A stretch of DNA of 64,000 nucleotides from Aurantiochytrium sp. KH105 (Eukaryota; Sar; Bigyra; Thraustochytrida; Thraustochytriidae): contig BGKB01000080.1 of the NCBI GenBank assembly GCA_003116975.1, forward strand, positions 246,109 through 310,108, written 5' to 3'. The notes below the pieces were generated by a model. That model did no database searches and was not told the origin of the DNA. It worked only from the letters and a program-made list of their open reading frames with translations. Positions within the stretch are counted from its first letter, which is position 1; each line of letters opens with the position of its first letter. The position numbers and the translations under genes are program-made. Below, in pieces: positions 1-64,000 of this stretch.

Positions 1-239
1 CACTGTCAACAACAACAACGTCAATAACCAAAATTGTCAACGACAACGATAAGATGAAGTATTCTAGAGACCATGCCAAGTCGCTTGAGCTAGGAGGGTC
101 GAGGCTTGACTTATCCATTCCAATTCTGATTTGGCAAACAAGAGGCAGCTGCCTGGTATTTTTTTGTTCATTTTACAGCCATTCTAGTCAGATATGCAAT
201 GAGCGCACCTCACGTCGTAGTGTCTCATTGCACATTGAA

Positions 240-1190
240 TCAGTAAATTCCAGGGAAAATGTGATTGCGATCCGGATAGGTGTCACCGAATTTCTCCTTG
301 TACCAGGCTGTGATCGCCGGGGCGCGCGGGACGAGGTTGGCCATCGAAACAGCGAGGATAAAGGCCCCGTTGGGACCCCAGGAAAGAATGGCGAAGCCCG
401 CAAACGCCCATAGCTCGACGAAATATTGCGCACACGTGACGTATTCAAAGAAACCACCATGAGGAATCTGGTATCGGGGCGCATTGGGGTCGGCGCGGAG
501 ATCGCGCACAATTTTGTCGTGCCAAATGATCATCGCAAGACCTGAAAGGTAGACGACCAGTCCAATCCAAAAGCGCGGATCGCGCAGCCAGCGCTGATTG
601 AGGTGTCGACCGTACTCTGCAAACCACTTTGCATTGAGATAGCCATGCGTGACGGTCACGAGGATCCCCCCAAGCGCGGGAACCAGCGAAAAGTTTTTGG
701 ACTCCCCGTGCACGCGAATAAGATAGGGAAAGGCAAAATTGCGGTAGGCGTAGTGTAAGAGCATGATGCAGGCCATGAAGCGCGGGACAGCTTCCTTGGA
801 TTGTGAACCACCCTTGACAAAGAAAAAATATACAAAGGTGCAGGTCACTGGGAATTCCAGCAGGAACCATCCAAGACGTGGGTTTACTGCGATGTACGCA
901 TTGCCGCCAAAGCGACCGTAGGCGGTGTTGCTCCAGTTTTCTGCCGCGAAAGAAACGGCAACAACAAAGATGGCCCAGGTGAGCACGAAGTTGAAATGGT
1001 CATTCTCGGTGAGGTGTACGAGCGTGAGGCGGCGCTTGAGACGTGTTACCTGGTGGGTCCATCCTGACGTCTGCGCGCTGGCCTTGACGGACTGCTCCCG
1101 GTCCGCGCCGGGCTCAGTGGGGCGCGCGGGGCCTGATCGTTGCCGGAGGCCCGTATCTGCCATGGTGCCAGAATTCTTGTTCTTGTCCAT
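240..1190 (-). CDS. Steroid 5-alpha-reductase-like membrane protein
   Basis: A single-exon frame of 316 residues starting at the ATG at 1190; open frame upstream of it is basic and low-complexity with no ATG, so it was excluded. The first 65 residues are hydrophilic. Several hydrophobic segments follow (for example around FNFVLTWAIFVVAVSF and FWIGLVVYLSGLAMII). The C-terminal third carries the hallmark of the 3-oxo-5-alpha-steroid 4-dehydrogenase family: GGFFEYVTCAQYFVELW, a conserved glutamate, then a WYKEKFGDTYP end that matches the family's WYL.KF..YP tail. Members reduce a C=C bond in steroids, polyprenols or very-long-chain enoyl-CoA using NADPH in the ER membrane; which substrate applies here cannot be told. 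The usual H/N before YFGE is Q here. Family assignment is firm, substrate is not. Confidence 0.8.
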   Translation of the reverse strand: MDKNKNSGTMADTGLRQRSGPARPTEPGADREQSVKASAQTSGWTHQVTRLKRRLTLVHLTENDHFNFVLTWAIFVVAVSFAAENWSNTAYGRFGGNAYIAVNPRLGWFLLEFPVTCTFVYFFFVKGGSQSKEAVPRFMACIMLLHYAYRNFAFPYLIRVHGESKNFSLVPALGGILVTVTHGYLNAKWFAEYGRHLNQRWLRDPRFWIGLVVYLSGLAMIIWHDKIVRDLRADPNAPRYQIPHGGFFEYVTCAQYFVELWAFAGFAILSWGPNGAFILAVSMANLVPRAPAITAWYKEKFGDTYPDRNHIFPGIY

Positions 1191-1661
1191 CGCAGACCTC
1201 GTCGCCGCACCACGTTTGCGTCGCAGCAGACACAGGCGGGGGCGGCGGGCGAGGGGAGGGGGAAGAAGCAAGGCGCGAGCGCAGGCACGTCGGGCGCGGA
1301 AGGAAGAGAGAGTTTTGCGCAGACGTTGCCGCGACAGTTGTCTCGCACGCGTCGGGAAAGATTGGGAAAAAAAGGTCTGGGCTCTCTCAGCCTCGGCATA
1401 TCGAAGAAGTACTCGTACGATACAGCTGATACACGTACGATACAGGGATAGGTTGCAGTGAGCACGGTGTTCGTGAACGGCAGGCTGGATCCGGTGAGAA
1501 GTCGGGCCCATTGGCCAGACCGCTACATGGGAAGAGCGAACGAGGAAGCCGACTGCCGATGGCAGCTCGATACGTCTTAGCAGACGATGACTTCGACCTG
1601 TGACACCTTGCCCGGCTTGATTCTCCTGGATGATAAGGGGGGAGGTGATTTTGTTCCTTGT
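1191..1661. other. Intergenic, no gene seen
   Basis: About 470 bp between two minus-strand genes. It should hold the promoter of the reductase-like gene and the 3' end of the next one. Reading frames here are arginine-rich shadows with no recognisable domain. Confidence 0.5.
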
Positions 1662-2549
1662 TCAAGAGGTCACGCTCGCGAGCGGTCCGCGCGGAGTTGT
1701 GATGCTCACGCGATCAAAGCCTTGGGGACTACGGTCCGCAACACGATCTGGAAGGGATGCTGAAGCCATTTCGCTGGTAAGACTCGAGGTCTCTTGCGAT
1801 GCCGAGCGAGACATTTGGCTGCGCTTTGCGCGCAAGTGAACGGGGGCCGTCTCGATGTCGGAAGGAGGTTTACGGGGAGCATCAGTCTCGCTGGTGGTCT
1901 CAAGGGCGAGAGCGCGGTCATCGCTTGGGGTTTGTCTGGCGTTCTCCGTGCGCGTGCGGCTGTTCTGACTGTCGTTTTCAGCAAAGTCATCACTGCCTTC
2001 ATCGGCGATGGTTTTGGGCCGGGACGCGTCGCGGTTACTTTCTGGATCATTGGAAAGACTTTCGGCGTGTGTCGCGTTTAGGTCCTCGAGCTCGTCGTCC
2101 GTTTGCGAAAGTATGGTCTCTGCATCGCTGTCTTGGTCGTACTCGCCAGTCCCAAAGATGGCATCAACGCCAGAAGCGTCGAGGTGGGAAAGTTCTGCCC
2201 AGGGAGTTTGGTCTGCGAGAGCGTCAACAAACTTGCAGCGTTCGTCAAAATCGCGCAGGGTGAGCTTAAAGACGCGCTCTGGCCTTCGGAGGTCGAGCAG
2301 GACGTCATTTGTGCGGATGCTCACGCCGGCGTCCTCCTCGGCCTCTCTGTAGCTGAGGAAGATGGCGGCGACGTCTTTGAGGTGCACGAGCGCCGCGAGC
2401 GCGGGCGGCTCGTCGCTCGTCATGATGCGCAGCGACGACCTCCCCACGCGGACCTCGCCCTCGCGCAGCAGCATGAACGCTGCGCCCAGCCTCGTGATCT
2501 CGCACGAGACCACGGCCGCGCTCGCCACGGCCGCATCGTCGCTGATCAT
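1662..2549 (-). CDS. Unknown protein with PH-like N-terminus
   Basis: 295 residues from a genuine ATG at 2549. I do not recognise a named family. The first 115 residues alternate short hydrophobic strands and end in a helix (FDERCKFVDALADQTPW), which is compatible with a small PH-type fold, but no diagnostic motif is present. From about residue 120 the protein is acidic, then Ser/Thr/Arg-rich and probably disordered (many D/E, SQ and TP sites). The GC-rich codon choice matches neighbouring genes, which supports coding. It lies downstream of a repeat-rich stretch with no obvious partner gene. Function unknown. Confidence 0.6.
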   Translation of the reverse strand: MISDDAAVASAAVVSCEITRLGAAFMLLREGEVRVGRSSLRIMTSDEPPALAALVHLKDVAAIFLSYREAEEDAGVSIRTNDVLLDLRRPERVFKLTLRDFDERCKFVDALADQTPWAELSHLDASGVDAIFGTGEYDQDSDAETILSQTDDELEDLNATHAESLSNDPESNRDASRPKTIADEGSDDFAENDSQNSRTRTENARQTPSDDRALALETTSETDAPRKPPSDIETAPVHLRAKRSQMSRSASQETSSLTSEMASASLPDRVADRSPQGFDRVSITTPRGPLASVTS

Positions 2550-2749
2550 GCTTGCTCGGGCCCGCGCGTCAGGTCGCGCGTCGCGCTTCCCCGGCCCTCG
2601 CTCCCTTCGCTCCTCTCTGGCGCCAGCTTCGCGCTCGCTCGCCTCGCGCTCGCGCTCGCGCTCGCCGGGTCTGCCGCGCGGGACCGCCTCGACGAGGCAC
2701 GCTCGCTGGCTTGACTGTGACTGTCCGGGGGTTGTGTTTCACATTGCCA

Positions 2750-2807
2750 AAGAAAGAAAGAAAGAAAGAAGAAAAGAAAGAAAGAAAGAAAGAAGCAAAG
2801 AAAGAGA
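2750..2807. repeat. (GAAA)n microsatellite
   Basis: Imperfect GAAA tetranucleotide tract just upstream of the unknown gene that starts at 2549 on the minus strand. Confidence 0.9.
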
Positions 2808-2939
2808 GAATGGCTTGGCAGTGGCCGAGCGAGCGAGTCTCGGAGCATGGATGAACGTAGCACAAAGACGGTGGCCGACTCCGGCGCGGATCAGGATGAA
2901 GCTAGCTAGGTTGGCGATGGCCGACTCCGATGCGAACCA

Positions 2940-2960
2940 AGCTAGCTAGCTAGCTAGCTG
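2940..2960. repeat. (CTAG)n microsatellite
   Basis: Short perfect CTAG/GCTA tract, self-complementary and therefore palindromic along its length. Confidence 0.85.
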
Positions 2961-3817
2961 GATTGCCTGGGCCTGGAAAGGCGCGTCCCAACTGAGCAGA
3001 AGGCTGACGGTTTCGATACATTGCATGTTTCTTATAAGGAGTCCGTGGCAGGCGATTGCTGGCTTTGACCTCGATGATGTTCTCGTGCCTGATGATTTGG
3101 CTGTGCTATTTTGTCGACGTTGTGGGCGATGGCTCGTATCTGAAATTGAACGATTGACCTCCTTCCCAGCTTGCAGGCGCAACACGATGCTTGGGTCAGG
3201 CGTCTGTCTGTCTTGTTTGTCTGTCTTTCTGTCTGTCTGCAGATCGACCCCGTCAGAATACTCCGTAAAGTCCCAGCTTCTTTTTATAACTTCCCCAAGT
3301 TCTTCGAGCAGTCGAACTTCGTCCTCTTTCCGCACGCCCCCTCCTTCGCCGCGACATCCGCAATACCGCAAGGCACCACCCACTCACTGACTGCCACCGC
3401 CCCCGGACCACCCAAGCAAGCAAGGAAGCAAAGCAGCCGAAGGAGGCATTGTTGTGCCCGTGCCAGCCCGACTTCCAGCTCCAGCGGCACAACGGACGGC
3501 CGCTGGCCCGGCTTTGCTCGTCGTCTTCCCGCCAGGTCTGCACTGCAGCTGCACCTGCGTGCTTCGTTCGGTGCGTGCCCAGGGTCTGCGAGCAGCCCGC
3601 GCTCACACCGGTGCAGGCAGGTGCAGCAGCAGCACAGCAGCTGCAGCTGCATCCTCCACGATCCTGGCTTGAGCTTCGCCCTGCACGGCTTGCATCGAGT
3701 TGGCTGGGCTGGGCTGGCCTGGGCTTGCTTTGGCTTGGCTTGCATTTGCTCTGCAGCTGCATTGATGTGAATCGCATTGCACTCACAGCTGTCACCACAT
3801 TGGACTAGGCCTACACT

Positions 3818-3866
3818 CCACTACATTACATTACATTGCACTACATTGCATTGCGTTGCTTTGCAC
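3818..3866. repeat. CATTA/CATTG pentanucleotide tract
   Basis: Degenerate five-base repeat (ACATT, GCATT, GCGTT) over about 50 bp. Confidence 0.75.
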
Positions 3867-4204
3867 ATGCATCTCTTTGCACCATATCGCCCTGCGCCAC
3901 ATCGCCTCGCACGCCATGCCTCCGCCCGTCGCCGCCCCCGCGCCCGCGCCGCCATCCACGCTGCCGCCGCAGTGCTGCCGGTGTCTGTGCGGTCGCTGCT
4001 GCAGCCAGGTCTCGCTCGCAGTGGTCGGCGTCGCGCTGCTCCGCCTCCAGGCCCTGGCGGCCCGGGTGACGCGCCGGCGCAGCTCAAGTCTGCTGGAAGG
4101 CGCGGCTCTTCTGCGGTGCTGCTCGGGAGTTTTATGATCGATGTCGTTGGTTCGCGCTGTTGAATTTTTCATGATGCGATGCAGCGGTGGTTGGTCCGCG
4201 CTGC

Positions 4205-4262
4205 TTGTTTGTTTGTTTGTTTGTTTGTTTGTTTGTTTGTTTGTTTGTTTGTTTGTTTGTTC
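4205..4262. repeat. (TTTG)n microsatellite
   Basis: Almost perfect TTTG tract of about 14 units in intergenic DNA. Confidence 0.95.
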
Positions 4263-5271
4263 GCCAAGGCAAGCAAGCGCCACTTGTTCTTACAGTTAGA
4301 GTGAGCCGTGTGCAGGAGAGGCGCTCTGCACCGCGCCGCGTTCGGCAGGCGAAGGCAGAAGCGCGAAGGGGCGACGCACGCGCGCGAGGCCCTGCCTGCA
4401 CCGCGCCGCCGCGGCCGGCCAGGACCCGGCGCAGCATGCAGCATCAGCATGCAGCGCGGCGCGTAGTGCGGCGGCGCACCGTGAGCAGCAGGGGTTGGCT
4501 GCACCGGGTCTGGTGCGGGCGCGCCCCCCGCCGGGGCCTGCTTCTGCGCCAGAGCTGGCGCGCTGTGCAGAGGCGTCGTGATGCGGGCGGCTGCGCTGCT
4601 GCAGCTGCTGCGGCTGCAGACGCAGGGCAGCGGTGCGGCGCAGCGGCTGCGATGGATGGACGGACGCACGGACGGATGGATGAATGGATGGTCCCTCCCC
4701 TCCCCTCCCCGAGGCTTCCGACGGCGAGGAAAGCATCAAATCGATGCGCAAACGTAAGGCTTGGGCGTGCGGAGAATAGCGGACCGGTTTCGGCGCGATA
4801 GATCCGCGGTGCGCGGGCAAGACGGACGAGGCGCTCTCGTCAGCCAGTACACCACAGACACACAGAGCAGTATACACTGTCAACTATCGTGAATACCCTA
4901 CTGTATCCGCCACCGTAAGCACTACAGAAAGGGAAATACAAACCAGCCGCAGACAGCCAGCCAGAGGCGAAGTCTGCGAGACCAAAAGAAAGAAAGATAG
5001 AAACTACCGAGGCAAGAGACAGACAGACGCAGAGAGAGAGAGAGCAGAACAAGCGCGGCGCGGCGCGGGGGGAAAGCAGAGAGAGAGGAAAGGAGAGGAA
5101 AGGAGAGGAAAGGAAAGCGAGCTCGGGCGGGCGGGCGGGCAGGCAAAGCGCAGAGCGCAGCGGCGAGCGGCGGAGAGGCGAGCGGCGGCGCGGCGAGGCA
5201 GCGGCGAGGGCGGCGGTGCGCGGCGTGCGCGGCGTGCGCGGAGGGCGGCGGGCTCGCGGGGTCCGGGGAGG

Positions 5272-5402
5272 ATGATGATGATGGGCGCGACGCGCGGCGC
5301 GGCGGCGCGGGCGGCGCGCAGGGCGGGCGCGGCGCGGGCGGCGGGCGCGCGCGGGCTGGCGGCGCGGCGGGGCGCGGAGGCGAGGACAGGGAGCTGCGCA
5401 CG
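5272..5402 (+). other. Out-of-frame mitochondrial-presequence-like leader
   Basis: Four consecutive ATG codons at 5272-5283 open a frame rich in Arg and Ala without acidic residues (GATRGAAARAARRAG and onward), typical of a mitochondrial presequence. It is in a different frame from the dehydrogenase-like gene and stops at 5404. No GT dinucleotide occurs between 5281 and 5400, so a GT-AG intron cannot join them. A single missing base in this GC-rich stretch would fuse leader and enzyme. Confidence 0.45.
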
Positions 5403-5438
5403 CTGAACAAGGCGCACTCGATCAACAGCGGCGTGACG

Positions 5439-6929
5439 ATGAACCACCCGGGGGGCGTGGCGGCGCCGGAAAACGAGGCCGAGGCCGTGCAGCAGACGCA
5501 GCGCGTCTTCAAGTCGCTCGTGTCCGGCGACGTGCACGGGTCGTACAAGACCAAGGAGAACGTGGCCCACTGGCGCAAGCGCCCCCTCTTCAAGAGGTCC
5601 GGAAAGAACCTCACGTTCACCAGCGGCCAGGAGGCCGCCGAGCTCCTCGTCGACGAGGCGCGCCGCCGCGACCCGTACCAGGTGGACTTTTTGCAGTGCG
5701 TGCAGGAGGTCTCCCAGGACGTCGCCGTGACGATGGAGGGCGCCCCCAAGCTGGCATGGGTCTTCAAGCAGCTCATGGAGCCCGAGCGCCTCGTCACCTT
5801 CCGCGTGCCCTGGACCGACGACAACGGCAACGCGCGCATCAACCGCGGATACCGCATCCAGTACTCGAGCGCCCTCGGGCCGTACCACGGCGCGCTCCGC
5901 TTCCACCCCCACCTCTCGCACGGCGCGGTGCGCATGCTCGGATGGGAGCAGACCCTCAAGAACGCGCTCACCGGCGCCCCCCTCGGCGGCTCGCGCGGCG
6001 GATCTGACTTTGACCCCAGCAACAAGTCCGAGCACGAGATCCGCAGGTTCACCAATGCCTTCATGTGCGAGCTCGTCGACTTCATCGGACCCGGCCTCGA
6101 CACCCTTGAGACCGACCTCGGCGTCGGCTCCAGCGTCATGGCCGCCCTCCACGACGCCTACCGCCACATGGACGTCGAGGGCGCCTCGGACGCCAACAGC
6201 TCGCTCTTTGGCGCCTGCGAGGTCTTCCCCGAGGCCTCCGGCTTTGGTAGCGTCTACTTTGCCCAGCGCGCCCTCGAGGTCCGCGGAGAGTCCCTTCAGG
6301 ACAAGCGCTGCCTCATTTCTGGCTCGGGCACCCTTGCCCGCTCCACGGCGCTCAAGCTCATCGAGAAGGGCGCCAAGCCCATTACTCTCTCGGACGACTC
6401 GGGCTTTATTGTCGCCGAAAATGGCTTTGTCCCCGGCGACCTCGAGAACATCGCGCAAATCAAAAAGTCCAAGGGCTCGCTCAAGGAGTACGCGCGCCTC
6501 GCCAACGTGCAGTTCTTTGGCTCTGGCTCGCAGTGGGAGCAGGTCAAGGGAGACATCGCCTTTCCCTCGGTCATCCAGTCCGAGATCAACACTGACGACG
6601 CCACCTTGCTTGCGGACAACGGCTGCCTTGCCGTCTTTGAGAACGCCGACCGCGCCTGCACGCCCAACGCCCAGACTGTGCTCGACGACCGTGGCCTCCT
6701 CTTCGCGCCCAGCAAGGCCGTCAACTGCGGCTCGGTCATTGCCAGCACCCATGTCGGCGAATCCCGCGAGGAGATGGACAAGGCCCTTTCGGAGCGCATG
6801 GCCGAGCTCCACGACGAAATTGCCGAGACCGCCTCCCGCTACGGCCACCCGGGCGACCTTCAGGCTGGCGCCAACCTTCTCTCCTTCATTCGCATTGCCA
6901 ACTCGCCCATGTACACGACGGAGATCTAA
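5439..6929 (+). CDS. Glutamate-dehydrogenase-fold protein, probable pseudoenzyme
   Basis: 496 residues from the first in-frame ATG. It aligns over its whole length with hexameric NADP-type glutamate dehydrogenases: substrate domain (INRGYRIQYSSALGP, LRFHP, WEQTLKNALT, RGGSDFDP) and a C-terminal Rossmann domain (SGSGTLA, then SDDSGF). Residues that bind and convert glutamate in the family are changed: the YKGG lysine is His (about residue 150), the catalytic GGGKGG lysine is Arg (about 186), the IRPEATG arginine is Phe (about 263) and the GAN motif is NAD (about 402). The middle lysine (LKNALT) and the aspartate of the DIGVG motif (here DLGVG) remain. The in-frame sequence upstream (for example EDRELRTLNKAHS) reads as coding without an ATG, so the true N-terminus is probably longer. 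Fold is certain; normal deamination activity is doubtful. Confidence 0.85.
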   Translation: MNHPGGVAAPENEAEAVQQTQRVFKSLVSGDVHGSYKTKENVAHWRKRPLFKRSGKNLTFTSGQEAAELLVDEARRRDPYQVDFLQCVQEVSQDVAVTMEGAPKLAWVFKQLMEPERLVTFRVPWTDDNGNARINRGYRIQYSSALGPYHGALRFHPHLSHGAVRMLGWEQTLKNALTGAPLGGSRGGSDFDPSNKSEHEIRRFTNAFMCELVDFIGPGLDTLETDLGVGSSVMAALHDAYRHMDVEGASDANSSLFGACEVFPEASGFGSVYFAQRALEVRGESLQDKRCLISGSGTLARSTALKLIEKGAKPITLSDDSGFIVAENGFVPGDLENIAQIKKSKGSLKEYARLANVQFFGSGSQWEQVKGDIAFPSVIQSEINTDDATLLADNGCLAVFENADRACTPNAQTVLDDRGLLFAPSKAVNCGSVIASTHVGESREEMDKALSERMAELHDEIAETASRYGHPGDLQAGANLLSFIRIANSPMYTTEI

Positions 6930-7556
6930 ATTACACGCTAGATCACAACTGGTAGGGGTGCGCAATCGTGCTGATTGGCGCGCGCGATCTCCAGATGAGG
7001 ATCGGCAATGTGCGCACAACGCCGCGCGAGGCAGTTGTCATGTCTTTTCTTCTTCTTCTTCTTCTTCGATAATCCTTTATTCACTAACCCAAGATCTTTT
7101 GACTGCCACTCTTGAGTTTCATTATTATCATCGTCGGCATCATCATCATCATCCGCAGCACTAGCAGCACCAGTACCAGCAACGGCAGCAGCGCTGGCTC
7201 CCCACTCTTACAATATTCCTGTGCGTGCATTGCAGGCACTTTCTGCAAGAAACACGATCGAGATTCCCTTGGTAGAAATTTGTTGACCCGCCACTCGCAT
7301 ATTTTAGCTTGTCTTACGAAGCTGGCTGGAGAAGCACTTTCAAGGTTGTTGGAGACGCACGAAGCTCGCCATGGGCACGCAAAGGTAGCAGCAGACATGA
7401 TTGAATCTTGCAGGTTGCCCCAGCCATCTCATCACATTTTTCAGACACACCCAGGACACAAACGTCAGTGATTTACTGGATATACGAGAGCTGAATATCA
7501 TCTCCTCACGGCTCAACCGTGTCACTACTATAAAAATCAAAGTATACAAATTGTCT
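6930..7556. other. Convergent intergenic region, no gene seen
   Basis: 627 bp between two genes that end towards each other. It holds TTC and CAT/ATC trinucleotide patches near 7045-7160 and otherwise unremarkable sequence. Confidence 0.5.
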
Positions 7557-8767
7557 TCAGTCAAGACTCGATTGCGATTTCGCTTCGTCGCGGCTCGCCA
7601 ACGACACAGAAAGCCCATCTCGGTCAAAGGAAAGCGCCCCTGTATACGCCAGTACAACGTCCTTTTTGGCCCATCTGCGTTCTCGTTCCGCAGTCGCAAC
7701 TTCGCGCCGAATCCGCTCATTTTCCGCGCGTCGTCGGGCCTCTGCCGCCTGCTGCCTTTTCTTAGCCTCTATCCACTCTTGAAATGCCTCTTCATTTCGC
7801 GCAGCGCGCGCGCGCTGCTCTTCTCGCTCTCGGGCCCGGGCCGCAGCGCGCGCGGCCCTAGCCTGAGCGCTCTCGGCGGCAGCACTCTGAAGGGCCAAAA
7901 TCGTCTGTTCTTCGAGCTCCTTTTCCGCCTTCTGCTGCTTTGCGCGTTTCTTCTTTTCTTCTCTACGCTTGGCTCGCTGAGCACGCCGGACTTCGATGCG
8001 AGCTTCACGGGCCTGCTTTTTCTTTTGCCGCTCCCAGGACTTTACCGCGCGCGCACTCTCGCGAGACGCCCGTGCCGCCCTCTCCTCTTCTTGCTTTCGC
8101 AGAGCCTCTTGCCTCGCAAGTTCCTCGCTTCGCTGTCGAAGCTTTTCGGCGCGCCATTCTTCAAAAACCCTGGTCTGCGTCGGCTTGATGTGGACACTGC
8201 GTGAGCCACCGCCTCTTCGGCGAGATGTATCGTCGCGCACAAGAATGCCAGCTTCGCCAAAACGCGCCTTCCAAAACTCCCGAGTCTCTGCAAGCGTAGC
8301 ATCTGCTGGTAGTGGCGGATTGCCAATTGTCGTGAGCGGCTTGAGAATGCTGTTTTCAAAGGCCTCACGTCCTCTTTTAGTTTGTTGTTGTCAGCATCAT
8401 CGTCGTCGTTCGCAAAGCCATTAGCCTCCTCATCATTGATACCCTTCGAGGCCTTTACTCGAATTTGTGTGCCGCAATTCTGCAAGACTTACCTTGAATT
8501 CTCGTACGTTGATCCGTACACAAAGCTAGTTTGGAAATCGAGAAGCGGTTTGGAGTTTGGGGGACCGTCTTGGCCCAAGGCAGCAGCTGCAGCCACGCTG
8601 TTGTTACGTTGCCCTCCCTTCTGCATTCTTGCGGACGCGCTTCTGTTCGTGTTACACTCCCGAGCATTCTCTTTTATCTCTTGGTGTCTTTGTTGTGCAA
8701 GATCGCGGTTTTGAGGCGGCGACGCTGCGTACCTAGACGGGTCGTAGGTCTTGCCTGGTTGGGTCAT
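7557..8767 (-). CDS. Charged coiled-coil protein (CCDC34-like, tentative), two exons
   Basis: Exon 1 is 8767-8493 and exon 2 is 8373-7557, giving 363 residues. The donor reads CAAG|GTAAGT; the acceptor CTAAAAG|AGGAC restores the frame across a 119-bp intron, and upstream continuation of exon 2 meets a stop. The N-terminus is Gln/Asn/Ser-rich. From about residue 150 the protein is a long, highly charged helix (EEWRAEKLRQRSEEL, REEKKKRAKQQKAEKELEE, AFQEWIEAKKRQQ). Paired E-W-x-x-x-K motifs inside a long coiled coil recall CCDC34/MAP9-type cilium-associated proteins, but similarity of charged helices is weak evidence. It starts 355 bp from, and divergent to, the ankyrin gene. Confidence 0.65.
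8374..8492 (-). other. Intron in coiled-coil gene
   Basis: 119-bp GT-AG intron with consensus GTAAGT donor and a CTGAC branch-like site about 20 bases before the acceptor. Confidence 0.7.
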
Positions 8768-9122
8768 CTTCGCAACGCCGGTAGGAGGAATCGCCTCCGC
8801 AAGCACGCTTACGAGGGCCAGGTTTTGGAGGAGTGTTCCAGCGAGCACGTCAGCTTCTGGCGGCACTCTCGACCGCCCGCTTCCTCTCCGTTTTCGATGG
8901 CCCAAGCGGGTTTTATCACGCGCTCGCTGCCAGCCCTCGCATGGCAAAACTTCTTCTAGCACGAACCTCGCATTTTTTTGGCGTCCCCCGAAACGTAACA
9001 GCTGCGCAACCCTTTTTCCAACTCTGCGCAACGCTTTAACCTTCTCGCGACCTAGGCCTATCAATCTGCAGAGGCAGAATCTGACCGCGAGAGCTGCGCA
9101 CGCGACTCGACGCGAGAGAGCG
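8768..9122. promoter_or_regulatory. Shared promoter region of divergent genes
   Basis: 355 bp separate the start codons of the coiled-coil gene (minus) and the ankyrin gene (plus), so both promoters must lie here or overlap the genes. No TATA-like element stands out. Confidence 0.45.
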
Positions 9123-9902
9123 ATGAGCTTTACGCGCGGACTGGCGTGCCCGCATAGCGGCAACGGCAAGGAGGATTGCCCATGCCGCCGCGTGACTATC
9201 GCTTGCTCGCTCTTCACGGCGGCAGAATGGGGCGTCTTGAGCCGCGTTCAGGAGCGCGTCGCCAAGGATACCTCCGCTGTGAACGCAAAGGATTCGGGAG
9301 GGTATACAATGCTGCATTACGCTGCGCAGCATGGTCATCACGATATGGTCCGTTTTCTTTTGCAAAGAGGCGCACAGGTGGACGCGCAGGGCCCTGGTTC
9401 CACGCCGCTCATGCGTGCCTGCTTTGCAGGTCAGCACGCCTGCGCTGTACTCTTGCTTGATGCCGGGGCCTCTGCGAAACTTCAAGACAGGCTCTATGGC
9501 GAGACTGCACTGCACAAAGCAGCACGTCAAGGTCATGATGCTGTTGTGGCGTTGATTCTCGCTCGGGACCCGCAGAGCGCAATAATTCGCGATCACAAGG
9601 GACGGCTTTACTCGGAGCCTCGAAACGACATTGCTCTCGAGGATACACCTGCTGCTGCGCCAGCGTCTGCATCAAAGCCAACAATAACTATCGCTTCACA
9701 AGCGCTGGACTTTACTGCTCGTTCGGGAATGGAGTGTCCCATGTGTTCACAGCACATGCTACGTATGCAGCGCATGCCATGTTGTTCGGCTTTGGTCTGC
9801 CCAACGTGCCTTCGCGCCCAGCAACGCAAACTGACAACGAGTCCACACTGTGATCTTTGCAACGCAAAGTCACAAGCGATTGAGAGCCCGAGTGCTTCTT
9901 GA
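9123..9902 (+). CDS. Ankyrin-repeat protein with C-terminal RING-like zinc finger
   Basis: 259 residues from ATG 9123. Residues about 55-165 form three to four ankyrin repeats (YTMLHYAAQHGHHDMVRFLL, STPLMRACFAGQHACAVLLL, ETALHKAARQGHDAVVALIL). A Pro/Ala linker follows. Residues about 201-242 hold four cysteine pairs: CPMC, a CC about 12 residues later, CPTC and CDLC, spaced like a RING or treble-clef domain although one ligand arrangement is unusual. The N-terminus has another Cys/His cluster (CPHSGNGKEDCPC). Ankyrin plus RING suggests a ubiquitin ligase with a substrate-binding arm; that function is inferred. Confidence 0.75.
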   Translation: MSFTRGLACPHSGNGKEDCPCRRVTIACSLFTAAEWGVLSRVQERVAKDTSAVNAKDSGGYTMLHYAAQHGHHDMVRFLLQRGAQVDAQGPGSTPLMRACFAGQHACAVLLLDAGASAKLQDRLYGETALHKAARQGHDAVVALILARDPQSAIIRDHKGRLYSEPRNDIALEDTPAAAPASASKPTITIASQALDFTARSGMECPMCSQHMLRMQRMPCCSALVCPTCLRAQQRKLTTSPHCDLCNAKSQAIESPSAS

Positions 9903-10049
9903 AAAGATTCTCTCTTTGTCGTTTCGAGTTGGTCACGTCTCGCCAAGAGAACAGAGAGCTTTTTCGTGAAACATAAATTCTTTATCGCTCGTTTCGACAC
10001 GTTCGTTTAGGCGCGCGGCTTCCCGACAAAGATGCGCAGGGAAAGAAGG

Positions 10050-10235
10050 CTAGCTGCGCGGGTCGACGATCCTTCGCGCGTCCTCGGAGAAGATTTCGTC
10101 ATCCGCCTTGCGCGTGAAGCTGAAGTGGATGCGCTGCAAGTTCGCGCGTGCCGCGCTGGACCTCCTGGTGATGGCCTTCTTTATCTCGTCTTCCTTTGCA
10201 GACGGCAGCGGACGATGTAAGTCTGCCAGCGCGTG
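10050..10235 (-). CDS. Possible terminal exon of an unknown gene
   Basis: Minus-strand frame of about 60 residues ending at a TAG (10052-10050), with high GC at third positions and a plausible helical sequence (KEDEIKKAITRR, ANLQRIHFSFTRKADDEIF). There is no initiator ATG, and an in-frame stop lies just upstream near 10237, so any upstream exon must be spliced on; acceptor-like AG sites are present but I could not find a convincing partner exon. The plus strand here also carries acceptor- and donor-like sites, so the strand is not certain. Confidence 0.25.
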   Translation of the reverse strand, partial: HALADLHRPLPSAKEDEIKKAITRRSSAARANLQRIHFSFTRKADDEIFSEDARRIVDPRS

Positions 10236-10462
10236 TCTTGTTCACCCCACACACACCCTCAAACCTAACCTAACCCTAGTTGGTCACGCGTGAATCGCGG
10301 AAACCTATTCCATGCTGCAGACCCAGAACGATGCACGCAGCGGGGGAATAAGGGAGGGCTTGCGTGCGCGCGCACGTGCGAGCGGGCGGAGAGAGGAGCG
10401 CGGAGAGGAGCGCGGAAGGATCGCGCGCGGGCGCGCGTGGGAGAGGGAAGAAGGGCGGCGCG

Positions 10463-12273
10463 ATGGCGACCACGAAGTCTTTCGCTGAAGTCCTCGCCAC
10501 CGTGCCGATGGAAGACGCCGCGATGACCGACAACTTCGAAGAATCGGTTACGCGCGGGCTGCAACAAATTGAGCAAGTTGATCCCGATTTTTTCAACAGC
10601 GAACAAGACGCGAGAAGCCGCGCAAGTTCGTAGTACTCTTCGCGGAGCCGCGGAGGTCTTGCGCCCCAAACCGGCGCGCAAGCTCGCCTCGACCTGTTCC
10701 CCACGCGTGTGGCCCGCTGGAACCGTTTCTACGATGATGTCGAATGGGACTCATTTGAACAGGAGGCCGGATTTGGCGATGTCCAGGTCCGAGAAGACCG
10801 CTTCGATACCAATTTTATGCGAATCTCAAATCTTAACGAGCGGGCAGCAGTCGATCGCTTCAAGGTCGGGACTAATGACCCGGTGTTGCGCCGTGTCGTA
10901 TCATTCCGAGCTACGGCGTCGCCAAACGGATGGACGCCCTTTGATGTTCAAGCTGACGTCGAGATGACCGGCGTCGGGCATCGCGCGTTGACTTGGTGTG
11001 GACTCGGCAGCGTCCCACTGCCGGCGTTCGAGCCAGTGCTGGCCTTGCCGCCACGTCAGTCGCGAACCGTGCGCGCTTCCTCGTGCACGAGCACAAGTCG
11101 CCCGGGAAGTTCCCCTATAGCCTCGCCGACGCCGAATTGACCAACCTTGCTCGAAACTGGGCACAAGGTTCGCATAACTCCCTCGACGATGTCAAGAATG
11201 CTGTGAACGAAGCCTGGGAAGGAGCTTGTGACGACCTCGTCGACTATTGGGAAATGGGAGAAGGCTTTCGTACCCGCGAAGGCTCTGTGCGTTTTCGCTA
11301 CCCGATCATCCAAATTTACGTTTACATGCTACGCTCTTTCTGTAAGTACGGCGTTCTCTCCACCACCGACAGGACTTGGTTCTTCAAGATCGACCAGGAG
11401 AATGTGTTGCACATTTCGAGGGTGTTCCGCTCGACCGGCACAGGCCGCGATTCGATGCGTTATGCGTACACGTGCATGCTTTACCGCGCCGTGGTCGGCA
11501 TGGCGCGCCTGGAGCTCGACGAGGAGCATCTGCGTGTAATTTGTCAGACTGACATTCGCCGCGGGTCTCCCGAGTGGAACGAGGTATGGCGCCGTTTTGG
11601 TTGTGGCGACGGCGCGGGGGTGACGACAAGGAGTGCGCGTCGCGGAGCCGCTCTGCCAGACGATCGGACCGACGCCGCCTCGCACGGCGACAAAGAGGCC
11701 CTGCGCGAGCTGCTCCCGCTCAAGAGCGACCTTCACTTTCCCTACGCAGGAGGCCTGTTGGACGTCATTAAGCAGTACCCCGAAGGCCAGTATGGCTTCG
11801 CGATCCGCGTGGACACGGGCGGCGTCGACACGGTCGTCAAGGTCATGACCCCGGCGAAAGCCCCGGAAGAAACGGCCAAGGCAGAGTCCGCCTTTTGGCA
11901 GGAGATGGATGTCTACCGCGAGCTGCGCTCCCTCTGGGGGACGCACGTGCCCTGGTACCTGTACGGCGGCCGCCACATCTTCAACGACCTCATCATTGCC
12001 ACAAGCTACGCCGGCGAGTCGCTCAGTTCCAGCGCCGTGAGCGAGGACGTTCGGGAGAAGGCCTGGGCGGCGCTTACGGAGGTGCACAACGCTGGCGTCG
12101 CGCACGGCGACGTGCTGCTGCGGAACTTTGTCATGGACGATGCTGGCACCGTCCGCATCATCGACTTCGCCCAGGCCAAGACCGGCGCGTCTATCCGCGA
12201 CTTTCAGAGGGATCGCGACGACTTCGACCGCGTCTTTTCTGGTGCGCAAACGAGAGGCCGCCACAAAACCTGA
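10463..12273 (+). pseudogene. Disrupted kinase-like gene
   Basis: ATG 10463 opens a frame (ATTKSFAEVLATVPMEDAAM) that meets TAG at 10631. The same frame reopens (RVARWNRFYDDVEWDSFEQ) to about 10980, and coding character then moves to another frame, which runs to 12273. The last part holds a small kinase-like C-lobe: HNAGVAHGDVLLRNF (HGD.....N catalytic-loop form) and VRIIDFAQAK (DFA in place of DFG), as in Bud32/RIO-type or effector-associated kinase-like domains. The helical middle part (SLDDVKNAVNEAWEGACDDLVDYWE) is unknown. One stop and at least one frameshift argue for a decayed gene unless the assembly is faulty; no usable GT-AG introns span the breaks. Confidence 0.6.
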
Positions 12274-12397
12274 CGCGCGGCGCCATGCCGTCGGTCAGTC
12301 AATGTCGTATGCCTTCGAGACCAAGAAACAAGGGAGGGTTCACCTGCTTTCCCGGCCAAGTGTCTAGTATTTCCCACACAAAGCATCCCACTCAACA

Positions 12398-13310
12398 ATG
12401 GCGCTCTCTCGTCCCGCCTACGCAATGAGCAGCAGCTCCTCGAGCATCGGCAACCGCGGACGCGGCAGCGCCCTCGTCGCGGCTGTCCCACAGGTCCCCT
12501 TCTCGCAGGACATGCAGGCGCTCATGATTCGCGTCCACCACGAGATGGGGCACAAGTACCGCGGCAGGTACGACCGCGCCAAGGGCGAGGCAATCGCCAA
12601 CTACCTCTGGGACCTACCTGAACTCGATGGCTATATAGTGGACTTCGACTTCGCATGCTACCTCCTCGGGCAGCTCAAGCAAAATGCCCCCAAGAGTCTC
12701 TTGGAACAAACCGGCGACCTGGAATTTGAAGAGGGGGTAGAGTTTTAAAAAGAGTCTATTAGGCGAATGGGAGGCCTTACCAATAAGTACTACCACTCCG
12801 GAGGCCTTCAAAGAGTTCTGCCTTGCCTCATGCTCGAAAATGGGCGGCGTGGTCTGTAAAATTTTCGTGAAACTTTACGACGGGACGAAACGATTGAAGC
12901 AGGCCATCGACGCCGGCGTCGTGGCGCTGGTGCGGACGCAGCAGCCCAGTGTCGCGCTTCGCGTGATCGAATCGGCCAGGGTGCGGCTCGAGACTTGCGA
13001 GGCGGCGAAGAACATCGGCAGGGTCTTGCGCATGTCGACCCCACAGCTCTTCGCCTTCATCCACGGCCTTATCAAAGTGGCAGCGACGGGCATGAAAAAG
13101 AAAGAGATGAGCAAGCTCATCAAGAAGGAAATTAAAAGCTTCATTGCCCGCGACTACTTTACCGACGACCGGCAAAATGTAGCGTGGCTCTTTCTCAGAG
13201 CGCTCGATAAGCACGCGGAGACCTGCGACGTCCCGGAGGTGTTGAAGCAGCTAGCGATCAAGTATGCCTACGAAGCCCGCTTGACCGCGCTTGTGAGGTT
13301 CTTCCACTAA
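12398..13310 (+). pseudogene. Unknown gene split by a +1 frameshift
   Basis: ATG 12398 opens 116 codons that end in GAG TTT TAA at 12740-12748. The +1 frame is open from 12741 and continues without interruption to 13310, with coding-like sequence across the junction (KKSLLGEWEALPI, TPEAFKEFCLAS). Skipping one T of the TTTT run at 12743-12746 gives a single protein of about 300 residues. The first part is Ser-rich then helical (MIRVHHEMGHKYRGRYDRAKG); the second is mostly helical and basic (MKKKEMSKLIKKEIKSF). I recognise no domain. Either a one-base assembly error, a decayed gene or stop-dependent frameshifting could explain it. Confidence 0.5.
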
Positions 13311-13487
13311 AAGCCTGGCGAGGTGCCTCAGAAGAACATGACGGTCAAGCGCGCTCGCAATGTCATCGCTGCCATTTGGGACGCTCCACAGAACGCTCCG
13401 CGAGCTAACAAGAGACAGAAGCGAGCGGGACCACTTTTACAATGGCTCAGCGTGAAATAATAGATTTTGGCGCGTCAGTTGCGCAGC

Positions 13488-14235
13488 CTATCGAAATATC
13501 GAAACATTCGATCCGTAAATGAATCTTCTCCTTTGTCTTTTTTTTTGTAAATAAAAAAATAACTTGCCGTAGGTCTCTTCGTGAGTTTCATTCTGGCGAC
13601 ACTGGATATAGTCAAAGATGATGTGATCAATGGGCCGCAGCTTTGCGACTTGGTCTGGACAATGGCGCGTCTTCCTCAGTCCCGGATGGACGAGGTTCTC
13701 TAGCACCATGATGGGTGGTGTTTCAGACGAACAATTCGTTGAACGAATCGGGCTTTCCGCGCCACGGGGCACACCCATCGCACGTGAAGATTCCTGACAG
13801 AATAATGTTTCCGCGTGTGGTCCCATTCAAGCAGACGGTGCACAAGGTTCGCACGACGTACTCTGCAAACAGTGCCGATACGTAGTGGTGAGTGCTGAAG
13901 GCGTGAGCCGTGTCGATCAGATACCAGCAATTTACCAAGTAAAGATCAGGCCAGACGCCTTTCGCTGGCGTAGCGTCAACGACCTTTTACAACGACTTGC
14001 TCACCCGGCGCGTCTCCAGCATGGCGCATGGTTCCGCGAACGAGAATATGCGCTTCTGGACATCCGGCGGACACGTCGCCAGCCCCGCAATGTCCACCGC
14101 TTTCCGATCTCGCTCTCCGATCTCGCCCCGCGCACTTCGCTCCGTGCGCGGTGGTGTTGCGCTCTGTGCGCGTTGGTGTTGCAGTATTGTTGTCGTCATC
14201 CCTCTGCCTTCAAGTATCGAAATGCCTCTTGACAT
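13488..14235 (-). pseudogene. Disrupted F-box protein with CxxC pairs
   Basis: ATG 14235 starts a frame with an F-box core (CPPDVQKRIFSFAEPCAM, then LETRRVSKSL). It is cut by an in-frame TAA at 13989-13987, after which the same frame continues for about 85 codons (VWPDLYLVNCWYLIDTAHAF) and includes CTVC and CDGC, a zinc-ribbon-like pair often found after F-boxes. It stops at 13723, where the coding signal moves to another frame (MVLENLVHPGLRKTRHCPDQ) ending at 13488. F-box proteins recruit substrates to SCF ubiquitin ligases. One nonsense and one frameshift change indicate decay. A 21-bp GT-AG excision would remove the TAA but is too short for the introns seen here. Confidence 0.55.
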
Positions 14236-14398
14236 TTCTGTGCAACATCGCTACACGACGAACGGGCGCCAGGAAATGTAGCGTGTAAGAGCATGGACCA
14301 AAAATGAGCATTGAAAAATAAGCTACCGCAGCTAGACTAATTTTGCCACAGCAAGCAAGTAGGCTATCGCACGGCTGTTTCGCTCAAAGGCAAATTGC

Positions 14399-15700
14399 TC
14401 ACTTGAACTCGTACGTTTCGGCAAAGTACTGATCGTAGTGAACCGAATGGTGCGATGCACGAGCCTGAATGACCTCTTGTGCTTCCTGAGCGAGACCACC
14501 GGGAAAACTATTGGCATTGCAACGCGTCTTTTGCACAAAAAAGTTAGTGAAATACTGCGCCAGAAAAATCGCGTTGGGAGAGTGGGGGATGCCGGAAGGC
14601 ACGAACCACTCAAAAATGGCCTTTTCAGGATGGAACTGTACACCATAAATGGGCAGTCCTCCCTTGGCCTCAATCATGGCAACAAAGGGCTTGCCCTTCT
14701 TGTCCACATAGGTAGCGAGGTCGGTAAAGAAGCCGCTAAGCTTGGGGTTGCTCTTGAAGACTTCCGGATCGACGCCCTGTCCGTGCGCGTTGAATGTGAT
14801 GTTCTTGCTTTCCATCGCCTCACGAAGTACATCAGGCATGGATCCCACAAGCTCACTCGAGGCAGCATTCGCGGTCAGGGTCACGGGGGCTGGGTAGTTT
14901 TCCGAGTCAAAAATGCCGCTTGCCGAGAGAATTGTTGCGTTGCTCCCGCTTGCGAGCACGGCGAGCTGCTCGAATCCGAGGCATGTGCCCCAAATCGGGT
15001 AGATCGTTCCCTTTGCATTCGCTTCGAGCGCCCAGTTGAAGAGCTTGGCACTCGCCTGCAAGAATTTGTAAATCGAGGGAAAACCGTCAATATGAGTGCC
15101 CTGACGACGACGACGACGACGACGACGGCACGGCGACCAGAACAAGACGATGTGAATGCGTCTTAGGGCCGTCAAAGGAAAACAAACTTACATCAAAGTA
15201 GGGATGTCCGGGCGAAAGGTTGGCGGCGCCACCTGGGAAAAAGAGACCGTTGATCGAGTCAAAGACGCGCTTCAATTCCTCGTCCGAAGAGGTGTAGCGC
15301 ACCGCGACTACGCGCGCGCCAGCCATTTCAAGATTCTATGTACGCAATGCATGCCGTTAGTCTCGTCGGCCAGTTTGTCGGGGTCTCGGCTGCTGCGCAA
15401 ATTGCGCCGAGGGCGGAAGCTTCACATGTTCGATTCGTCCCAACTCATTCTTGTCCAACGCACCTTGACGTAGGAGGCCGCAACGTATTCTCCGGCTCCT
15501 TCCTCTGCGGGCTGCGAGAGCACGCCAATGATGGGCCTGTCATTGACCACCTCGCAGGCGCTCGCGCCCAGGCTTTCCGCCTGCTTGCGCACGTCGAGGC
15601 TCGCGAAGCGAAGCCCGCGCGCCTCCACCGCCTCCAGCATGCCGCTCGCGACCAGCACGGCTGCCGCCAGCACCGCCGCGATTCCGCGCGCGCCCGCCAT
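14399..15700 (-). CDS. GGH: Gamma-glutamyl hydrolase, three exons
   Basis: Exons 15700-15464, 15335-15192 and 15055-14399 join in phase 0 to give 345 residues. Both introns have strong donors (GTGCGT and GTAAGT) and good acceptors (ACATAG, TTCTTGCAG). The enzyme removes gamma-linked glutamates from folylpolyglutamates in lysosomes, vacuoles or outside the cell. An N-terminal signal peptide (GIAAVLAAAVLVASG) fits this. The class-I glutamine-amidotransferase fold is clear: DRPIIGVLSQP start, INGLFFPGG, nucleophile Cys in WGTCLGFE (about residue 152) and catalytic His in GVQFHPEK (about 269). Exon joins reproduce the family's VK-x-LE-AGARVV and HPYFD-AKLF passages, which supports the splice sites. 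Diverges from the hydrolase gene at 16512. Confidence 0.9.
15056..15191 (-). other. GGH intron 2 with (GAC)n tract
   Basis: 136-bp GT-AG intron, phase 0, with a GTAAGT donor. It carries an in-phase CGA/GAC trinucleotide tract at about 15101-15126, so an unspliced read-through also looks open in that part. Confidence 0.8.
15336..15463 (-). other. GGH intron 1
   Basis: 128-bp GT-AG intron, phase 0; joining restores the family's ASYVK-NLEMAGARVV passage. Confidence 0.8.
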
Positions 15701-16269
15701 CCTGTCTCCCCCGCGTCTCCGCGTCTGCTGCCTGCGCAAAGTCGCCGCGCGCTGCTGCTGCGCGTGGACCTGGGCGTCGCGCGTGGAGTTTTGGATTTGC
15801 TTTTGCCGAGCTCCATCGTCCATCAACGGCACGCGCAAGATGGATTTTTTTGGCCCAGCTGAGAAGCCCAGAAGCCAGAAACCAACAGAAGCCAGGAGCC
15901 GGGTATAGATGGTATACCGGAGGGGGCGGTGAAGCCGAGGACGCCGATGCCGATCTTGAGGCTCGCTGGCTCGCCGGGGCAGCGAGCGCGCTGCAGCTGC
16001 TCGTCCGCGAGCGAGAGATGAATGAGTGCGGCTGCGGTTTGTGCTTCGGCGTTTTGCCGATGTAGCCGCGAAATGGGCGCCGAAGAGAAGAATGAGAGCG
16101 ATGCGACGTGGAGGCTCGAGGTCTGCAACTGATCGATGTGCGGGCGAGCGACAGTAGGTAGCTGCAGGTTGTAGAGACAAAGTAGAAGTAGGCGTGGCCT
16201 ATTCATGGTTTTCGGATGAGAGACAAAAGTGCACGAGGGAAGTTATACACATTGCCACTGGCGATAGTA

Positions 16270-16315
<46 letters not shown>

Positions 16316-16511
16316 GCGCTCCTGCAAAGTCTCGACAGCGTCTGGAAATGACTTCTTCCGCCGAGTCTCTTCTTCCATTCTTGTTCTTGTTCTTGTCATT
16401 CTCCTTCTCCTTCACCGTGCACCTGCACCGTCAATGTGAAGTTCTTCCCTTTTGCCGCAACGCTTTGCCACAACGCTTTGCGACAACCAAATTCACAAGA
16501 GGAAACTCGAG
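15701..16511. other. Divergent promoter region
   Basis: 811 bp between the start codons of GGH (minus) and the alpha/beta hydrolase (plus). It contains a (GCTT)n microsatellite at 16271-16314 and no separate gene that I can support. Confidence 0.5.
16271..16314. repeat. (GCTT)n microsatellite
   Basis: Perfect tetranucleotide tract of about 11 units in the divergent GGH/hydrolase promoter region. Confidence 0.95.
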
Positions 16512-17789
16512 ATGAAACAGCAGCGGAGCCATGCTCGCGCCGCACGAGCTGCGGCCGTGGCTACCGCTGTGGCTTTGATGGCGACGGCGTTGGCAGCGGG
16601 AGCAGCGACGACCTCGATTCCCCCGCCAACATCGTACGTGGCGAAGCGACCGGCAGATGGGGTCGATGGAGGAGGAGAAGGAGGAGGCGAACTCGTAACG
16701 CGCTTCTGGGGGGCCTTGCAACAAGTGCTGCTTGTCGCACGCTGGCGTGCGCTCGTGGCAAGGACGCGCTTGCGTGGCGTCCTTGGGGCCCTCGGCCTGG
16801 CATCGAGCAGTCTGGGTCGAATTTTGCAAGAATGGCATAGGGTCCCAGCCGGAAAAGAGCCGTCGACAGACGTCAGGAGTATAGACCTCTTTATTCCAGA
16901 GGAGCCGTTCGACGACTTGAGCCCGCACGAGGGCGGGCCGTGCCTCGGCATTCGCGTCTTCCGGCCGCCGAAAACCTCTCGTCGTAAGAGCATTCCCGTG
17001 GTCCTTTTCCTTCATGGAGGCGAGTTCGTGGGTGGGAGCGCCAGTGATCGCGAATATCATGACTTGTGTTGTCGCTTTGCAAACGCGGGCTTTGTCGTGG
17101 CGGCTCCGGAATACCGACTGGGGTCAGCACATCCCTTTCCTGCGGCTGTCGAAGACGCCTATCGCGCTCTTGCGTGGGTCATTGACGAAGACGAAATGCC
17201 ACCTGAAGCCGACTCTTCACGTATCATTCTCGTAGGTGACTCGAATGGAGGCGGTCTCGTGGCTGTACTAAGCTCTTTGGTGCGCGACGGGCTCTCTGGA
17301 TCGCTCGAGGACTCTTCCATTCAAAATGAGTTTGTGATTCTACACCAGGTCATCGTTAATGGATGGCTTTTCATGAGCGAAACACCGCAGCAAGACCCTT
17401 TGGAGCGTAAAAAGGGGCGGCCACCTAAACAGTATACCTTTTGGCCTGGCGGAGAACCTATCGAGCGCACGTTGCAAGTGTATCTTCCATCATCTGTGCG
17501 CCAAGATGCGCTTGGCGATCGTCGATGTTCACCATGGTTAGCTGGCCTTCACGATTTGCCTTGCACGACTGTGATTGCGTCTCGCGGAAGTCCGTTCTAC
17601 AAAGAGAACCGAAGATATGCGGAGCGTGCGACGGCCATGGGCAATGCGGTGAATGAGCGCGTGGTGAACGATGTGCACGGATTTCTCACGTTGGCCATGA
17701 GCCCAAGACGCGACCAGGTGTTGGCAGAGCTCTTGTCTGACCTGCAATCAATGCATCTCAGCTCTGGCAGTGCTTGCGACTCGACCTGA
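16512..17789 (+). CDS. Alpha/beta hydrolase, hormone-sensitive-lipase-like (Abhydrolase_3)
   Basis: 425 residues from ATG 16512. An Arg/Ala-rich N-terminus followed by a hydrophobic stretch (AAAVATAVALMATALAAGA) looks like a signal peptide or anchor. The catalytic domain begins near residue 150: oxyanion-hole motif VLFLHGGEFVGG (family HGGG), then YRLGSAHPFPAAVEDAYRAL, and the nucleophile elbow GDSNGGG (family GDSAGG) around residue 260. The catalytic histidine is likely in NDVHGFL near residue 385. Such enzymes hydrolyse short acyl esters or lactones; the substrate is unknown. The stop lies 248 bp from that of the zinc-finger gene on the other strand. Confidence 0.85.
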   Translation: MKQQRSHARAARAAAVATAVALMATALAAGAATTSIPPPTSYVAKRPADGVDGGGEGGGELVTRFWGALQQVLLVARWRALVARTRLRGVLGALGLASSSLGRILQEWHRVPAGKEPSTDVRSIDLFIPEEPFDDLSPHEGGPCLGIRVFRPPKTSRRKSIPVVLFLHGGEFVGGSASDREYHDLCCRFANAGFVVAAPEYRLGSAHPFPAAVEDAYRALAWVIDEDEMPPEADSSRIILVGDSNGGGLVAVLSSLVRDGLSGSLEDSSIQNEFVILHQVIVNGWLFMSETPQQDPLERKKGRPPKQYTFWPGGEPIERTLQVYLPSSVRQDALGDRRCSPWLAGLHDLPCTTVIASRGSPFYKENRRYAERATAMGNAVNERVVNDVHGFLTLAMSPRRDQVLAELLSDLQSMHLSSGSACDST

Positions 17790-17811
17790 CATTGAAAGGG
17801 AGACATGAAGT

Positions 17812-17841
17812 AAGCAAGCGATCAAGCAAGCAAGCAAGCAC
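17812..17841. repeat. (GCAA)n microsatellite
   Basis: Short AAGC tetranucleotide tract in the 3' intergenic region between the convergent hydrolase and zinc-finger genes. Confidence 0.8.
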
Positions 17842-18037
17842 GCAACCGCCCTAGAAGGGCCAAAATGTGAATCGGTGCGCTCGCAACAATGTATACAAAT
17901 GTACCCATGTGCAAATGTAAAATGAAAACAAAGCGGATTACACAGAGAGTGAAGATGCGGGTTCTCGCACCGCAAGATGCGTATCAACAAAGGAGAAGAA
18001 AAAATCTATAGAAAGGTAACATGAATTCTTCAAAGGA

Positions 18038-20101
18038 TCATTTGCTGGACTTGGAAGAAGACGACGAAGTCTTGGACTTGGATTCGCGCTTGGGCTTACG
18101 AGCGGCCGGCTGTTCGTCTTGCGTCGATTCTTGCTTGGAGTCATTTCTGTCTTCTGTGGGGCCGCTGACGTCATCGATCTTCCGCTTGCCTCGACGCTTG
18201 TGACCGTCAAGATGCCGGCGAAGCTCCGAGTTGCAGGCGAAACCCTTATCGCAGCCTTCGATTGGGCAAGGGAATGGCCGTTCTGGAGAATGAATGCGGA
18301 TCAAATGAAGACGGAGATCTGTTTGCCGCACGAAGGAGCGCTCACAGCCCGGTTCCGAGCAAACCCACTTTTTCTCCTTGGTGTGATGATTGCGCACGTG
18401 AAGGCGAAGACCCTCGGCCGTGGAATAGGATTTGTTGCAGCCCTTGACGTTGCAGGTAATGGCGCCAGGCTTGCGGGTGTGAATGCGCTCGTGAGAGCGA
18501 AGACAACCAACCTTGAAAAACGACTTGCTACAGAATTTGCATTTGAATGCGCGCGCTTCATCGACAGTACGGTGCGTTCGGACATGCGTTTCGAGACTCC
18601 ATTCCCACTGAAACGTGCGTTCGCAGTTGGGATGCGGACACTTGTACAAGTGGTTCGTTTTTCCCTTGATGTTACGCTTGATATCGTCGAGGTCAAGCGT
18701 TTGGAGTTCCTCCCGCGATTCTTCGTCGTCCTCGGCTTGGTCACTGTTACGTTTACGCGCTTTGGTCTTGCTATCGTTGTTGGTTTTGTTGTTGCTGCTC
18801 TTACTGTTGCTGCTATTGCTACTGCTGCTGCTACTACTGCTACTTGTACGATTGCCAGTTTTCGCCTGAGGAACTTGTTTGTGTCTTTCCTGTGGCAGGA
18901 CAGATACCTTTGCTGCTGCATTTACCCCCTGTTTGTCGTTAATACTCAATGGCAATGGTGGGGAAGCAGGAGTGGAAGAGGCCATGCTGAGAATAAAAGT
19001 CGGCTGAGGGGACGAGGATGATGCTGATGCGCCTGAAGAAAGTGGTGGGCTTTGTTGGTCGGGTCCCAGCTGGTGCAATTTCGATAGGGCGTCCATGGGC
19101 TGCTGGAGTATTCTCGAACTTGATTCAGAAGGCATGCTCGAAGGGGGCTCCCTTCGTGCGTATTGCTCCAGGAGGAGCCGCTGACCTTGGCGATTGGCAG
19201 CTTCGTTATTACGCAACAAATTAAGAGCAAGGTCGGTATGTGGTTTCGTACTCGATCCGAGGAAGTCGAGCATATTCAGGGCGCCAGGACTCCCGTGTCC
19301 AGAAGTGTGCAGTGCGGGCGGCAAACTCGTTGTTGGCATCATGTTTGGTATGGGTTGGACGCTACTTTGCAGGAGCATTTGTTGTTGTTGTTGTTGCTGC
19401 TGTTGTTGTTGATTGGCTGCTGCTGCTGCTAGTGCGGATTGAAGTGCCTGATCATGCTGTTGCTGTTGCTGTTGTTGCCGCTGCAGTTGCAATTGGAGCT
19501 GTTGAGCTTGCTGGAATTGGTATTGATGTATTTGACGAAGCTGCTGCTGGTGCAAGTGTTGTTGTTGCTGTTGAAAGAGATCGAGCAAGTGCGCAGGAAG
19601 TTGCGTCGGTGAACCGAAACCAACTCCTGCAAGCGGCATTTGGCTCAGCATAGGACTTGATGTTGCTGCTGCTGTTGTTGTGGAAGCCAGTGAAGATGCA
19701 GGAATCTCCTCTTGCTGGGTCTGCAAGCTTTGCTGATACTGCAGGACGCGCTGATGCCCAAGGCGAAGTTGCTCCTCGTGAGGAATGGCGAAAGGGCGCG
19801 TTGCCGTTGACAGTGCGCTTTGAGTCCCCTGAGGCGTGGCTTCAGGGGAAGGCGTCCAGGACGCTTGAGAATTATTGACGTTGGCGTAGTGTGCGGCGTC
19901 GGCGGCCGAGATAGCGGTGGTGTTAGCGGCACGCCCACTGTTTCTGGCCAGCGCCACGCCCGAAGAAGTGGCGTGCCGCGCGGGCACGGAGGGGGGCGAA
20001 GGCGCTGGCCGACCTGGAGTTCTTTGCGCGGACGTGGGCCCGTTGTTTGTGCGCTCTTCTCTCTGCTTTCGGGCACTGGAAGCGCTGGCTGGCAGTGCCA
20101 C
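18038..20101 (-). CDS. PolyQ C2H2 zinc-finger protein, 5' end uncertain
   Basis: The open frame encodes up to 687 residues. Five C2H2 fingers lie at about residues 485-640: four of the C-x4-C type (CPHPNCERTF, CNVKGCNKSY, CSEPGCERSF, CPIEGCDKGF) and one C-x2-C (CKFCSKSF). Spacing and the TFIIIA-like linkers indicate a sequence-specific DNA (or 5S RNA) binding protein. Before the fingers come a poly-Ser tract, an Asn/Ser-rich stretch and long Gln runs (about residues 190-245). The tail is basic and Ser-rich. The frame's upstream end has no ATG; the first in-frame ATG is at 19651, deep inside the Gln-rich part, so the start is probably on an upstream exon that I could not place. Likely a transcription factor. 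Confidence 0.8.
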   Translation of the reverse strand: MALPASASSARKQREERTNNGPTSAQRTPGRPAPSPPSVPARHATSSGVALARNSGRAANTTAISAADAAHYANVNNSQASWTPSPEATPQGTQSALSTATRPFAIPHEEQLRLGHQRVLQYQQSLQTQQEEIPASSLASTTTAAATSSPMLSQMPLAGVGFGSPTQLPAHLLDLFQQQQQHLHQQQLRQIHQYQFQQAQQLQLQLQRQQQQQQQHDQALQSALAAAAANQQQQQQQQQQQMLLQSSVQPIPNMMPTTSLPPALHTSGHGSPGALNMLDFLGSSTKPHTDLALNLLRNNEAANRQGQRLLLEQYARREPPSSMPSESSSRILQQPMDALSKLHQLGPDQQSPPLSSGASASSSSPQPTFILSMASSTPASPPLPLSINDKQGVNAAAKVSVLPQERHKQVPQAKTGNRTSSSSSSSSSNSSNSKSSNNKTNNDSKTKARKRNSDQAEDDEESREELQTLDLDDIKRNIKGKTNHLYKCPHPNCERTFQWEWSLETHVRTHRTVDEARAFKCKFCSKSFFKVGCLRSHERIHTRKPGAITCNVKGCNKSYSTAEGLRLHVRNHHTKEKKWVCSEPGCERSFVRQTDLRLHLIRIHSPERPFPCPIEGCDKGFACNSELRRHLDGHKRRGKRKIDDVSGPTEDRNDSKQESTQDEQPAARKPKRESKSKTSSSSSKSSK

Positions 20102-20790
20102 GCTACGCTTTTGATACGTACGAGCGAGCGAGCGAGCCCACGCTAGCTACTAGCTAGCTGGACCCGACGTACAATTCACGCGCTGCTGTGCTTGGTCACG
20201 TCCATGTATGCACGTCGATCCAGGTCCTCGACGAGGGCTTCGAGCCCCCCGAGCACCGGCGCCCGTCCGCGAAGGCCGAGCAAAGGAAAGAGCGAAAGGA
20301 AGCGAGAGGGGTCCAGCGGTGTCCACAGGCGATTGATTGATTGTCTGTTTGTTGAGCCAGGGCGTTCTGCCGAGCACGCCGGCCACTCCGCTGCGCTCGC
20401 CTGTCCCGCCGTCCTCCCTGTCCCTGCCGCCTGCCGGCGCGGGGCGTCGTGCTCCCGCGCTGCTCAGCGAGTCGGGCTGGGTCGAGGCGAGTTGGGCGAC
20501 GTGCGGAGGCGAGGCAAGTTCAGTCTGTTGCGCCGGCGCCCCTCGCGATGGTGATGAGGATGATCGAGTTCGGGCTCGGCTCGACGCGCGGGTGCGGAGC
20601 CCCGGCAGACCTTGCAGCAGCGGCAGCGGCGGCGGGCAGCAGCAGTAGCAGAGGGCGTGGCGGGTTGCCGACGCGCAACGCGACGCGGCGCGGCGCGGCG
20701 CGGCGCGAGCGCGCGGGGGCTCGATGGGGCTCTGCCGGCGCCTCTCGAGGTCTTGCTTGCTGGTCGTTGCTAGTTGTTGCTTGGTGTTGT

Positions 20791-20870
20791 TGCTTGCTTG
20801 GGCTTGCTTGCTTGCTTGCGTCTTTCTTTCTTTCTTTCTTTCTTTCTTTCCTCCTTTCTTTCCTCCTTCC
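20791..20870. repeat. Adjacent (GCTT)n and (CTTT)n microsatellites
   Basis: A GCTT tract runs directly into a CTTT tract and then into imperfect CCTT-rich polypyrimidine. Confidence 0.9.
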
Positions 20871-20967
20871 TTTTCTTCCTTCTATTCTTCTTCTTTTTTC
20901 CTTTTTTCCCTTCCTTCCTTTCTTCCTCCAATCGCGGCAGTTCGCGCCGGGAATCGAGATTTACTTC

Positions 20968-21000
20968 TTTCATTCATTCATTCATTCATTCACTGTCATT
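20968..21000. repeat. (CATT)n microsatellite
   Basis: Short CATT tract; a related (TTCA)n tract recurs near 22067. Confidence 0.85.
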
Positions 21001-21641
21001 CATATTTTCTTTCTTTGCTTCATTCTTTCACTCGCACTCTCTCTCTTGCAGCGCGCTCCGGGCTGCGGGTTAGGGGGACAAAAGCGCGGGGCGCTGCGGG
21101 GGTGTGGGATCCCGACCTTCCTTTCGAGTTTTTGTTTGCAAAGTTCCTTCTCCGTCCCTTCCTTCCTCTCTCTCTCCCTCCATCCGTCCTGGCTGGCTGT
21201 GCTTCTTCTTTTTTCTTCTTTCTATTACCATGGGAGATAGAGGATGGCCGGCCAGGTTTTTCCTTTTCGCCGTTGTTTTATGATCTGAGAGGATCGCGAT
21301 GGTTTTTGCAGTTAGTTTTTCTTTTTTTCCGGGATGGAGATTGGCGGCGGGCAGGCAAGGCCAGGCCAGCCATTAGCCAGCCTTCGCCGGGCGCGGCCAT
21401 GGCCAGCCAGATCACAGCATCGTTGGATTCAGCGAGATGGCCATTGGCCGTGGGGGCTAGAGGGGCCAGCAAGCATGGAAGCGGGCGGTCTGCCCGTGGC
21501 GGTAGCGATGTATCAAAGGGAGCGAGCGGCGGCGGCTCTTGACCGGGAAGACCCAACTTATCTTGCCCCTTCTTCTTCATCCTCGTCTTCTTCTTCTCGA
21601 GTCTTGCCCATCGTAATTTGAAGAGCGGAAGTCAGCAACTT

Positions 21642-21642
<1 letters not shown>

Positions 21643-21674
<32 letters not shown>

Positions 21675-21675
21675 A
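21643..21675. repeat. (CCAG)n microsatellite
   Basis: About eight near-perfect CCAG units. Confidence 0.9.
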
Positions 21676-22066
21676 CCTGTGAGTCGAGATGGAACGGAGC
21701 GGGCTCGACTAGACTAGATTGATCGATGGACGAGCGGCTCTCGCGTCTTTACTCCCTCTTCTCCCGCTCCCGCTCCCTCTTACTCCCTCTGCCGGTCTGT
21801 AAGTCTGTCGTCAGCCATGGCAGCCGGCGTAGGTCGAGCTTGGTAGATCGCGGCCGTGCGGTTGGTAGGTCAGTCGATGGTGATCCGTCTTGAAGCGAGC
21901 TCGAGCTTCGGCCATGGCCCCAGGGCGGCCCCAGGGCGGCGCCGGCCGATCGCATGCCGTCGCCGGGCAGTCAGAGCACAGCACTCTCCGCATGGAATGC
22001 CTCAACCGCGGTAGGCTTCGAGATTATTTATTCCACCGATCGTAGGTGCTTCAAAGACGTATAGAA

Positions 22067-22102
22067 TTCATTCTTTCATTTATTCATTCATTCATTTATT
22101 CA
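22067..22102. repeat. (TTCA)n microsatellite
   Basis: Imperfect TTCA/TTTA tetranucleotide tract. Confidence 0.85.
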
Positions 22103-22377
22103 CTGTCGATCGATGGTGGCTGGGCTTCTCGCTGAAAGCCATCTTTTCCTCTTTGTTGATTGCTTGCAGTCGCCTTGGTGGCTGCCAAATACTGGCAGCC
22201 AGACAGTGCCGGCGGACCTGCTCGGCTGCACGCGCCGGCTCGAGTGTTAGTAGCAGCGGTAGTGGAGGCAAGCAAGCCCGAGCATGGCTTCTGAGCGTGT
22301 GGGAGGGGGGCGACTAGGCTTGGTAGGACGCGTCGATTCGCAGCGAAGCACGGCATCCATCGCCTGACGTACACGCG

Positions 22378-22388
22378 CCCCCCCCCCC
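22378..22388. repeat. Poly-C run
   Basis: Uninterrupted cytosines; similar runs occur near 25207 (C) and 24513 (G). Confidence 0.85.
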
Positions 22389-23202
22389 TTTGCGCTCGTG
22401 ACTGACATGTATATCCGTCCATCCATTCCGTTTCCGTTTCGTGGGCAGCGAGCGGTCACGGACGCGGAAAGAGGTCACGGTCATGGGCTGGCCCGCCCAA
22501 ACTCTTTGCTTCTTTTCCTTTTCCTTTTTCCCTTGATTTCTCTTGATTTCCTTTTCTTTTTCTTTTCAATCATGCCAGCGGACCATGGTAGACGGGGACG
22601 CTGGCTTACTGTGGGGTCTTCTGCACGCGCTGCGTACTACTTTTACCACTACAAGCAGTAAGGCACCACTTCGCTGGGCCGTCCGCGCACGCCTCGCAAC
22701 GCAACACTCGGTTGCTGCCTTTCGAGGCGCTACGCTCCTTTCGGTTGAAAACATGTCCGCTGCCACTAGCAAGATGGCTCGCGCCAGCGGCCGGCCCGGC
22801 CGGCCGGCCACCAATCGCGCGCGTTGCAATCGCGTTCTCCCCCCTCGTCTCAGGGCGAACACGCAGTTAGCTGCCCGGGCCAGGGACCAGCGCGGAGCGG
22901 AGCTGGCTGCTCCTATCATGCGCCGCCGCAGCTACTGCGGTTGCTATTACTGTTGCTGCTGCCGCCGCTGCTGCTGCTGCCATGGCTGCTGCTGCTCCTG
23001 GCATGCCATGATATGACATTATCCGTGACGCCGAAGCGGTCCCGCGTCGCGGAGAACCCGCAGTGAACAAGGTGCGGGCGCCAAGGGAGGCTGGAAAGTG
23101 TGCAAACGTGTGTCGTCCCCTGTAGGCGGCGGGGCCAACCCGGCGGACCAGCCAGAGCCGAGCAGCCAGTTGGCAGCAGAGCAGAGTAGAACCGTCCGCG
23201 TC

Positions 23203-23235
23203 GCCTGGCCTGGCCTGGCCTGGCCTGGCTTGGCC
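23203..23235. repeat. (TGGCC)n pentanucleotide tract
   Basis: Near-perfect CCTGG/TGGCC repeat of about six units. Confidence 0.85.
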
Positions 23236-25103
23236 TCGCTCCGGTGGCGCCACGGGACGGCAAAGTGCGCGATGGTGAGGCGGAAGGCCGGGATGCAAGG
23301 GCCGGGAGGTAGGCAGCGAGGTCGGAGGGGTTGCTCGCGCGGAGAGAGAGCGTCGTGCGTCACTCTCTCTTTTCCTCGGAAGCCGAGAGAGCGCTCACTC
23401 CTTATGAAAGGAGGAACGGTGCGTCCGCGCGTCGCGCAGCTGTGGAGCAATCTGTGGAGCAGGCAGTCTGCGGAAGGAAGCAAGGCAGAGGGGCTTTTCG
23501 CCCAAGTGTCAGGTTGAAGTGCGAGGTGTGGGCGCGCCATTTAATCCCCGCAGCGAAACCTTGCGCCCAGCCTCTGCTTCCGGAAAGAAGCTGAGCGACA
23601 CTCGGTTGGTCGTCAGGGGGGGGGGTGTGCACGACTTTCGAAATCTCGGGCGCGGGAAGCGGCGAGAAGGCGCAGCGCGCTCGTTCCCTTGGGCCCTGCA
23701 GCTGCGAGCGCGGCGCGGGCGCTGCGCCGAGGGCCGCCGGCCGCGGCCTCGAGCGCGGCACGCGTCCGCGCGAGCGGAAGGTGTTTATGTGTGTATGTGT
23801 GCTGGGGCTGGCCGGGGGGGATAAAGGAAAAGTGCCTGGCGGCTCCCTGGCGCGTGCAGCGGTGCACGAAGACGACACTCGAGGCCGGAAGTGAACCAAC
23901 GATCGTGACGACGCCTGCGGCGAGGCTTGGGTGAGCGAGGCGTTCACCGTTCGCGGCGCAAAGGGGTCCGTGCGCGAAGTGCGTCCCGGCAAGGGGGGTG
24001 ATTGCGCGAAACGCTCGCACGGCGGCCAGGCAGGGCCGGTACGGCCGTGGTGAGCCTAGCTCGAGAGTCGAAATAGTACCAGTAAAAAATAAAAAAGTAA
24101 GCCCCGTGCCACAGCCACTAGCAGCATCGGCAGAAGGCCCTCTTACTACAGGCAGGTCGCGCGACCTGCCAGCTGCCTGCCGCCCGCGGAGTCGAGCACG
24201 CGACCACGGAGATCTCGGCAGTGAACGAACCAGACGCGACGTGAAGCGAGGCTGTCTGCGCGTGAAGCGTGCAGTGGACGCGGACGTGGACCAGGGGAGG
24301 AGCGACCTACTAGGTCCTCGTCCGTCGACAGCCAGGCGACAGGCCTCTTCTACTTGTTTCCCTATGAGCGTGGCGAGGCCCGCAGCCGCGTGGGGCGCCG
24401 ATCGCCGCCCCGCTGCCGGGCGTCAATCAAGTGCCACTTGCTGCCTCGGGACGCCTTTTGTGAAAACAGGCGAAGCCCAAGGCGAGGCCCGAGGTATTCA
24501 CTTCGACATGCAGGGGGGGGGGGGTGCAAGGACCGAGCATAGATCCCACGGCCACGGCGGACACGACCGCAAGGTCGCATGTCGGTCGCGGCGGCAGCGA
24601 TGTGGCGTTCCTGGAAAGAGTGAACCAACGAAGGAATGAATGATTGATTTTCTTATTGACGGTGAAAGAACGCAGGATTGTGGAAACCCTGCCGACCGTA
24701 GTACTAGTGGTCGCTGTGTTGCGCTGCGCTGCGCTGCGTTACGACGTACACAAACTTGAGAGGAGACACGCGCGCACGCACGCACGCGTGCGCCATATAA
24801 AATCCTGCGCGTCTTGCGCCACGGCTGGCCATGGCGCTGCCAAGGGGGACAACGACGACGCGCCCCGGCCTTCAGCATACCCAGGCGAGGGACCTGGTGG
24901 AGGAGGACCCGCTGCAGCGAGCCCTGTCGCGTGGAATAATGGGAAAGCAGCCGCGCACAGCAGGACAGCACGAGGTCCCTCCCTTCCAGGCCCGAGCCGA
25001 CGGCCTGCTTGGCGTGGCGCGGCAGGGCACGGCGCTGGCGCGACGGCGCGGCTCGAGCGAAGCCCAGTCTGGGCGGCTTCTCGGGGCTGGGCGCGGCGGC
25101 TGA

Positions 25104-25124
25104 GCTGGCTGGCTGGCTGGCTGG
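25104..25124. repeat. (GGCT)n microsatellite
   Basis: Perfect short GGCT tract. Confidence 0.85.
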
Positions 25125-25583
25125 CCATCGCGGCGGCGTCAACGAGGTCGCGGAGTTTCACTCATTCGCCATGGCCACCGGACTACTGTGTGGGCAAAGA
25201 AGTCGCCCCCCCCCCCCTGGTACGGTCGAAGCGCGTGAGCGGTATCTGAGAGCGACGTGCCAAACTCGCTCGCTCGCTCGCTGGATCTGGCTGCGCGTGA
25301 AGCAGAGCAGTGGCAGAGCAATGAATGGCAGAGGCGAGGAAAGCAATCACGCGGCGGAGTCGACGAGCAAGCAAGCGCGTGAGAGTGGATCTGATGAACG
25401 CGAGACTTCCTTCCGTCATGGGAAGCCCCCAAGTCGCCCTCCTCCTCTTCCCTTGTAAAGCACGATGCATGAACGACGCACGCGGGCAGCCTCCGCGCAA
25501 CACACCAGCTACGGCCGCACCACACAGGACGCAGAAGTTCGGCCCTCGATCCTCGATCCTCGATTCTCGATCCCTCGCTCGCT

Positions 25584-25645
25584 TGATGGTTGGTTGGTTG
25601 GTCGGTCGAGGGGTCGGTCGGTGGGTTGGTGGGTTGGTTCGCTCA
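25584..25645. repeat. GGTT/GGTC tetranucleotide tract
   Basis: Degenerate G-rich tetranucleotide repeat whose translation gives artificial Trp/Val/Gly-rich frames. Confidence 0.75.
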
Positions 25646-26938
25646 TGGGCTCGTTCGTGGGTTCGTGCGAGGGTTGGTTCGTTCGTCGGCCGCGTGGCCC
25701 GTGTGGGTGGACGGGAAGTGGGACGAGGCAGCGCTGGCTCTGGCCCTGGCCCTGGCTCTTTGAACCAAACAGACCGCGCGGGCTCCAGGCGCTGTAGAAA
25801 GCTAGCTTTCAGGCTATTCCAGGCGAGGCGAGGCGAGGCGAGCGGCGTTCTCGCCGATCAAGCAGCCAGCCAGTCCAGGTCCGCAGGGGCATGTCGACCC
25901 TTTTAAAATTAGGCCTAAACCTCGTAGGCCTGCCAGTGCAGAGCCTGGTGAACACGAAACGAAAGATCGACTTTACTCGTCCCTGACATGAGTTTCGTGT
26001 TTTTCCGAAATGGGCCAGGAAGGAAGTAACGAAGTACTACAGGGCAAGAGTGCGTGCGACTAGGGCAAAAGCACTTGATGCAAGTCGTGTCGCGACTTGA
26101 TAGCTCCAAGGCCATAGCGGAAGATCGACTTGACCGCTCCATGGTTTACGTGGAGAGGGTGCGGCGCATGTGTTTGAGTAAGGAGCCCGGCAAAATATCT
26201 TGACCGACGACCGAAATTCGCGATGCGACGCAGGGCTGTGCTTGACAGAACGAGCCACAACGTCTCGACTCGTTTCTCGTTTGACTTGAAGTGTGATGAA
26301 CAGTGATTTGATCTGGCTCATCCGGAATACGTTCATACCGCCCACCTCACATACGTGCGTCTCGCGCAGGGGTATCTTCTCTCAAAAGAGCATGTGAGAA
26401 GGAAAAGCTTGACAGACATTAGCCAGACGCAACAGATAAGGCAGGCTTGTTTTTTTCGACCAGATTTTGTAGGAATCAGCCAAAAATAACAAAGCACAGA
26501 GCAATGTCAAAAGGCGTGCTAGGCCACGATTCCTGCCTCGACCTCACCAACAGAAAATTCTGCCAGCCATGCCTGGTATTGAAGATTCTTGGCGCGATAT
26601 AGGATTGTTCCCGGAATTGAGAGCGCCCGATGTCTTTACCCACCCAATTCGAAGGATCCGAAGAATGAATTTAGCCTGTCCGGCTGAGACTGCTGCAAGT
26701 GCTGCAAGTGCAGCTGATCTTGCTATTAGCATTGTTTGGTGACGCGACGTTTTCCTTCGAATCAAGAACTCGTCAATCCGGGTCGAGATTTGTGCTTGAA
26801 AGTCTTGCGGGTTTCGGGCCAGTTCCACAATCGTTCCGCGTCAGTTCCGCAGACAATTTGACTGGCACGCCGACCGCGTTGAGATGAGACGAGTTCTTCG
26901 ACACCGACGCCGAGACCGAGGCGTCGAAGCAGACCTGA

Positions 26939-28390
26939 ATGGAGGGAGCAGAGGCTAAGGCAACGCCACCTAGTGCCCCTGCAGGCGCTCACGTTGCGTG
27001 CAACGAAACCATGGAGCAGACAGCGTGCCAAGGCGACGAAAACCAACAACAACAAGAACAGCAAGGATGGGTCTTGCGCCTTGATCGCGCCGACGTCGAC
27101 CGCGCCGCCTTCGACGCCTGGTACCCGATCTTTAGCCGACGCAAAGGCGATAAAACGTCAAAGCAACACACCATTCGATCTGTCATTCTGCCCATTGACG
27201 ACGATTTTCTGGCATACCTGAACCAAGACGGAGTCGTGCTGCCCACCGTTCCCGAGGGCATAGACCTTGCCGTCGCAGATCCTCGCTACGTCGTTCCCGC
27301 ACCAGAGGACACCTATGACAACTTTGGCGATGTTGATTGGGAAACGGACTCGTCTGCTGATGAGCTCGACGACGCCCAGGCTCCTTGCTTTCAGGCTCTG
27401 GAGGCCTCCCTCCGCGATGCTCTTGACGAACTCAAGGGGGAGGCCTTTGTCAAGCTTCGTTGGACGAGTCCTCAGGACGCAAGCTGGGTATGCGGCTCGC
27501 TACGTTGCTCGACGCCCGGTCACGTCTTTCTCTTGCTAAAGTCGTCCGATTTCATTCGCCACGATCTTGATCACGTTTACGATAATTGCTGGGACGCCAA
27601 CGATGCCAACGGCGTAAACACGGATACAAATGCAAACGCAGACGCAAAGGCAGCAGACGCAAATGAAGATACCGCTACGGACGGAGTACAGTCGGGGCAA
27701 AGCGCCGCGGGAAATCTGCGTCTCGTGCTGCGCCGCTGGAGCCACCTTAACCGCGCCATGGAGTTTCGCTGTTTCATTTATGGGCACGAACTCATCGCCA
27801 TTGCGCAACGCCATCCACATGATTTCTATGCTTACCTTCAGGAAGGCGAGCCTTTTCGTGCAAAAGTTCTCGATGCTATCACCTCGTTCTTCGACTCAGC
27901 TCAAATCCCAGACCTGTATCCGGCGCCCAATTTTGTCATGGATGTCTACGTTGACCGCGAGGAAAGGGTCTGGATTGTTGACTTTGGCCCGCTCGCCACC
28001 TTTGTGCCCGAGACAGAGATCTCCTCCTCGTCGCCAAACGTGGACTCCATCATGCGTTGTTCACAAAGTCTTGTATCTGTTCCGCCACATGAACTACTCA
28101 GCTGGCAAGATCTGCGACGCCTCATCTCCGTGGCAGAGCGCCAACAAGAGACCTCGGCAGAGACGAACGAGCATGCAGAGGCCAATGATACCGATCAGTT
28201 CCCCGAGTTCCGCGTTGTCACTTCGCGTCGCGAAGCCGAGAGTTCTCGCGATGTGAAGCGGTCCCACTGTGTACCTATTGAGCTTGTAAACGGCCAGCTC
28301 ACGCCTGACATCGTCAAACAAGCTCAGGATCAGCTCGAGGCGATGAGTACCAAGAGCAAGACCTCTCCTCCTGAGGCGCCAAAGGAGTAA
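26939..28390 (+). CDS. CDC123: CDC123 / D123 family eIF2 assembly chaperone
   Basis: 483 residues from ATG 26939. CDC123 is an ATP-grasp-like cytosolic chaperone that promotes assembly of the eIF2 alpha-beta-gamma complex. Family features in order: W-x-P-x-F start region (FDAWYPIFSRRKGDKT), IRSVILPIDDDFLAYL, D-x-PE-like acidic linker, FVKLRWTSPQDASWV, then LVLRRWSHLNRAMEFRCFIYGHELIAIAQR, and the ATP-grasp end VMDVYVDREERVWIVDFGP. The last motif is DFNP in most relatives, so Asn is Gly here. An Asn/Ala/Asp-rich insertion of about 35 residues lies near residue 220. The 3' end converges with the lipase maturation factor gene, with 161 bp between stops. Confidence 0.92.
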   Translation: MEGAEAKATPPSAPAGAHVACNETMEQTACQGDENQQQQEQQGWVLRLDRADVDRAAFDAWYPIFSRRKGDKTSKQHTIRSVILPIDDDFLAYLNQDGVVLPTVPEGIDLAVADPRYVVPAPEDTYDNFGDVDWETDSSADELDDAQAPCFQALEASLRDALDELKGEAFVKLRWTSPQDASWVCGSLRCSTPGHVFLLLKSSDFIRHDLDHVYDNCWDANDANGVNTDTNANADAKAADANEDTATDGVQSGQSAAGNLRLVLRRWSHLNRAMEFRCFIYGHELIAIAQRHPHDFYAYLQEGEPFRAKVLDAITSFFDSAQIPDLYPAPNFVMDVYVDREERVWIVDFGPLATFVPETEISSSSPNVDSIMRCSQSLVSVPPHELLSWQDLRRLISVAERQQETSAETNEHAEANDTDQFPEFRVVTSRREAESSRDVKRSHCVPIELVNGQLTPDIVKQAQDQLEAMSTKSKTSPPEAPKE

Positions 28391-28455
28391 TCAGTTGGTG
28401 ATATTTCTTCTTTGATGACCACTCAAGTGCAAGTTCGTCACTGCTGTGAAATGCA

Positions 28456-28461
28456 AATAAA
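28456..28461 (+). terminator. Poly(A) signal AATAAA of CDC123
   Basis: AATAAA 66 bp after the CDC123 stop codon. Confidence 0.5.
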
Positions 28462-28551
28462 AAAAGCTAAAGATAAGTCGATCTTTTTCTGACGTCTGCT
28501 CCAAGAAAAAGCAGCACAGAGCAAATGCTATTCAACGCTGAGCCTCACTAC

Positions 28552-30252
28552 TTAGGGCAACATGCCCACGCTGCGCAAGAAAGTCTCGATCTGCGGGTCA
28601 TCGGCTGCGAGTTCTGGAAGATAAGCTTCTTGGTACGAGCGCGTCCACCAGTCGCTCGTATTCCAGGATTGCACATACGCATACTTGAACTTGTCAACAC
28701 GAATACGCTTTGGCGGCGGATCATGTGCAAATGGATCCTTTGCAAGAGCATGCGCGACGAGAGGGTCACCTTTGAGTAACTTGTAAATAAAGTGCACCAG
28801 CCAGGGGTGCTGTTGGTAGGTCTGTGATGCCGCAAACCACATCGCCCAATCGATCCGAAAATGATAAGGTGCAAGGACACATGGACGACGCGAAACGTCT
28901 CCTGGCTTGCAATGGAATTCATACTCGCGCCAGTCATCATCTCGATCTATTGATGGGCTTCCTGAAACGACGAGCTCGTATCGCTCACGATTGATGGAGC
29001 CAAATGCACCATACGTATTTACGATCGCGAACGTGTTGTAAGAAGTGTTCATGCGTTGCGTTGGGCTCAAGAGGTTCTGAACCACAGGTACACTAAGAAC
29101 GATCACCACACAGACCAAAAAACCATGCAAAATCATTCGGACAGACCATACGCGACCTGGTCGCTCATTGGTCACTGCCTCTACGGGCTCCTCGACCAAG
29201 TCATTTGCGTCATCTTCCCCTCCTTCTCCTTCGTCTTTGTTTGACCTCTGCCACAGCTTCCGCCAGCCGCTTGGGGTCGTGAGAGTGCGCGCAAGAGCAA
29301 AAAAGGCGTCGTCAAAGCAAAATATGGCAGGTAGCATCGTAAGCACGTTCAGAAATCCATAATTCCCAGTCGTTTGAATGAGCATCATTTCAGAGGCTAC
29401 AGCTAGCGCGCCGAGCATGCGCACCTCCCTTGAGAGTAGCATGGTCCACGGTACGCATATTTGCACAATGTGATTGAAGAGAACCTCCATGACATGCCAA
29501 GGAGCTGGAAACTGCGTATGGAAAAACCAGCTTAGTGGATTCGGGACGCACGTGGTTTCGTAGAAAAAAGTCATGCAGGTAAAGTCGCGCCAGCACGTGT
29601 CGCCACGAAGCTTGATGAGCCCCGCTCCAATGTAAATGCGCATGAGTAGCCAGCGAAAGAGCCAAACGACAGATCGAGGCGTCGTCAAGCCCTCCATGCG
29701 AAGTGACATAAAGGGGCAAAGAAAGATCGCAAGAAAACCCGTTTCTAAAAGCTGGATCTCCCACCCAAAGCTATACCATCCTTGACCTACATTCGTCACG
29801 CTTCCGTACAGCACCCATAACGCCAGCATGATCGCCATGTTCGCTCGGCCAAAGAGAAGTGGCACCATCGCCAGGACTAAGCCCGTCGTTTCCACGCGAA
29901 GCAGCCATTCGTCAAACCTGTCTTCTGGGGCCAGCCACAGCAGCGTCGGCAGAGACGTGTACAGTTCGTGCTGCGCGAGCGGTCTTCCGTGCGCAGCCTC
30001 GAGGCGTCCCCTGATCTTGTGCAGGTACTTTGGCCCAGGGTTGAGTCCATGCGAGCCAATCAGGAGGTCGTTCTGCTCGAGCGCCACCGCAAAGGCCAGC
30101 GCGTACACGAGCCCGAGGCCGCGCAGGAACACGCCCCGCGCCGTGTCGTACGTCGTCGTCATGGCGCTCGCGGTCTCTTCCGTTTGTCGAGACCCAGCGG
30201 CCCTTGGCACGCTCACCCTCTTGTCACATAGCGAAGCGACGTTCCTCTTCAT
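28552..30252 (-). CDS. LMF: Lipase maturation factor family membrane protein
   Basis: 566 residues if started at ATG 30252; in-frame ATGs at 30162 (536 aa) and 30324 (590 aa) are alternatives. Family signatures are clear: FLRGLGLVYALAFAVALEQNDLLIGSHGL near the start, W-x-W lumenal loops, RWLLMRIYIGAGLIKLRGD, then NTYGAFGSINRERYE, YHFRIDWAMWFAA, PWLVHFIYKLLKGD and a WWTRSYQEAYLPEL end. Multiple transmembrane helices place it in the ER, where LMF1 helps fold and assemble dimeric lipases. An acidic insertion (EGEGGEDDANDLVEE) precedes the last membrane helix. The gene diverges from the formate-THF ligase with 480 bp between starts. The reading frame continues open far upstream, antisense to that ligase; this part is not coding. 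Confidence 0.88.
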   Translation of the reverse strand: MKRNVASLCDKRVSVPRAAGSRQTEETASAMTTTYDTARGVFLRGLGLVYALAFAVALEQNDLLIGSHGLNPGPKYLHKIRGRLEAAHGRPLAQHELYTSLPTLLWLAPEDRFDEWLLRVETTGLVLAMVPLLFGRANMAIMLALWVLYGSVTNVGQGWYSFGWEIQLLETGFLAIFLCPFMSLRMEGLTTPRSVVWLFRWLLMRIYIGAGLIKLRGDTCWRDFTCMTFFYETTCVPNPLSWFFHTQFPAPWHVMEVLFNHIVQICVPWTMLLSREVRMLGALAVASEMMLIQTTGNYGFLNVLTMLPAIFCFDDAFFALARTLTTPSGWRKLWQRSNKDEGEGGEDDANDLVEEPVEAVTNERPGRVWSVRMILHGFLVCVVIVLSVPVVQNLLSPTQRMNTSYNTFAIVNTYGAFGSINRERYELVVSGSPSIDRDDDWREYEFHCKPGDVSRRPCVLAPYHFRIDWAMWFAASQTYQQHPWLVHFIYKLLKGDPLVAHALAKDPFAHDPPPKRIRVDKFKYAYVQSWNTSDWWTRSYQEAYLPELAADDPQIETFLRSVGMLP

Positions 30253-30732
30253 GTCGCGGTGCGTCCAGACAGACTCTTCCGCAAGAGCCAAGGACGTGAT
30301 TCGGCGGCAGCGGCGTGCAGGCATCGAAAACAGTAGCAGCAGCCAGCAGCAGCTGCAGGAGCAGCACCAGCAACAGCACCAGCAACAGCACCAGCACAAC
30401 GAACACCAACACCATCGCCAGCACCAGCTGCAGCAAGCAGCAACACCAGCAACACCAGCACAAGCAGGCGCGCGACGAGGGTCCAGCCTGATTCTGCGCA
30501 ACGCATATCTGAGCAACCCATTTTCGTATACCTCCTTTCCCGCTTCTCCTTTTATGTCTGGCTCAGAGGAAGATAGAGGTTGGTATAATAGCACAGCAGC
30601 AGCGCCCGTGCAGCAAAGCAGACGAGAGCAGAAAAGCCGCAGTACCAAATTGGGAGCAGGGCCAGAGCCAGAAAGCGGGTGGCCGTGAGCGAGCGGGAGC
30701 GAGGCGAGCATCGCGCGAGGAGCAGCAGCAAG
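30253..30732. promoter_or_regulatory. Divergent promoter with CAG/CAACAG repeats
   Basis: 480 bp between the starts of the lipase maturation factor (minus) and formate-THF ligase (plus). From about 30335 to 30475 it is an imperfect CAG/CAC/CAA triplet array, probably untranslated, in the position of the shared promoter. Confidence 0.55.
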
Positions 30733-32658
30733 ATGCCGGCAGGAGGCGTGGGTCTCGTGTGCAAGGACCCTGTCCCGAGCGACATCGAGGTGTCGCAGAC
30801 GGCGGTGACCCCGGAGCACATTAGCGCCATCGCCAGGGAGGCGGGTATTCTCGAGGAGGAGCTCGACCTGCACGGCCCCTACATCGGCAACGTCAAGCTT
30901 AGCGTGCTCGAGAGGCTCAAGGATGCCAAGCAGGGCAACTATGTCCTTGTGACAGGCATCAATCCGACCTCGCTCGGCGAGGGCAAGAGCACGACGACCA
31001 TCGGCCTGTCCCAGGCGCTCGGCGCCCACCTCGACAAAAAGGTCTTCACCAACATCCGTGTCCCCAGCGCGGGACCCACCTTTGGTGTCAAGGGTGGCGC
31101 AAGCGGAGGCGGCTACGCCCAGACTATCCCGATGGAACTCTTCAACATCAATGTCCCGAACTTGCAGATCTCGCCGGTTCTTGCGGCCAACAACCTCATC
31201 GCCGCCGCCATTGACGCGCGCATGTACCACGAGCAGACCCAGACAGACGAGGCTCTCTTTCGCAGGCTGTGCCCGAACAAGAACGGCACGCGCGAGTTCC
31301 TTCCGCCTATGCTCAAGCGCCTCGCCAAGCTTGGCATTGACAAAACGATCCCTGACGACCTCACCCCCGAAGAGGCCTCCAAGTTCGTCCGTCTCGACAT
31401 CGACCCGGAGACCATCACCTGGAAGCGCGTCGTAGATACCTGCGATCGCCATTTGCGCAAGATTACCGTCGGCCAAGCCCCCAGCGAGCAGCGCGGCAAG
31501 GAGCGTTCCACCGGCTTTGACATTGCCGTCGCCTCCGAGTGCATGGCCATCCTCGCACTCGCGACCTCTATCCGCGATCTGCGCGAGCGCCTTGGTCGCA
31601 TCGTCGTGGCCTACTCCCGCGCCGGCGACCCCATCACCGCGGAAGATCTTGGTGTCGCCGGCGCTGCCGCCGTGCTCATGCTCGACGCTCTGCAGCCCTC
31701 TTTGATGCAAACGCTGGAAAAGACCCCAGTGCTCGTCCATGCGGGCCCCTTTGCCAACATTGCGCATGGCAACAGCAGTCTCATCGCTGATCAGATTGCG
31801 CTCAAGCTCGTCGGCGAAGAGGGCTTTGTGCTCACAGAGGCTGGCTTTGGTGCTGACATTGGTGCGGAAAAGTTCTTCAACATCAAGTGCCGCGCCAGTG
31901 GTCTCAAGCCCGACTGCGCCGTCATCGTCGCCACTGTCCGCGCGCTCAAGATGCACGGTGGTGGCCCCCAGGTGACCCCGGGCAAGCCTCTCGACCGCGC
32001 CTACAAGGAGGAGAACCTCGACCTTCTCGCCAAGGGCGTCGGCAACCTCCAGCACCATGTGCGCAACATGAACAAATTTGGCGTCCCTACCGTCTGCTGC
32101 ATCAACCGATTCGCCACCGACACGGACGCTGAGATTGACCTCGTGCGCCAGGCTGCGCTTGATGCAGGCGCCTACGATGCCGTCATGGCGAATCACTGGG
32201 CCGAGGGTGGTGCTGGAGCCGTCGACCTGGGCAGCTCTGTGATCAAGGCTTGCGCCGATGCACGGGCAGGCAAGGCCGGCACGGGCTTCAAGTTCCTTTA
32301 CCCGCTGGAAATGAGCCTGCGCGACAAGATCCAACGCATTTCCATCGAAATTTACGGTGCCTCGGGCGTGGAGTTCAGCGACCTCGCCAACGAGCAGCTC
32401 GATCGCTACGAGCGTCTTGGCTACGGCAACTTGCCTATTTGCGTTGCCAAAACGCATCTCAGTCTCTCTGCGGATCCTTCGAAGCGCGGCGTGCCCACCG
32501 ACTTTACTGTCACGGTGCGCGAGGCTCGCGCCAGTGTTGGTGCCGGCCTGATCCTTGCCATGCTTGGTGACATTATGACCATCCCAGGCCTTCCTACGCT
32601 CCCAGGATTCTTCAACGTCGACGTTACGGACGATGGTCAAATTCTTGGCCTCTTCTAA
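30733..32658 (+). CDS. FTHFS: Formate-tetrahydrofolate ligase (monofunctional), divergent loop
   Basis: 641 residues from ATG 30733. It makes 10-formyl-THF from formate, THF and ATP, supplying purine and formyl-Met synthesis. It is a stand-alone synthetase, like plant enzymes and unlike trifunctional animal MTHFD1. Landmarks: P-loop TSLGEGKSTTT (about residue 79; usually TPLGEGKST), GPTFGVKGGASGGGYAQ, RLDIDPETITWKR, VHAGPFANIAHGNSS, TEAGFGADIGAEKFFNIKCR, VATVRALKMHGGGP, NHWAEGG, KTHLSLSADP, RASVGAGL. Unusual changes: the loop that reads L-TGD-IHA-T in relatives is NVPNLQISPV (about residue 140), and the end motif GLPTRP is GLPTLP. No mitochondrial presequence is evident, so it is probably cytosolic. 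Confidence 0.92.
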   Translation: MPAGGVGLVCKDPVPSDIEVSQTAVTPEHISAIAREAGILEEELDLHGPYIGNVKLSVLERLKDAKQGNYVLVTGINPTSLGEGKSTTTIGLSQALGAHLDKKVFTNIRVPSAGPTFGVKGGASGGGYAQTIPMELFNINVPNLQISPVLAANNLIAAAIDARMYHEQTQTDEALFRRLCPNKNGTREFLPPMLKRLAKLGIDKTIPDDLTPEEASKFVRLDIDPETITWKRVVDTCDRHLRKITVGQAPSEQRGKERSTGFDIAVASECMAILALATSIRDLRERLGRIVVAYSRAGDPITAEDLGVAGAAAVLMLDALQPSLMQTLEKTPVLVHAGPFANIAHGNSSLIADQIALKLVGEEGFVLTEAGFGADIGAEKFFNIKCRASGLKPDCAVIVATVRALKMHGGGPQVTPGKPLDRAYKEENLDLLAKGVGNLQHHVRNMNKFGVPTVCCINRFATDTDAEIDLVRQAALDAGAYDAVMANHWAEGGAGAVDLGSSVIKACADARAGKAGTGFKFLYPLEMSLRDKIQRISIEIYGASGVEFSDLANEQLDRYERLGYGNLPICVAKTHLSLSADPSKRGVPTDFTVTVREARASVGAGLILAMLGDIMTIPGLPTLPGFFNVDVTDDGQILGLF

Positions 32659-32673
32659 CTTGACTAGGAAAAA

Positions 32674-32679
32674 AATAAA
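32674..32679 (+). terminator. Poly(A) signal AATAAA of formate-THF ligase
   Basis: AATAAA 16 bp after the stop codon, in the 211-bp gap between two convergent genes. Confidence 0.5.
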
Positions 32680-32869
32680 TGAAGAAGTCGAAAGAAATGT
32701 TGCCACACACGAAAACTTTTTCCCCACCCCATCACAGCCCGCATCCATCATCAAGAAAAATAGTAGAGAAAAGAGTATAGGAAACGGACAGATACCTAAA
32801 CCATAAAGTCTCCTGCGGTACTTTGCTTCTTATCCTAATGACTTTTTGATGGAACGTGGTGACCACGAC

Positions 32870-35800
32870 CTAACTCAAGGTATCTACGTTAGCCTTTTGT
32901 GTCCACGAACCCGTTCGACGCAGGGTCAGTGCGCTTGCACGAAGTCCTGAACCCTTTTTATCTTTCCGGGAAGGTCTCGCTGCGCTAGACTTGGAAACAG
33001 GCGACCACGTAATGCATCGGTACTTGGACGCGTTATTGCGTCGAAGATCGTCCAGCCAGGCCTGAACCTTGGGTCTCGCATACTTGTACGCTCGTTCTTG
33101 AATTTCGGCGCTTCGTGCAAACTCGAGCGTACTCACATCGTCCACGGGCGGTTGCAAGTACAAGTCGATGCATTCACGCAGAGAGGGATTGCTCGAGGGC
33201 TCAAGACCACCATAGCGGCGCGTGTAGGCAGACCCCAGCACCTTTTTATCCACCTGACCCGTGCTGCCCTGCTTGACGCTGCTAATGTACGCGAGCTGCG
33301 TCTGAATGTCACTCGATGTCGGAATTGCGGGTGTCTCCACAAACGGATTGAGCCAGCGGAACAAGTATCCCCATCCACTCAGCTCAGCACCATAGTCTGC
33401 ACCAGCAAACTGCCACGAGCCCTGAACATCGATGGCTATCACGGTCGCCTGCGGTCCAAGATATCTACGCATAATGTCTGCGGGAAGGTTATTGGTGTAC
33501 CCGCCATCGCACAGGTAATGAACAACCTTTTTGGTTTTCTTGGGACCGCGTTTTCCGGGAGAGGTCTCGTCTTGAGCTTCATTGTCGACCGTCCAGGCCG
33601 AGATCTCAGGTTTGGCCGAGTCTTGCTCACCGTTTGGCGTTGCCACGGAGCGCCGCTGGCGCAATGAAGAAGCAGGTTGTGCGCTTTGCACTTGCTCATC
33701 GCTTCCAAGCTGATCGTCGACGCCGTCCGCGCCGTCTGGCTTCTGGAACCCGCCACCGTCATTGGGTGGCAGCATGCTCGTTACAGAGTCGACAGTGCTC
33801 GAAAACGTGCTGTCGTCCTTTCCGTCCTTGCCATGCCTCCCTTCATTCTTTTCTCCGGCCTCCTCCTCTTCTCCCTCGACGTCGTCATCGTCTTGTTCTT
33901 CCTCTTCAATCACGTCACAGACCGGAGGCATGAAGTTCACAAGGGTCATGGAGGCGCGTACGTAGCGCCAAAGACTGCCATTTCGGTGCGCAATCTCGTT
34001 CGAGTCGGTAAGATCCGTGGTCATGCAGAAATAGGGCAACCAGAGATCCTCGATGCGCGTTGCTCCGAGAAATTGAATAATGCCACGATTGAAGTTGCCA
34101 CCCGTGAACCAAGACACCACGGGGAGCGTGAGGTCTGAGACCTTTTCCCACACAGAGGCCATGCTGGTCGCAAACTTGCCAAGGAGCTTGTGCAATAGCA
34201 AGGTGTCGCACTTCATTGCGTACACTGCACCGAGGAAGGCGCCAATACTCGTACCCGCAACAAAGTCGACGGGGATACCCATCTCCTCGAGACAGCGGAG
34301 AACGGAAATGTGCGCCATGCCGCGCGCGCCGCCGCCTCCAAGAACAATGCCGACAGACTCGCCAATGAGCCAGCGCGAAAGGCGGCGAAAGTCAGACTTG
34401 AAGTGCTCGACATCGAAATACCCAGATCGTCCATAGGCATCCATGCGATTTGGATGAAAGCGGATGTGATGATGGTGCTGGAGGTCGCCGCGATTGGTGA
34501 TCCAGTCGCGCGTGTTGCTCGGCAGCTCAGTCATGTCGCGGCGACCAGAGTCAATGTGCAAGAGAACTAACTCCTTGCGAGCGTTTGTGTTGACAGAGGC
34601 CAGCTTTCGCTCCAGAGGTGTAATCTCGGGCCCGTCAGCCGCATTGGCGACATAGAGGACCAAGTCCGCTTGGGCGATGCAGAGCTTGGACCACCACGAA
34701 GGCTCGGGTTCGGACCATGGATCCGCCTGATAAAAGACAATGTCGCTCGTGTCCTCGGCCTCGCTGAGCCAGGTCAGTAAAATGAGCTGTTCCAAAGGGG
34801 AGAGCGGTGCCGAAATAACATTGCTCACGCCGAGCTTGCGCTCCTCGGCCATGCGCTCGACCATATCAGAGTTGAGCGTTTCGACGCTCGAGCCCATCGT
34901 CTTGAGAGTAGCCGAGAGCGTATGGAGAAAGAGGTCCACGGGCGCAGAAGGGCTGGCCGGGACGATGGCCACCACGCTTGAAGTCATGCCTGCGCGAGAC
35001 GTCGATGTTTGCGAAAAGGGCTGCATCAGAGACCGACTCATTGTTCGGCCCATGTGAAAGACAACCTGAGGAAAGACGGCCATAACCGCCAGCATTGCTG
35101 CTTTGGGAAGCACCGCAAGCTGTGTGCTTCGAAGCGCCGTGACACTCTCTGGCATGGGCTCTTCCGTGAGGAAGGATACCTCACCAATGAGCGCCCCGCG
35201 ACCGTATTCGCGGTCCACGTTCTGAAAGGCAGACATGCGAGTCTTCTTGGACCGCGTGCCACGCAGACGGCCGTGCAAGACGACAAAGAGCTCGTTGCAG
35301 GTCTCGCCCTCCTCGACGAGGCTTTCTCCAGCAACCAGATGACGCCACGTTGTTGTGAGATCAATCATACGAATCACGTCGGAGAGATGAGTTGCAATGC
35401 TCTCTGCTTTCTTGACGATGATTGCAGGGAACTTGTCGATGAGCTCGTAATAGTCTGGCTGCGCGAGACGAGCCACAATTGTCTCCTTGTCCGTGGGACT
35501 CGCGCGAACCCACACAGACTCTGCAGATTGCAGACTGTTGCGCCCAAGGTACCAGTCACTCCAGGCTCCAGTCAGGAGAGAAAGATGGCCAAAGGTCTCA
35601 CCGCGTCGAAAACAATGCTCGCGCCTGCTCTTGGCATCGTTGCCTCGTTCACCAACCAAAACTTCGAGACCACCTTTGATCACCACGTACAGCGCGGCCT
35701 CACTAGAGACGTCAATAACTTCTTTGCCTGCACTGAGCTTGACAATGTGCACAAGCGGCTTGCGCGAGTCGTGTGCGCGACGTCGCTGTTGCGAAGCCGT

Positions 35801-37504
35801 AGCGCTGCCGGGTAGGGACAGGGGACTCACTTCGTCCTTGGAAAAGGTTTCCGGGGTTCCCGTCGACTTTCCCGATGGAGAAGGCGGTTCGCGCTCTTCT
35901 TGCGTCGACGTGGAGCGCAGGAGATTGAGAGATGAGTCATCGGCGCCGAGCGAGAATTGACCCGGCAAGCTAATGGACATTTCCACGCTCGAGACAGTCT
36001 TGCTCAGCGGAGCGGGCGTGATTGTCGAGCGGCTCGAGATTGAGGCGGAGTCATCTTCGTTGTCATCCTCGCTGATCCAGTCGGCGAGATCGACGGCATT
36101 GGTGAGCTCTTGGCGCGAGATGCCTAACTCACGGCTCACGAGGCCAAGGATGGCTTCGTCTGACATTGGGCCATCATTCGTCACTCGTTTGCCTGCATCG
36201 GTTTTCGGGATGATGATGCGACCTGTGAGGCGAAAGAGGGACATGAAGGTAATGCGGTTGAGCCGAATGAGAATGCGCAGCAAAAGCTCCTCGCGCAGGC
36301 CAGGAAACTCACTAAAGAGCGGACCCAAACAATTTTTGTGAGTTATGCACAAGATCGTCGTGTCTTCCTCAGCAGTGGCAGCAGCAACTGTTTTCACGGG
36401 GAGCTCCAAAATGGCAGAGAGTAGCTCCGAAAGTCCGGTTACGTTTTCGTCCCGACCCAGAAATACGCCTTGCTGGCCCATGCCCGGCGCGGTGGTTGCC
36501 GCATCGGGAATGTCGGTTGACGAACCTTCAAATCTATACGAAGATGAATTTGCAAGCGCTGCAGGGAGCTCAACACGCATAGCGCCCGAAACGACCACGC
36601 CGAAGCGTGCCTCGGGCAGGTCTTCACCCGAATCGAAAAGTTTTTCGCCCGCACTGAGCTCAATGCGCTCGACGCGAGCGCAGATGGCACGGAGAATCTG
36701 ATCGGGGAGCCAAGAAAAGATTTCGGTTTTGCGGAGGCACTTGATAAGGTCGGCGTCCTCGTCCATTTGGAACTGCTCGTCGAGCATTTCGCCGACTTGG
36801 CGCTGAGTGAAGGAAGACATAACACCAAAGCGGCCCGAGCCACCACTTTCGGGTCCCGCGCCGAGCTTGATCTGGCGGTTGCTCCTCGGTGGTTCGGCGT
36901 AAATGGAACGCAGACCATCGCCATGGCGCGTCGCGGCGGTCACCCACCGATATCTGCGTCGTTCTTTGAAGGTATCGACGGCAGCCTTGATGGAGAAGCG
37001 CTCCTTGAGTTCGCGGTACTTGCGCTTGGCGCGAGCAAGGTTGCCCTCGCGGTCCAGACGCCGAATAATTTGCGAAGAGACCTCGTCACCAAAGGTGCCC
37101 CCGCCGAGGCCCTCGACGGTTGTCATGGAGGCGGCGCGGCTCGCGTCTGTAAGAGGTGGCGGACGCTCGGGCATGGGGCTACTACCACCAGAGGCAGAGG
37201 TGGATTTTCTGCTCTTGCTAAGCTCGTTGCTGCGGAGAAGGAATTTGATGACGATTGAGAGCACGGCGACGACGGCCACAATGGCCACGAGGACTCCGAA
37301 TCCAAATCCAGACTCATTCCACCGCGAGCGGGCGGCCGAGGCCGCCACCGCCAGAGCATCCGCCGCCTTGCTCGCCGCCTTGGCCGCCGTCGCCTCTTCG
37401 TTCGTGTCGGGCTCGGCCGCCGTTGACGGCAGGAAGGTGTTCGTCGTCAGCGTCACCAGCGTCGTCACCACCACGGCCCGAGCCTGTCTCTGCGAGCGCG
37501 CCAT
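32870..37504 (-). CDS. NTE/PNPLA6-like lysophospholipase with cyclic-nucleotide-binding domains
   Basis: 1544 residues from ATG 37504. The order matches neuropathy target esterase: an N-terminal membrane anchor (about residues 62-86, FGVLVAIVAVVAVLSIVIKFLL), cNMP-binding-like domains (first near 245-315, second near 350-500 and 580-690, last near 720-810 with GALIGEVSFLT), a linker region, and a C-terminal patatin domain. The patatin domain has oxyanion motif GGGGARG, nucleophile GTSIG (Ser about 1085) and catalytic Asp in DGGYTNNLPAD (about 1333). Relatives deacylate phosphatidylcholine and lysophosphatidylcholine at the ER. About 120 extra residues, starting with a run of acidic residues and containing Ser/Gln-rich sequence, sit between MPPVCD and the DGG motif. 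The tail is basic and Ser-rich. The stop lies 211 bp from that of the formate-THF ligase. Confidence 0.92.
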   Translation of the reverse strand: MARSQRQARAVVVTTLVTLTTNTFLPSTAAEPDTNEEATAAKAASKAADALAVAASAARSRWNESGFGFGVLVAIVAVVAVLSIVIKFLLRSNELSKSRKSTSASGGSSPMPERPPPLTDASRAASMTTVEGLGGGTFGDEVSSQIIRRLDREGNLARAKRKYRELKERFSIKAAVDTFKERRRYRWVTAATRHGDGLRSIYAEPPRSNRQIKLGAGPESGGSGRFGVMSSFTQRQVGEMLDEQFQMDEDADLIKCLRKTEIFSWLPDQILRAICARVERIELSAGEKLFDSGEDLPEARFGVVVSGAMRVELPAALANSSSYRFEGSSTDIPDAATTAPGMGQQGVFLGRDENVTGLSELLSAILELPVKTVAAATAEEDTTILCITHKNCLGPLFSEFPGLREELLLRILIRLNRITFMSLFRLTGRIIIPKTDAGKRVTNDGPMSDEAILGLVSRELGISRQELTNAVDLADWISEDDNEDDSASISSRSTITPAPLSKTVSSVEMSISLPGQFSLGADDSSLNLLRSTSTQEEREPPSPSGKSTGTPETFSKDEVSPLSLPGSATASQQRRRAHDSRKPLVHIVKLSAGKEVIDVSSEAALYVVIKGGLEVLVGERGNDAKSRREHCFRRGETFGHLSLLTGAWSDWYLGRNSLQSAESVWVRASPTDKETIVARLAQPDYYELIDKFPAIIVKKAESIATHLSDVIRMIDLTTTWRHLVAGESLVEEGETCNELFVVLHGRLRGTRSKKTRMSAFQNVDREYGRGALIGEVSFLTEEPMPESVTALRSTQLAVLPKAAMLAVMAVFPQVVFHMGRTMSRSLMQPFSQTSTSRAGMTSSVVAIVPASPSAPVDLFLHTLSATLKTMGSSVETLNSDMVERMAEERKLGVSNVISAPLSPLEQLILLTWLSEAEDTSDIVFYQADPWSEPEPSWWSKLCIAQADLVLYVANAADGPEITPLERKLASVNTNARKELVLLHIDSGRRDMTELPSNTRDWITNRGDLQHHHHIRFHPNRMDAYGRSGYFDVEHFKSDFRRLSRWLIGESVGIVLGGGGARGMAHISVLRCLEEMGIPVDFVAGTSIGAFLGAVYAMKCDTLLLHKLLGKFATSMASVWEKVSDLTLPVVSWFTGGNFNRGIIQFLGATRIEDLWLPYFCMTTDLTDSNEIAHRNGSLWRYVRASMTLVNFMPPVCDVIEEEEQDDDDVEGEEEEAGEKNEGRHGKDGKDDSTFSSTVDSVTSMLPPNDGGGFQKPDGADGVDDQLGSDEQVQSAQPASSLRQRRSVATPNGEQDSAKPEISAWTVDNEAQDETSPGKRGPKKTKKVVHYLCDGGYTNNLPADIMRRYLGPQATVIAIDVQGSWQFAGADYGAELSGWGYLFRWLNPFVETPAIPTSSDIQTQLAYISSVKQGSTGQVDKKVLGSAYTRRYGGLEPSSNPSLRECIDLYLQPPVDDVSTLEFARSAEIQERAYKYARPKVQAWLDDLRRNNASKYRCITWSPVSKSSAARPSRKDKKGSGLRASALTLRRTGSWTQKANVDTLS

Positions 37505-38188
37505 CCTGCCTGCCTGCCTGCCTGACTGCGCAGGTAGGTGCTTGCGCCGCGCCTCGCGGTCGCCTTCCGCCCGCGCGTACGCGCCCACGCACGCACGCAC
37601 GCACGTCGCGCGCGGCTCTGCTGGACTGGCCTGGCCCAGCTAGATCGAGTTCCGTGTTTGCATCGCGCTCGCTGCGCCTCGGATCCGCGCGAAGCTCAGA
37701 AAGAGCCACGGGCCCACACTGCGGTGGGGCTGCGGTAGTGGTGTGGTATTGAGGCGGCGGAGCTGCGGTGCCCGGCGAAGCCCAGCGCGACGTCAGCGTC
37801 CGTCCGCCGCTGCCGACAGCGACCACGAAGGAGACTCCGTGTCGTGCGCCATGACAACGAGGGATTGAGCGCCGACCTGGGTGTTGGGTTGTACGACGGA
37901 AAATCGTCAGTGACGAGTATGTGTTGCAGAGACGAGACTCTTCGCGGACTGACTGAAACGTGGCTGGCAGCTTCAAATGCGATGCGATGCGATGCGAGAA
38001 GGGAGCAAGTGCTCAAGGAGCGGGATGGTCGGGCAAGTTGGCAGGCTCCCTTGATGGCATGGACAGAGAGGGACAAATTTGATCATTTTCTGAAGACGGA
38101 CGCGATGAAAGGAGCAAAGACACGAACATGTTCAACGTGGGATGCAGAACGAAGAAGATAAAAGAGGCAAAATAGGACAATGACAAAG
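37505..38188. other. Intergenic, promoter side of NTE-like gene
   Basis: 684 bp between two minus-strand genes. The part next to the NTE-like start is GC-rich with CGCA repeats (about 37585-37610); I see no further gene. Confidence 0.5.
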
Positions 38189-39337
38189 CTAGGTTTCGCT
38201 GTAAAGCTTGAGTGTTGGTGGCGTGCCGTGCTCGCGCACGTATGCTGCAATCTCATTGCGGTGTTTCCAGTCTTTGCAGGTGTACTCAACCGCGCAAGGC
38301 GTGCCTTCAATGCAACTGCAGCTTCCACGGTCCTCGTTGGCGTCAGCCACGGTGTCGGAGCGGTTCATGTCTTCGCGGAAGTGAGGAAGATTCTGCAGCG
38401 GGACATTAGCGCCGGACGCTTTGAGCAAATGATTGTCGAGAAGCTCGAGCTTGGGTAAACGTGTGTGCAAAAGCGAAGCATACTCGGTTCGTGTTTTGGT
38501 GCATTCTTGAAAAGGGTTTTCGCGGAAGTCGAGCTCGCGCAGACCTTCGAGCCAAGCAATGGTGGCCACTACAGCGTGGATGTCCGTGAGCTCGTTTTCT
38601 TGGGCCGCGAGCGCGCGAAGGTTCTTGAGCGCGGATATAGATGCAGGCAGAGAAGTCCATCCGCAGCCATCGGCAACGAGACGCTGCAACGTACCAGCGA
38701 GAGGCTGGAAGTCAATGGCAGAGTTGTCACTCGTCTGAATGTAGCTAATGTCGAGTATCGCAAGTCTCCAGAGCCCATGAAGATCGAGTCTCGAGGCGAC
38801 ACTTGCACTTCCGAGGCTGAGCTTTCGCAGCCAGGGGAGCCCGATGCGCATGGGATGCTCTGCAGATGGGGTCGCGTTTTCGGTCAGATCGAGCGCAACA
38901 ATGTGATGGCGGCCTGCAGCCGGCGGCGGGACAACTTGCATGATGTCGCATGCAGCATCGAGTACGCGGATATTCCGAGGCATTTCGCGGGGCGTAGCGT
39001 CCGCGAGAATACCTTGGATCTCCTCTTCGGAATCGATTTCTTCCTCTTCGAGTTCTTCGATTGCGAGGTCTATGTCCGCGAGATCTGCGTCGACCAGCTT
39101 AAGCCAGGGATCATGTGCTTCGGCAAAGGCGTTCAGAGCTTTGAGCATACTGCTTGCGTCGGGCGCGCTCATACTCCCTTGCTCTTCTCCTCGGCTTTCG
39201 TCCGTCGCGTCGTCGTTGTCCGCTTCATCTTGTGCGCTGAGAGCCTTTTCCGCACTTGTTTCTTCGATACCATAGACCTTTGCAATCTCAGCAATGTGCT
39301 CGGCCTCGAGCGCGCTCACCGACGAGGCGGCCCCCAT
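38189..39337 (-). CDS. Leucine-rich-repeat protein with N-myristoylation motif
   Basis: 382 residues from ATG 39337. The N-terminus MGAASSVS fits the N-myristoylation consensus (Gly2, small residue or Ser at position 6), so the protein is probably membrane-anchored. Residues about 35-120 are acidic and helical (IDLAIEELEEEEIDSEEEI). From about 140 to 310 there are LRR units of the SDS22/U2A-prime type (HIVALDLTENA, LRKLSLGSAS, LAILDISYIQ, LQRLVADGCGWTSLP, LRALAAQENELTDI, LRELDFRENPF) with an LRR-cap-like end (LPKLELLDN). The C-terminus is Cys-rich (SCSCIEGTPC, YTCKDW). Function unknown; SDS22-type LRR proteins usually act as binding scaffolds. Confidence 0.78.
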   Translation of the reverse strand: MGAASSVSALEAEHIAEIAKVYGIEETSAEKALSAQDEADNDDATDESRGEEQGSMSAPDASSMLKALNAFAEAHDPWLKLVDADLADIDLAIEELEEEEIDSEEEIQGILADATPREMPRNIRVLDAACDIMQVVPPPAAGRHHIVALDLTENATPSAEHPMRIGLPWLRKLSLGSASVASRLDLHGLWRLAILDISYIQTSDNSAIDFQPLAGTLQRLVADGCGWTSLPASISALKNLRALAAQENELTDIHAVVATIAWLEGLRELDFRENPFQECTKTRTEYASLLHTRLPKLELLDNHLLKASGANVPLQNLPHFREDMNRSDTVADANEDRGSCSCIEGTPCAVEYTCKDWKHRNEIAAYVREHGTPPTLKLYSET

Positions 39338-40097
39338 GGCCAATTCTTTCGCGCTGAGAGCACCTTGTTGTGCACATGCTGCCTGCAGCTGCCGGGACTC
39401 GGAAGCGCAGGGAGCACGGACGCTGTCCTGCCAATGCAGACAAACAAGAAAAGAAGAAGAAGCGTCCCCGTCTCGCTATGTATGCCCAGCCTACTTTGCC
39501 TACTTATCGTGGCGCGAGTCCATGATTCCTCGCCCCTCGTAACGGAACGTGGGCTGTCATGCAGCCTGCTCTGGGAGCGCAACATCGACAAGTCTCCAGC
39601 TTGAACCTACGAGTTGCCCTTGCTCAGGCTGACTTGGCGAGGAGGACCTTTCTCCTCGGGCCGGTCTCGCTCGCTCACCGCCAGAGCCGCCTGGCTGTTG
39701 ACCTCGCCGAGGCCCGCGAGGGGCGTGTCGCGCCTTGCTCTCTTCGGCCTGCCGTGGCGCCGCTTGCAGCCGCCAGCCAGGTGGCGTCTTCGGGTACGGC
39801 ACAGCTGCGTCGCCCGCGACCCTCCTGGCGTCATATCCCGCTCGCAGTCGCGTCCCATCGCTCGCTCTTTTCTCTCGCGGCCATTCCCCTCGACCTCCTT
39901 CGCGTAGACTCGGCGACTTGCTTCGACGGATCTCCGCGGCTCTTCCCCGGCGCGGCTTCGCGCAGCGCTGGCGTGGACGTCGAGGCGCGTCTCGTGTGGA
40001 CGTCGAGGCGCGTCTCGGGGTCGCGCGCATTTGTATGTACTAGTATGTGTATACGTGCATGCAGTGGCAGATCATGATGCTCAAGGTTCGCATCTTC

Positions 40098-40215
<118 letters not shown>

Positions 40216-40493
40216 GTTCATGTCATGACTGTCATTTCACCGACGCGGCCGGCCTCATGGATTTCACTTGCCTCGCTACTTACCTCTCGACTTCTACCTC
40301 TCTCTCCGTCGCCCTCCCGCGCCGACGATTCGCCAGGCCTCGCGCCGCCCCTCCCTCCCGCCCTCCCGCGCCGGAGCGGGCGGCGAGGGCGGAGGCCGGG
40401 CGGAGCGAGCGAAGGCCTGGCCGGCAGGGCCGCTCGTCCGTCGCGGGCGGGGGGCCCGGGCCCGGAGGGGGAGAGAGAGGCAGGTAAAGCCTC

Positions 40494-40702
40494 CTTTCCT
40501 TTCCTTTCCTTTCCTTTCCTTTCCTTTCCTTTCCTTTCCTTTCCTTTCCTTTCCTTTCCTTTCCTTTCNNNNNNNNNNNNNNNNNNNNNNNNNTTTCCTT
40601 TCCTTTCCTTTCCTTTCCTTTCCTTTCCTTTCCTTTCCTTTCCTTTCCTTCCCTTTCCTTTCCTTTCCTTTCCTTTCCTTCCCTTTCCTTTCCTTTCCCT
40701 CC
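40494..40702. repeat. (TTTCC)n pentanucleotide array containing an assembly gap
   Basis: TTTCC units on both sides of 25 N at 40569-40593; the right part is slightly degenerate (CCC interruptions). The true length is unknown because the gap falls inside the array. The same pentamer recurs at 48568-48624. Confidence 0.95.
40569..40593. other. Assembly gap (25 N)
   Basis: Twenty-five undefined bases inside the TTTCC array; the round number suggests a placeholder size. Confidence 0.99.
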
Positions 40703-41134
40703 CTCCCTTTCCTTGGCACTGTCGGCGAGGAAGGCGGAGACGCGGGCATTGCATTACATTCACAGTCATTTTGAGGGAGGGGGGCTGGCACATTTCACTC
40801 CGTTTCATCTCCCTCCTGCCGCGAGGATCCGGCAGGACTCGAGAAGCAGATCGCGAACGCAGACGAGGAGCAGAGCAGCAGGTACGAGGGCGGCGGGCAG
40901 TACGCGCGCGAGGGCGGGAGGAGGCGCGCGGCGGGGAGGAGGCGCGCGGCGCGGAGGGTCGCGGCGGCGTCTGGCCTGGGCCCCTCTTGGAGAGGAGGAT
41001 GGAGGAGCAGCGGAGGATGGTGGCTGACCGGGAGGGCGAAGCTGAGAGAAGATGAGAACGCTGACGAGGAGGGAGTCGTGTACGCGGCGCAGCAGAGCGA
41101 CAGCGACGAGAACAGACAAGGAGAAGAAGACAAG

Positions 41135-41413
41135 ATGTCGGACGACCTCGACACGAAGTTTAACCAGGCGGTGGAGCGCGTCAAGACGGAGAAGCCCAAG
41201 GAGGGCGTCGAGCTCACGAACGAGGACAAGCTCAAGGTGTACGCCCTGTACAAGCAGGCCACCGTCGGCGACGTCCAGGGCTCGCAGCCGTGGGCCGTCA
41301 ACTTCGAGGCCCGCGCCAAGTGGGACGCCTGGAACGCCGTCAAGGGCAAGGACTCTGAGACCGCCAAGAAGGAGTACGTCGAGGAGGTCAACCGCCAGCT
41401 CGGTGAGCCGTAA
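41135..41413 (+). CDS. ACBP: Acyl-CoA-binding protein
   Basis: 92 residues from ATG 41135, the normal length for the four-helix 10-kDa ACBP. Diagnostic passages: FNQAVERVKTEKP, NEDKLKVYALYKQATVGDV, then FEARAKWDAWNAVKGKDSE and a final YVEEVNRQL helix. The Tyr/Lys/Tyr set that contacts the CoA 3'-phosphate and adenine is present in LYKQAT and AKWDAW. It buffers and ferries long-chain acyl-CoA in the cytosol. The frame remains open upstream to about 41078 but without an ATG. An AATAAA follows at 41648. Confidence 0.95.
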   Translation: MSDDLDTKFNQAVERVKTEKPKEGVELTNEDKLKVYALYKQATVGDVQGSQPWAVNFEARAKWDAWNAVKGKDSETAKKEYVEEVNRQLGEP

Positions 41414-41429
41414 GCGATTTCTTTCCCCG

Positions 41430-41451
41430 ACAACAACAACAACAACAACAA
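41430..41451. repeat. (CAA)n microsatellite in ACBP 3' region
   Basis: Seven CAA units just downstream of the ACBP stop codon. Confidence 0.85.
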
Positions 41452-41647
41452 GGTAAAATCAAAAAGAAGAGAGAAGCGCACAGCACGCTACGAGCCTCGC
41501 GAGCACAAGTCTAGTTGCACACACCACCACATACAAGTTTGCCTCGGCGATGTTTTGAATTGATTTATCTCTCGTTTTCATTTGCTCTCTCTTCCCTGCT
41601 CTTTTCTTTCTCTTGGATCATCCTAAAGTTGACATGATTCTGCGTTC

Positions 41648-41653
41648 AATAAA
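41648..41653 (+). terminator. Poly(A) signal AATAAA of ACBP
   Basis: AATAAA 235 bp after the ACBP stop and before the convergent PH-domain gene's end. Confidence 0.45.
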
Positions 41654-41728
41654 ATGGGAAATATCACGCGTGTACGTAGGCGTGCTGCCGAGGTTCATCT
41701 TTCTCTCTCTCAACATTTTTTCTTTTCT

Positions 41729-44413
41729 TCACTCGTCGGCCTTGGCAAGGCGCGCTTTGTCAAAGCCCTGAATCGATTGCAGCAAGGGGTTTCCGCGAGG
41801 CTTGGGAATCTCATCGTTCTTGCCCTGATTTCCGCCACCCTGCTTGAGCGCATTGATCGACTGTAAGAAGGCTGGCGGGCGATTCCTTCCTGGTCCCGAC
41901 ATGATCGGATGCTCAACCTCCTCCTTGAACTCACACTCGTCGACGCTGGCTGCACCTGCATCAGAGTCTTCGTCGTCATCGGAATCATCATCGTCGAACG
42001 AGGTCGGCTTTGGCTTCAAAAGAGTCATGTGCGCCTCCGTGACGGCACCCGGGCGCATTTTGCCCATGAGAAAGGCATAACGCTCTTCTGTGTCCTCGGT
42101 CCAAGGCTCAGACTTTGCCCACGCGAGCAGACCAGCCTGGTCGAGACGAAGAAGGGAGACGTCCTTGAGCTTTTTCAGCCACCATGGCTGTGTGAGACGC
42201 ACCTTCGAGATGGTATGGGCTTGCAGCACGTTTTCTAGACCCTCCAAAAAGGCGCGAATGTGCTCTGGCTCGCCCACATGACGACGCACGAGTTGCTCGT
42301 ACGGCCCGCCCTCGACCAAGAGCACGCCGCTAATGTCGCTCGCCTCAAAGGTCCGCTCGTAGGTCCGGGACAGCGTCTTGATTGAGATCGTGTCCTCCAA
42401 GTACCCATCGCGCTGCAGCTTGGCAAGCATTGTCTGCAGCGGAGAAAGCGCCTTTGTTGTTCCGGGTCCGCCTCCCACCCCACCGCTGCCACCGCGCTGA
42501 AGATTGAGAATCATGTTGCGGCTCTCGGCGAGCTCTGCACGTAGCTTGCGAATCTCCCTGTCCCACTTTGCACGTTCGTGCTCATGCGCAGCGCGAAGAG
42601 CCTCGAGCTCCTCTGCAGCACCCCCCTGCGCGCTTGCGGACGGCGACAGAGAACGAGGCGAGGTTCCCGATGGGTCCGGAGTGTCTGCATCCACCACAGC
42701 TCCGTCCGGGGCCGCTGCGGTGCCCGCTGCCGAGGATCCCGAATTGGCACGCTGCGCTCGGGCTGCAGCCGCAGCTGCAGCGGCGTGGGATGCCGCGTCC
42801 CAGGTCTCGGAGCGAGCGCCGGAAGACATCAAAGGGGCCTTGGAAGAATCCTCCTCGACGATAAAGAGTGTACAGTCGTCGTCAATCATACGGTCGGCCC
42901 CCAAGAGCTCTTCTTGAGCCCGAGAAACCTTGGTGTATTCGCGCTTCAAGACGCGGCTGAGCGGCGAGTCGGACGTCCCCGAAGAAGTGGGCCGTGCCAT
43001 GCGAACGACCCTATTGAGCCGCAGCAAAAAGGAAAAGTTGAGCGGAAGGTCTGCATCATCGAGCTCGCGATGGATTTGGTCGCGCACGGCAACGAGCGAC
43101 ATGTCAGGGGAAACAAAGAGACGCCCAACCGAAGTGCCTTCGCTTCCTTGTCTTTTGTCCATGGCGCGCACGACCTCGATCTCGACAGCGCCTTCGCCAA
43201 ACGGCGGCGGTGGGGGCGGCGGAGTCATGGGGCCAAAGCCAGCAGGTGACCCCATGGTGTTCCGCATTGAGCCCATTTCGTTGCTCACATTGGCTTGATC
43301 TGCGAGCATCAGATTATCACCGAGCAGGGCTCCTCTCTGAAATGCCTCGATCCAGTCCAATCGCTCTGAGGGTGAGGTTGCAGCGAGAACAAGCGTATAG
43401 TTGTGTTCGATAGAGCGAATGTGAAAGCAACAGTCTGCTGACAGCTCCTCCCCGAGAGAGGCCTCATCGACGTCGCTGGGGAGACCAGCTACAACTTGTG
43501 CTCCGACATCAAGGAAAAAGTTCCCCTTGGCGCGCTTGTCTTCATCAGTCTCGAAGTAGCTCAAGAGGTTCCGAAAGAGCACGAAATATCGACGCTTCCA
43601 GTTGCGCCGGCTTTTCACGGCAAGTTTGTAGAGAAAGCCTTTGGTGGTCTCCGAGGCAGCACCTTGGCTGGCACTTTGCTCCGACGGACCACCGCCCGAG
43701 GCAAACGACCCAAGGCCTCGTTGGGATGCAAGCATGTCGGTTATCTTGAACTCCGCTTCCTGAATGTGCACGAGCGAGCCAGAAGCCATGCTGAATGAGG
43801 GCGCGACGACATTCTGCGCGGCGGCTGCGCTCGCGCGTACTGCGTGAATCACGCGGGACAGCCCGCAGACCCAGAGCTCCTTTTCAGACTCGGACTCGGC
43901 CGAAATGCTGAGGGTCCCATTGCGTGTGATAATGTCAAAGCAGTGCGAGCGTCCTGAGAAGGAGGCATCCCGGATATAAGTGTTTGGCGAAAGAAGAAGC
44001 TGACCCTTTGGCTTGGTATCTCCATGCTTTGCAAAATATGTAATGCCGTGATCGGCGAGATAGAAAGCGCGCGTTTTCCAGGACTTTCGCACGCGCCCAG
44101 CTCCCGTACATCCGAACGGAAGCTTGGCAAGATTACCTTTGAGCTTGACTTGCCGGATGGTGGATCCCGACTGACTGCATGCCTTGGCGAGCATGCCAAT
44201 GAGGTTGAAAAGGTCTTCTGCCCGATAGCTTTCAATTGTCTTGTTCATGAGTTTGAGAATGATCTCCTCGGCTCCCTGAATTTGCGATGGCCCAGACTCT
44301 GTTACTGCGGCAAGGAGTACGGCATATTCGTCTTCAAAGATGAGCTTGGTCTCTGCGAGATGCATCAGCACGCCGAGGACGCCATTGACCTTGTAAAAGT
44401 TCTTGGTGGACAT
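41729..44413 (-). CDS. Tandem PH-domain protein with coiled coil
   Basis: 894 residues from ATG 44413. Residues 1-80 form a helical start (MHLAETKLIFEDEYAVLLAAV). Two PH domains follow: PH1 about 85-195 (GNLAKLPFGC, KSWKTRAFYLADHGITYF, ending ELWVCGLSRVI) and PH2 about 260-370 (KGFLYKLAVKSRRNWKRRYFVLF, ending RLDWIEAFQRG). Then come a poly-Pro run, a Ras-association/ubiquitin-like stretch of about 100 residues (VSPDMSLVAVRDQIHRELDDAD), a Ser/Ala-rich linker, a short coiled coil (EELEALRAAHEHERAKWDREIRKLRAEL) and a C-terminal acidic tail. This architecture suggests a phosphoinositide-binding adaptor. No catalytic domain is seen. A specific orthologue is not recognised. Confidence 0.8.
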   Translation of the reverse strand: MSTKNFYKVNGVLGVLMHLAETKLIFEDEYAVLLAAVTESGPSQIQGAEEIILKLMNKTIESYRAEDLFNLIGMLAKACSQSGSTIRQVKLKGNLAKLPFGCTGAGRVRKSWKTRAFYLADHGITYFAKHGDTKPKGQLLLSPNTYIRDASFSGRSHCFDIITRNGTLSISAESESEKELWVCGLSRVIHAVRASAAAAQNVVAPSFSMASGSLVHIQEAEFKITDMLASQRGLGSFASGGGPSEQSASQGAASETTKGFLYKLAVKSRRNWKRRYFVLFRNLLSYFETDEDKRAKGNFFLDVGAQVVAGLPSDVDEASLGEELSADCCFHIRSIEHNYTLVLAATSPSERLDWIEAFQRGALLGDNLMLADQANVSNEMGSMRNTMGSPAGFGPMTPPPPPPPFGEGAVEIEVVRAMDKRQGSEGTSVGRLFVSPDMSLVAVRDQIHRELDDADLPLNFSFLLRLNRVVRMARPTSSGTSDSPLSRVLKREYTKVSRAQEELLGADRMIDDDCTLFIVEEDSSKAPLMSSGARSETWDAASHAAAAAAAARAQRANSGSSAAGTAAAPDGAVVDADTPDPSGTSPRSLSPSASAQGGAAEELEALRAAHEHERAKWDREIRKLRAELAESRNMILNLQRGGSGGVGGGPGTTKALSPLQTMLAKLQRDGYLEDTISIKTLSRTYERTFEASDISGVLLVEGGPYEQLVRRHVGEPEHIRAFLEGLENVLQAHTISKVRLTQPWWLKKLKDVSLLRLDQAGLLAWAKSEPWTEDTEERYAFLMGKMRPGAVTEAHMTLLKPKPTSFDDDDSDDDEDSDAGAASVDECEFKEEVEHPIMSGPGRNRPPAFLQSINALKQGGGNQGKNDEIPKPRGNPLLQSIQGFDKARLAKADE

Positions 44414-45194
44414 TCTCGCCGAGTCAGCACCAGGAGGGGAAGGGAGGGAGGAAGGAAGGGGGCGATGCTTGTCGCTCCTGCGCACGAGGCAGTGCCACGA
44501 GCGCTCAAACTGGTCTCTGCACGCGCAGCAGGAGCAGGAGCACGCGCAGCAGCAACAACAAGTCCGCGCCGTCCTTTTGCTTTTTCTTTCTTCGCCTACT
44601 TCGAATTTGTTCTCGCAGTTTGGCTGACCTCACTGTCAGTCAGCTAGCCAGGTCCTGGGATTGTCTGACTACGAGTCCACTTTTGCTCTCTGTTTATCCT
44701 AGTATGTCTGTGTGTATGGCGAATCCACTTGTAAAGCCCGGCCGCCGATAAGACTTATTATTCATTCCTGCTTCCGGAAACTTTCCATCCGTCCAGCGCG
44801 GCGACAGCTGCGGCCCCTGGAATAAATTGGTGCCCAGCGGGAACGCTGCGTCCGAACGCAATCAATCAAGCCTGCCGAGACCTCCTACTATTACGAGCAA
44901 GAAAGACTTGATAAAGTGAAACGAAACGCCGCGAAACGAGATATCCGTTGCATATTTGCGTTGCGCAAACCGCGCCACTTTTCTTTTCTATTTCATTCAA
45001 TTCATTTCCATCTTTGTAATTTTTCGACGTAGCCCTCGTTCGCTCTGTGAGCACGCATTCGTTCTGCCTGACGAATGTCTACTTGTGAGCGCGAGGCATC
45101 TTTTCTGCACTCGCGAACTAGGGGCAAAAATTGCAATGATGCGTGTATTCTGGTTATACTACTACTCTACGTAGTTGGATACGATACTCAACAT
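44414..45194. other. Intergenic, no gene seen
   Basis: 781 bp between two minus-strand genes: the promoter of the PH-domain gene and the 3' end of the small barrel-protein gene. It has a GCAGCAACAAC patch near 44530 and no supported gene. Confidence 0.5.
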
Positions 45195-45803
45195 TTAGGG
45201 GATCTTGACCTCCTGGAACTCGTAAACAAAGTTCTGCGTGTGGACGTCGCCACCAACAATGCCCTTGAGCTCAGAGGCGGCATCGTTGAAGGCCTTGAGG
45301 CTGGTGCTGTCCTCGTCGATGTGCTTCTTGAAGTGGTCCAGATCGCTAAAAATGTGGATCGCCTTGTAGTCCCACTTGGCCTTGCAGACCATGCGCGTGT
45401 AGCCTACGTAGCCACCGGCGTGGAGCTCCTTGAGCTTGGCCGCCAGCGTCTTGTTGACAAGGTCGGCCTTCTCGGCGGTGCCCTCATCACCAACGTTGCA
45501 CTCCATGGCGCTGGAAACCTGTATCCGCAGCCAGCATGTAGAAAGCAACCAAGCAAACGAGCAAGCAAAAACATCCCAAGAAAGTGTCATCAGTCAGTCA
45601 GTCAGTCAGTCAGTCAGTCATTCAGTCAGACATTCATACGCTGTATCCATTTTTTGGGCTTCTTGCCGGCCGGGGCTGCTGGGCAGTCGGTCGGCCGGTC
45701 GGTTGTTTTCTCTACTTACGTTCTTGACGGCGATGGACATGCCACGCGTCTGCTGGCGCCCGACGGCGGCGCGACGCGCCAGGGTGCTTCCCGCGCGGAA
45801 CAT
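45195..45803 (-). CDS. Small mitochondrial dimeric alpha/beta-barrel (ABM-like) protein, two exons
   Basis: Exons 45803-45720 and 45518-45195 give 135 residues. The donor AAC|GTAAGT and acceptor ATACAG|GTTTCC join in phase 0. The first exon is a mitochondrial presequence (FRAGSTLARRAAVGRQQTRGM: Arg-rich, no acid). The mature part resembles the antibiotic-biosynthesis-monooxygenase/dimeric alpha-beta barrel fold: helix KADLVNKTLAAKLKELHAGG, strands YTRMVCKAKWDYKAIHIF, then DHFKKHIDEDSTSLKAFNDAASEL and a final strand FVYEFQEVKIP. Such folds act as oxygenases, isomerases or heme-binding proteins; none can be chosen here. Confidence 0.75.
45519..45719 (-). other. Intron with (TCAG)n tract
   Basis: 201-bp GT-AG intron separating presequence from mature domain; it carries a CAGT tetranucleotide microsatellite at 45591-45628. 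Confidence 0.8.
45591..45628. repeat. (CAGT)n microsatellite
   Basis: Near-perfect tetranucleotide tract inside the intron of the small barrel-protein gene. Confidence 0.92.
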
Positions 45804-46568
45804 CTTGCTCGGCTTCCTTCGTCTGCTCTTTGGTCGGCGCACGCGGTCGTGTGCGGTCGCGGCTTGCTCGCTAGCTCTGCCTCTTCGCAATCTCGATCCC
45901 GGTTTGCAAGCCCGCCCATGTTTGTGAGTCACAGCTTCCTCGCCCTCTGTGACTCACAAATCATCATTATCATGTCGTCGCAATGATTATGCAGCCAGAA
46001 GATAATCTTGCGGCTGCTGGGTGGCTTCTGTGCTCGAGAGAATCTAGGCTGTCGGCGCAAGTGAGGCCAAAGTCAACAGTTGTTGCCTTTTTTCCATTTC
46101 TTGCTTGCCGCCCCGCCCAAAGAAGCGTGCCACAATAGTATAACTAAACCCTGCCACTGCCCAGCTTTCTCTCCCTTCCTCCGTGCAAGGCCGCATTTCG
46201 CCCACCTCCGACCATCCTCGTCCTTCTCCATTCCCCGTCAACACCACCACCACCACCACCACCACTTGTCGCCGCCATCGTCGTCACCGGCGCACGTGCA
46301 CATGCACTGGCCGCCAGCCGCGCCGAGCCGAAGCGAAGCGGCCTCTCCCCTTCCCGCCTCGTGCTCCGCCATCTTCCGCCCGGGGCCTTGACCTGCCCTC
46401 CGTCCGAGAGAGAGAGGCTGGCGGATCGCACCAGAAGCAAGCAAGCGAGCGAATGGAAAGCTGAGGACTCGGCAGGACGGAGACCCGCCCGGCAGACCCG
46501 AATCGCGGCGGAGGACGCGCGGCAGCAGAGCGAGCGAGCGAGCGGCGGCGCGGAGGCGGGCTGGCAGC
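45804..46568. other. Divergent promoter region
   Basis: 765 bp between the start codons of the small mitochondrial protein (minus) and GMP reductase (plus). It contains a CAC triplet run at about 46241-46265 and no supported gene. Confidence 0.5.
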
Positions 46569-47993
46569 ATGGTGCGCGTGGAGACGGAGGTCCGCCTGGA
46601 CTTCAAGGACGTGCTCATCAGGTACGTGCGCGCGGCGCGCAGGGCAGCCGCCGAGGGCGGGAGTCATTCGTCGGTGGATGATGGAGAGATGAGAGCAGGA
46701 CCACTCAGATCTTCCGCCCCCGCCGGGGGCGGCGGAACTTAGCAAGCAAGCAAGCGAGCGAGCGAGCGAGCGAGCGAGCGAGCAAGAGAAAGGGGGAGCG
46801 AGAGGCGGAGGCGCATGCGCTGGCGAAAAGAATGTGAGCACGACTGACGACCCGGCCTGATCTGATCATGGATGGATGACGTTGTATTGATGCATTCTTT
46901 CACTTGTTCGCACGAAAACACACGACGCAGACCGAAGCGATCGACATTGAAAAGCCGCTCCGAGGTGAGCGTGGAGCGCACCTTCGTCTTCAAGCACAGC
47001 AAGCAAGAATGGACAGGCGTCCCCATCATGGTGGCCAACATGGACACCACAGGCACCTTTGAGATGGCCACCGAGCTCTGCAAGCAAAAGGTCATCACCT
47101 GCGTCCACAAGCACTACACCGTGGAGGACTGGCTCAAGTTTGCCAAGGAAAACCCCGAGGCTCTCCCCTATGTCACTGTCAGCGCCGGCACCTCCGAGGC
47201 CGACCTGGAGGTCGTCAAGAACGTCACCGAGCAGGTCCCCGAAGTCAAGATGATCTGTCTCGATGTGGCCAACGGGTACTCGGAGAACTTCGTGGCCACG
47301 GTCCGCAAAGTCCGCGAGGCCCACCCGAACCACACCATTATTGCTGGCAACGTTGTGACCGGCGAAATGGTTGAGGAGCTCATCCTCAGCGGGGCTGACA
47401 TTGTCAAGGTGGGTATCGGTCCCGGCTCCGTCTGCACGACTCGCAAGCAGACTGGCGTGGGCTTTCCGCAGCTCTCCGCCGTCCTCGAGTGCAGTGACAG
47501 CGCTCACGGTCTGGGTGGCTGCGTCGTCTCGGACGGCGGCTGCGCCTGCCCCGGTGACTTTGCCAAGGCTCTTGGCGCCGGCGCCGACTTCGTCATGTCT
47601 GGTGGTATGTTCGCTGGCCACGACGAGAGCGGCGGCGAGCTCATCGAGGTCGATGGCAAAAAGGTCAAGGAGTTCTATGGCATGTCCTCCACCACGGCGA
47701 TGGAGCGCCATGCCGGCAAGGTCAACAACTACCGCGCCTCGGAGGGCAAATCCATCCAGGTGCCGTATCGTGGTCCCGTCAAGGCCACCATTCTTGAGAT
47801 CCTCGGCGGCCTGCGCTCTGCCTGCACCTACGTCGGCGCCAAGTCGCTCAAGGAGATTTCGAAGCGCACCACCTTCATCCGCTGCACGCAGCAGCTCAAC
47901 CCCGTCTTTAACCAGCAAAAGGAGACAAGCAAGATCCCGCGTTCCTACCTCGAAGACAATGGCGAGCCCGCTGCCAAGAAGGCCAAGCAGTGA
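46569..47993 (+). CDS. GMPR: GMP reductase, two exons
   Basis: Exons 46569-46621 and 46931-47993 give 371 residues. The intron (309 bp, AG|GTACGT ... ACGCAG) splits an Arg codon and restores the family start [18 protein letters not shown]. The enzyme converts GMP to IMP and ammonia with NADPH, linking guanine to adenine nucleotide pools in the cytosol. Conserved sites: [48 protein letters not shown], active-site loop GPGSVCTTR (Cys about 185), [17 protein letters not shown] and [10 protein letters not shown], all close to vertebrate GMPR. It lacks the CBS domains of IMP dehydrogenase. The C-terminus is slightly extended and basic (KKAKQ). Confidence 0.96.
46622..46930 (+). other. GMPR intron with GCAA/GCGA repeats
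   Basis: 309-bp GT-AG intron, phase 2, holding a GCAA-to-GCGA tetranucleotide tract at about 46740-46784. Confidence 0.85.
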
Positions 47994-48707
47994 GAATTGA
48001 GAAGACTTCAATCTTCTTTTCCCATAAAGTCGTGTGCGCGTCTTATAAAAAGTTAGTTGCTTCATTATAGAGTAGATCCATCGTTTTGCATTGAGAAGAC
48101 CTACTAGGCCTACTTCCGTGCCTTGCCCGAGGGGGAGAAGAAGAAGAGAAAAGAGACAGAGAAAAAAGTATTGAATTTTGAAAAAAAAAAAAGATTGCCA
48201 ACGGATAGTTCGTTCCTGCGCGTCCATTGTTGCAAGACTGACCGTAACGTTTTGATACGGATCGAGTCACAAAACACATGGATGGATACCTCACCATACC
48301 CAGCATATGCCTTTTCTGCTGTGCTGCACGAGTCGCGCCATCGCTACAACAATAACGGCCTGTGACACCAAGCGGAGCAGACCAGACTGTGCATGCAGAT
48401 TCTAATTTGACAACCTCCTTCTTTGGCTACGACTTCTCCTTAAATCAGCAACGTCGACGGGTTTCGCCCGGGCACTCCGCGCGGGAGACCCGCGCAAGCT
48501 CGCAACGCGAAGCGGAGCAAGACGGAAAGCAAGAAAAGGCAGGGGAAGACTGCCGAAACCGCGCATCTCCTTTCCTTTCCTTTCCTTTCCTTTCCTTTCC
48601 TTTCCTTTCCTTTCCTTTCCTTTCTCCAAGGACGAGTGCCTGATCCGATCATCAAGCACCCCTTGCAGAAGAAACGAGACTGTTGACCCTACTCAAGCGC
48701 TGGAGAG
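47994..48707. other. Intergenic with TTTCC repeat
   Basis: 714 bp between GMPR and the next plus-strand gene. It includes a (TTTCC)n tract at 48568-48624 close to the downstream start. No gene seen. Confidence 0.6.
48568..48624. repeat. (TTTCC)n pentanucleotide array
   Basis: About 11 perfect units; same unit as the gap-containing array at 40494-40702. Confidence 0.95.
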
Positions 48708-49991
48708 ATGGGTCGTGTTGTCCAAGGATGGTTCTACAAGTTGCGCCGTACACACGAAGGCAACTCGTTGGCAAGGCATGTAACCAAGGCATGGAGCAAG
48801 CGATACTTTGTTATTGTGCGCGATCGAATCAACTGGTACAAGAATGCCGACCCAAACTCGGGAGAAAAGCCTTCTGGATTCATCAACTTTCAAGAGATCC
48901 TCCGCATTCGCGTTCTCCATGCGGAGAATAGACTTGACGACCAGTTCAATCGCGATGAATACGGAACCTATTCGCTTGAAATTGTCGCAAACTCGCGACG
49001 CCTCACGATTCGAACGCCATCTCGTGACGAGGCCATGGTCTGGACGTACGAATTACGCAAGAAACTTAAGATCTGGACCGAAAGGACGGGTGTCGAAACC
49101 CTGCGAGAGGTTGCTCTTCAGCGCAAGACGGTCGACTCGCGAGACAAATTGATGGAACGCATCGACAAGGCACTTGCGAATGTCTCTCTGAAAGAGACCA
49201 CGCAAAGTGAATACCGGGATGATCGGGAGAGCCGAGACGCTCGGAACGCACGATCCGTCGACGCGGACACAAGCATTTCTTCATTTGATTCGGAGAATAG
49301 CATCGAGAAGCGCCGCAAGAAGAACCGTCGCGAGGCTAAAAACGCACGCAACACAGTCTCCTCATCGAAATCCTTGCGAGAGACCGAAGCTGAAAGCGTG
49401 GGAAGCTCAAGTACTCATGGCGACGGCGAACGGCCGCGCCGCATCAAATCTAAACCCAAATCGTCTTCCGAGAGATCGTCTTCCGAGAGATCGTCGTCCG
49501 AGAGAAAAGTGAAAAAGTCAACGTCACGTCGTCGAGACCGGGAAAAGATCACCCTTGCGTCGTCCGCCGATTCTGCTGTTTCTGCTGTCGGAAGCGATGC
49601 AGAAGACGATACGCCCATCAAGCCTACCAAGCGTCGTGGAAAGCAGCGCTCCAAGAGCCGTCGTTCAAGCACATCGTCTCGCTCGCATGAGACGCGCCAG
49701 GAGACGAAGACATGCAGACAGGATAACACCAGGCTGACCCCCTCGTGGCCCACAAAAAAGAACGAGATGACCACGACTTTGCTCGATGTTCCAGAAGTTG
49801 AACATCTGGATGATTTCGAGTACCAACCGCGCCACGGGCGTGGCCGCAATAGCCAACAAAAGTCTTCGACCCACCGTCGTGCTCAGGGTGAGGAAAAGTT
49901 ATTTGAAGCGGCTCCTTCTCGTAATAAAGGAGCACAAGGTACAATTCCCACTGCTGTGAGTTGCAACGACTGGCTCGAAGAATCTTTGTAA
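48708..49991 (+). CDS. PH-domain protein with Ser/Arg-rich tail
   Basis: 427 residues from ATG 48708. Residues 4-125 form a PH domain: VQGWFYKLRRTHEG start, KAWSKRYFVIVRDRINWYK, and the invariant Trp helix RDEAMVWTYELRKKLKIW. The rest is charged, Ser/Arg/Lys-rich and probably disordered, with three tandem SSSER units (about 49456-49503, an imperfect 15-bp DNA repeat) and several RRxS sites. It likely binds phosphoinositides at a membrane with a phosphorylatable tail. No further domain is seen. It lacks similarity to the tandem PH protein at 41.7-44.4 kb outside the PH fold. Confidence 0.78.
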   Translation: MGRVVQGWFYKLRRTHEGNSLARHVTKAWSKRYFVIVRDRINWYKNADPNSGEKPSGFINFQEILRIRVLHAENRLDDQFNRDEYGTYSLEIVANSRRLTIRTPSRDEAMVWTYELRKKLKIWTERTGVETLREVALQRKTVDSRDKLMERIDKALANVSLKETTQSEYRDDRESRDARNARSVDADTSISSFDSENSIEKRRKKNRREAKNARNTVSSSKSLRETEAESVGSSSTHGDGERPRRIKSKPKSSSERSSSERSSSERKVKKSTSRRRDREKITLASSADSAVSAVGSDAEDDTPIKPTKRRGKQRSKSRRSSTSSRSHETRQETKTCRQDNTRLTPSWPTKKNEMTTTLLDVPEVEHLDDFEYQPRHGRGRNSQQKSSTHRRAQGEEKLFEAAPSRNKGAQGTIPTAVSCNDWLEESL

Positions 49992-50129
49992 GTCAAACGA
50001 GGAGTCATGACAAGTAGATAGTAGAAAGCAGAGCATAATTTACATTTCTTTCATGTCCTGGCACCTTACAAAGCCTCGTCCGGGCGAGATATCTCTGACC
50101 ACGTACGCAATCACAACACTGAATCGATC

Positions 50130-52118
50130 TCAAAATACAAAGTCACCACTAAATCGCGTACGGTGATGCGTTATCCAATTGGAGACGACCTGATGGACCT
50201 GCGCAGATTCAATCTCGTCTCGCAAGGCTCGGACACGAAGTCTTTCGGCCTTTGACTTTTCCTTCGTCCGCGCTTTTCCAGAAAGACTCCGCTGGGGTCT
50301 GCGTGACTTGCTGGATTTCTTCGCTGCTTTTACATTCGGTGCGAGTCTCCCCATCTGCACTCGCGGGGAAACTGCCTTGAACGAGGTGGATGACGTATCG
50401 GGGGCCCGTGGAACGGGGATACCGCCATAACTCTGGGCAGCCTGCGCCGATGAAAGGAGAACTTCCTTGTCCCGTGCGAATTCAGAGTCAGCAAAGAAAG
50501 CTTGGTAAAGTCCTTCTTGAAACGATTGCTGCCGCACATCGTACGTTTCGGGCGCACGCAACTCCTTTTCTACGAAAGGGTCCTCTGTAGAACGCTGAGA
50601 GTACAGCGATCCGGCATGGAACGGGCCATGTTGAAGGGTGCAGTGTTCTTTTGCTTCAGAGACGCTTTGAAGGCCTAGTTCCCTTGCCCGCATTTCATCC
50701 CTAAGAGCTCTTTGCGTCATTTCTCTTGACAGACAGCTGCCGAGCAATTTCCCGTTTTCAGATTGATACAATCGCAAGTTCCCGTGTTCTTCTTCTTCCT
50801 CCGCGCCATCGTCGTTCAACTCAGGCTCGTTCATGGTGTTTGAGGTGGACACGTCGACACAAGCCATCGCCGATGAACCGCAGCTCTCAACATATGCGTC
50901 CGTTTCCGCCGACGTCGCCGGAGGGGCGTTTACCGTTGGTACGGAAAGGTGCTCGACCTTCTGTCGCAGCGCCATATTTTCCTCGGTCAGCTCTCGAATT
51001 TGCGTTCGGAGCTTCTCGACAAGACGCTCGTGCTTACTCCGAAAGACAATGGGGGTGTTTTTGATGCGCATGGTTCGTGCGGCGAATTGCAGCGTGCGAA
51101 GAGACTCAGTGAGCTGCGAAATATGGGGAGAAATACATGCAATAAGAACACACATGCTGCAGCCGCCCAAAGAGCTGCAAAGCAACTTTGTCAACGCTGC
51201 TTCACGGTACGGAGGCTTCACTCCTGACTTGCTGTCGAGAGCACGAACGACCTTGCTGAGCGTGAGGAGGCTCTTGTTGAGTCCACCAGACTCTTTCGGG
51301 TCCCGGGACGCCGTCTCTTTGATACGCTCTGAACCCGCCAAGTCACAGAACATGATCTTGCCATACCGCCCAGATATAGAATTCTCCAGAAACAAAATTG
51401 TAATGCAATGACTCCTCGAAGATTCCTTGTTGAGCGCGTGCGCGGCCACGCGACGGTGTCGCACTGTCTTGCGCAGACATGCGAGTCCTTGTTCGCACGC
51501 CTTGATATCGATCGCCTCGACGTTCTTGAGGACAAAACCCTTTTCTCGAACACTCCATTTAAGTCCAGGTGGAGCGACCCCGGGAGTTTTACAGGGAACA
51601 TGCGCGCGTGTTCGAAGCAAGTCGACGAGACGGTCATTGTAGATCTCCACACTGCTCATACGGACCGAGGTGCCGCGAAAGGCAGGTGTCTCTACAAGGT
51701 CAAAAATAGTACGCATGGCATGACCAAAGCAGCCTTCGACGCCATCCGTTCCAAACGTGGTGAATGTCTTGCCGCTTCCTGTGGCTCCGTAGGTGAAAAG
51801 AGTCGCTGCGTACCCGGATAGTGCGTGCTTGATAATATCTTGCACACCTGCACCATGATAGAACTCTTGTTGAGTCGTGTCGGGGCCGAAGCATTGCGAG
51901 AATTCGAATTGTCGGCTTCCGCGACCTTCTTCTTCTCCGCCCGTAATTCTCAGACACTTGTCATCGATAATCTCCACGCTCGCCTCACTTTCTTCGTCAG
52001 GCGTGTCTCTGTTTCCACCATGACATGCCTCTGCATTGGTCACCGACGGCGAGGCTGCAGGACCTGATGGCAGAGACTCGGCGCCTCCGCCACGTACACG
52101 CACCACTGCGCGAATCAT
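50130..52118 (-). CDS. Kinesin-like motor protein, N-terminal motor
   Basis: 662 residues from ATG 52118 (MIRAVVRVRG, the usual kinesin start). The motor domain spans residues 1 to about 360: P-loop FTYGATGSGKTFT (about residue 110), switch I NKESSRSH, switch II DLAGSERIKET (about 261), NKSLLTLSKVVRALD, YREAALTKLL and neck-proximal LRTLQFAARTMRIKN. A short coiled coil (KHERLVEKLRTQIRELTEENMALRQKVEHL) follows, then a non-motor tail without known domains and a basic C-terminus. An acidic, Ser-rich insertion lies between the first strand and FSQCFGPD. The subfamily is not clear. It probably walks to the microtubule plus end as an N-kinesin. Its start is 666 bp from the divergent PP2C gene. Confidence 0.9.
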   Translation of the reverse strand: MIRAVVRVRGGGAESLPSGPAASPSVTNAEACHGGNRDTPDEESEASVEIIDDKCLRITGGEEEGRGSRQFEFSQCFGPDTTQQEFYHGAGVQDIIKHALSGYAATLFTYGATGSGKTFTTFGTDGVEGCFGHAMRTIFDLVETPAFRGTSVRMSSVEIYNDRLVDLLRTRAHVPCKTPGVAPPGLKWSVREKGFVLKNVEAIDIKACEQGLACLRKTVRHRRVAAHALNKESSRSHCITILFLENSISGRYGKIMFCDLAGSERIKETASRDPKESGGLNKSLLTLSKVVRALDSKSGVKPPYREAALTKLLCSSLGGCSMCVLIACISPHISQLTESLRTLQFAARTMRIKNTPIVFRSKHERLVEKLRTQIRELTEENMALRQKVEHLSVPTVNAPPATSAETDAYVESCGSSAMACVDVSTSNTMNEPELNDDGAEEEEEHGNLRLYQSENGKLLGSCLSREMTQRALRDEMRARELGLQSVSEAKEHCTLQHGPFHAGSLYSQRSTEDPFVEKELRAPETYDVRQQSFQEGLYQAFFADSEFARDKEVLLSSAQAAQSYGGIPVPRAPDTSSTSFKAVSPRVQMGRLAPNVKAAKKSSKSRRPQRSLSGKARTKEKSKAERLRVRALRDEIESAQVHQVVSNWITHHRTRFSGDFVF

Positions 52119-52784
52119 TGTCGCTCTGCTCTGCCTTTGCTTTTGCCTTTTCCCTCTGCTATGCACTGGTTTGCTCTGCGTTCTTGCTTTTCCTTTTATC
52201 CGGTAAACCGCTCTCTTTCTAGGGCCCGCAGACTCACAAGGCTCTGCAACTCACAGACTCCCAACCAATGGCTGGCTAGCAAAAGAAGAATCCTAAGAGA
52301 TCGCTCCCGAGGCTCCAATGGTCGATCGAGCGCGCTCTGGCAAGCGGAAAGCTCGAAGAGTAGAGTTAGCTAAGGTTAGTCCCCGCGGAAACGAGTTGTG
52401 CACGTCCGTCACGAACGAATTAGGGCGACATGAAAGACACGCCCAAATCGAAGAATATGAAGATACACAGCCAAGCATTCACTCTTCTGGCGCCGGGATC
52501 AACGGAAGGCGCAGTGGTGGCGCGTTGAACCCAGCGAGGCGTCTGCGCAGCGCAGAGTCTGCTGCCAAGGACGGGTCCGTGCGGAGAAGTGGCGAAGGCA
52601 TAAACAACCGCGCTGAAGTGAAGGCAAGCGAAGCGACGATCGCCTCTGCGAAGACTAGCAGGGCGCGTGCACAGACGCGGGACGGGGGCTGGGAGCCGAG
52701 ACCCACGTGAACAAGCGAGGTCGGTCTCATTTTCTCTCGCGCGCGCGCTCTCGCTCTCGCGGCGCCCGGGCACAACATTCAGAA
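52119..52784. other. Divergent promoter region
   Basis: 666 bp between the kinesin and phosphatase start codons. Frames reading into it lack ATG starts and domain content. Confidence 0.5.
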
Positions 52785-55142
52785 ATGAGCGCAGCAGATC
52801 AGTCGCAAGAATGTCCGAAAAAATCTCTGCCGGCGGCTGCATCGAAAGCATCAGCATCATCGCGGTCTCTGCCTTCTCACAACGATGACGGAAAGGTGAA
52901 AGCGACAATCTCTAATGATTCTGAAACGAAGCGCATCTCAAACGATGTGAACGGAAACAGCGTCGTGCGCAGCAGCAGCAGCAGCAGCATTTATGATAAT
53001 TTTGGTAGTATTGGTATGAGCAGCTGCAGCAGCACCAGTAGCGGAAGCATCAGTCAAGAGCCTAGAAACAGCGAGCCCAAGGAACCCCGGCCGACGCAGT
53101 CACGACGTCGCGTCAGTGATCTAAGTGATACTCAAAGTCGGCCAACAACCCTACGTAGGAGAGGCTCGTCGCCTCCGCTGCCTACAACGTTTCTCCACCT
53201 TGGACCCACATCGACCCCACCTCCGCGCGCCTTTTCCTCGCGAGGTCACACCATGAATGTGTCGCACGATGCTGCGCCATGGTCTAGAGAGGATCGGGGT
53301 GAAGAGGACAAATGGTGGACAACATCGCAAGAAAAATCTTGCCATGACGCAAAGAGTCTATCCAAAAGCATCGATTTACCTGCCAAACGAAGCGCAGGCA
53401 CGGCAATGGATGCAGACGAAGGTGGTGAGGTCCACGACGCCTCTGAGTCTACCAATAGGCTGTCGGCTTCATTTTCTTTTCCAAGTGACAAAGTAAGCTC
53501 GAGCGCTCTTGCAAACGCGACGAGGGTATCGTTGCAAGTTTCCAAAACGTCATCCGATGCGAATCCCTTTGGTACTTCCCAGAGCAAACTCATCAAAACC
53601 GCTAGCGCAGGCCCGTTTCGTTCCACAAACGTAAACCCTTTCAGCGCTACCAATGCGAACTTTTCAAATTCCGCCAACGCAAACCCTTTCAGCACCGCCA
53701 ATGTGAATCCATCAAAGCCCGCCAAGATAAATCCCTTCAGCACTGCCAACGCGAACCTACAAGCGCCCGGTATAGGGGTTAATGCTGGAGCACGTCCGCC
53801 TTGGGCAACGACCTCTAAAGGATGTGATAGCAGCGGCAACAGCGCAAGCTCTGCCAATCCGTTTGCAAGCGCCAATGCCGGCAAGAAAAACCCGTTTGCG
53901 ACAGAAGCTGCCGGCGGCTCAGTCGTGCGATCTTCGCAGTTCAACATGTTCGTCGTTGACAATCCTATTTTGCCTTTGAATTCTGGGGATGCAAATATCT
54001 GGCAAACACCAATGCGACTCGAAGTCGATTCTCCGAAAACAACATGCAGACGAAGACTCAAGCGCCTTAAGTCGCTGGAGTTGCCCATGGCCGACGCGCG
54101 TCAGCTCGTAGCCGCCCTTGTCGCGCCGCGCACAAACTCGCGGCGATTTGGTGTGCACCGCGACGCTGATCTTGCTCTGTGTCCATTCGGCGTCTGTGCG
54201 GTCCAGGGACCACGCGTGCACATGGAGGACCGCTATTGCGTGGTAGGCAGCCTCTTGCAGGATCCGTATGCCTCTTTTTTCGGAGTCTTTGATGGTCATG
54301 GCGGCAGCAACGTGGCTGACTTTTGCGCTGCAAACCTCTTCAATAATGTAGCTGATCAGCTCAAGACGCGTGGGCTGCAGGAAGCGGCTGGGTGTCTTGA
54401 GGACGCATTTTTGCAAACAGATGACCAGGTTCGTAACACGCCGCAACAACTCGCCGGCCGTGATCCACTCGTTGGGTCTACAGCGGTCGCAATGATCATT
54501 ACGTCGACAGACTGCTATATTGCAAACGTTGGCGATTCGCGTGCAGTTCTTGTGAGTCATGGGAGATCAGAACCAACAGAGTTGACCGAGGACCACAAAC
54601 CTAACAACCCTGAGGAGCGCAGACGCATCCTCGAGGCGGGAGGAACCCTTTCTGAAGACAATCGCGTAGAAGGCATTTTGTCAATGTCGCGCGCGATCGG
54701 GGACCGCGCCCTTAAAAAGTATGTCATCTCGAGACCCCAAGTGATTCATCGCAAGCTCGTGTCGGAGGACAAGGCGGTGATTTTGGGTACGGACGGCCTG
54801 TGGGACTTTATCAATTGTGTCAATGCCTCAAACATTGTCAAGCTCGCCGAGTCTCCACAGCAAGCTGCGGACAAACTCGTCGCAGCCGCTATGAATGGTC
54901 GCAGCAATGATAATACAACGGCTCTTGTCGTTGATCTCGACGCCATGCGCGACGCCGCGGATCTGCGAGTCCAGCAGGCTCGCCGACATGCAGAGGCAAC
55001 TGCTGCAAAGGCTTCTGACGCTGCTGCTGCTGCTGCGGAGGAGGAGGAGGAGGAGGAGGAGGAGGTCGTGCTCGCTCTCCCATCACAGCGCGCGAAGAAG
55101 GGCCAGCAACGCGGCCGCAAGAAGCTTACAATCGATGTCTAG
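52785..55142 (+). CDS. PP2C-family Ser/Thr phosphatase with N-terminal NPF-motif array
   Basis: 785 residues from ATG 52785. Residues 1-250 are Ser-rich and disordered. Residues about 258-372 contain six NPF tripeptides (ANPFGT, VNPFSA, ANPFST, INPFST, ANPFAS, KNPFAT) in repeat-like units. The PPM/PP2C catalytic domain spans about 465-725 with all metal-binding motifs: VHMEDRY, FFGVFDGHGGSNVAD, GSTAVAMII, YIANVGDSRAVLV, SMSRAIGDR, VILGTDGLWD and GRSNDNTTALVV. A poly-Glu run and a basic end follow. NPF motifs bind EH domains of endocytic adaptors, so the phosphatase may be recruited to endocytic or vesicle sites; this combination is an inference. Confidence 0.92.
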   Translation: MSAADQSQECPKKSLPAAASKASASSRSLPSHNDDGKVKATISNDSETKRISNDVNGNSVVRSSSSSSIYDNFGSIGMSSCSSTSSGSISQEPRNSEPKEPRPTQSRRRVSDLSDTQSRPTTLRRRGSSPPLPTTFLHLGPTSTPPPRAFSSRGHTMNVSHDAAPWSREDRGEEDKWWTTSQEKSCHDAKSLSKSIDLPAKRSAGTAMDADEGGEVHDASESTNRLSASFSFPSDKVSSSALANATRVSLQVSKTSSDANPFGTSQSKLIKTASAGPFRSTNVNPFSATNANFSNSANANPFSTANVNPSKPAKINPFSTANANLQAPGIGVNAGARPPWATTSKGCDSSGNSASSANPFASANAGKKNPFATEAAGGSVVRSSQFNMFVVDNPILPLNSGDANIWQTPMRLEVDSPKTTCRRRLKRLKSLELPMADARQLVAALVAPRTNSRRFGVHRDADLALCPFGVCAVQGPRVHMEDRYCVVGSLLQDPYASFFGVFDGHGGSNVADFCAANLFNNVADQLKTRGLQEAAGCLEDAFLQTDDQVRNTPQQLAGRDPLVGSTAVAMIITSTDCYIANVGDSRAVLVSHGRSEPTELTEDHKPNNPEERRRILEAGGTLSEDNRVEGILSMSRAIGDRALKKYVISRPQVIHRKLVSEDKAVILGTDGLWDFINCVNASNIVKLAESPQQAADKLVAAAMNGRSNDNTTALVVDLDAMRDAADLRVQQARRHAEATAAKASDAAAAAAEEEEEEEEEVVLALPSQRAKKGQQRGRKKLTIDV
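53559..53898 (+). repeat. Degenerate coding minisatellite encoding NPF motifs
   Basis: Repeated units around AAYCCNTTY-AGC-ACY-GCC-AAY within the phosphatase gene; units vary in length and some have lost the Phe (NANFSN, NVNPSK). Confidence 0.75.
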
Positions 55143-55717
55143 GCCTAGCCCTGAATCTAGCCAAAAAATTCTTCATGTGTATGACTTTTATGACTTGGAT
55201 ACTTGTGTTGTGTCTCATGTTGGCCTGACCAGGGCAGGGATCGCGGCTTTCGACGAAAGCTAGCTCGAACTAGTCTGAGAACTAATCGGTGTGCTCGAAT
55301 GTTTACGAAACTTCCAAAATCGTGGATGTCGCACGAGTCGCATTATTAGGAAATATATGGCATAAAACTAGTTTTGTCTAGTAAAAAACTAAAATATGCT
55401 TTGCCTTGTTTACGATTCTTCCAGCAACCGGGATGTCGCGACGCGTGGCCCCCCTATTAATGTAGGGGCGGTCAAGAAGCGCTCGTACCTTTCTGTGTGT
55501 TTGCACGTGCGGCATGTCGCGACGCGCGCAGAGGGCCTCCAATCCACGGCAGAACGATGGCCTCGTTTGAGCAGACCCAAAACGACAACCTCCTTGAAGC
55601 AAAACCAAAAGAAGAACAAGCGCAGGAGCCAGCAAGCACAGGAGCAAGCAAGCTCAGGAGCCAGCAAGCACAGGAGCAAGCAAGCACAGGAGCAAGAGCA
55701 CACAAGCTCGAAAAAGA
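55143..55717. other. Intergenic with CAGGAGCAAGCAAG minisatellite
   Basis: 575 bp between two plus-strand genes. The last 100 bp before the SDR-like start are tandem CAGGAG/CAGCAAGCA units; the rest is unremarkable and AT-richer. Confidence 0.6.
55612..55697. repeat. CAGGAGCAAGCAAG-type minisatellite
   Basis: Four to five imperfect units of 14-18 bp ending 20 bp before ATG 55718, so probably in the 5' untranslated region. Confidence 0.75.
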
Positions 55718-56719
55718 ATGTGGAATACAGTACTCATTGTGGGTGCCGGCGGATGCACCGGTCGTACTGTATTAGACTTGATCGTGAGCGAAGAGAAGGC
55801 AGCAAAAGTGGTGCTCACAAGCCGAAGTGGGACTCTGCACGGCCTTCCGTCGAGCGAGACCGTGAAAATTGAAGTTGCCGCGCTTGACATGGTTGATGGC
55901 GCTGCAGAGGACCTCGCCAATCTCTGCAAGGAAGTGAACCCGGATATCATGTTCTGCTGCATTGGCCTCAAGCGGTACCATATCAAGGCGTGGGGTCCAA
56001 GCTGGCCCAAGATTGCGGACCATCTACTGCTCGCATGTCAAACTGCGGATGTTCCGCTCATCTTCATGGACAACATGTATGTCTTCGGGCCAGAAGGCAT
56101 GGACAACATGCCCCTGCGTGAGTCTGGCATGGACTTGACGACCAGTGGGGTTAAGACTAAGCCGCAGGTGCGCGCGCTTATCACTCGCAAGTTTCTCGCA
56201 GCAAGCGAAGCTGGCGAAGCCAAGTTGGCCATCGTCCGCGCCTCGGACTTTTTTGGCCCGCATTGCGACAATAGCATTCTCTCCATGTTGTGGTCCGATG
56301 TAATGAAGAAGAAGACCCCTACATTTTTGGGCAATCCCAAAAAGGTCCATGCCCAAACCTACGTTCCCGACATTGCCCGCGCGCTCATCCTCATCGCGGA
56401 GAACCCGGACACCTGGGGACGTGCATGGCACACGCCTACCCAGCCAGACAGAGTCATGACCGAATGGCTTCGTGACATTTATCGCGTCGTTGGTCGCCCG
56501 CGCACTGGCAAGCTAAGCTACATGTGTCTCGATGGATTTCTCATGCGCGCGCTAGCGCTGGCGATTGACGACGTCGACGGTCTTCGGGACGTCGTCTTCA
56601 TGTGGCGTGGGGACTATACGGTCAGCTCGGAAGACTTCAAAGCCCGCTTTCCGGACTTTGAGCCGACGCCTCTCGAGGACGCTTTGCAGGCCACCAACGA
56701 ATGGTTCGCCAGTCGCTAG
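55718..56719 (+). CDS. NAD(P)-dependent epimerase/dehydratase-like (extended SDR)
   Basis: 333 residues from ATG 55718. The N-terminal Rossmann strand and glycine motif VLIVGAGGCTGRTVLDL are present, followed by LDMVDG, a CCIGLKRY strand, and IFMDNMYVFGPEG, as in atypical extended SDRs (NmrA/epimerase-like group). The Tyr of MYVFGP sits where these proteins carry their sugar-binding loop. A KTKPQVRALITRKFLAA helix may hold the active-site Lys region, but a clear YxxxK is not evident, so catalysis may differ. The later part (TYVPDIARALILIAENP, WHTPTQPD) matches family C-terminal regions. Substrate unknown. Confidence 0.82.
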   Translation: MWNTVLIVGAGGCTGRTVLDLIVSEEKAAKVVLTSRSGTLHGLPSSETVKIEVAALDMVDGAAEDLANLCKEVNPDIMFCCIGLKRYHIKAWGPSWPKIADHLLLACQTADVPLIFMDNMYVFGPEGMDNMPLRESGMDLTTSGVKTKPQVRALITRKFLAASEAGEAKLAIVRASDFFGPHCDNSILSMLWSDVMKKKTPTFLGNPKKVHAQTYVPDIARALILIAENPDTWGRAWHTPTQPDRVMTEWLRDIYRVVGRPRTGKLSYMCLDGFLMRALALAIDDVDGLRDVVFMWRGDYTVSSEDFKARFPDFEPTPLEDALQATNEWFASR

Positions 56720-57125
56720 TAGAATGAACCAACAAACGAACGAACGAACGAACGAGTATAAGCGAATCTGCAACCTTTACCAAATTTCGTAAAATTCATT
56801 GCATGGCGTCAACTTTTCGAGAGATTTGCAAGATCAGCCTCATGATAAAGGCAAGGCTCACGGAAGAAGGTTTTACTATCAAACGATTTTCATTGCTACA
56901 AATTACCCTCTTTCATCGGTCTGGTTGAACAATACTATCGGGGCAGGGCGTTTGGCTCGCATCGGCAGAAGCGTGGTGGTCTCGTACCAAAGGTATGGGC
57001 ATGCGCATGAATGAAAAGCAAGCTACTCAGTTTTCATTCTTTTGCGTCAATGACTAGTATACCGAATGGAGAGAAAGCGAGTGAGTGAGCGACTGAAAGA
57101 AGGAAAGAAAGAAGCGTCATTTCCC
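56720..57125. other. Convergent intergenic region, no gene seen
   Basis: 406 bp between stops of the SDR-like and glycosyltransferase-like genes. Confidence 0.5.
56734..56756. repeat. (AACG)n microsatellite
   Basis: Short tetranucleotide tract just after the SDR-like stop codon. Confidence 0.85.
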
Positions 57126-58346
57126 CTACGGCTCCAGGGAGATGTGCTGGACAATTCCGGGGTCGATGCCAAGCGCGTCAAGCTGAGCGGCGGGGCGGTC
57201 AATCTTGGATTGCATCTTCTTGCGATGCCAATCGCGACGTGCCTCGTCGCCCTGGAAGTCGGTCCTCCACGTGTTTGCACGCAAAAGAGCGCGGTGCAAC
57301 AGGAGTTTCGCCTTGGCCTGACGAGGCATTATGCGCTGCAAAATTGAAATGGTAGATACCTCTTCGACACCGGCAGAGATGCCCTCGTGCGGGAGACCCT
57401 CTGCAACGAGACTAAAACCGGTAAGTGCAAGTTTGCCGACCGCCCAGACGGCCAAGGTGTTCCAGGGCGAGGTTCTCCCGTTGAGCACATGCCAGCCGGA
57501 GGAAAACAGATGATCGTTTGGAAAAGCAGCACCTGCGACAAGCGTGTCGCCAAGCTGAAGCTGCGCGACAAGTGCGCGTACTACATCAGGAGGAACGTCC
57601 ACCTCGAGCGACTGGAAACAAATATACTTGAAACCATGGTTTGCTGCAAAGCTCGTGAGGGCATTGAGCGCAGGCACAAACTTGCCCCAAGGCGAAACGG
57701 GCAGCACGTGCACTTGCTTTCCGCCCTGATGTTGCTGACAAGCACTCGTCTGTGCAGCGTTGACGAGGGCGCGGATCTTGTCGACGGTCCCGGAAGATGC
57801 ACCTACGGCAATAACCACTGTGTCTGCAATGGCGAGCGCACATCGAAGGAAGCCTCCCAAAACTTTGACGTCTACGTCTTCTTTGGTAGCCTCTGCAAAA
57901 TGAAGTCTTGTGGCCACGACAAGATCACCCTGCCAGCTTGACGGTGCTCTGAGCTCTGCGATTGGCGTCGTGGCCGACAATAAAGTGGGCGACGATGCCG
58001 AGGCTGATGCCGATGTCAATGACGATGGCGCGGCATCACGTTGCGGGGCTGGCGACGATTGCGAAGGCGTGGACGCATCTTTTGCGGGAGGCGTCGACGT
58101 GTTCAGAGGAGCTGTCGTTTTCGATGCCGCGCGTGCCGCGGTTGTCGCAGAAGCTGCAGCAGCGGCCGCCGCCGCCAAGGGATCGCGGGTGCCCGAAGTT
58201 GACGATGGCGGTGGCAGTGGCTGCGCAGCGACGGGCGCAGCCTGGCTGGCGCCGGGTCGCGAGGACGAGGACGAGCTCCCAAGTCCGAGCTCTTCGGGAG
58301 GCACCGTGTTTTGGCGCGCCGCCCACAAGAAAGGAAGATCAGACAT
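57126..58346 (-). CDS. Glycosyltransferase-2-like conserved protein
   Basis: 406 residues from ATG 58346. Residues 1-140 are Ser/Ala/Pro-rich with poly-Ala, probably disordered. From about 145 the sequence looks like a GT-A-type nucleotide-sugar-transferase core: LVVATRLHFAEATK, TVVIAVGASSGTVDKI, LPVSPWGKFVPALNAL, then FKYICFQSLEVDVPPDVV in the position of the family's DxD-bearing strand, DTLVAGAAFPND, GRTSPWNTLAVWAVGKLALTGF and a WHRKKMQSK end. I recall related uncharacterised proteins in other stramenopiles, but cannot name one. The FQSLEVD strand lacks a clear DxD, so activity is uncertain. There is no signal peptide in this model. Confidence 0.65.
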   Translation of the reverse strand: MSDLPFLWAARQNTVPPEELGLGSSSSSSRPGASQAAPVAAQPLPPPSSTSGTRDPLAAAAAAAASATTAARAASKTTAPLNTSTPPAKDASTPSQSSPAPQRDAAPSSLTSASASASSPTLLSATTPIAELRAPSSWQGDLVVATRLHFAEATKEDVDVKVLGGFLRCALAIADTVVIAVGASSGTVDKIRALVNAAQTSACQQHQGGKQVHVLPVSPWGKFVPALNALTSFAANHGFKYICFQSLEVDVPPDVVRALVAQLQLGDTLVAGAAFPNDHLFSSGWHVLNGRTSPWNTLAVWAVGKLALTGFSLVAEGLPHEGISAGVEEVSTISILQRIMPRQAKAKLLLHRALLRANTWRTDFQGDEARRDWHRKKMQSKIDRPAAQLDALGIDPGIVQHISLEP

Positions 58347-58595
58347 ACTTGCGAGCTTGCGTTCGCAGTGGTCAGGGTATCGAGTTTGGTGAACAAAAAG
58401 ACCGACCGACCAAGGTGTAGACTTTTTCAGGCCTCGCAAAGAGCATTGGGCGAGAAGTATGGATTGTTCGGCATGGATGAATGATGCGACAAGAGAAGAC
58501 GAAGAAGAAAAGGAAGAAGAAAAGGTGGAAAAGCTCAGACAGAGGAAGCAAAAGGGCCAGGCCAGAATCAAATGGCCAGAATAGTCTTAGTGTTA

Positions 58596-59465
58596 TTACC
58601 TCTTCCTACGCGAGAAGCGACCGCCGTTGCCGTTGCCGCCGGCATTGTTGTTGCGCGAAGGCGGAGTCGGGGGCGCCAGCTGCGTGGGCTCGGCCTCGCC
58701 CTCTGTGCGCTCGAGGATGCCAGGCACGTAGCGGTGAAAGTATGACATGAGACCCATTTGCCTCGCGCGGCGGATCGCCCGTCCGATGTTGCGCTGCTTC
58801 TTCTTGGAAAGACCCGTCTTGTAGCGCGGAAGAATCTTGCCCATGGGCGACATGAAGCGGCTGAGAAACCAGAGGTTGGTGAAGTGAATTTCCTGGCCAG
58901 TTCGCTCCAGACGCGCTGGCCGTGGCGTGCGGGCCGCGAAGCGGCGATTGCTGACATTCTGCATCTTGTCGCGACCCTCCATGAAAGAAACCGGGTCAAA
59001 GGTTGACCCAGGCTTGAACTCGCTCCGCTGCAACCTCTCCACAAAGAGCTCCTTGACATCTGCCGGGGTGGACAGCGGCCGCGTGTCGGCGCGTGGCGCG
59101 GGCACCGGAGACCTTCCCGAAGACCCTTCGCGGGGAGGCTTGCCCATGACCTCGCGCACGCGCTCCTCGTCAACAGGCACAAAGCCCTTGCGCACGAGAT
59201 TGCCCGAGAACGAGTTCAAGAGATCGTCTTCGGAGACGGCGTCCATTTCAAAGGAGTTGGCTGCCTTTTGCTGCTTGTCGTCGCCTTTGTTGCCGCTGCC
59301 ACCATCTTCGCCGCCCTTGTCGCCTCCGGGGGTCGAGGGCGTCGAGGTCGAAAAGAACGCCGTGGCGCTGCGCGCCGGGACGGCGTGCCGGGTCCACGGC
59401 AGCGCGCTCGCGCGCGCGGGCGCGCTGCGCGCGGCCGCCACCAGCAGCCCCATGCCCAGCCTCAT
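58596..59465 (-). CDS. MRPS18: Mitochondrial ribosomal protein bS18m
   Basis: 289 residues from ATG 59465. The first 45 residues form a mitochondrial presequence (LLVAAARSAPARASALPWTRHA). A Gly/Asp-rich linker follows and a helical part (VSEDDLLNSFSGNLVRKGF, then ELFVERLQRSEF). The bS18 core is at about residues 191-250: IHFTNLWFLSRFMSPMGKILPR, YKTGLSKKKQRNIGRAIRRARQMGLMSY, matching the bacterial S18 pattern of a phenylalanine/serine start, GKILPR and the KKQR..ARAI.RAR helix. It sits on the platform of the small mitoribosomal subunit. N- and C-terminal extensions are long compared with bacterial S18 (about 75 residues), common in mitochondrial versions. The frame stays open upstream as a GC-rich artefact. 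Confidence 0.88.
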   Translation of the reverse strand: MRLGMGLLVAAARSAPARASALPWTRHAVPARSATAFFSTSTPSTPGGDKGGEDGGSGNKGDDKQQKAANSFEMDAVSEDDLLNSFSGNLVRKGFVPVDEERVREVMGKPPREGSSGRSPVPAPRADTRPLSTPADVKELFVERLQRSEFKPGSTFDPVSFMEGRDKMQNVSNRRFAARTPRPARLERTGQEIHFTNLWFLSRFMSPMGKILPRYKTGLSKKKQRNIGRAIRRARQMGLMSYFHRYVPGILERTEGEAEPTQLAPPTPPSRNNNAGGNGNGGRFSRRKR

Positions 59466-60581
59466 CTCCGCTTTGCCGCCGCGCGCTCCGCCGCGCCTCG
59501 CGCCTGCCGCGCCCGAGGACGAGCGCCCGCCGCGCCTCGCGCCGCCCCGCTCGCGCCCGCTGCCCGTGCGCCGCCGCCGCCGCCGCCGCTCGCCGCCGCG
59601 CTCTCGCAGTGCGTCTTTGCTCTCTCCGTCTGGTCGCGCTCCTCCAGCAGCCGCACGTCGGGCAGCGGCAGCAGCGGCAGCGGCGGCAGCGGCAGAGAGA
59701 ACAGAACACCGCGCGCTGATGGCAGCTTGAATGGCTTGACGCCGACGACTTCGAGGCAAAAGAACGGGTCTCCGGAACAGGCTCAGATAGCAGCAAACGC
59801 ACGTGACACAGAAGGAAAGGAGCTGGAGAGGGCGGGCCTCGTGTTGGCCAGCTGTGCGGGCGGGAGCAGACGTGCGTTGATGTGGCAAAGGGATGGCGGG
59901 AAAGATCGATGAACAACCGGGGAAAGAGAATTACGTGACATCAAGCTGAGCCTGAGCGGCTCGTGGTATGCTTTGCTTGAGGTGTGGTCATAAACTTGGG
60001 AAGACGCGACTTGGAGCTGCCGTCGGCCTTTGAGGGTCATTTGATTTGCATGGCGCGAAATGGCATGGCATGGACTGCCGTGTCATGACATGGACTCGCA
60101 GATCGAAGCAGATCCTGAGGAAGCAAGATTATTACGTGAACGATAGCCACATTCATGCAAGACTCTCCTTCCTTCGGTCTGGAATTATACTTTTCGTATG
60201 ATTCGCCACGTGCAAACCGTGTTGTTTTATGATCCTATAGTTCTTGCTAGTCCTTACCAATCTGCAAGAGCTGGCGATCGGCGAGCAAGGAAAAGAAAAA
60301 GTTGTGTCATTTTCAATTTGGTCTTCTGATAGTGAGTGCAAGGTAATCTTAGACAAGAAAGTGGGGCTGCTTGTGGTTGGCTTTTGGTTCGCCAAAGACG
60401 AACCCGGGCCGTGACGACGCAGCGTTGCGTTCGGGTCTGGCATCGCATACACTGGAGTTCTTCTTCGTTGTAGAAAACCTGAGAGCAAAAGGAAAAAGAT
60501 TCGGGCGGCTAAATACGTTTCCGCTGTACACTGCAAGGCGCCCTGGGCGACTCGCAAGAAAAAGAAAGGTTCGGAGTTGAG
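59466..60581. other. Intergenic, no gene seen
   Basis: 1.1 kb between two minus-strand genes. The first 250 bp are extremely GC-rich (likely the bS18m promoter/5' UTR), with GGCAGCAGC repeats; the remainder is average composition. No tRNA-like or domain-bearing frame found. Confidence 0.5.
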
Positions 60582-62822
60582 TTACACAATAACAAAGGAG
60601 TGATCGTCGCACGATGGCTCCTGATCATCCTCGCTTGAGCGGGTCATTCCGTGACCCTTGGAGACGCGAGGCATATTTCGCGAAGCGCGTGTGAGCCCAA
60701 AGCTGGGTCGAGGGCTTCGAAAGATATTCCAGCCCGAACGCGACCTCGCGTCAGCCTTGTCCCCAGCCTCGTCGTATTCATGTTCTGAATCAGACGCAGA
60801 GCCGTTTGGCGACGATGGCAGAGGCGCCGAGGCAGGCGGCGACATGAATTTGCTGGATGACATGATGTTCGAGGCGAGACGACCAGTCCCGTACAAGGGC
60901 ACTGTCGACAATGAGCCCAGCTTGCCCGATGATCCAATCTTGGAGGGCGAACGCTGGTCTCCACTACGTGACCCGGCCGATGTAACAGCGCTTGCAGTCT
61001 TGACAGCGAGGCTATATGTCGACGCGCCGAGTTTGGCAGAAAAGCTGGTCGCGGCAGCTGCAGAGAGCGAACTGATGATTCCGGGACTGCTTGGTGCACT
61101 GCTCGGCTTTGGTGCCACGGCCGTAGAGGCGAGGGAATGCTGGTCATAGCTTGACGAAGAATCCGTGTTGACATGCAAATCATCCATTCCACCGCGAGTG
61201 AAGAGATCGCGAAGAGAGGTTGTACGTTCGGGCGGATTCGGGGCGTCCTCGTTCATTTGCTGCTGAGGACCCCCCATGTCGACGTCAAGTGTTCCCGCTG
61301 CTGCAGCCTCGGCCCGCTTCTTCAGATTTTGGCCATGTCGTGCCGCAAACTTGTCCGGCATGAGATCGAGTCTCCACTCGTAGAGATTAAATTTATCCGC
61401 GACAGTCAGGCGACGGATGCGGCGCTTTTTCTTGCCATGGCGACGAGGGCGGATAAATGGATTGATTTCTAGGTTGCCCGACTCCACAAAAAGATGCGGG
61501 TCCGCCAGAGGCTGCGATTCTGCACGCAGAGACACTCCATTCGTCTCCGTGCGTTGCACGCGGACTGTGTCCGAGAAGCGCACCTTAAGAATGTTGCTTT
61601 GCCCGTTTCGGAGCTCGGCCCAGTACGAAAATTCATCTTCTTCGTCGTGCGAGAGCGCTGTGTTGAAACTGTTGAGCTTTTTGATCTCCTCCTCGTCAGC
61701 ACTTCCAGGGTCTTGCGAGTTGGTACGGCCCTGATGATGATCGTCTTCGTCTTCTTTAAACTCTTCGTCAAATTTATCGTCATCCTCGGAATCGAGATCG
61801 AGCAACAGATCTACGTCTTCCTCCCCATCGTGCTCATCCATGGCCATGGAGCGAAGAAAACGTCGGCGCTGTATCCGGAGTCGAAGCAGCTCGGCGTCGT
61901 CTTTTGAGGACTTGGGACCTCGGCTTGGGACGTTCCTTCGACGGTCGACAAATGAAAGTTCGTCGACATGAAGAGCAAGTGCTCCAGGGTCCGGCACTGG
62001 AGACTCGGGACTACCGACGTCGGCAGACCACGACGATTGCTGTCGGGTCGACGTTGACGAGGACGATGAAGAGGAGGAGGATGCCGAGGAAACGGAGCCC
62101 GCTGATCCGGGCGAACGCGTTTCATGTTCACGTCGCAGCTCGTCAAAGAGCTGGTCTTCTGTGATCTTGCCGCTTCGCAAGAGCGACACGAGTCCCTCTG
62201 TACGACCAACTTCGTCCGGGGCATTCTCAAAGAAGAACCACTTGATGCGCTTCCGTACTCCACGGGGCGAGGCCAGGGAGCTAAAGAGGGGTTGGACGTC
62301 GTTGTCGCGCGTCGTTGTGACGGGTTCGAGCGCCGCACGACCGATTTGAAGTCTGGTGAGAGCCGCTGGAGGCGCTGCTGGCTCTGAAGATTGGGTCGTG
62401 GCGCTGTTCGCGCATGCCTCATCCGGGACAAGGGCACTTTGGCCAGCCTCCGCGACGTTTCGAATGTGTGAGGCAGGGCATTCGAAAAACTCCTCGACAT
62501 GATCGCTCTTGGCCTTGGACGTTGTCTCGGCGACAGAGGACTTTGAAGGCGCAACAGGTACAGGCGGGCAGGTCGACAGACCAAGCGCTGCGGAATGACC
62601 TGGTGCAGTTGGAGGGGGAATGTAAGTTGTTGCTGCTGGCGGGAGTCTGCGTGGCTTGGAGCTGGATGAGTGCGATGAATACTGTTTTTTCGGTGACTCG
62701 CTCTTGAAGCCGCTGTTTTTCTGCTGCTTTGACGGGTTCTTTCTGCCCGACATGCTGGACGGGTGGTCGGAGCCGAACTGGAGGCTCATATCGGAGATGA
62801 TCCCAACGCGGCGCTCCATCAT
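60582..62822 (-). CDS. Large disordered protein of unknown function
   Basis: 746 residues from ATG 62822 (MMERRVGIIS). It is mostly Ser/Pro/Asp-rich. Two short conserved-looking blocks stand out: VRKRIKWFFFENAPDEVG with GLVSLLRSGKITEDQLFDEL (about 200-245), and HGKKKRRIRRLTVADKF, NLYEWRLDLMPDKFAARHG (about 475-515), which is basic and helical. Between them are an acidic segment (DLLLDLDSEDDDKFDEEF) and DEFSYWAEL. The C-terminal 200 residues are Ser/Ala-rich. I do not recognise a family. Codon use matches neighbours. It could be a nuclear or cytoskeletal scaffold, but this is only a guess from composition. Confidence 0.7.
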   Translation of the reverse strand: MMERRVGIISDMSLQFGSDHPSSMSGRKNPSKQQKNSGFKSESPKKQYSSHSSSSKPRRLPPAATTYIPPPTAPGHSAALGLSTCPPVPVAPSKSSVAETTSKAKSDHVEEFFECPASHIRNVAEAGQSALVPDEACANSATTQSSEPAAPPAALTRLQIGRAALEPVTTTRDNDVQPLFSSLASPRGVRKRIKWFFFENAPDEVGRTEGLVSLLRSGKITEDQLFDELRREHETRSPGSAGSVSSASSSSSSSSSTSTRQQSSWSADVGSPESPVPDPGALALHVDELSFVDRRRNVPSRGPKSSKDDAELLRLRIQRRRFLRSMAMDEHDGEEDVDLLLDLDSEDDDKFDEEFKEDEDDHHQGRTNSQDPGSADEEEIKKLNSFNTALSHDEEDEFSYWAELRNGQSNILKVRFSDTVRVQRTETNGVSLRAESQPLADPHLFVESGNLEINPFIRPRRHGKKKRRIRRLTVADKFNLYEWRLDLMPDKFAARHGQNLKKRAEAAAAGTLDVDMGGPQQQMNEDAPNPPERTTSLRDLFTRGGMDDLHVNTDSSSSYDQHSLASTAVAPKPSSAPSSPGIISSLSAAAATSFSAKLGASTYSLAVKTASAVTSAGSRSGDQRSPSKIGSSGKLGSLSTVPLYGTGRLASNIMSSSKFMSPPASAPLPSSPNGSASDSEHEYDEAGDKADARSRSGWNIFRSPRPSFGLTRASRNMPRVSKGHGMTRSSEDDQEPSCDDHSFVIV

Positions 62823-64000
62823 GGACGGCCAGAGCGCCAGCGCCGGCGCGACCGCCGAGGCGAGGCAGGCCGAGACCCGGAGCGACCTCGCTCGGGCCCG
62901 AAGGAAAACTGCTTGCTCTTTTGCTTCGGCCAAGGGGGTCCAGACCTCTGGACAACTATCTCAGCTCAATCAACTCAAGCTTGGAGCGGCGCTCGAGTGG
63001 ATTCTCTAAGTGGACCTTTCCATGCTTGTGAACGAACGTCTGTCCGCGTTCCATGCGACGAGCGTCCCGCAAAATGGATTCTCAGTCAGGGCTTCAGTTT
63101 GCGTCTCCTCTTGTGTGGCAAGACTAATTGAGAGGAATTGACTTGCGCTAAGTGGACCTGCGCTTTGCTTTCGCTTGAGCACAAAGTGCATCCATTCATC
63201 GTATTCGATTCATTCATTATCATTTGCGTCTATTTTCTCGTTGCCCCTTGCTCCTGTCACTCCTTCTTTCTTTTTTTCCCCCTTCTAACGCTTACTTGCT
63301 GGTGTATGATCTTAGCGCGCTGGCGGCGGTCATCCAAGCTTCGGATCGAGTCCAAGATTGTTAAAGTGCTAGACTGGAAAGGGTTCTCACAAAGTGCACA
63401 CCTTCCGTGTGTACTATATTGATTTGCGAAGTTCTCAACGCATCCCTCTGCGCGCGGAGTTCAATTCATTCGGCTCGCACTTGTCACGCGCCCAGGACCT
63501 TCTACCTTTGAAATAGGGGCGTGACCCAATCCATGCAATGACCTGGGTTCTTCTGCACGCTCTGATGCTCAAGAGAATATATTCGTGTGCAGGTTCATGC
63601 GGCTGCAAGAGCATGACGAAAGTCAGAATGGGAGAAAAAAGAAGAAAATACCGTTGGACCGACCCTTCAAGATAGCTTTCAACGTGACTTGAAGTTCGAG
63701 TACCGTGAGATAGATGGTGACTACGTTCGGGTTGTTACTACATGCGTGAATGGATCGCTTTGCAGGATATATCTGCTATATCATCATCATCTAGCTGTCT
63801 GAATGGTCTGATCGGCTTGGCTTGCCGACGGCCGACCACATTGTTCGTTGGTGTTAGCGCTTGCTTTTGCTGCTGCTGCCGCTTGTTGCTGCAGTTTTCA
63901 TTTGTCAAACCTCCGTTACACACACTGTCAAAACCGGCCAAATAAGTAAGCAAAACACTGTGCAAGAAAGCCAAACGAGGCTTCCCGCATCTCTCATTGT
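62823..64000. other. Window end, no gene seen
   Basis: 1.2 kb after the start of the disordered-protein gene. Contains TTCATT-rich and GCTGCTGCTG patches (63860-63890) and several short unsupported frames. Confidence 0.5.

Follow-up and report, generated by a model that had tools for sequence, protein, structure and literature searches.

A glutamate dehydrogenase-like gene of Aurantiochytrium sp. KH105 that has lost the catalytic lysine is a candidate pseudoenzyme gene

We describe a glutamate dehydrogenase (GDH)-like gene of Aurantiochytrium sp. KH105 in which both signature lysines of the family, those of the YKGG and GGGKGG motifs, are replaced. The gene is under recent purifying selection, as shown by one haplotype pair of one organism. 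From the residues that have changed, we strongly infer that ordinary GDH catalysis has been lost. With moderate confidence we favor the reading that the gene encodes a pseudoenzyme derived from an NADP-dependent GDH, which would have a stoichiometric binding or structural role without GDH catalysis, perhaps in the mitochondrion.

Results

The stretch of DNA analyzed (the window; 64,000 nucleotides, C80:246109-310108) belongs to a 76.0-Mb diploid-like assembly of 367 contigs, in which GDH-type genes occur as near-identical pairs. Its GC content ranges from 51 to 68% in 2-kb steps, and introns together with actin, tubulin, and kinesin genes mark the genome as eukaryotic. Elsewhere in the window we noted a perfect (CTTT)n array (40099-40213) and an imperfect (TCCTT)n array (40492-40714), the second of which encloses an assembly gap (N run, 40569-40593). 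On the minus strand, positions 14399-15175 hold a gene with a class-I glutamine amidotransferase/peptidase C26 domain, perhaps a gamma-glutamyl hydrolase; because its profile matches begin well inside the models, this open reading frame (ORF) may be a partial gene.

The GDH-like ORF (5433-6929) has no internal stops, and its features are collected in Table 1. The protein belongs to the ELFV dehydrogenase superfamily, with Pfam scores of 137.3 bits for PF02812 (cut-off 25.3) and 160.8 bits for PF00208 (cut-off 23.4). The NCBIfam NADP-GDH model PRK09414 is matched along almost all of the model at 391.3 bits, which is under its curated cut-off of 536. GDHs (3r3j, 5gud, and 5ijz) are the best-matching solved structures, and identity to NADP-GDH relatives is 35-41%, including 38% to the genome's own NADP-GDH. 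Relative to NADP-GDHs the protein has an N-terminal extension of about 60-70 residues, the exact start of which is uncertain. This extension contains no Pfam domain (best E 0.91), and against the Protein Data Bank it matched just eight prolactin sequences (E 0.46-0.55).

Table 1. Features of the GDH-like gene and its 5' region, in window coordinates (residues numbered from the GTG at 5433)
Feature	Position	Strand	Remarks
ATGATGATGATG with Arg/Ala-rich, mitochondrial-targeting-like reading	5272-5406	+	off the ORF frame; stop at 5404-5406
19 in-frame codons before ATG 5439	5382-5438	+	all end in G or C; GC at positions 1+2 drops to 0.45
GDH-like ORF	5433-6929	+	498 codons from GTG; first in-frame ATG 5439; stop 6927-6929
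ELFV dehydrogenase dimerisation domain (PF02812)	5781-6167	+	residues 117-245; Pfam
His152 for YKGG lysine (C. symbiosum Lys89)	5886-5888	+	alignment
Retained Gln173 (Gln110) and Lys176 (Lys113)	5949-5960	+	alignment
Arg188 for catalytic GGGKGG lysine (Lys125)	5994-5996	+	alignment
Asp228, the catalytic aspartate (Asp165), retained	6114-6116	+	alignment
SSVMA for GREIG	6129-6143	+	alignment
ELFV dehydrogenase dinucleotide-binding domain (PF00208)	6225-6905	+	residues 265-491; Pfam
Phe265 for RPEATG arginine (Arg205)	6225-6227	+	alignment
Asp406 for EGAN asparagine (EGAN to ENAD)	6648-6650	+	alignment
Ser438 beside the 8-residue deletion of the GLEMSQN region	6744-6746	+	equals Ser380 only with the gap placed after it

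C. symbiosum GDH numbering was transferred through the 2yfh chain, whose positions are one higher than the transferred numbering in the N-terminal part. The roles of Lys89, Lys125, Arg205, Gln110, Lys113, and other residues are known from the clostridial enzyme. An initial annotation, made from the letters of the window, had read His and Arg at the two lysine positions, Phe at the RPEATG arginine, NAD in place of GAN, and SSVMA in place of the glycine-flanked motif; all of these changes are present, and the two lysine replacements are the same in both haplotypes. Further changes comprise A163 to Glu (Glu226), G164 to Thr, N240 to Thr (Thr300), TGK to DAN, and PAG to LET. In the GLEMSQN region eight residues are deleted, and the placement of this gap decides whether the match to Ser380 is kept or lost, giving 52 or 53 changed columns in the comparison below. 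A163, G164, R205, N240, EGAN, TGK, GREIG, and the deleted segment presumably face the cleft where substrate and nicotinamide sit. The dinucleotide motif reads GSGTLA in place of GSGNVA, with the GSGxxA core retained. The GDH aspartate is described as important in PMC12018205, where it appears as Asp156; a paper titled D165S is cited there.

We compared the protein with 83 relatives: 78 of 80 genome-contig loci, 4 of 7 viral-collection loci, and the organism's own NADP-GDH. The 80 genome-contig loci are the best 80 of at least 591 by similarity to the query, a choice that favors look-alikes. Four loci were dropped under an ORF-start rule (L073, L098, L109, and L112) and one as partial (L115); in all five YKGG is kept, as is KGG wherever it is covered. 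Both the YKGG and the GGGKGG positions are lysine in 83 of 83 relatives (genome loci from the best 80 of at least 591), in line with the near-invariance that the initial annotation had stated. Columns at least 95% conserved number 140. The query departs at 53 of these; among the relatives the median number of departures is 1 and the largest is 14 (L114; n = 83, genome loci again from the best 80 of at least 591). By region, the query keeps 4 of the 7 near-invariant columns ahead of domain I, 46 of 67 within it, 2 of 7 linker columns, 26 of 36 in domain II, and 9 of 23 C-terminal columns. Of 18 positions that we take to line the cleft, 16 are near-invariant; 10 of these 16 are lost, versus 43 of the 124 other columns (P = 0.052), an enrichment that is only suggestive. 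With changes spread over the whole protein and this P value, the data do not prove that the active site was specifically targeted.

Several viral-collection loci deserve mention in their own right. L114:2938-4278 (IMG/VR) is the most divergent of the 83 GDHs, with 14 of 142 near-invariant columns changed and both lysines present. L109:3001-5824, on a 161-kb IMG/VR contig, carries two tandem GDH-like genes that both keep the lysines, the second with GFGQVAFG where most GDHs have GSGNVA. A tandem GDH-like pair also occurs at L112:3001-4822 (viral collection), where the second copy is cut off.

A maximum-likelihood tree of 87 rows placed the query on the NADP-GDH side, where its terminal branch measures 4.54 (compared with a median of 0.24, and 0.8 for the own NADP-GDH), and showed no well-supported smaller group containing it. 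Long branch and present constraint together may reflect rapid divergence soon after the gene was duplicated or acquired, followed by conservation. Pattern and relative searches of viral contigs returned no close relative; 16 pattern matches in genome contigs included no relative; and phage records gave 27 matches, all under 60% identity, with 37.3% the best among the matches listed. As these searches yielded no orthologue, conservation is judged from two haplotypes of one organism.

The second haplotype is contig C209, which aligns with the window from 77 to 63999 in colinear blocks of more than 300 bases at 79-97% identity, with some gaps. C209 carries identical residues at the substituted sites; the substitutions are thus no read error, and we rejected sequencing error for the gene body (5628-6929). 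The haplotype comparison covers this same interval, 5433-5627 being missing from C209. Over 1299 bases, the haplotypes differ at 15 codons, 14 synonymously and one nonsynonymously (Ser to Ala), which corresponds to dN 0.0010 and dS 0.047 by NG86 and dN 0.0009 and dS 0.102 by YN00. Under neutrality (kappa 2) the expected nonsynonymous fraction is 0.74, and the probability of one or fewer nonsynonymous changes among 15 is 6.5e-8. Paralogue pairs gave synonymous to nonsynonymous counts of 18:0, 22:1, 22:1, and 16:4; pooled, 78:6 versus 14:1 yields a Fisher P of 1. A pseudogene was rejected on the intact frame, the 14:1 ratio, and the biased codons in both haplotypes. We also considered a 671-residue antisense ORF (5004-7019, minus strand). 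It has no Pfam match at E 0.001, and the haplotype differences give no hint of coding: read in each antisense frame in turn, 14, 3, and 13 of the 15 would be nonsynonymous, the frame with 3 holding six stops. This ORF is probably a by-product of codon bias.

A PF02812 profile search of the genome, which covers PF02812-type genes, gave at least 12 matches forming at least five gene pairs. One pair (C6/C15) is an NADP-GDH with one intron and both lysines, a paralogue of the kind that the initial annotation had suggested looking for; read from MPEEKAMSD, it shows no evident targeting peptide. Two more GDH pairs (C5/C21 and C293/C238) have both lysines. With such genes elsewhere in the genome, ordinary GDH capacity is covered. 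The leucine-dehydrogenase-like pair C8/C218 keeps the catalytic GGGKG lysine and has Cys at the position of the YKGG lysine; to our knowledge, leucine dehydrogenases lack the latter. All four other superfamily genes found, a minimum number, therefore keep the catalytic lysine. The leucine-dehydrogenase-like gene (L017 on C8, L018 on C218) also has a targeting-like N terminus and the most nonsynonymous allelic differences among the paralogue pairs (4 of 20).

Codon adaptation was scored against actin, two tubulins, and an EF1A-like gene, all named from sequence and Pfam searches; these references themselves scored 0.71-0.86 when left out one at a time. The two domains of the GDH-like gene scored 0.62, as did the second haplotype. 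Elsewhere in the genome, mitochondrial EF-Tu scored 0.64, NADP-GDH 0.50, the leucine-dehydrogenase-like gene 0.34, and the other two GDHs 0.26 each. Fourteen domain stretches of other window genes ranged from 0.14 to 0.38, and a fifteenth window gene reached 0.32 against a slightly different reference. With a slightly different reference, too, the second part of the GDH-like gene scored 0.65 and the more GC-rich first part 0.58; the codon adaptation is therefore more than an effect of local GC content. As a proxy, this codon bias suggests that the GDH-like protein is abundant, and at least as abundant as the NADP-GDH. The initial annotation had proposed a retained role under selection; the strong codon adaptation and a haplotype ratio like that of the paralogues agree with this. 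In the same survey, a PfaA-like (polyunsaturated fatty acid synthase) stretch scored 0.72; it matches its model at 930 bits, under the cut-off of 1010, and the same model gave weaker matches, all short of the cut-off, in 11 of the 14 control genomes from bacteria and archaea.

The 5' end of the gene is conflicted. The initial annotation had reported a frame free of stops and frameshifts, which holds for 5439-6929; at the 5' end a targeting-like reading lies in another frame (Table 1) and C209 has an N. C209 keeps the same ATG run, with the assembly N just after it, at L009:5316. Upstream, the ORF frame stays open as far as 5001 and offers no ATG before 5439. Judged by the codons in Table 1, positions 5382-5438 are probably coding, with a start upstream of 5439. 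A GT-AG intron was considered and rejected, since the first GT after 5272 is at 5433; with no GT in 5272-5432, an ordinary intron does not explain the conflict. The conflict most likely stems from an error of sequence or assembly in this GC-rich stretch. Any frame of such DNA gives Arg, Ala, and Gly; mitochondrial targeting of the GDH-like protein is possible from the predicted peptide.

Discussion

The protein resembles NADP-specific GDHs in having both Pfam domains, a near full-length alignment at 35-41% identity (solved relatives 3r3j, 5ijz, and 4fcc), the catalytic aspartate, the Lys113 and Gln110 equivalents, and GSGxxA. It differs from them by Lys89 to His, Lys125 to Arg, Arg205 to Phe, EGAN to ENAD, GREIG to SSVMA, PAG to LET, the 8-residue deletion, and the N-terminal extension. 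A kept fold with lost catalytic residues, in a gene under selection, is what we would look for in the sequence of a pseudoenzyme. We envisage a diverged NADP-GDH paralogue that by its sequence keeps the two-domain fold, with residues for glutamate oxidation gone. Such a protein would fold, and probably oligomerise, like a GDH subunit. A dinucleotide or amino-acid ligand may still be bound in its remodelled cleft, given the retained GSGxxA and the equivalents of Asp165, Lys113, and Gln110, and the protein may act as one subunit of a larger, perhaps mitochondrial, assembly or as its scaffold.

Some observations count against a pseudoenzyme: the dinucleotide fingerprint and catalytic aspartate are retained, which would also be expected of an enzyme with new chemistry; a high-flux enzyme, too, would show high codon adaptation; the targeting-like peptide is off the ORF frame; and the changes are not clearly cleft-focused. 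The main rival is accordingly a working oxidoreductase with altered chemistry or substrate, which we think unlikely. Here Asp228 and the dinucleotide domain would act on another amino acid, an oxo acid, or an imine, and Arg188 and His152 would be new binding residues. The GSGxxA core and the Asp165, Lys113, and Gln110 equivalents would serve such an enzyme, and strong constraint with high codon adaptation would suit a high flux. However, all 83 relatives (genome loci from the best 80 of at least 591) have Lys125, as do the four other superfamily genes found, and R205, N240, and EGAN are changed as well, with the GLEMSQN segment deleted.

Quite improbable, in our judgment, is a regulatory subunit that would co-assemble with, or poison, the NADP-GDH hexamer of C6/C15. 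The position of the query on the NADP-GDH side of the family would suit this, as would the raised codon adaptation of both genes (0.62 and 0.50), but identity to that NADP-GDH is just 38%. The two proteins may also occupy different compartments, as the NADP-GDH is without an evident targeting peptide and the GDH-like gene may have one, and the idea is weakened by codon bias that suggests a GDH-like protein at least as abundant as its supposed target. That the gene encodes an ordinary GDH tolerating the changes is very improbable: the NADP-GDH model does match nearly the whole length at 391 bits, but this is below the cut-off of 536, and 53 of 140 near-invariant columns are changed. A pseudogene, sequencing error, or assembly artefact can practically be dismissed. 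The 5' end is conflicted in both haplotypes, yet these carry the same residues while differing at 15 codons, 14 of them synonymous, with an intact frame and biased codons.

If the protein is the pseudoenzyme that we favor, known systems offer analogies for its role. Other dehydrogenase folds have well-known pseudoenzymes. In NDUFA9 and similar accessory subunits of complex I, a dehydrogenase fold is kept for structure or cofactor holding in a mitochondrial assembly. By analogy, we tentatively raise the doubtful but specific possibility that in this protist lineage the GDH-like protein was recruited into a mitochondrial assembly as an abundant, non-catalytic subunit or scaffold, and that a bound dinucleotide or amino acid might couple this assembly to nitrogen or redox state. 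NDUFA9 differs in belonging to the SDR fold family, and the GDH-like protein is known here from its gene. NmrA and HSCARG are dehydrogenase-like NADPH sensors that bind dinucleotides and regulate; they too have an SDR rather than an ELFV fold, and the likeness is one of analogy. GDH itself sits between nitrogen and carbon metabolism.

The nearest functional parallel in print, within the open-access literature searched, is Staphylococcus aureus YwlG. According to that report (PMC9522360), YwlG has a GDH fold, the recombinant protein is without dehydrogenase activity and binds HPF, and the authors weigh a pseudoenzyme role; its overexpression can nevertheless compensate lost GDH activity in vivo (PMC9522360). 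YwlG is bacterial and distantly NAD-GDH-like, and we liken it to the GDH-like protein by description, not residue by residue. A narrow search of open-access literature found no eukaryotic GDH pseudoenzyme. If our preferred reading is true, this copy, maintained by selection and seemingly highly expressed beside four relatives that keep the lysine, would show that a eukaryote can put the GDH fold to a non-catalytic use, and would offer a concrete gene on which to test this.
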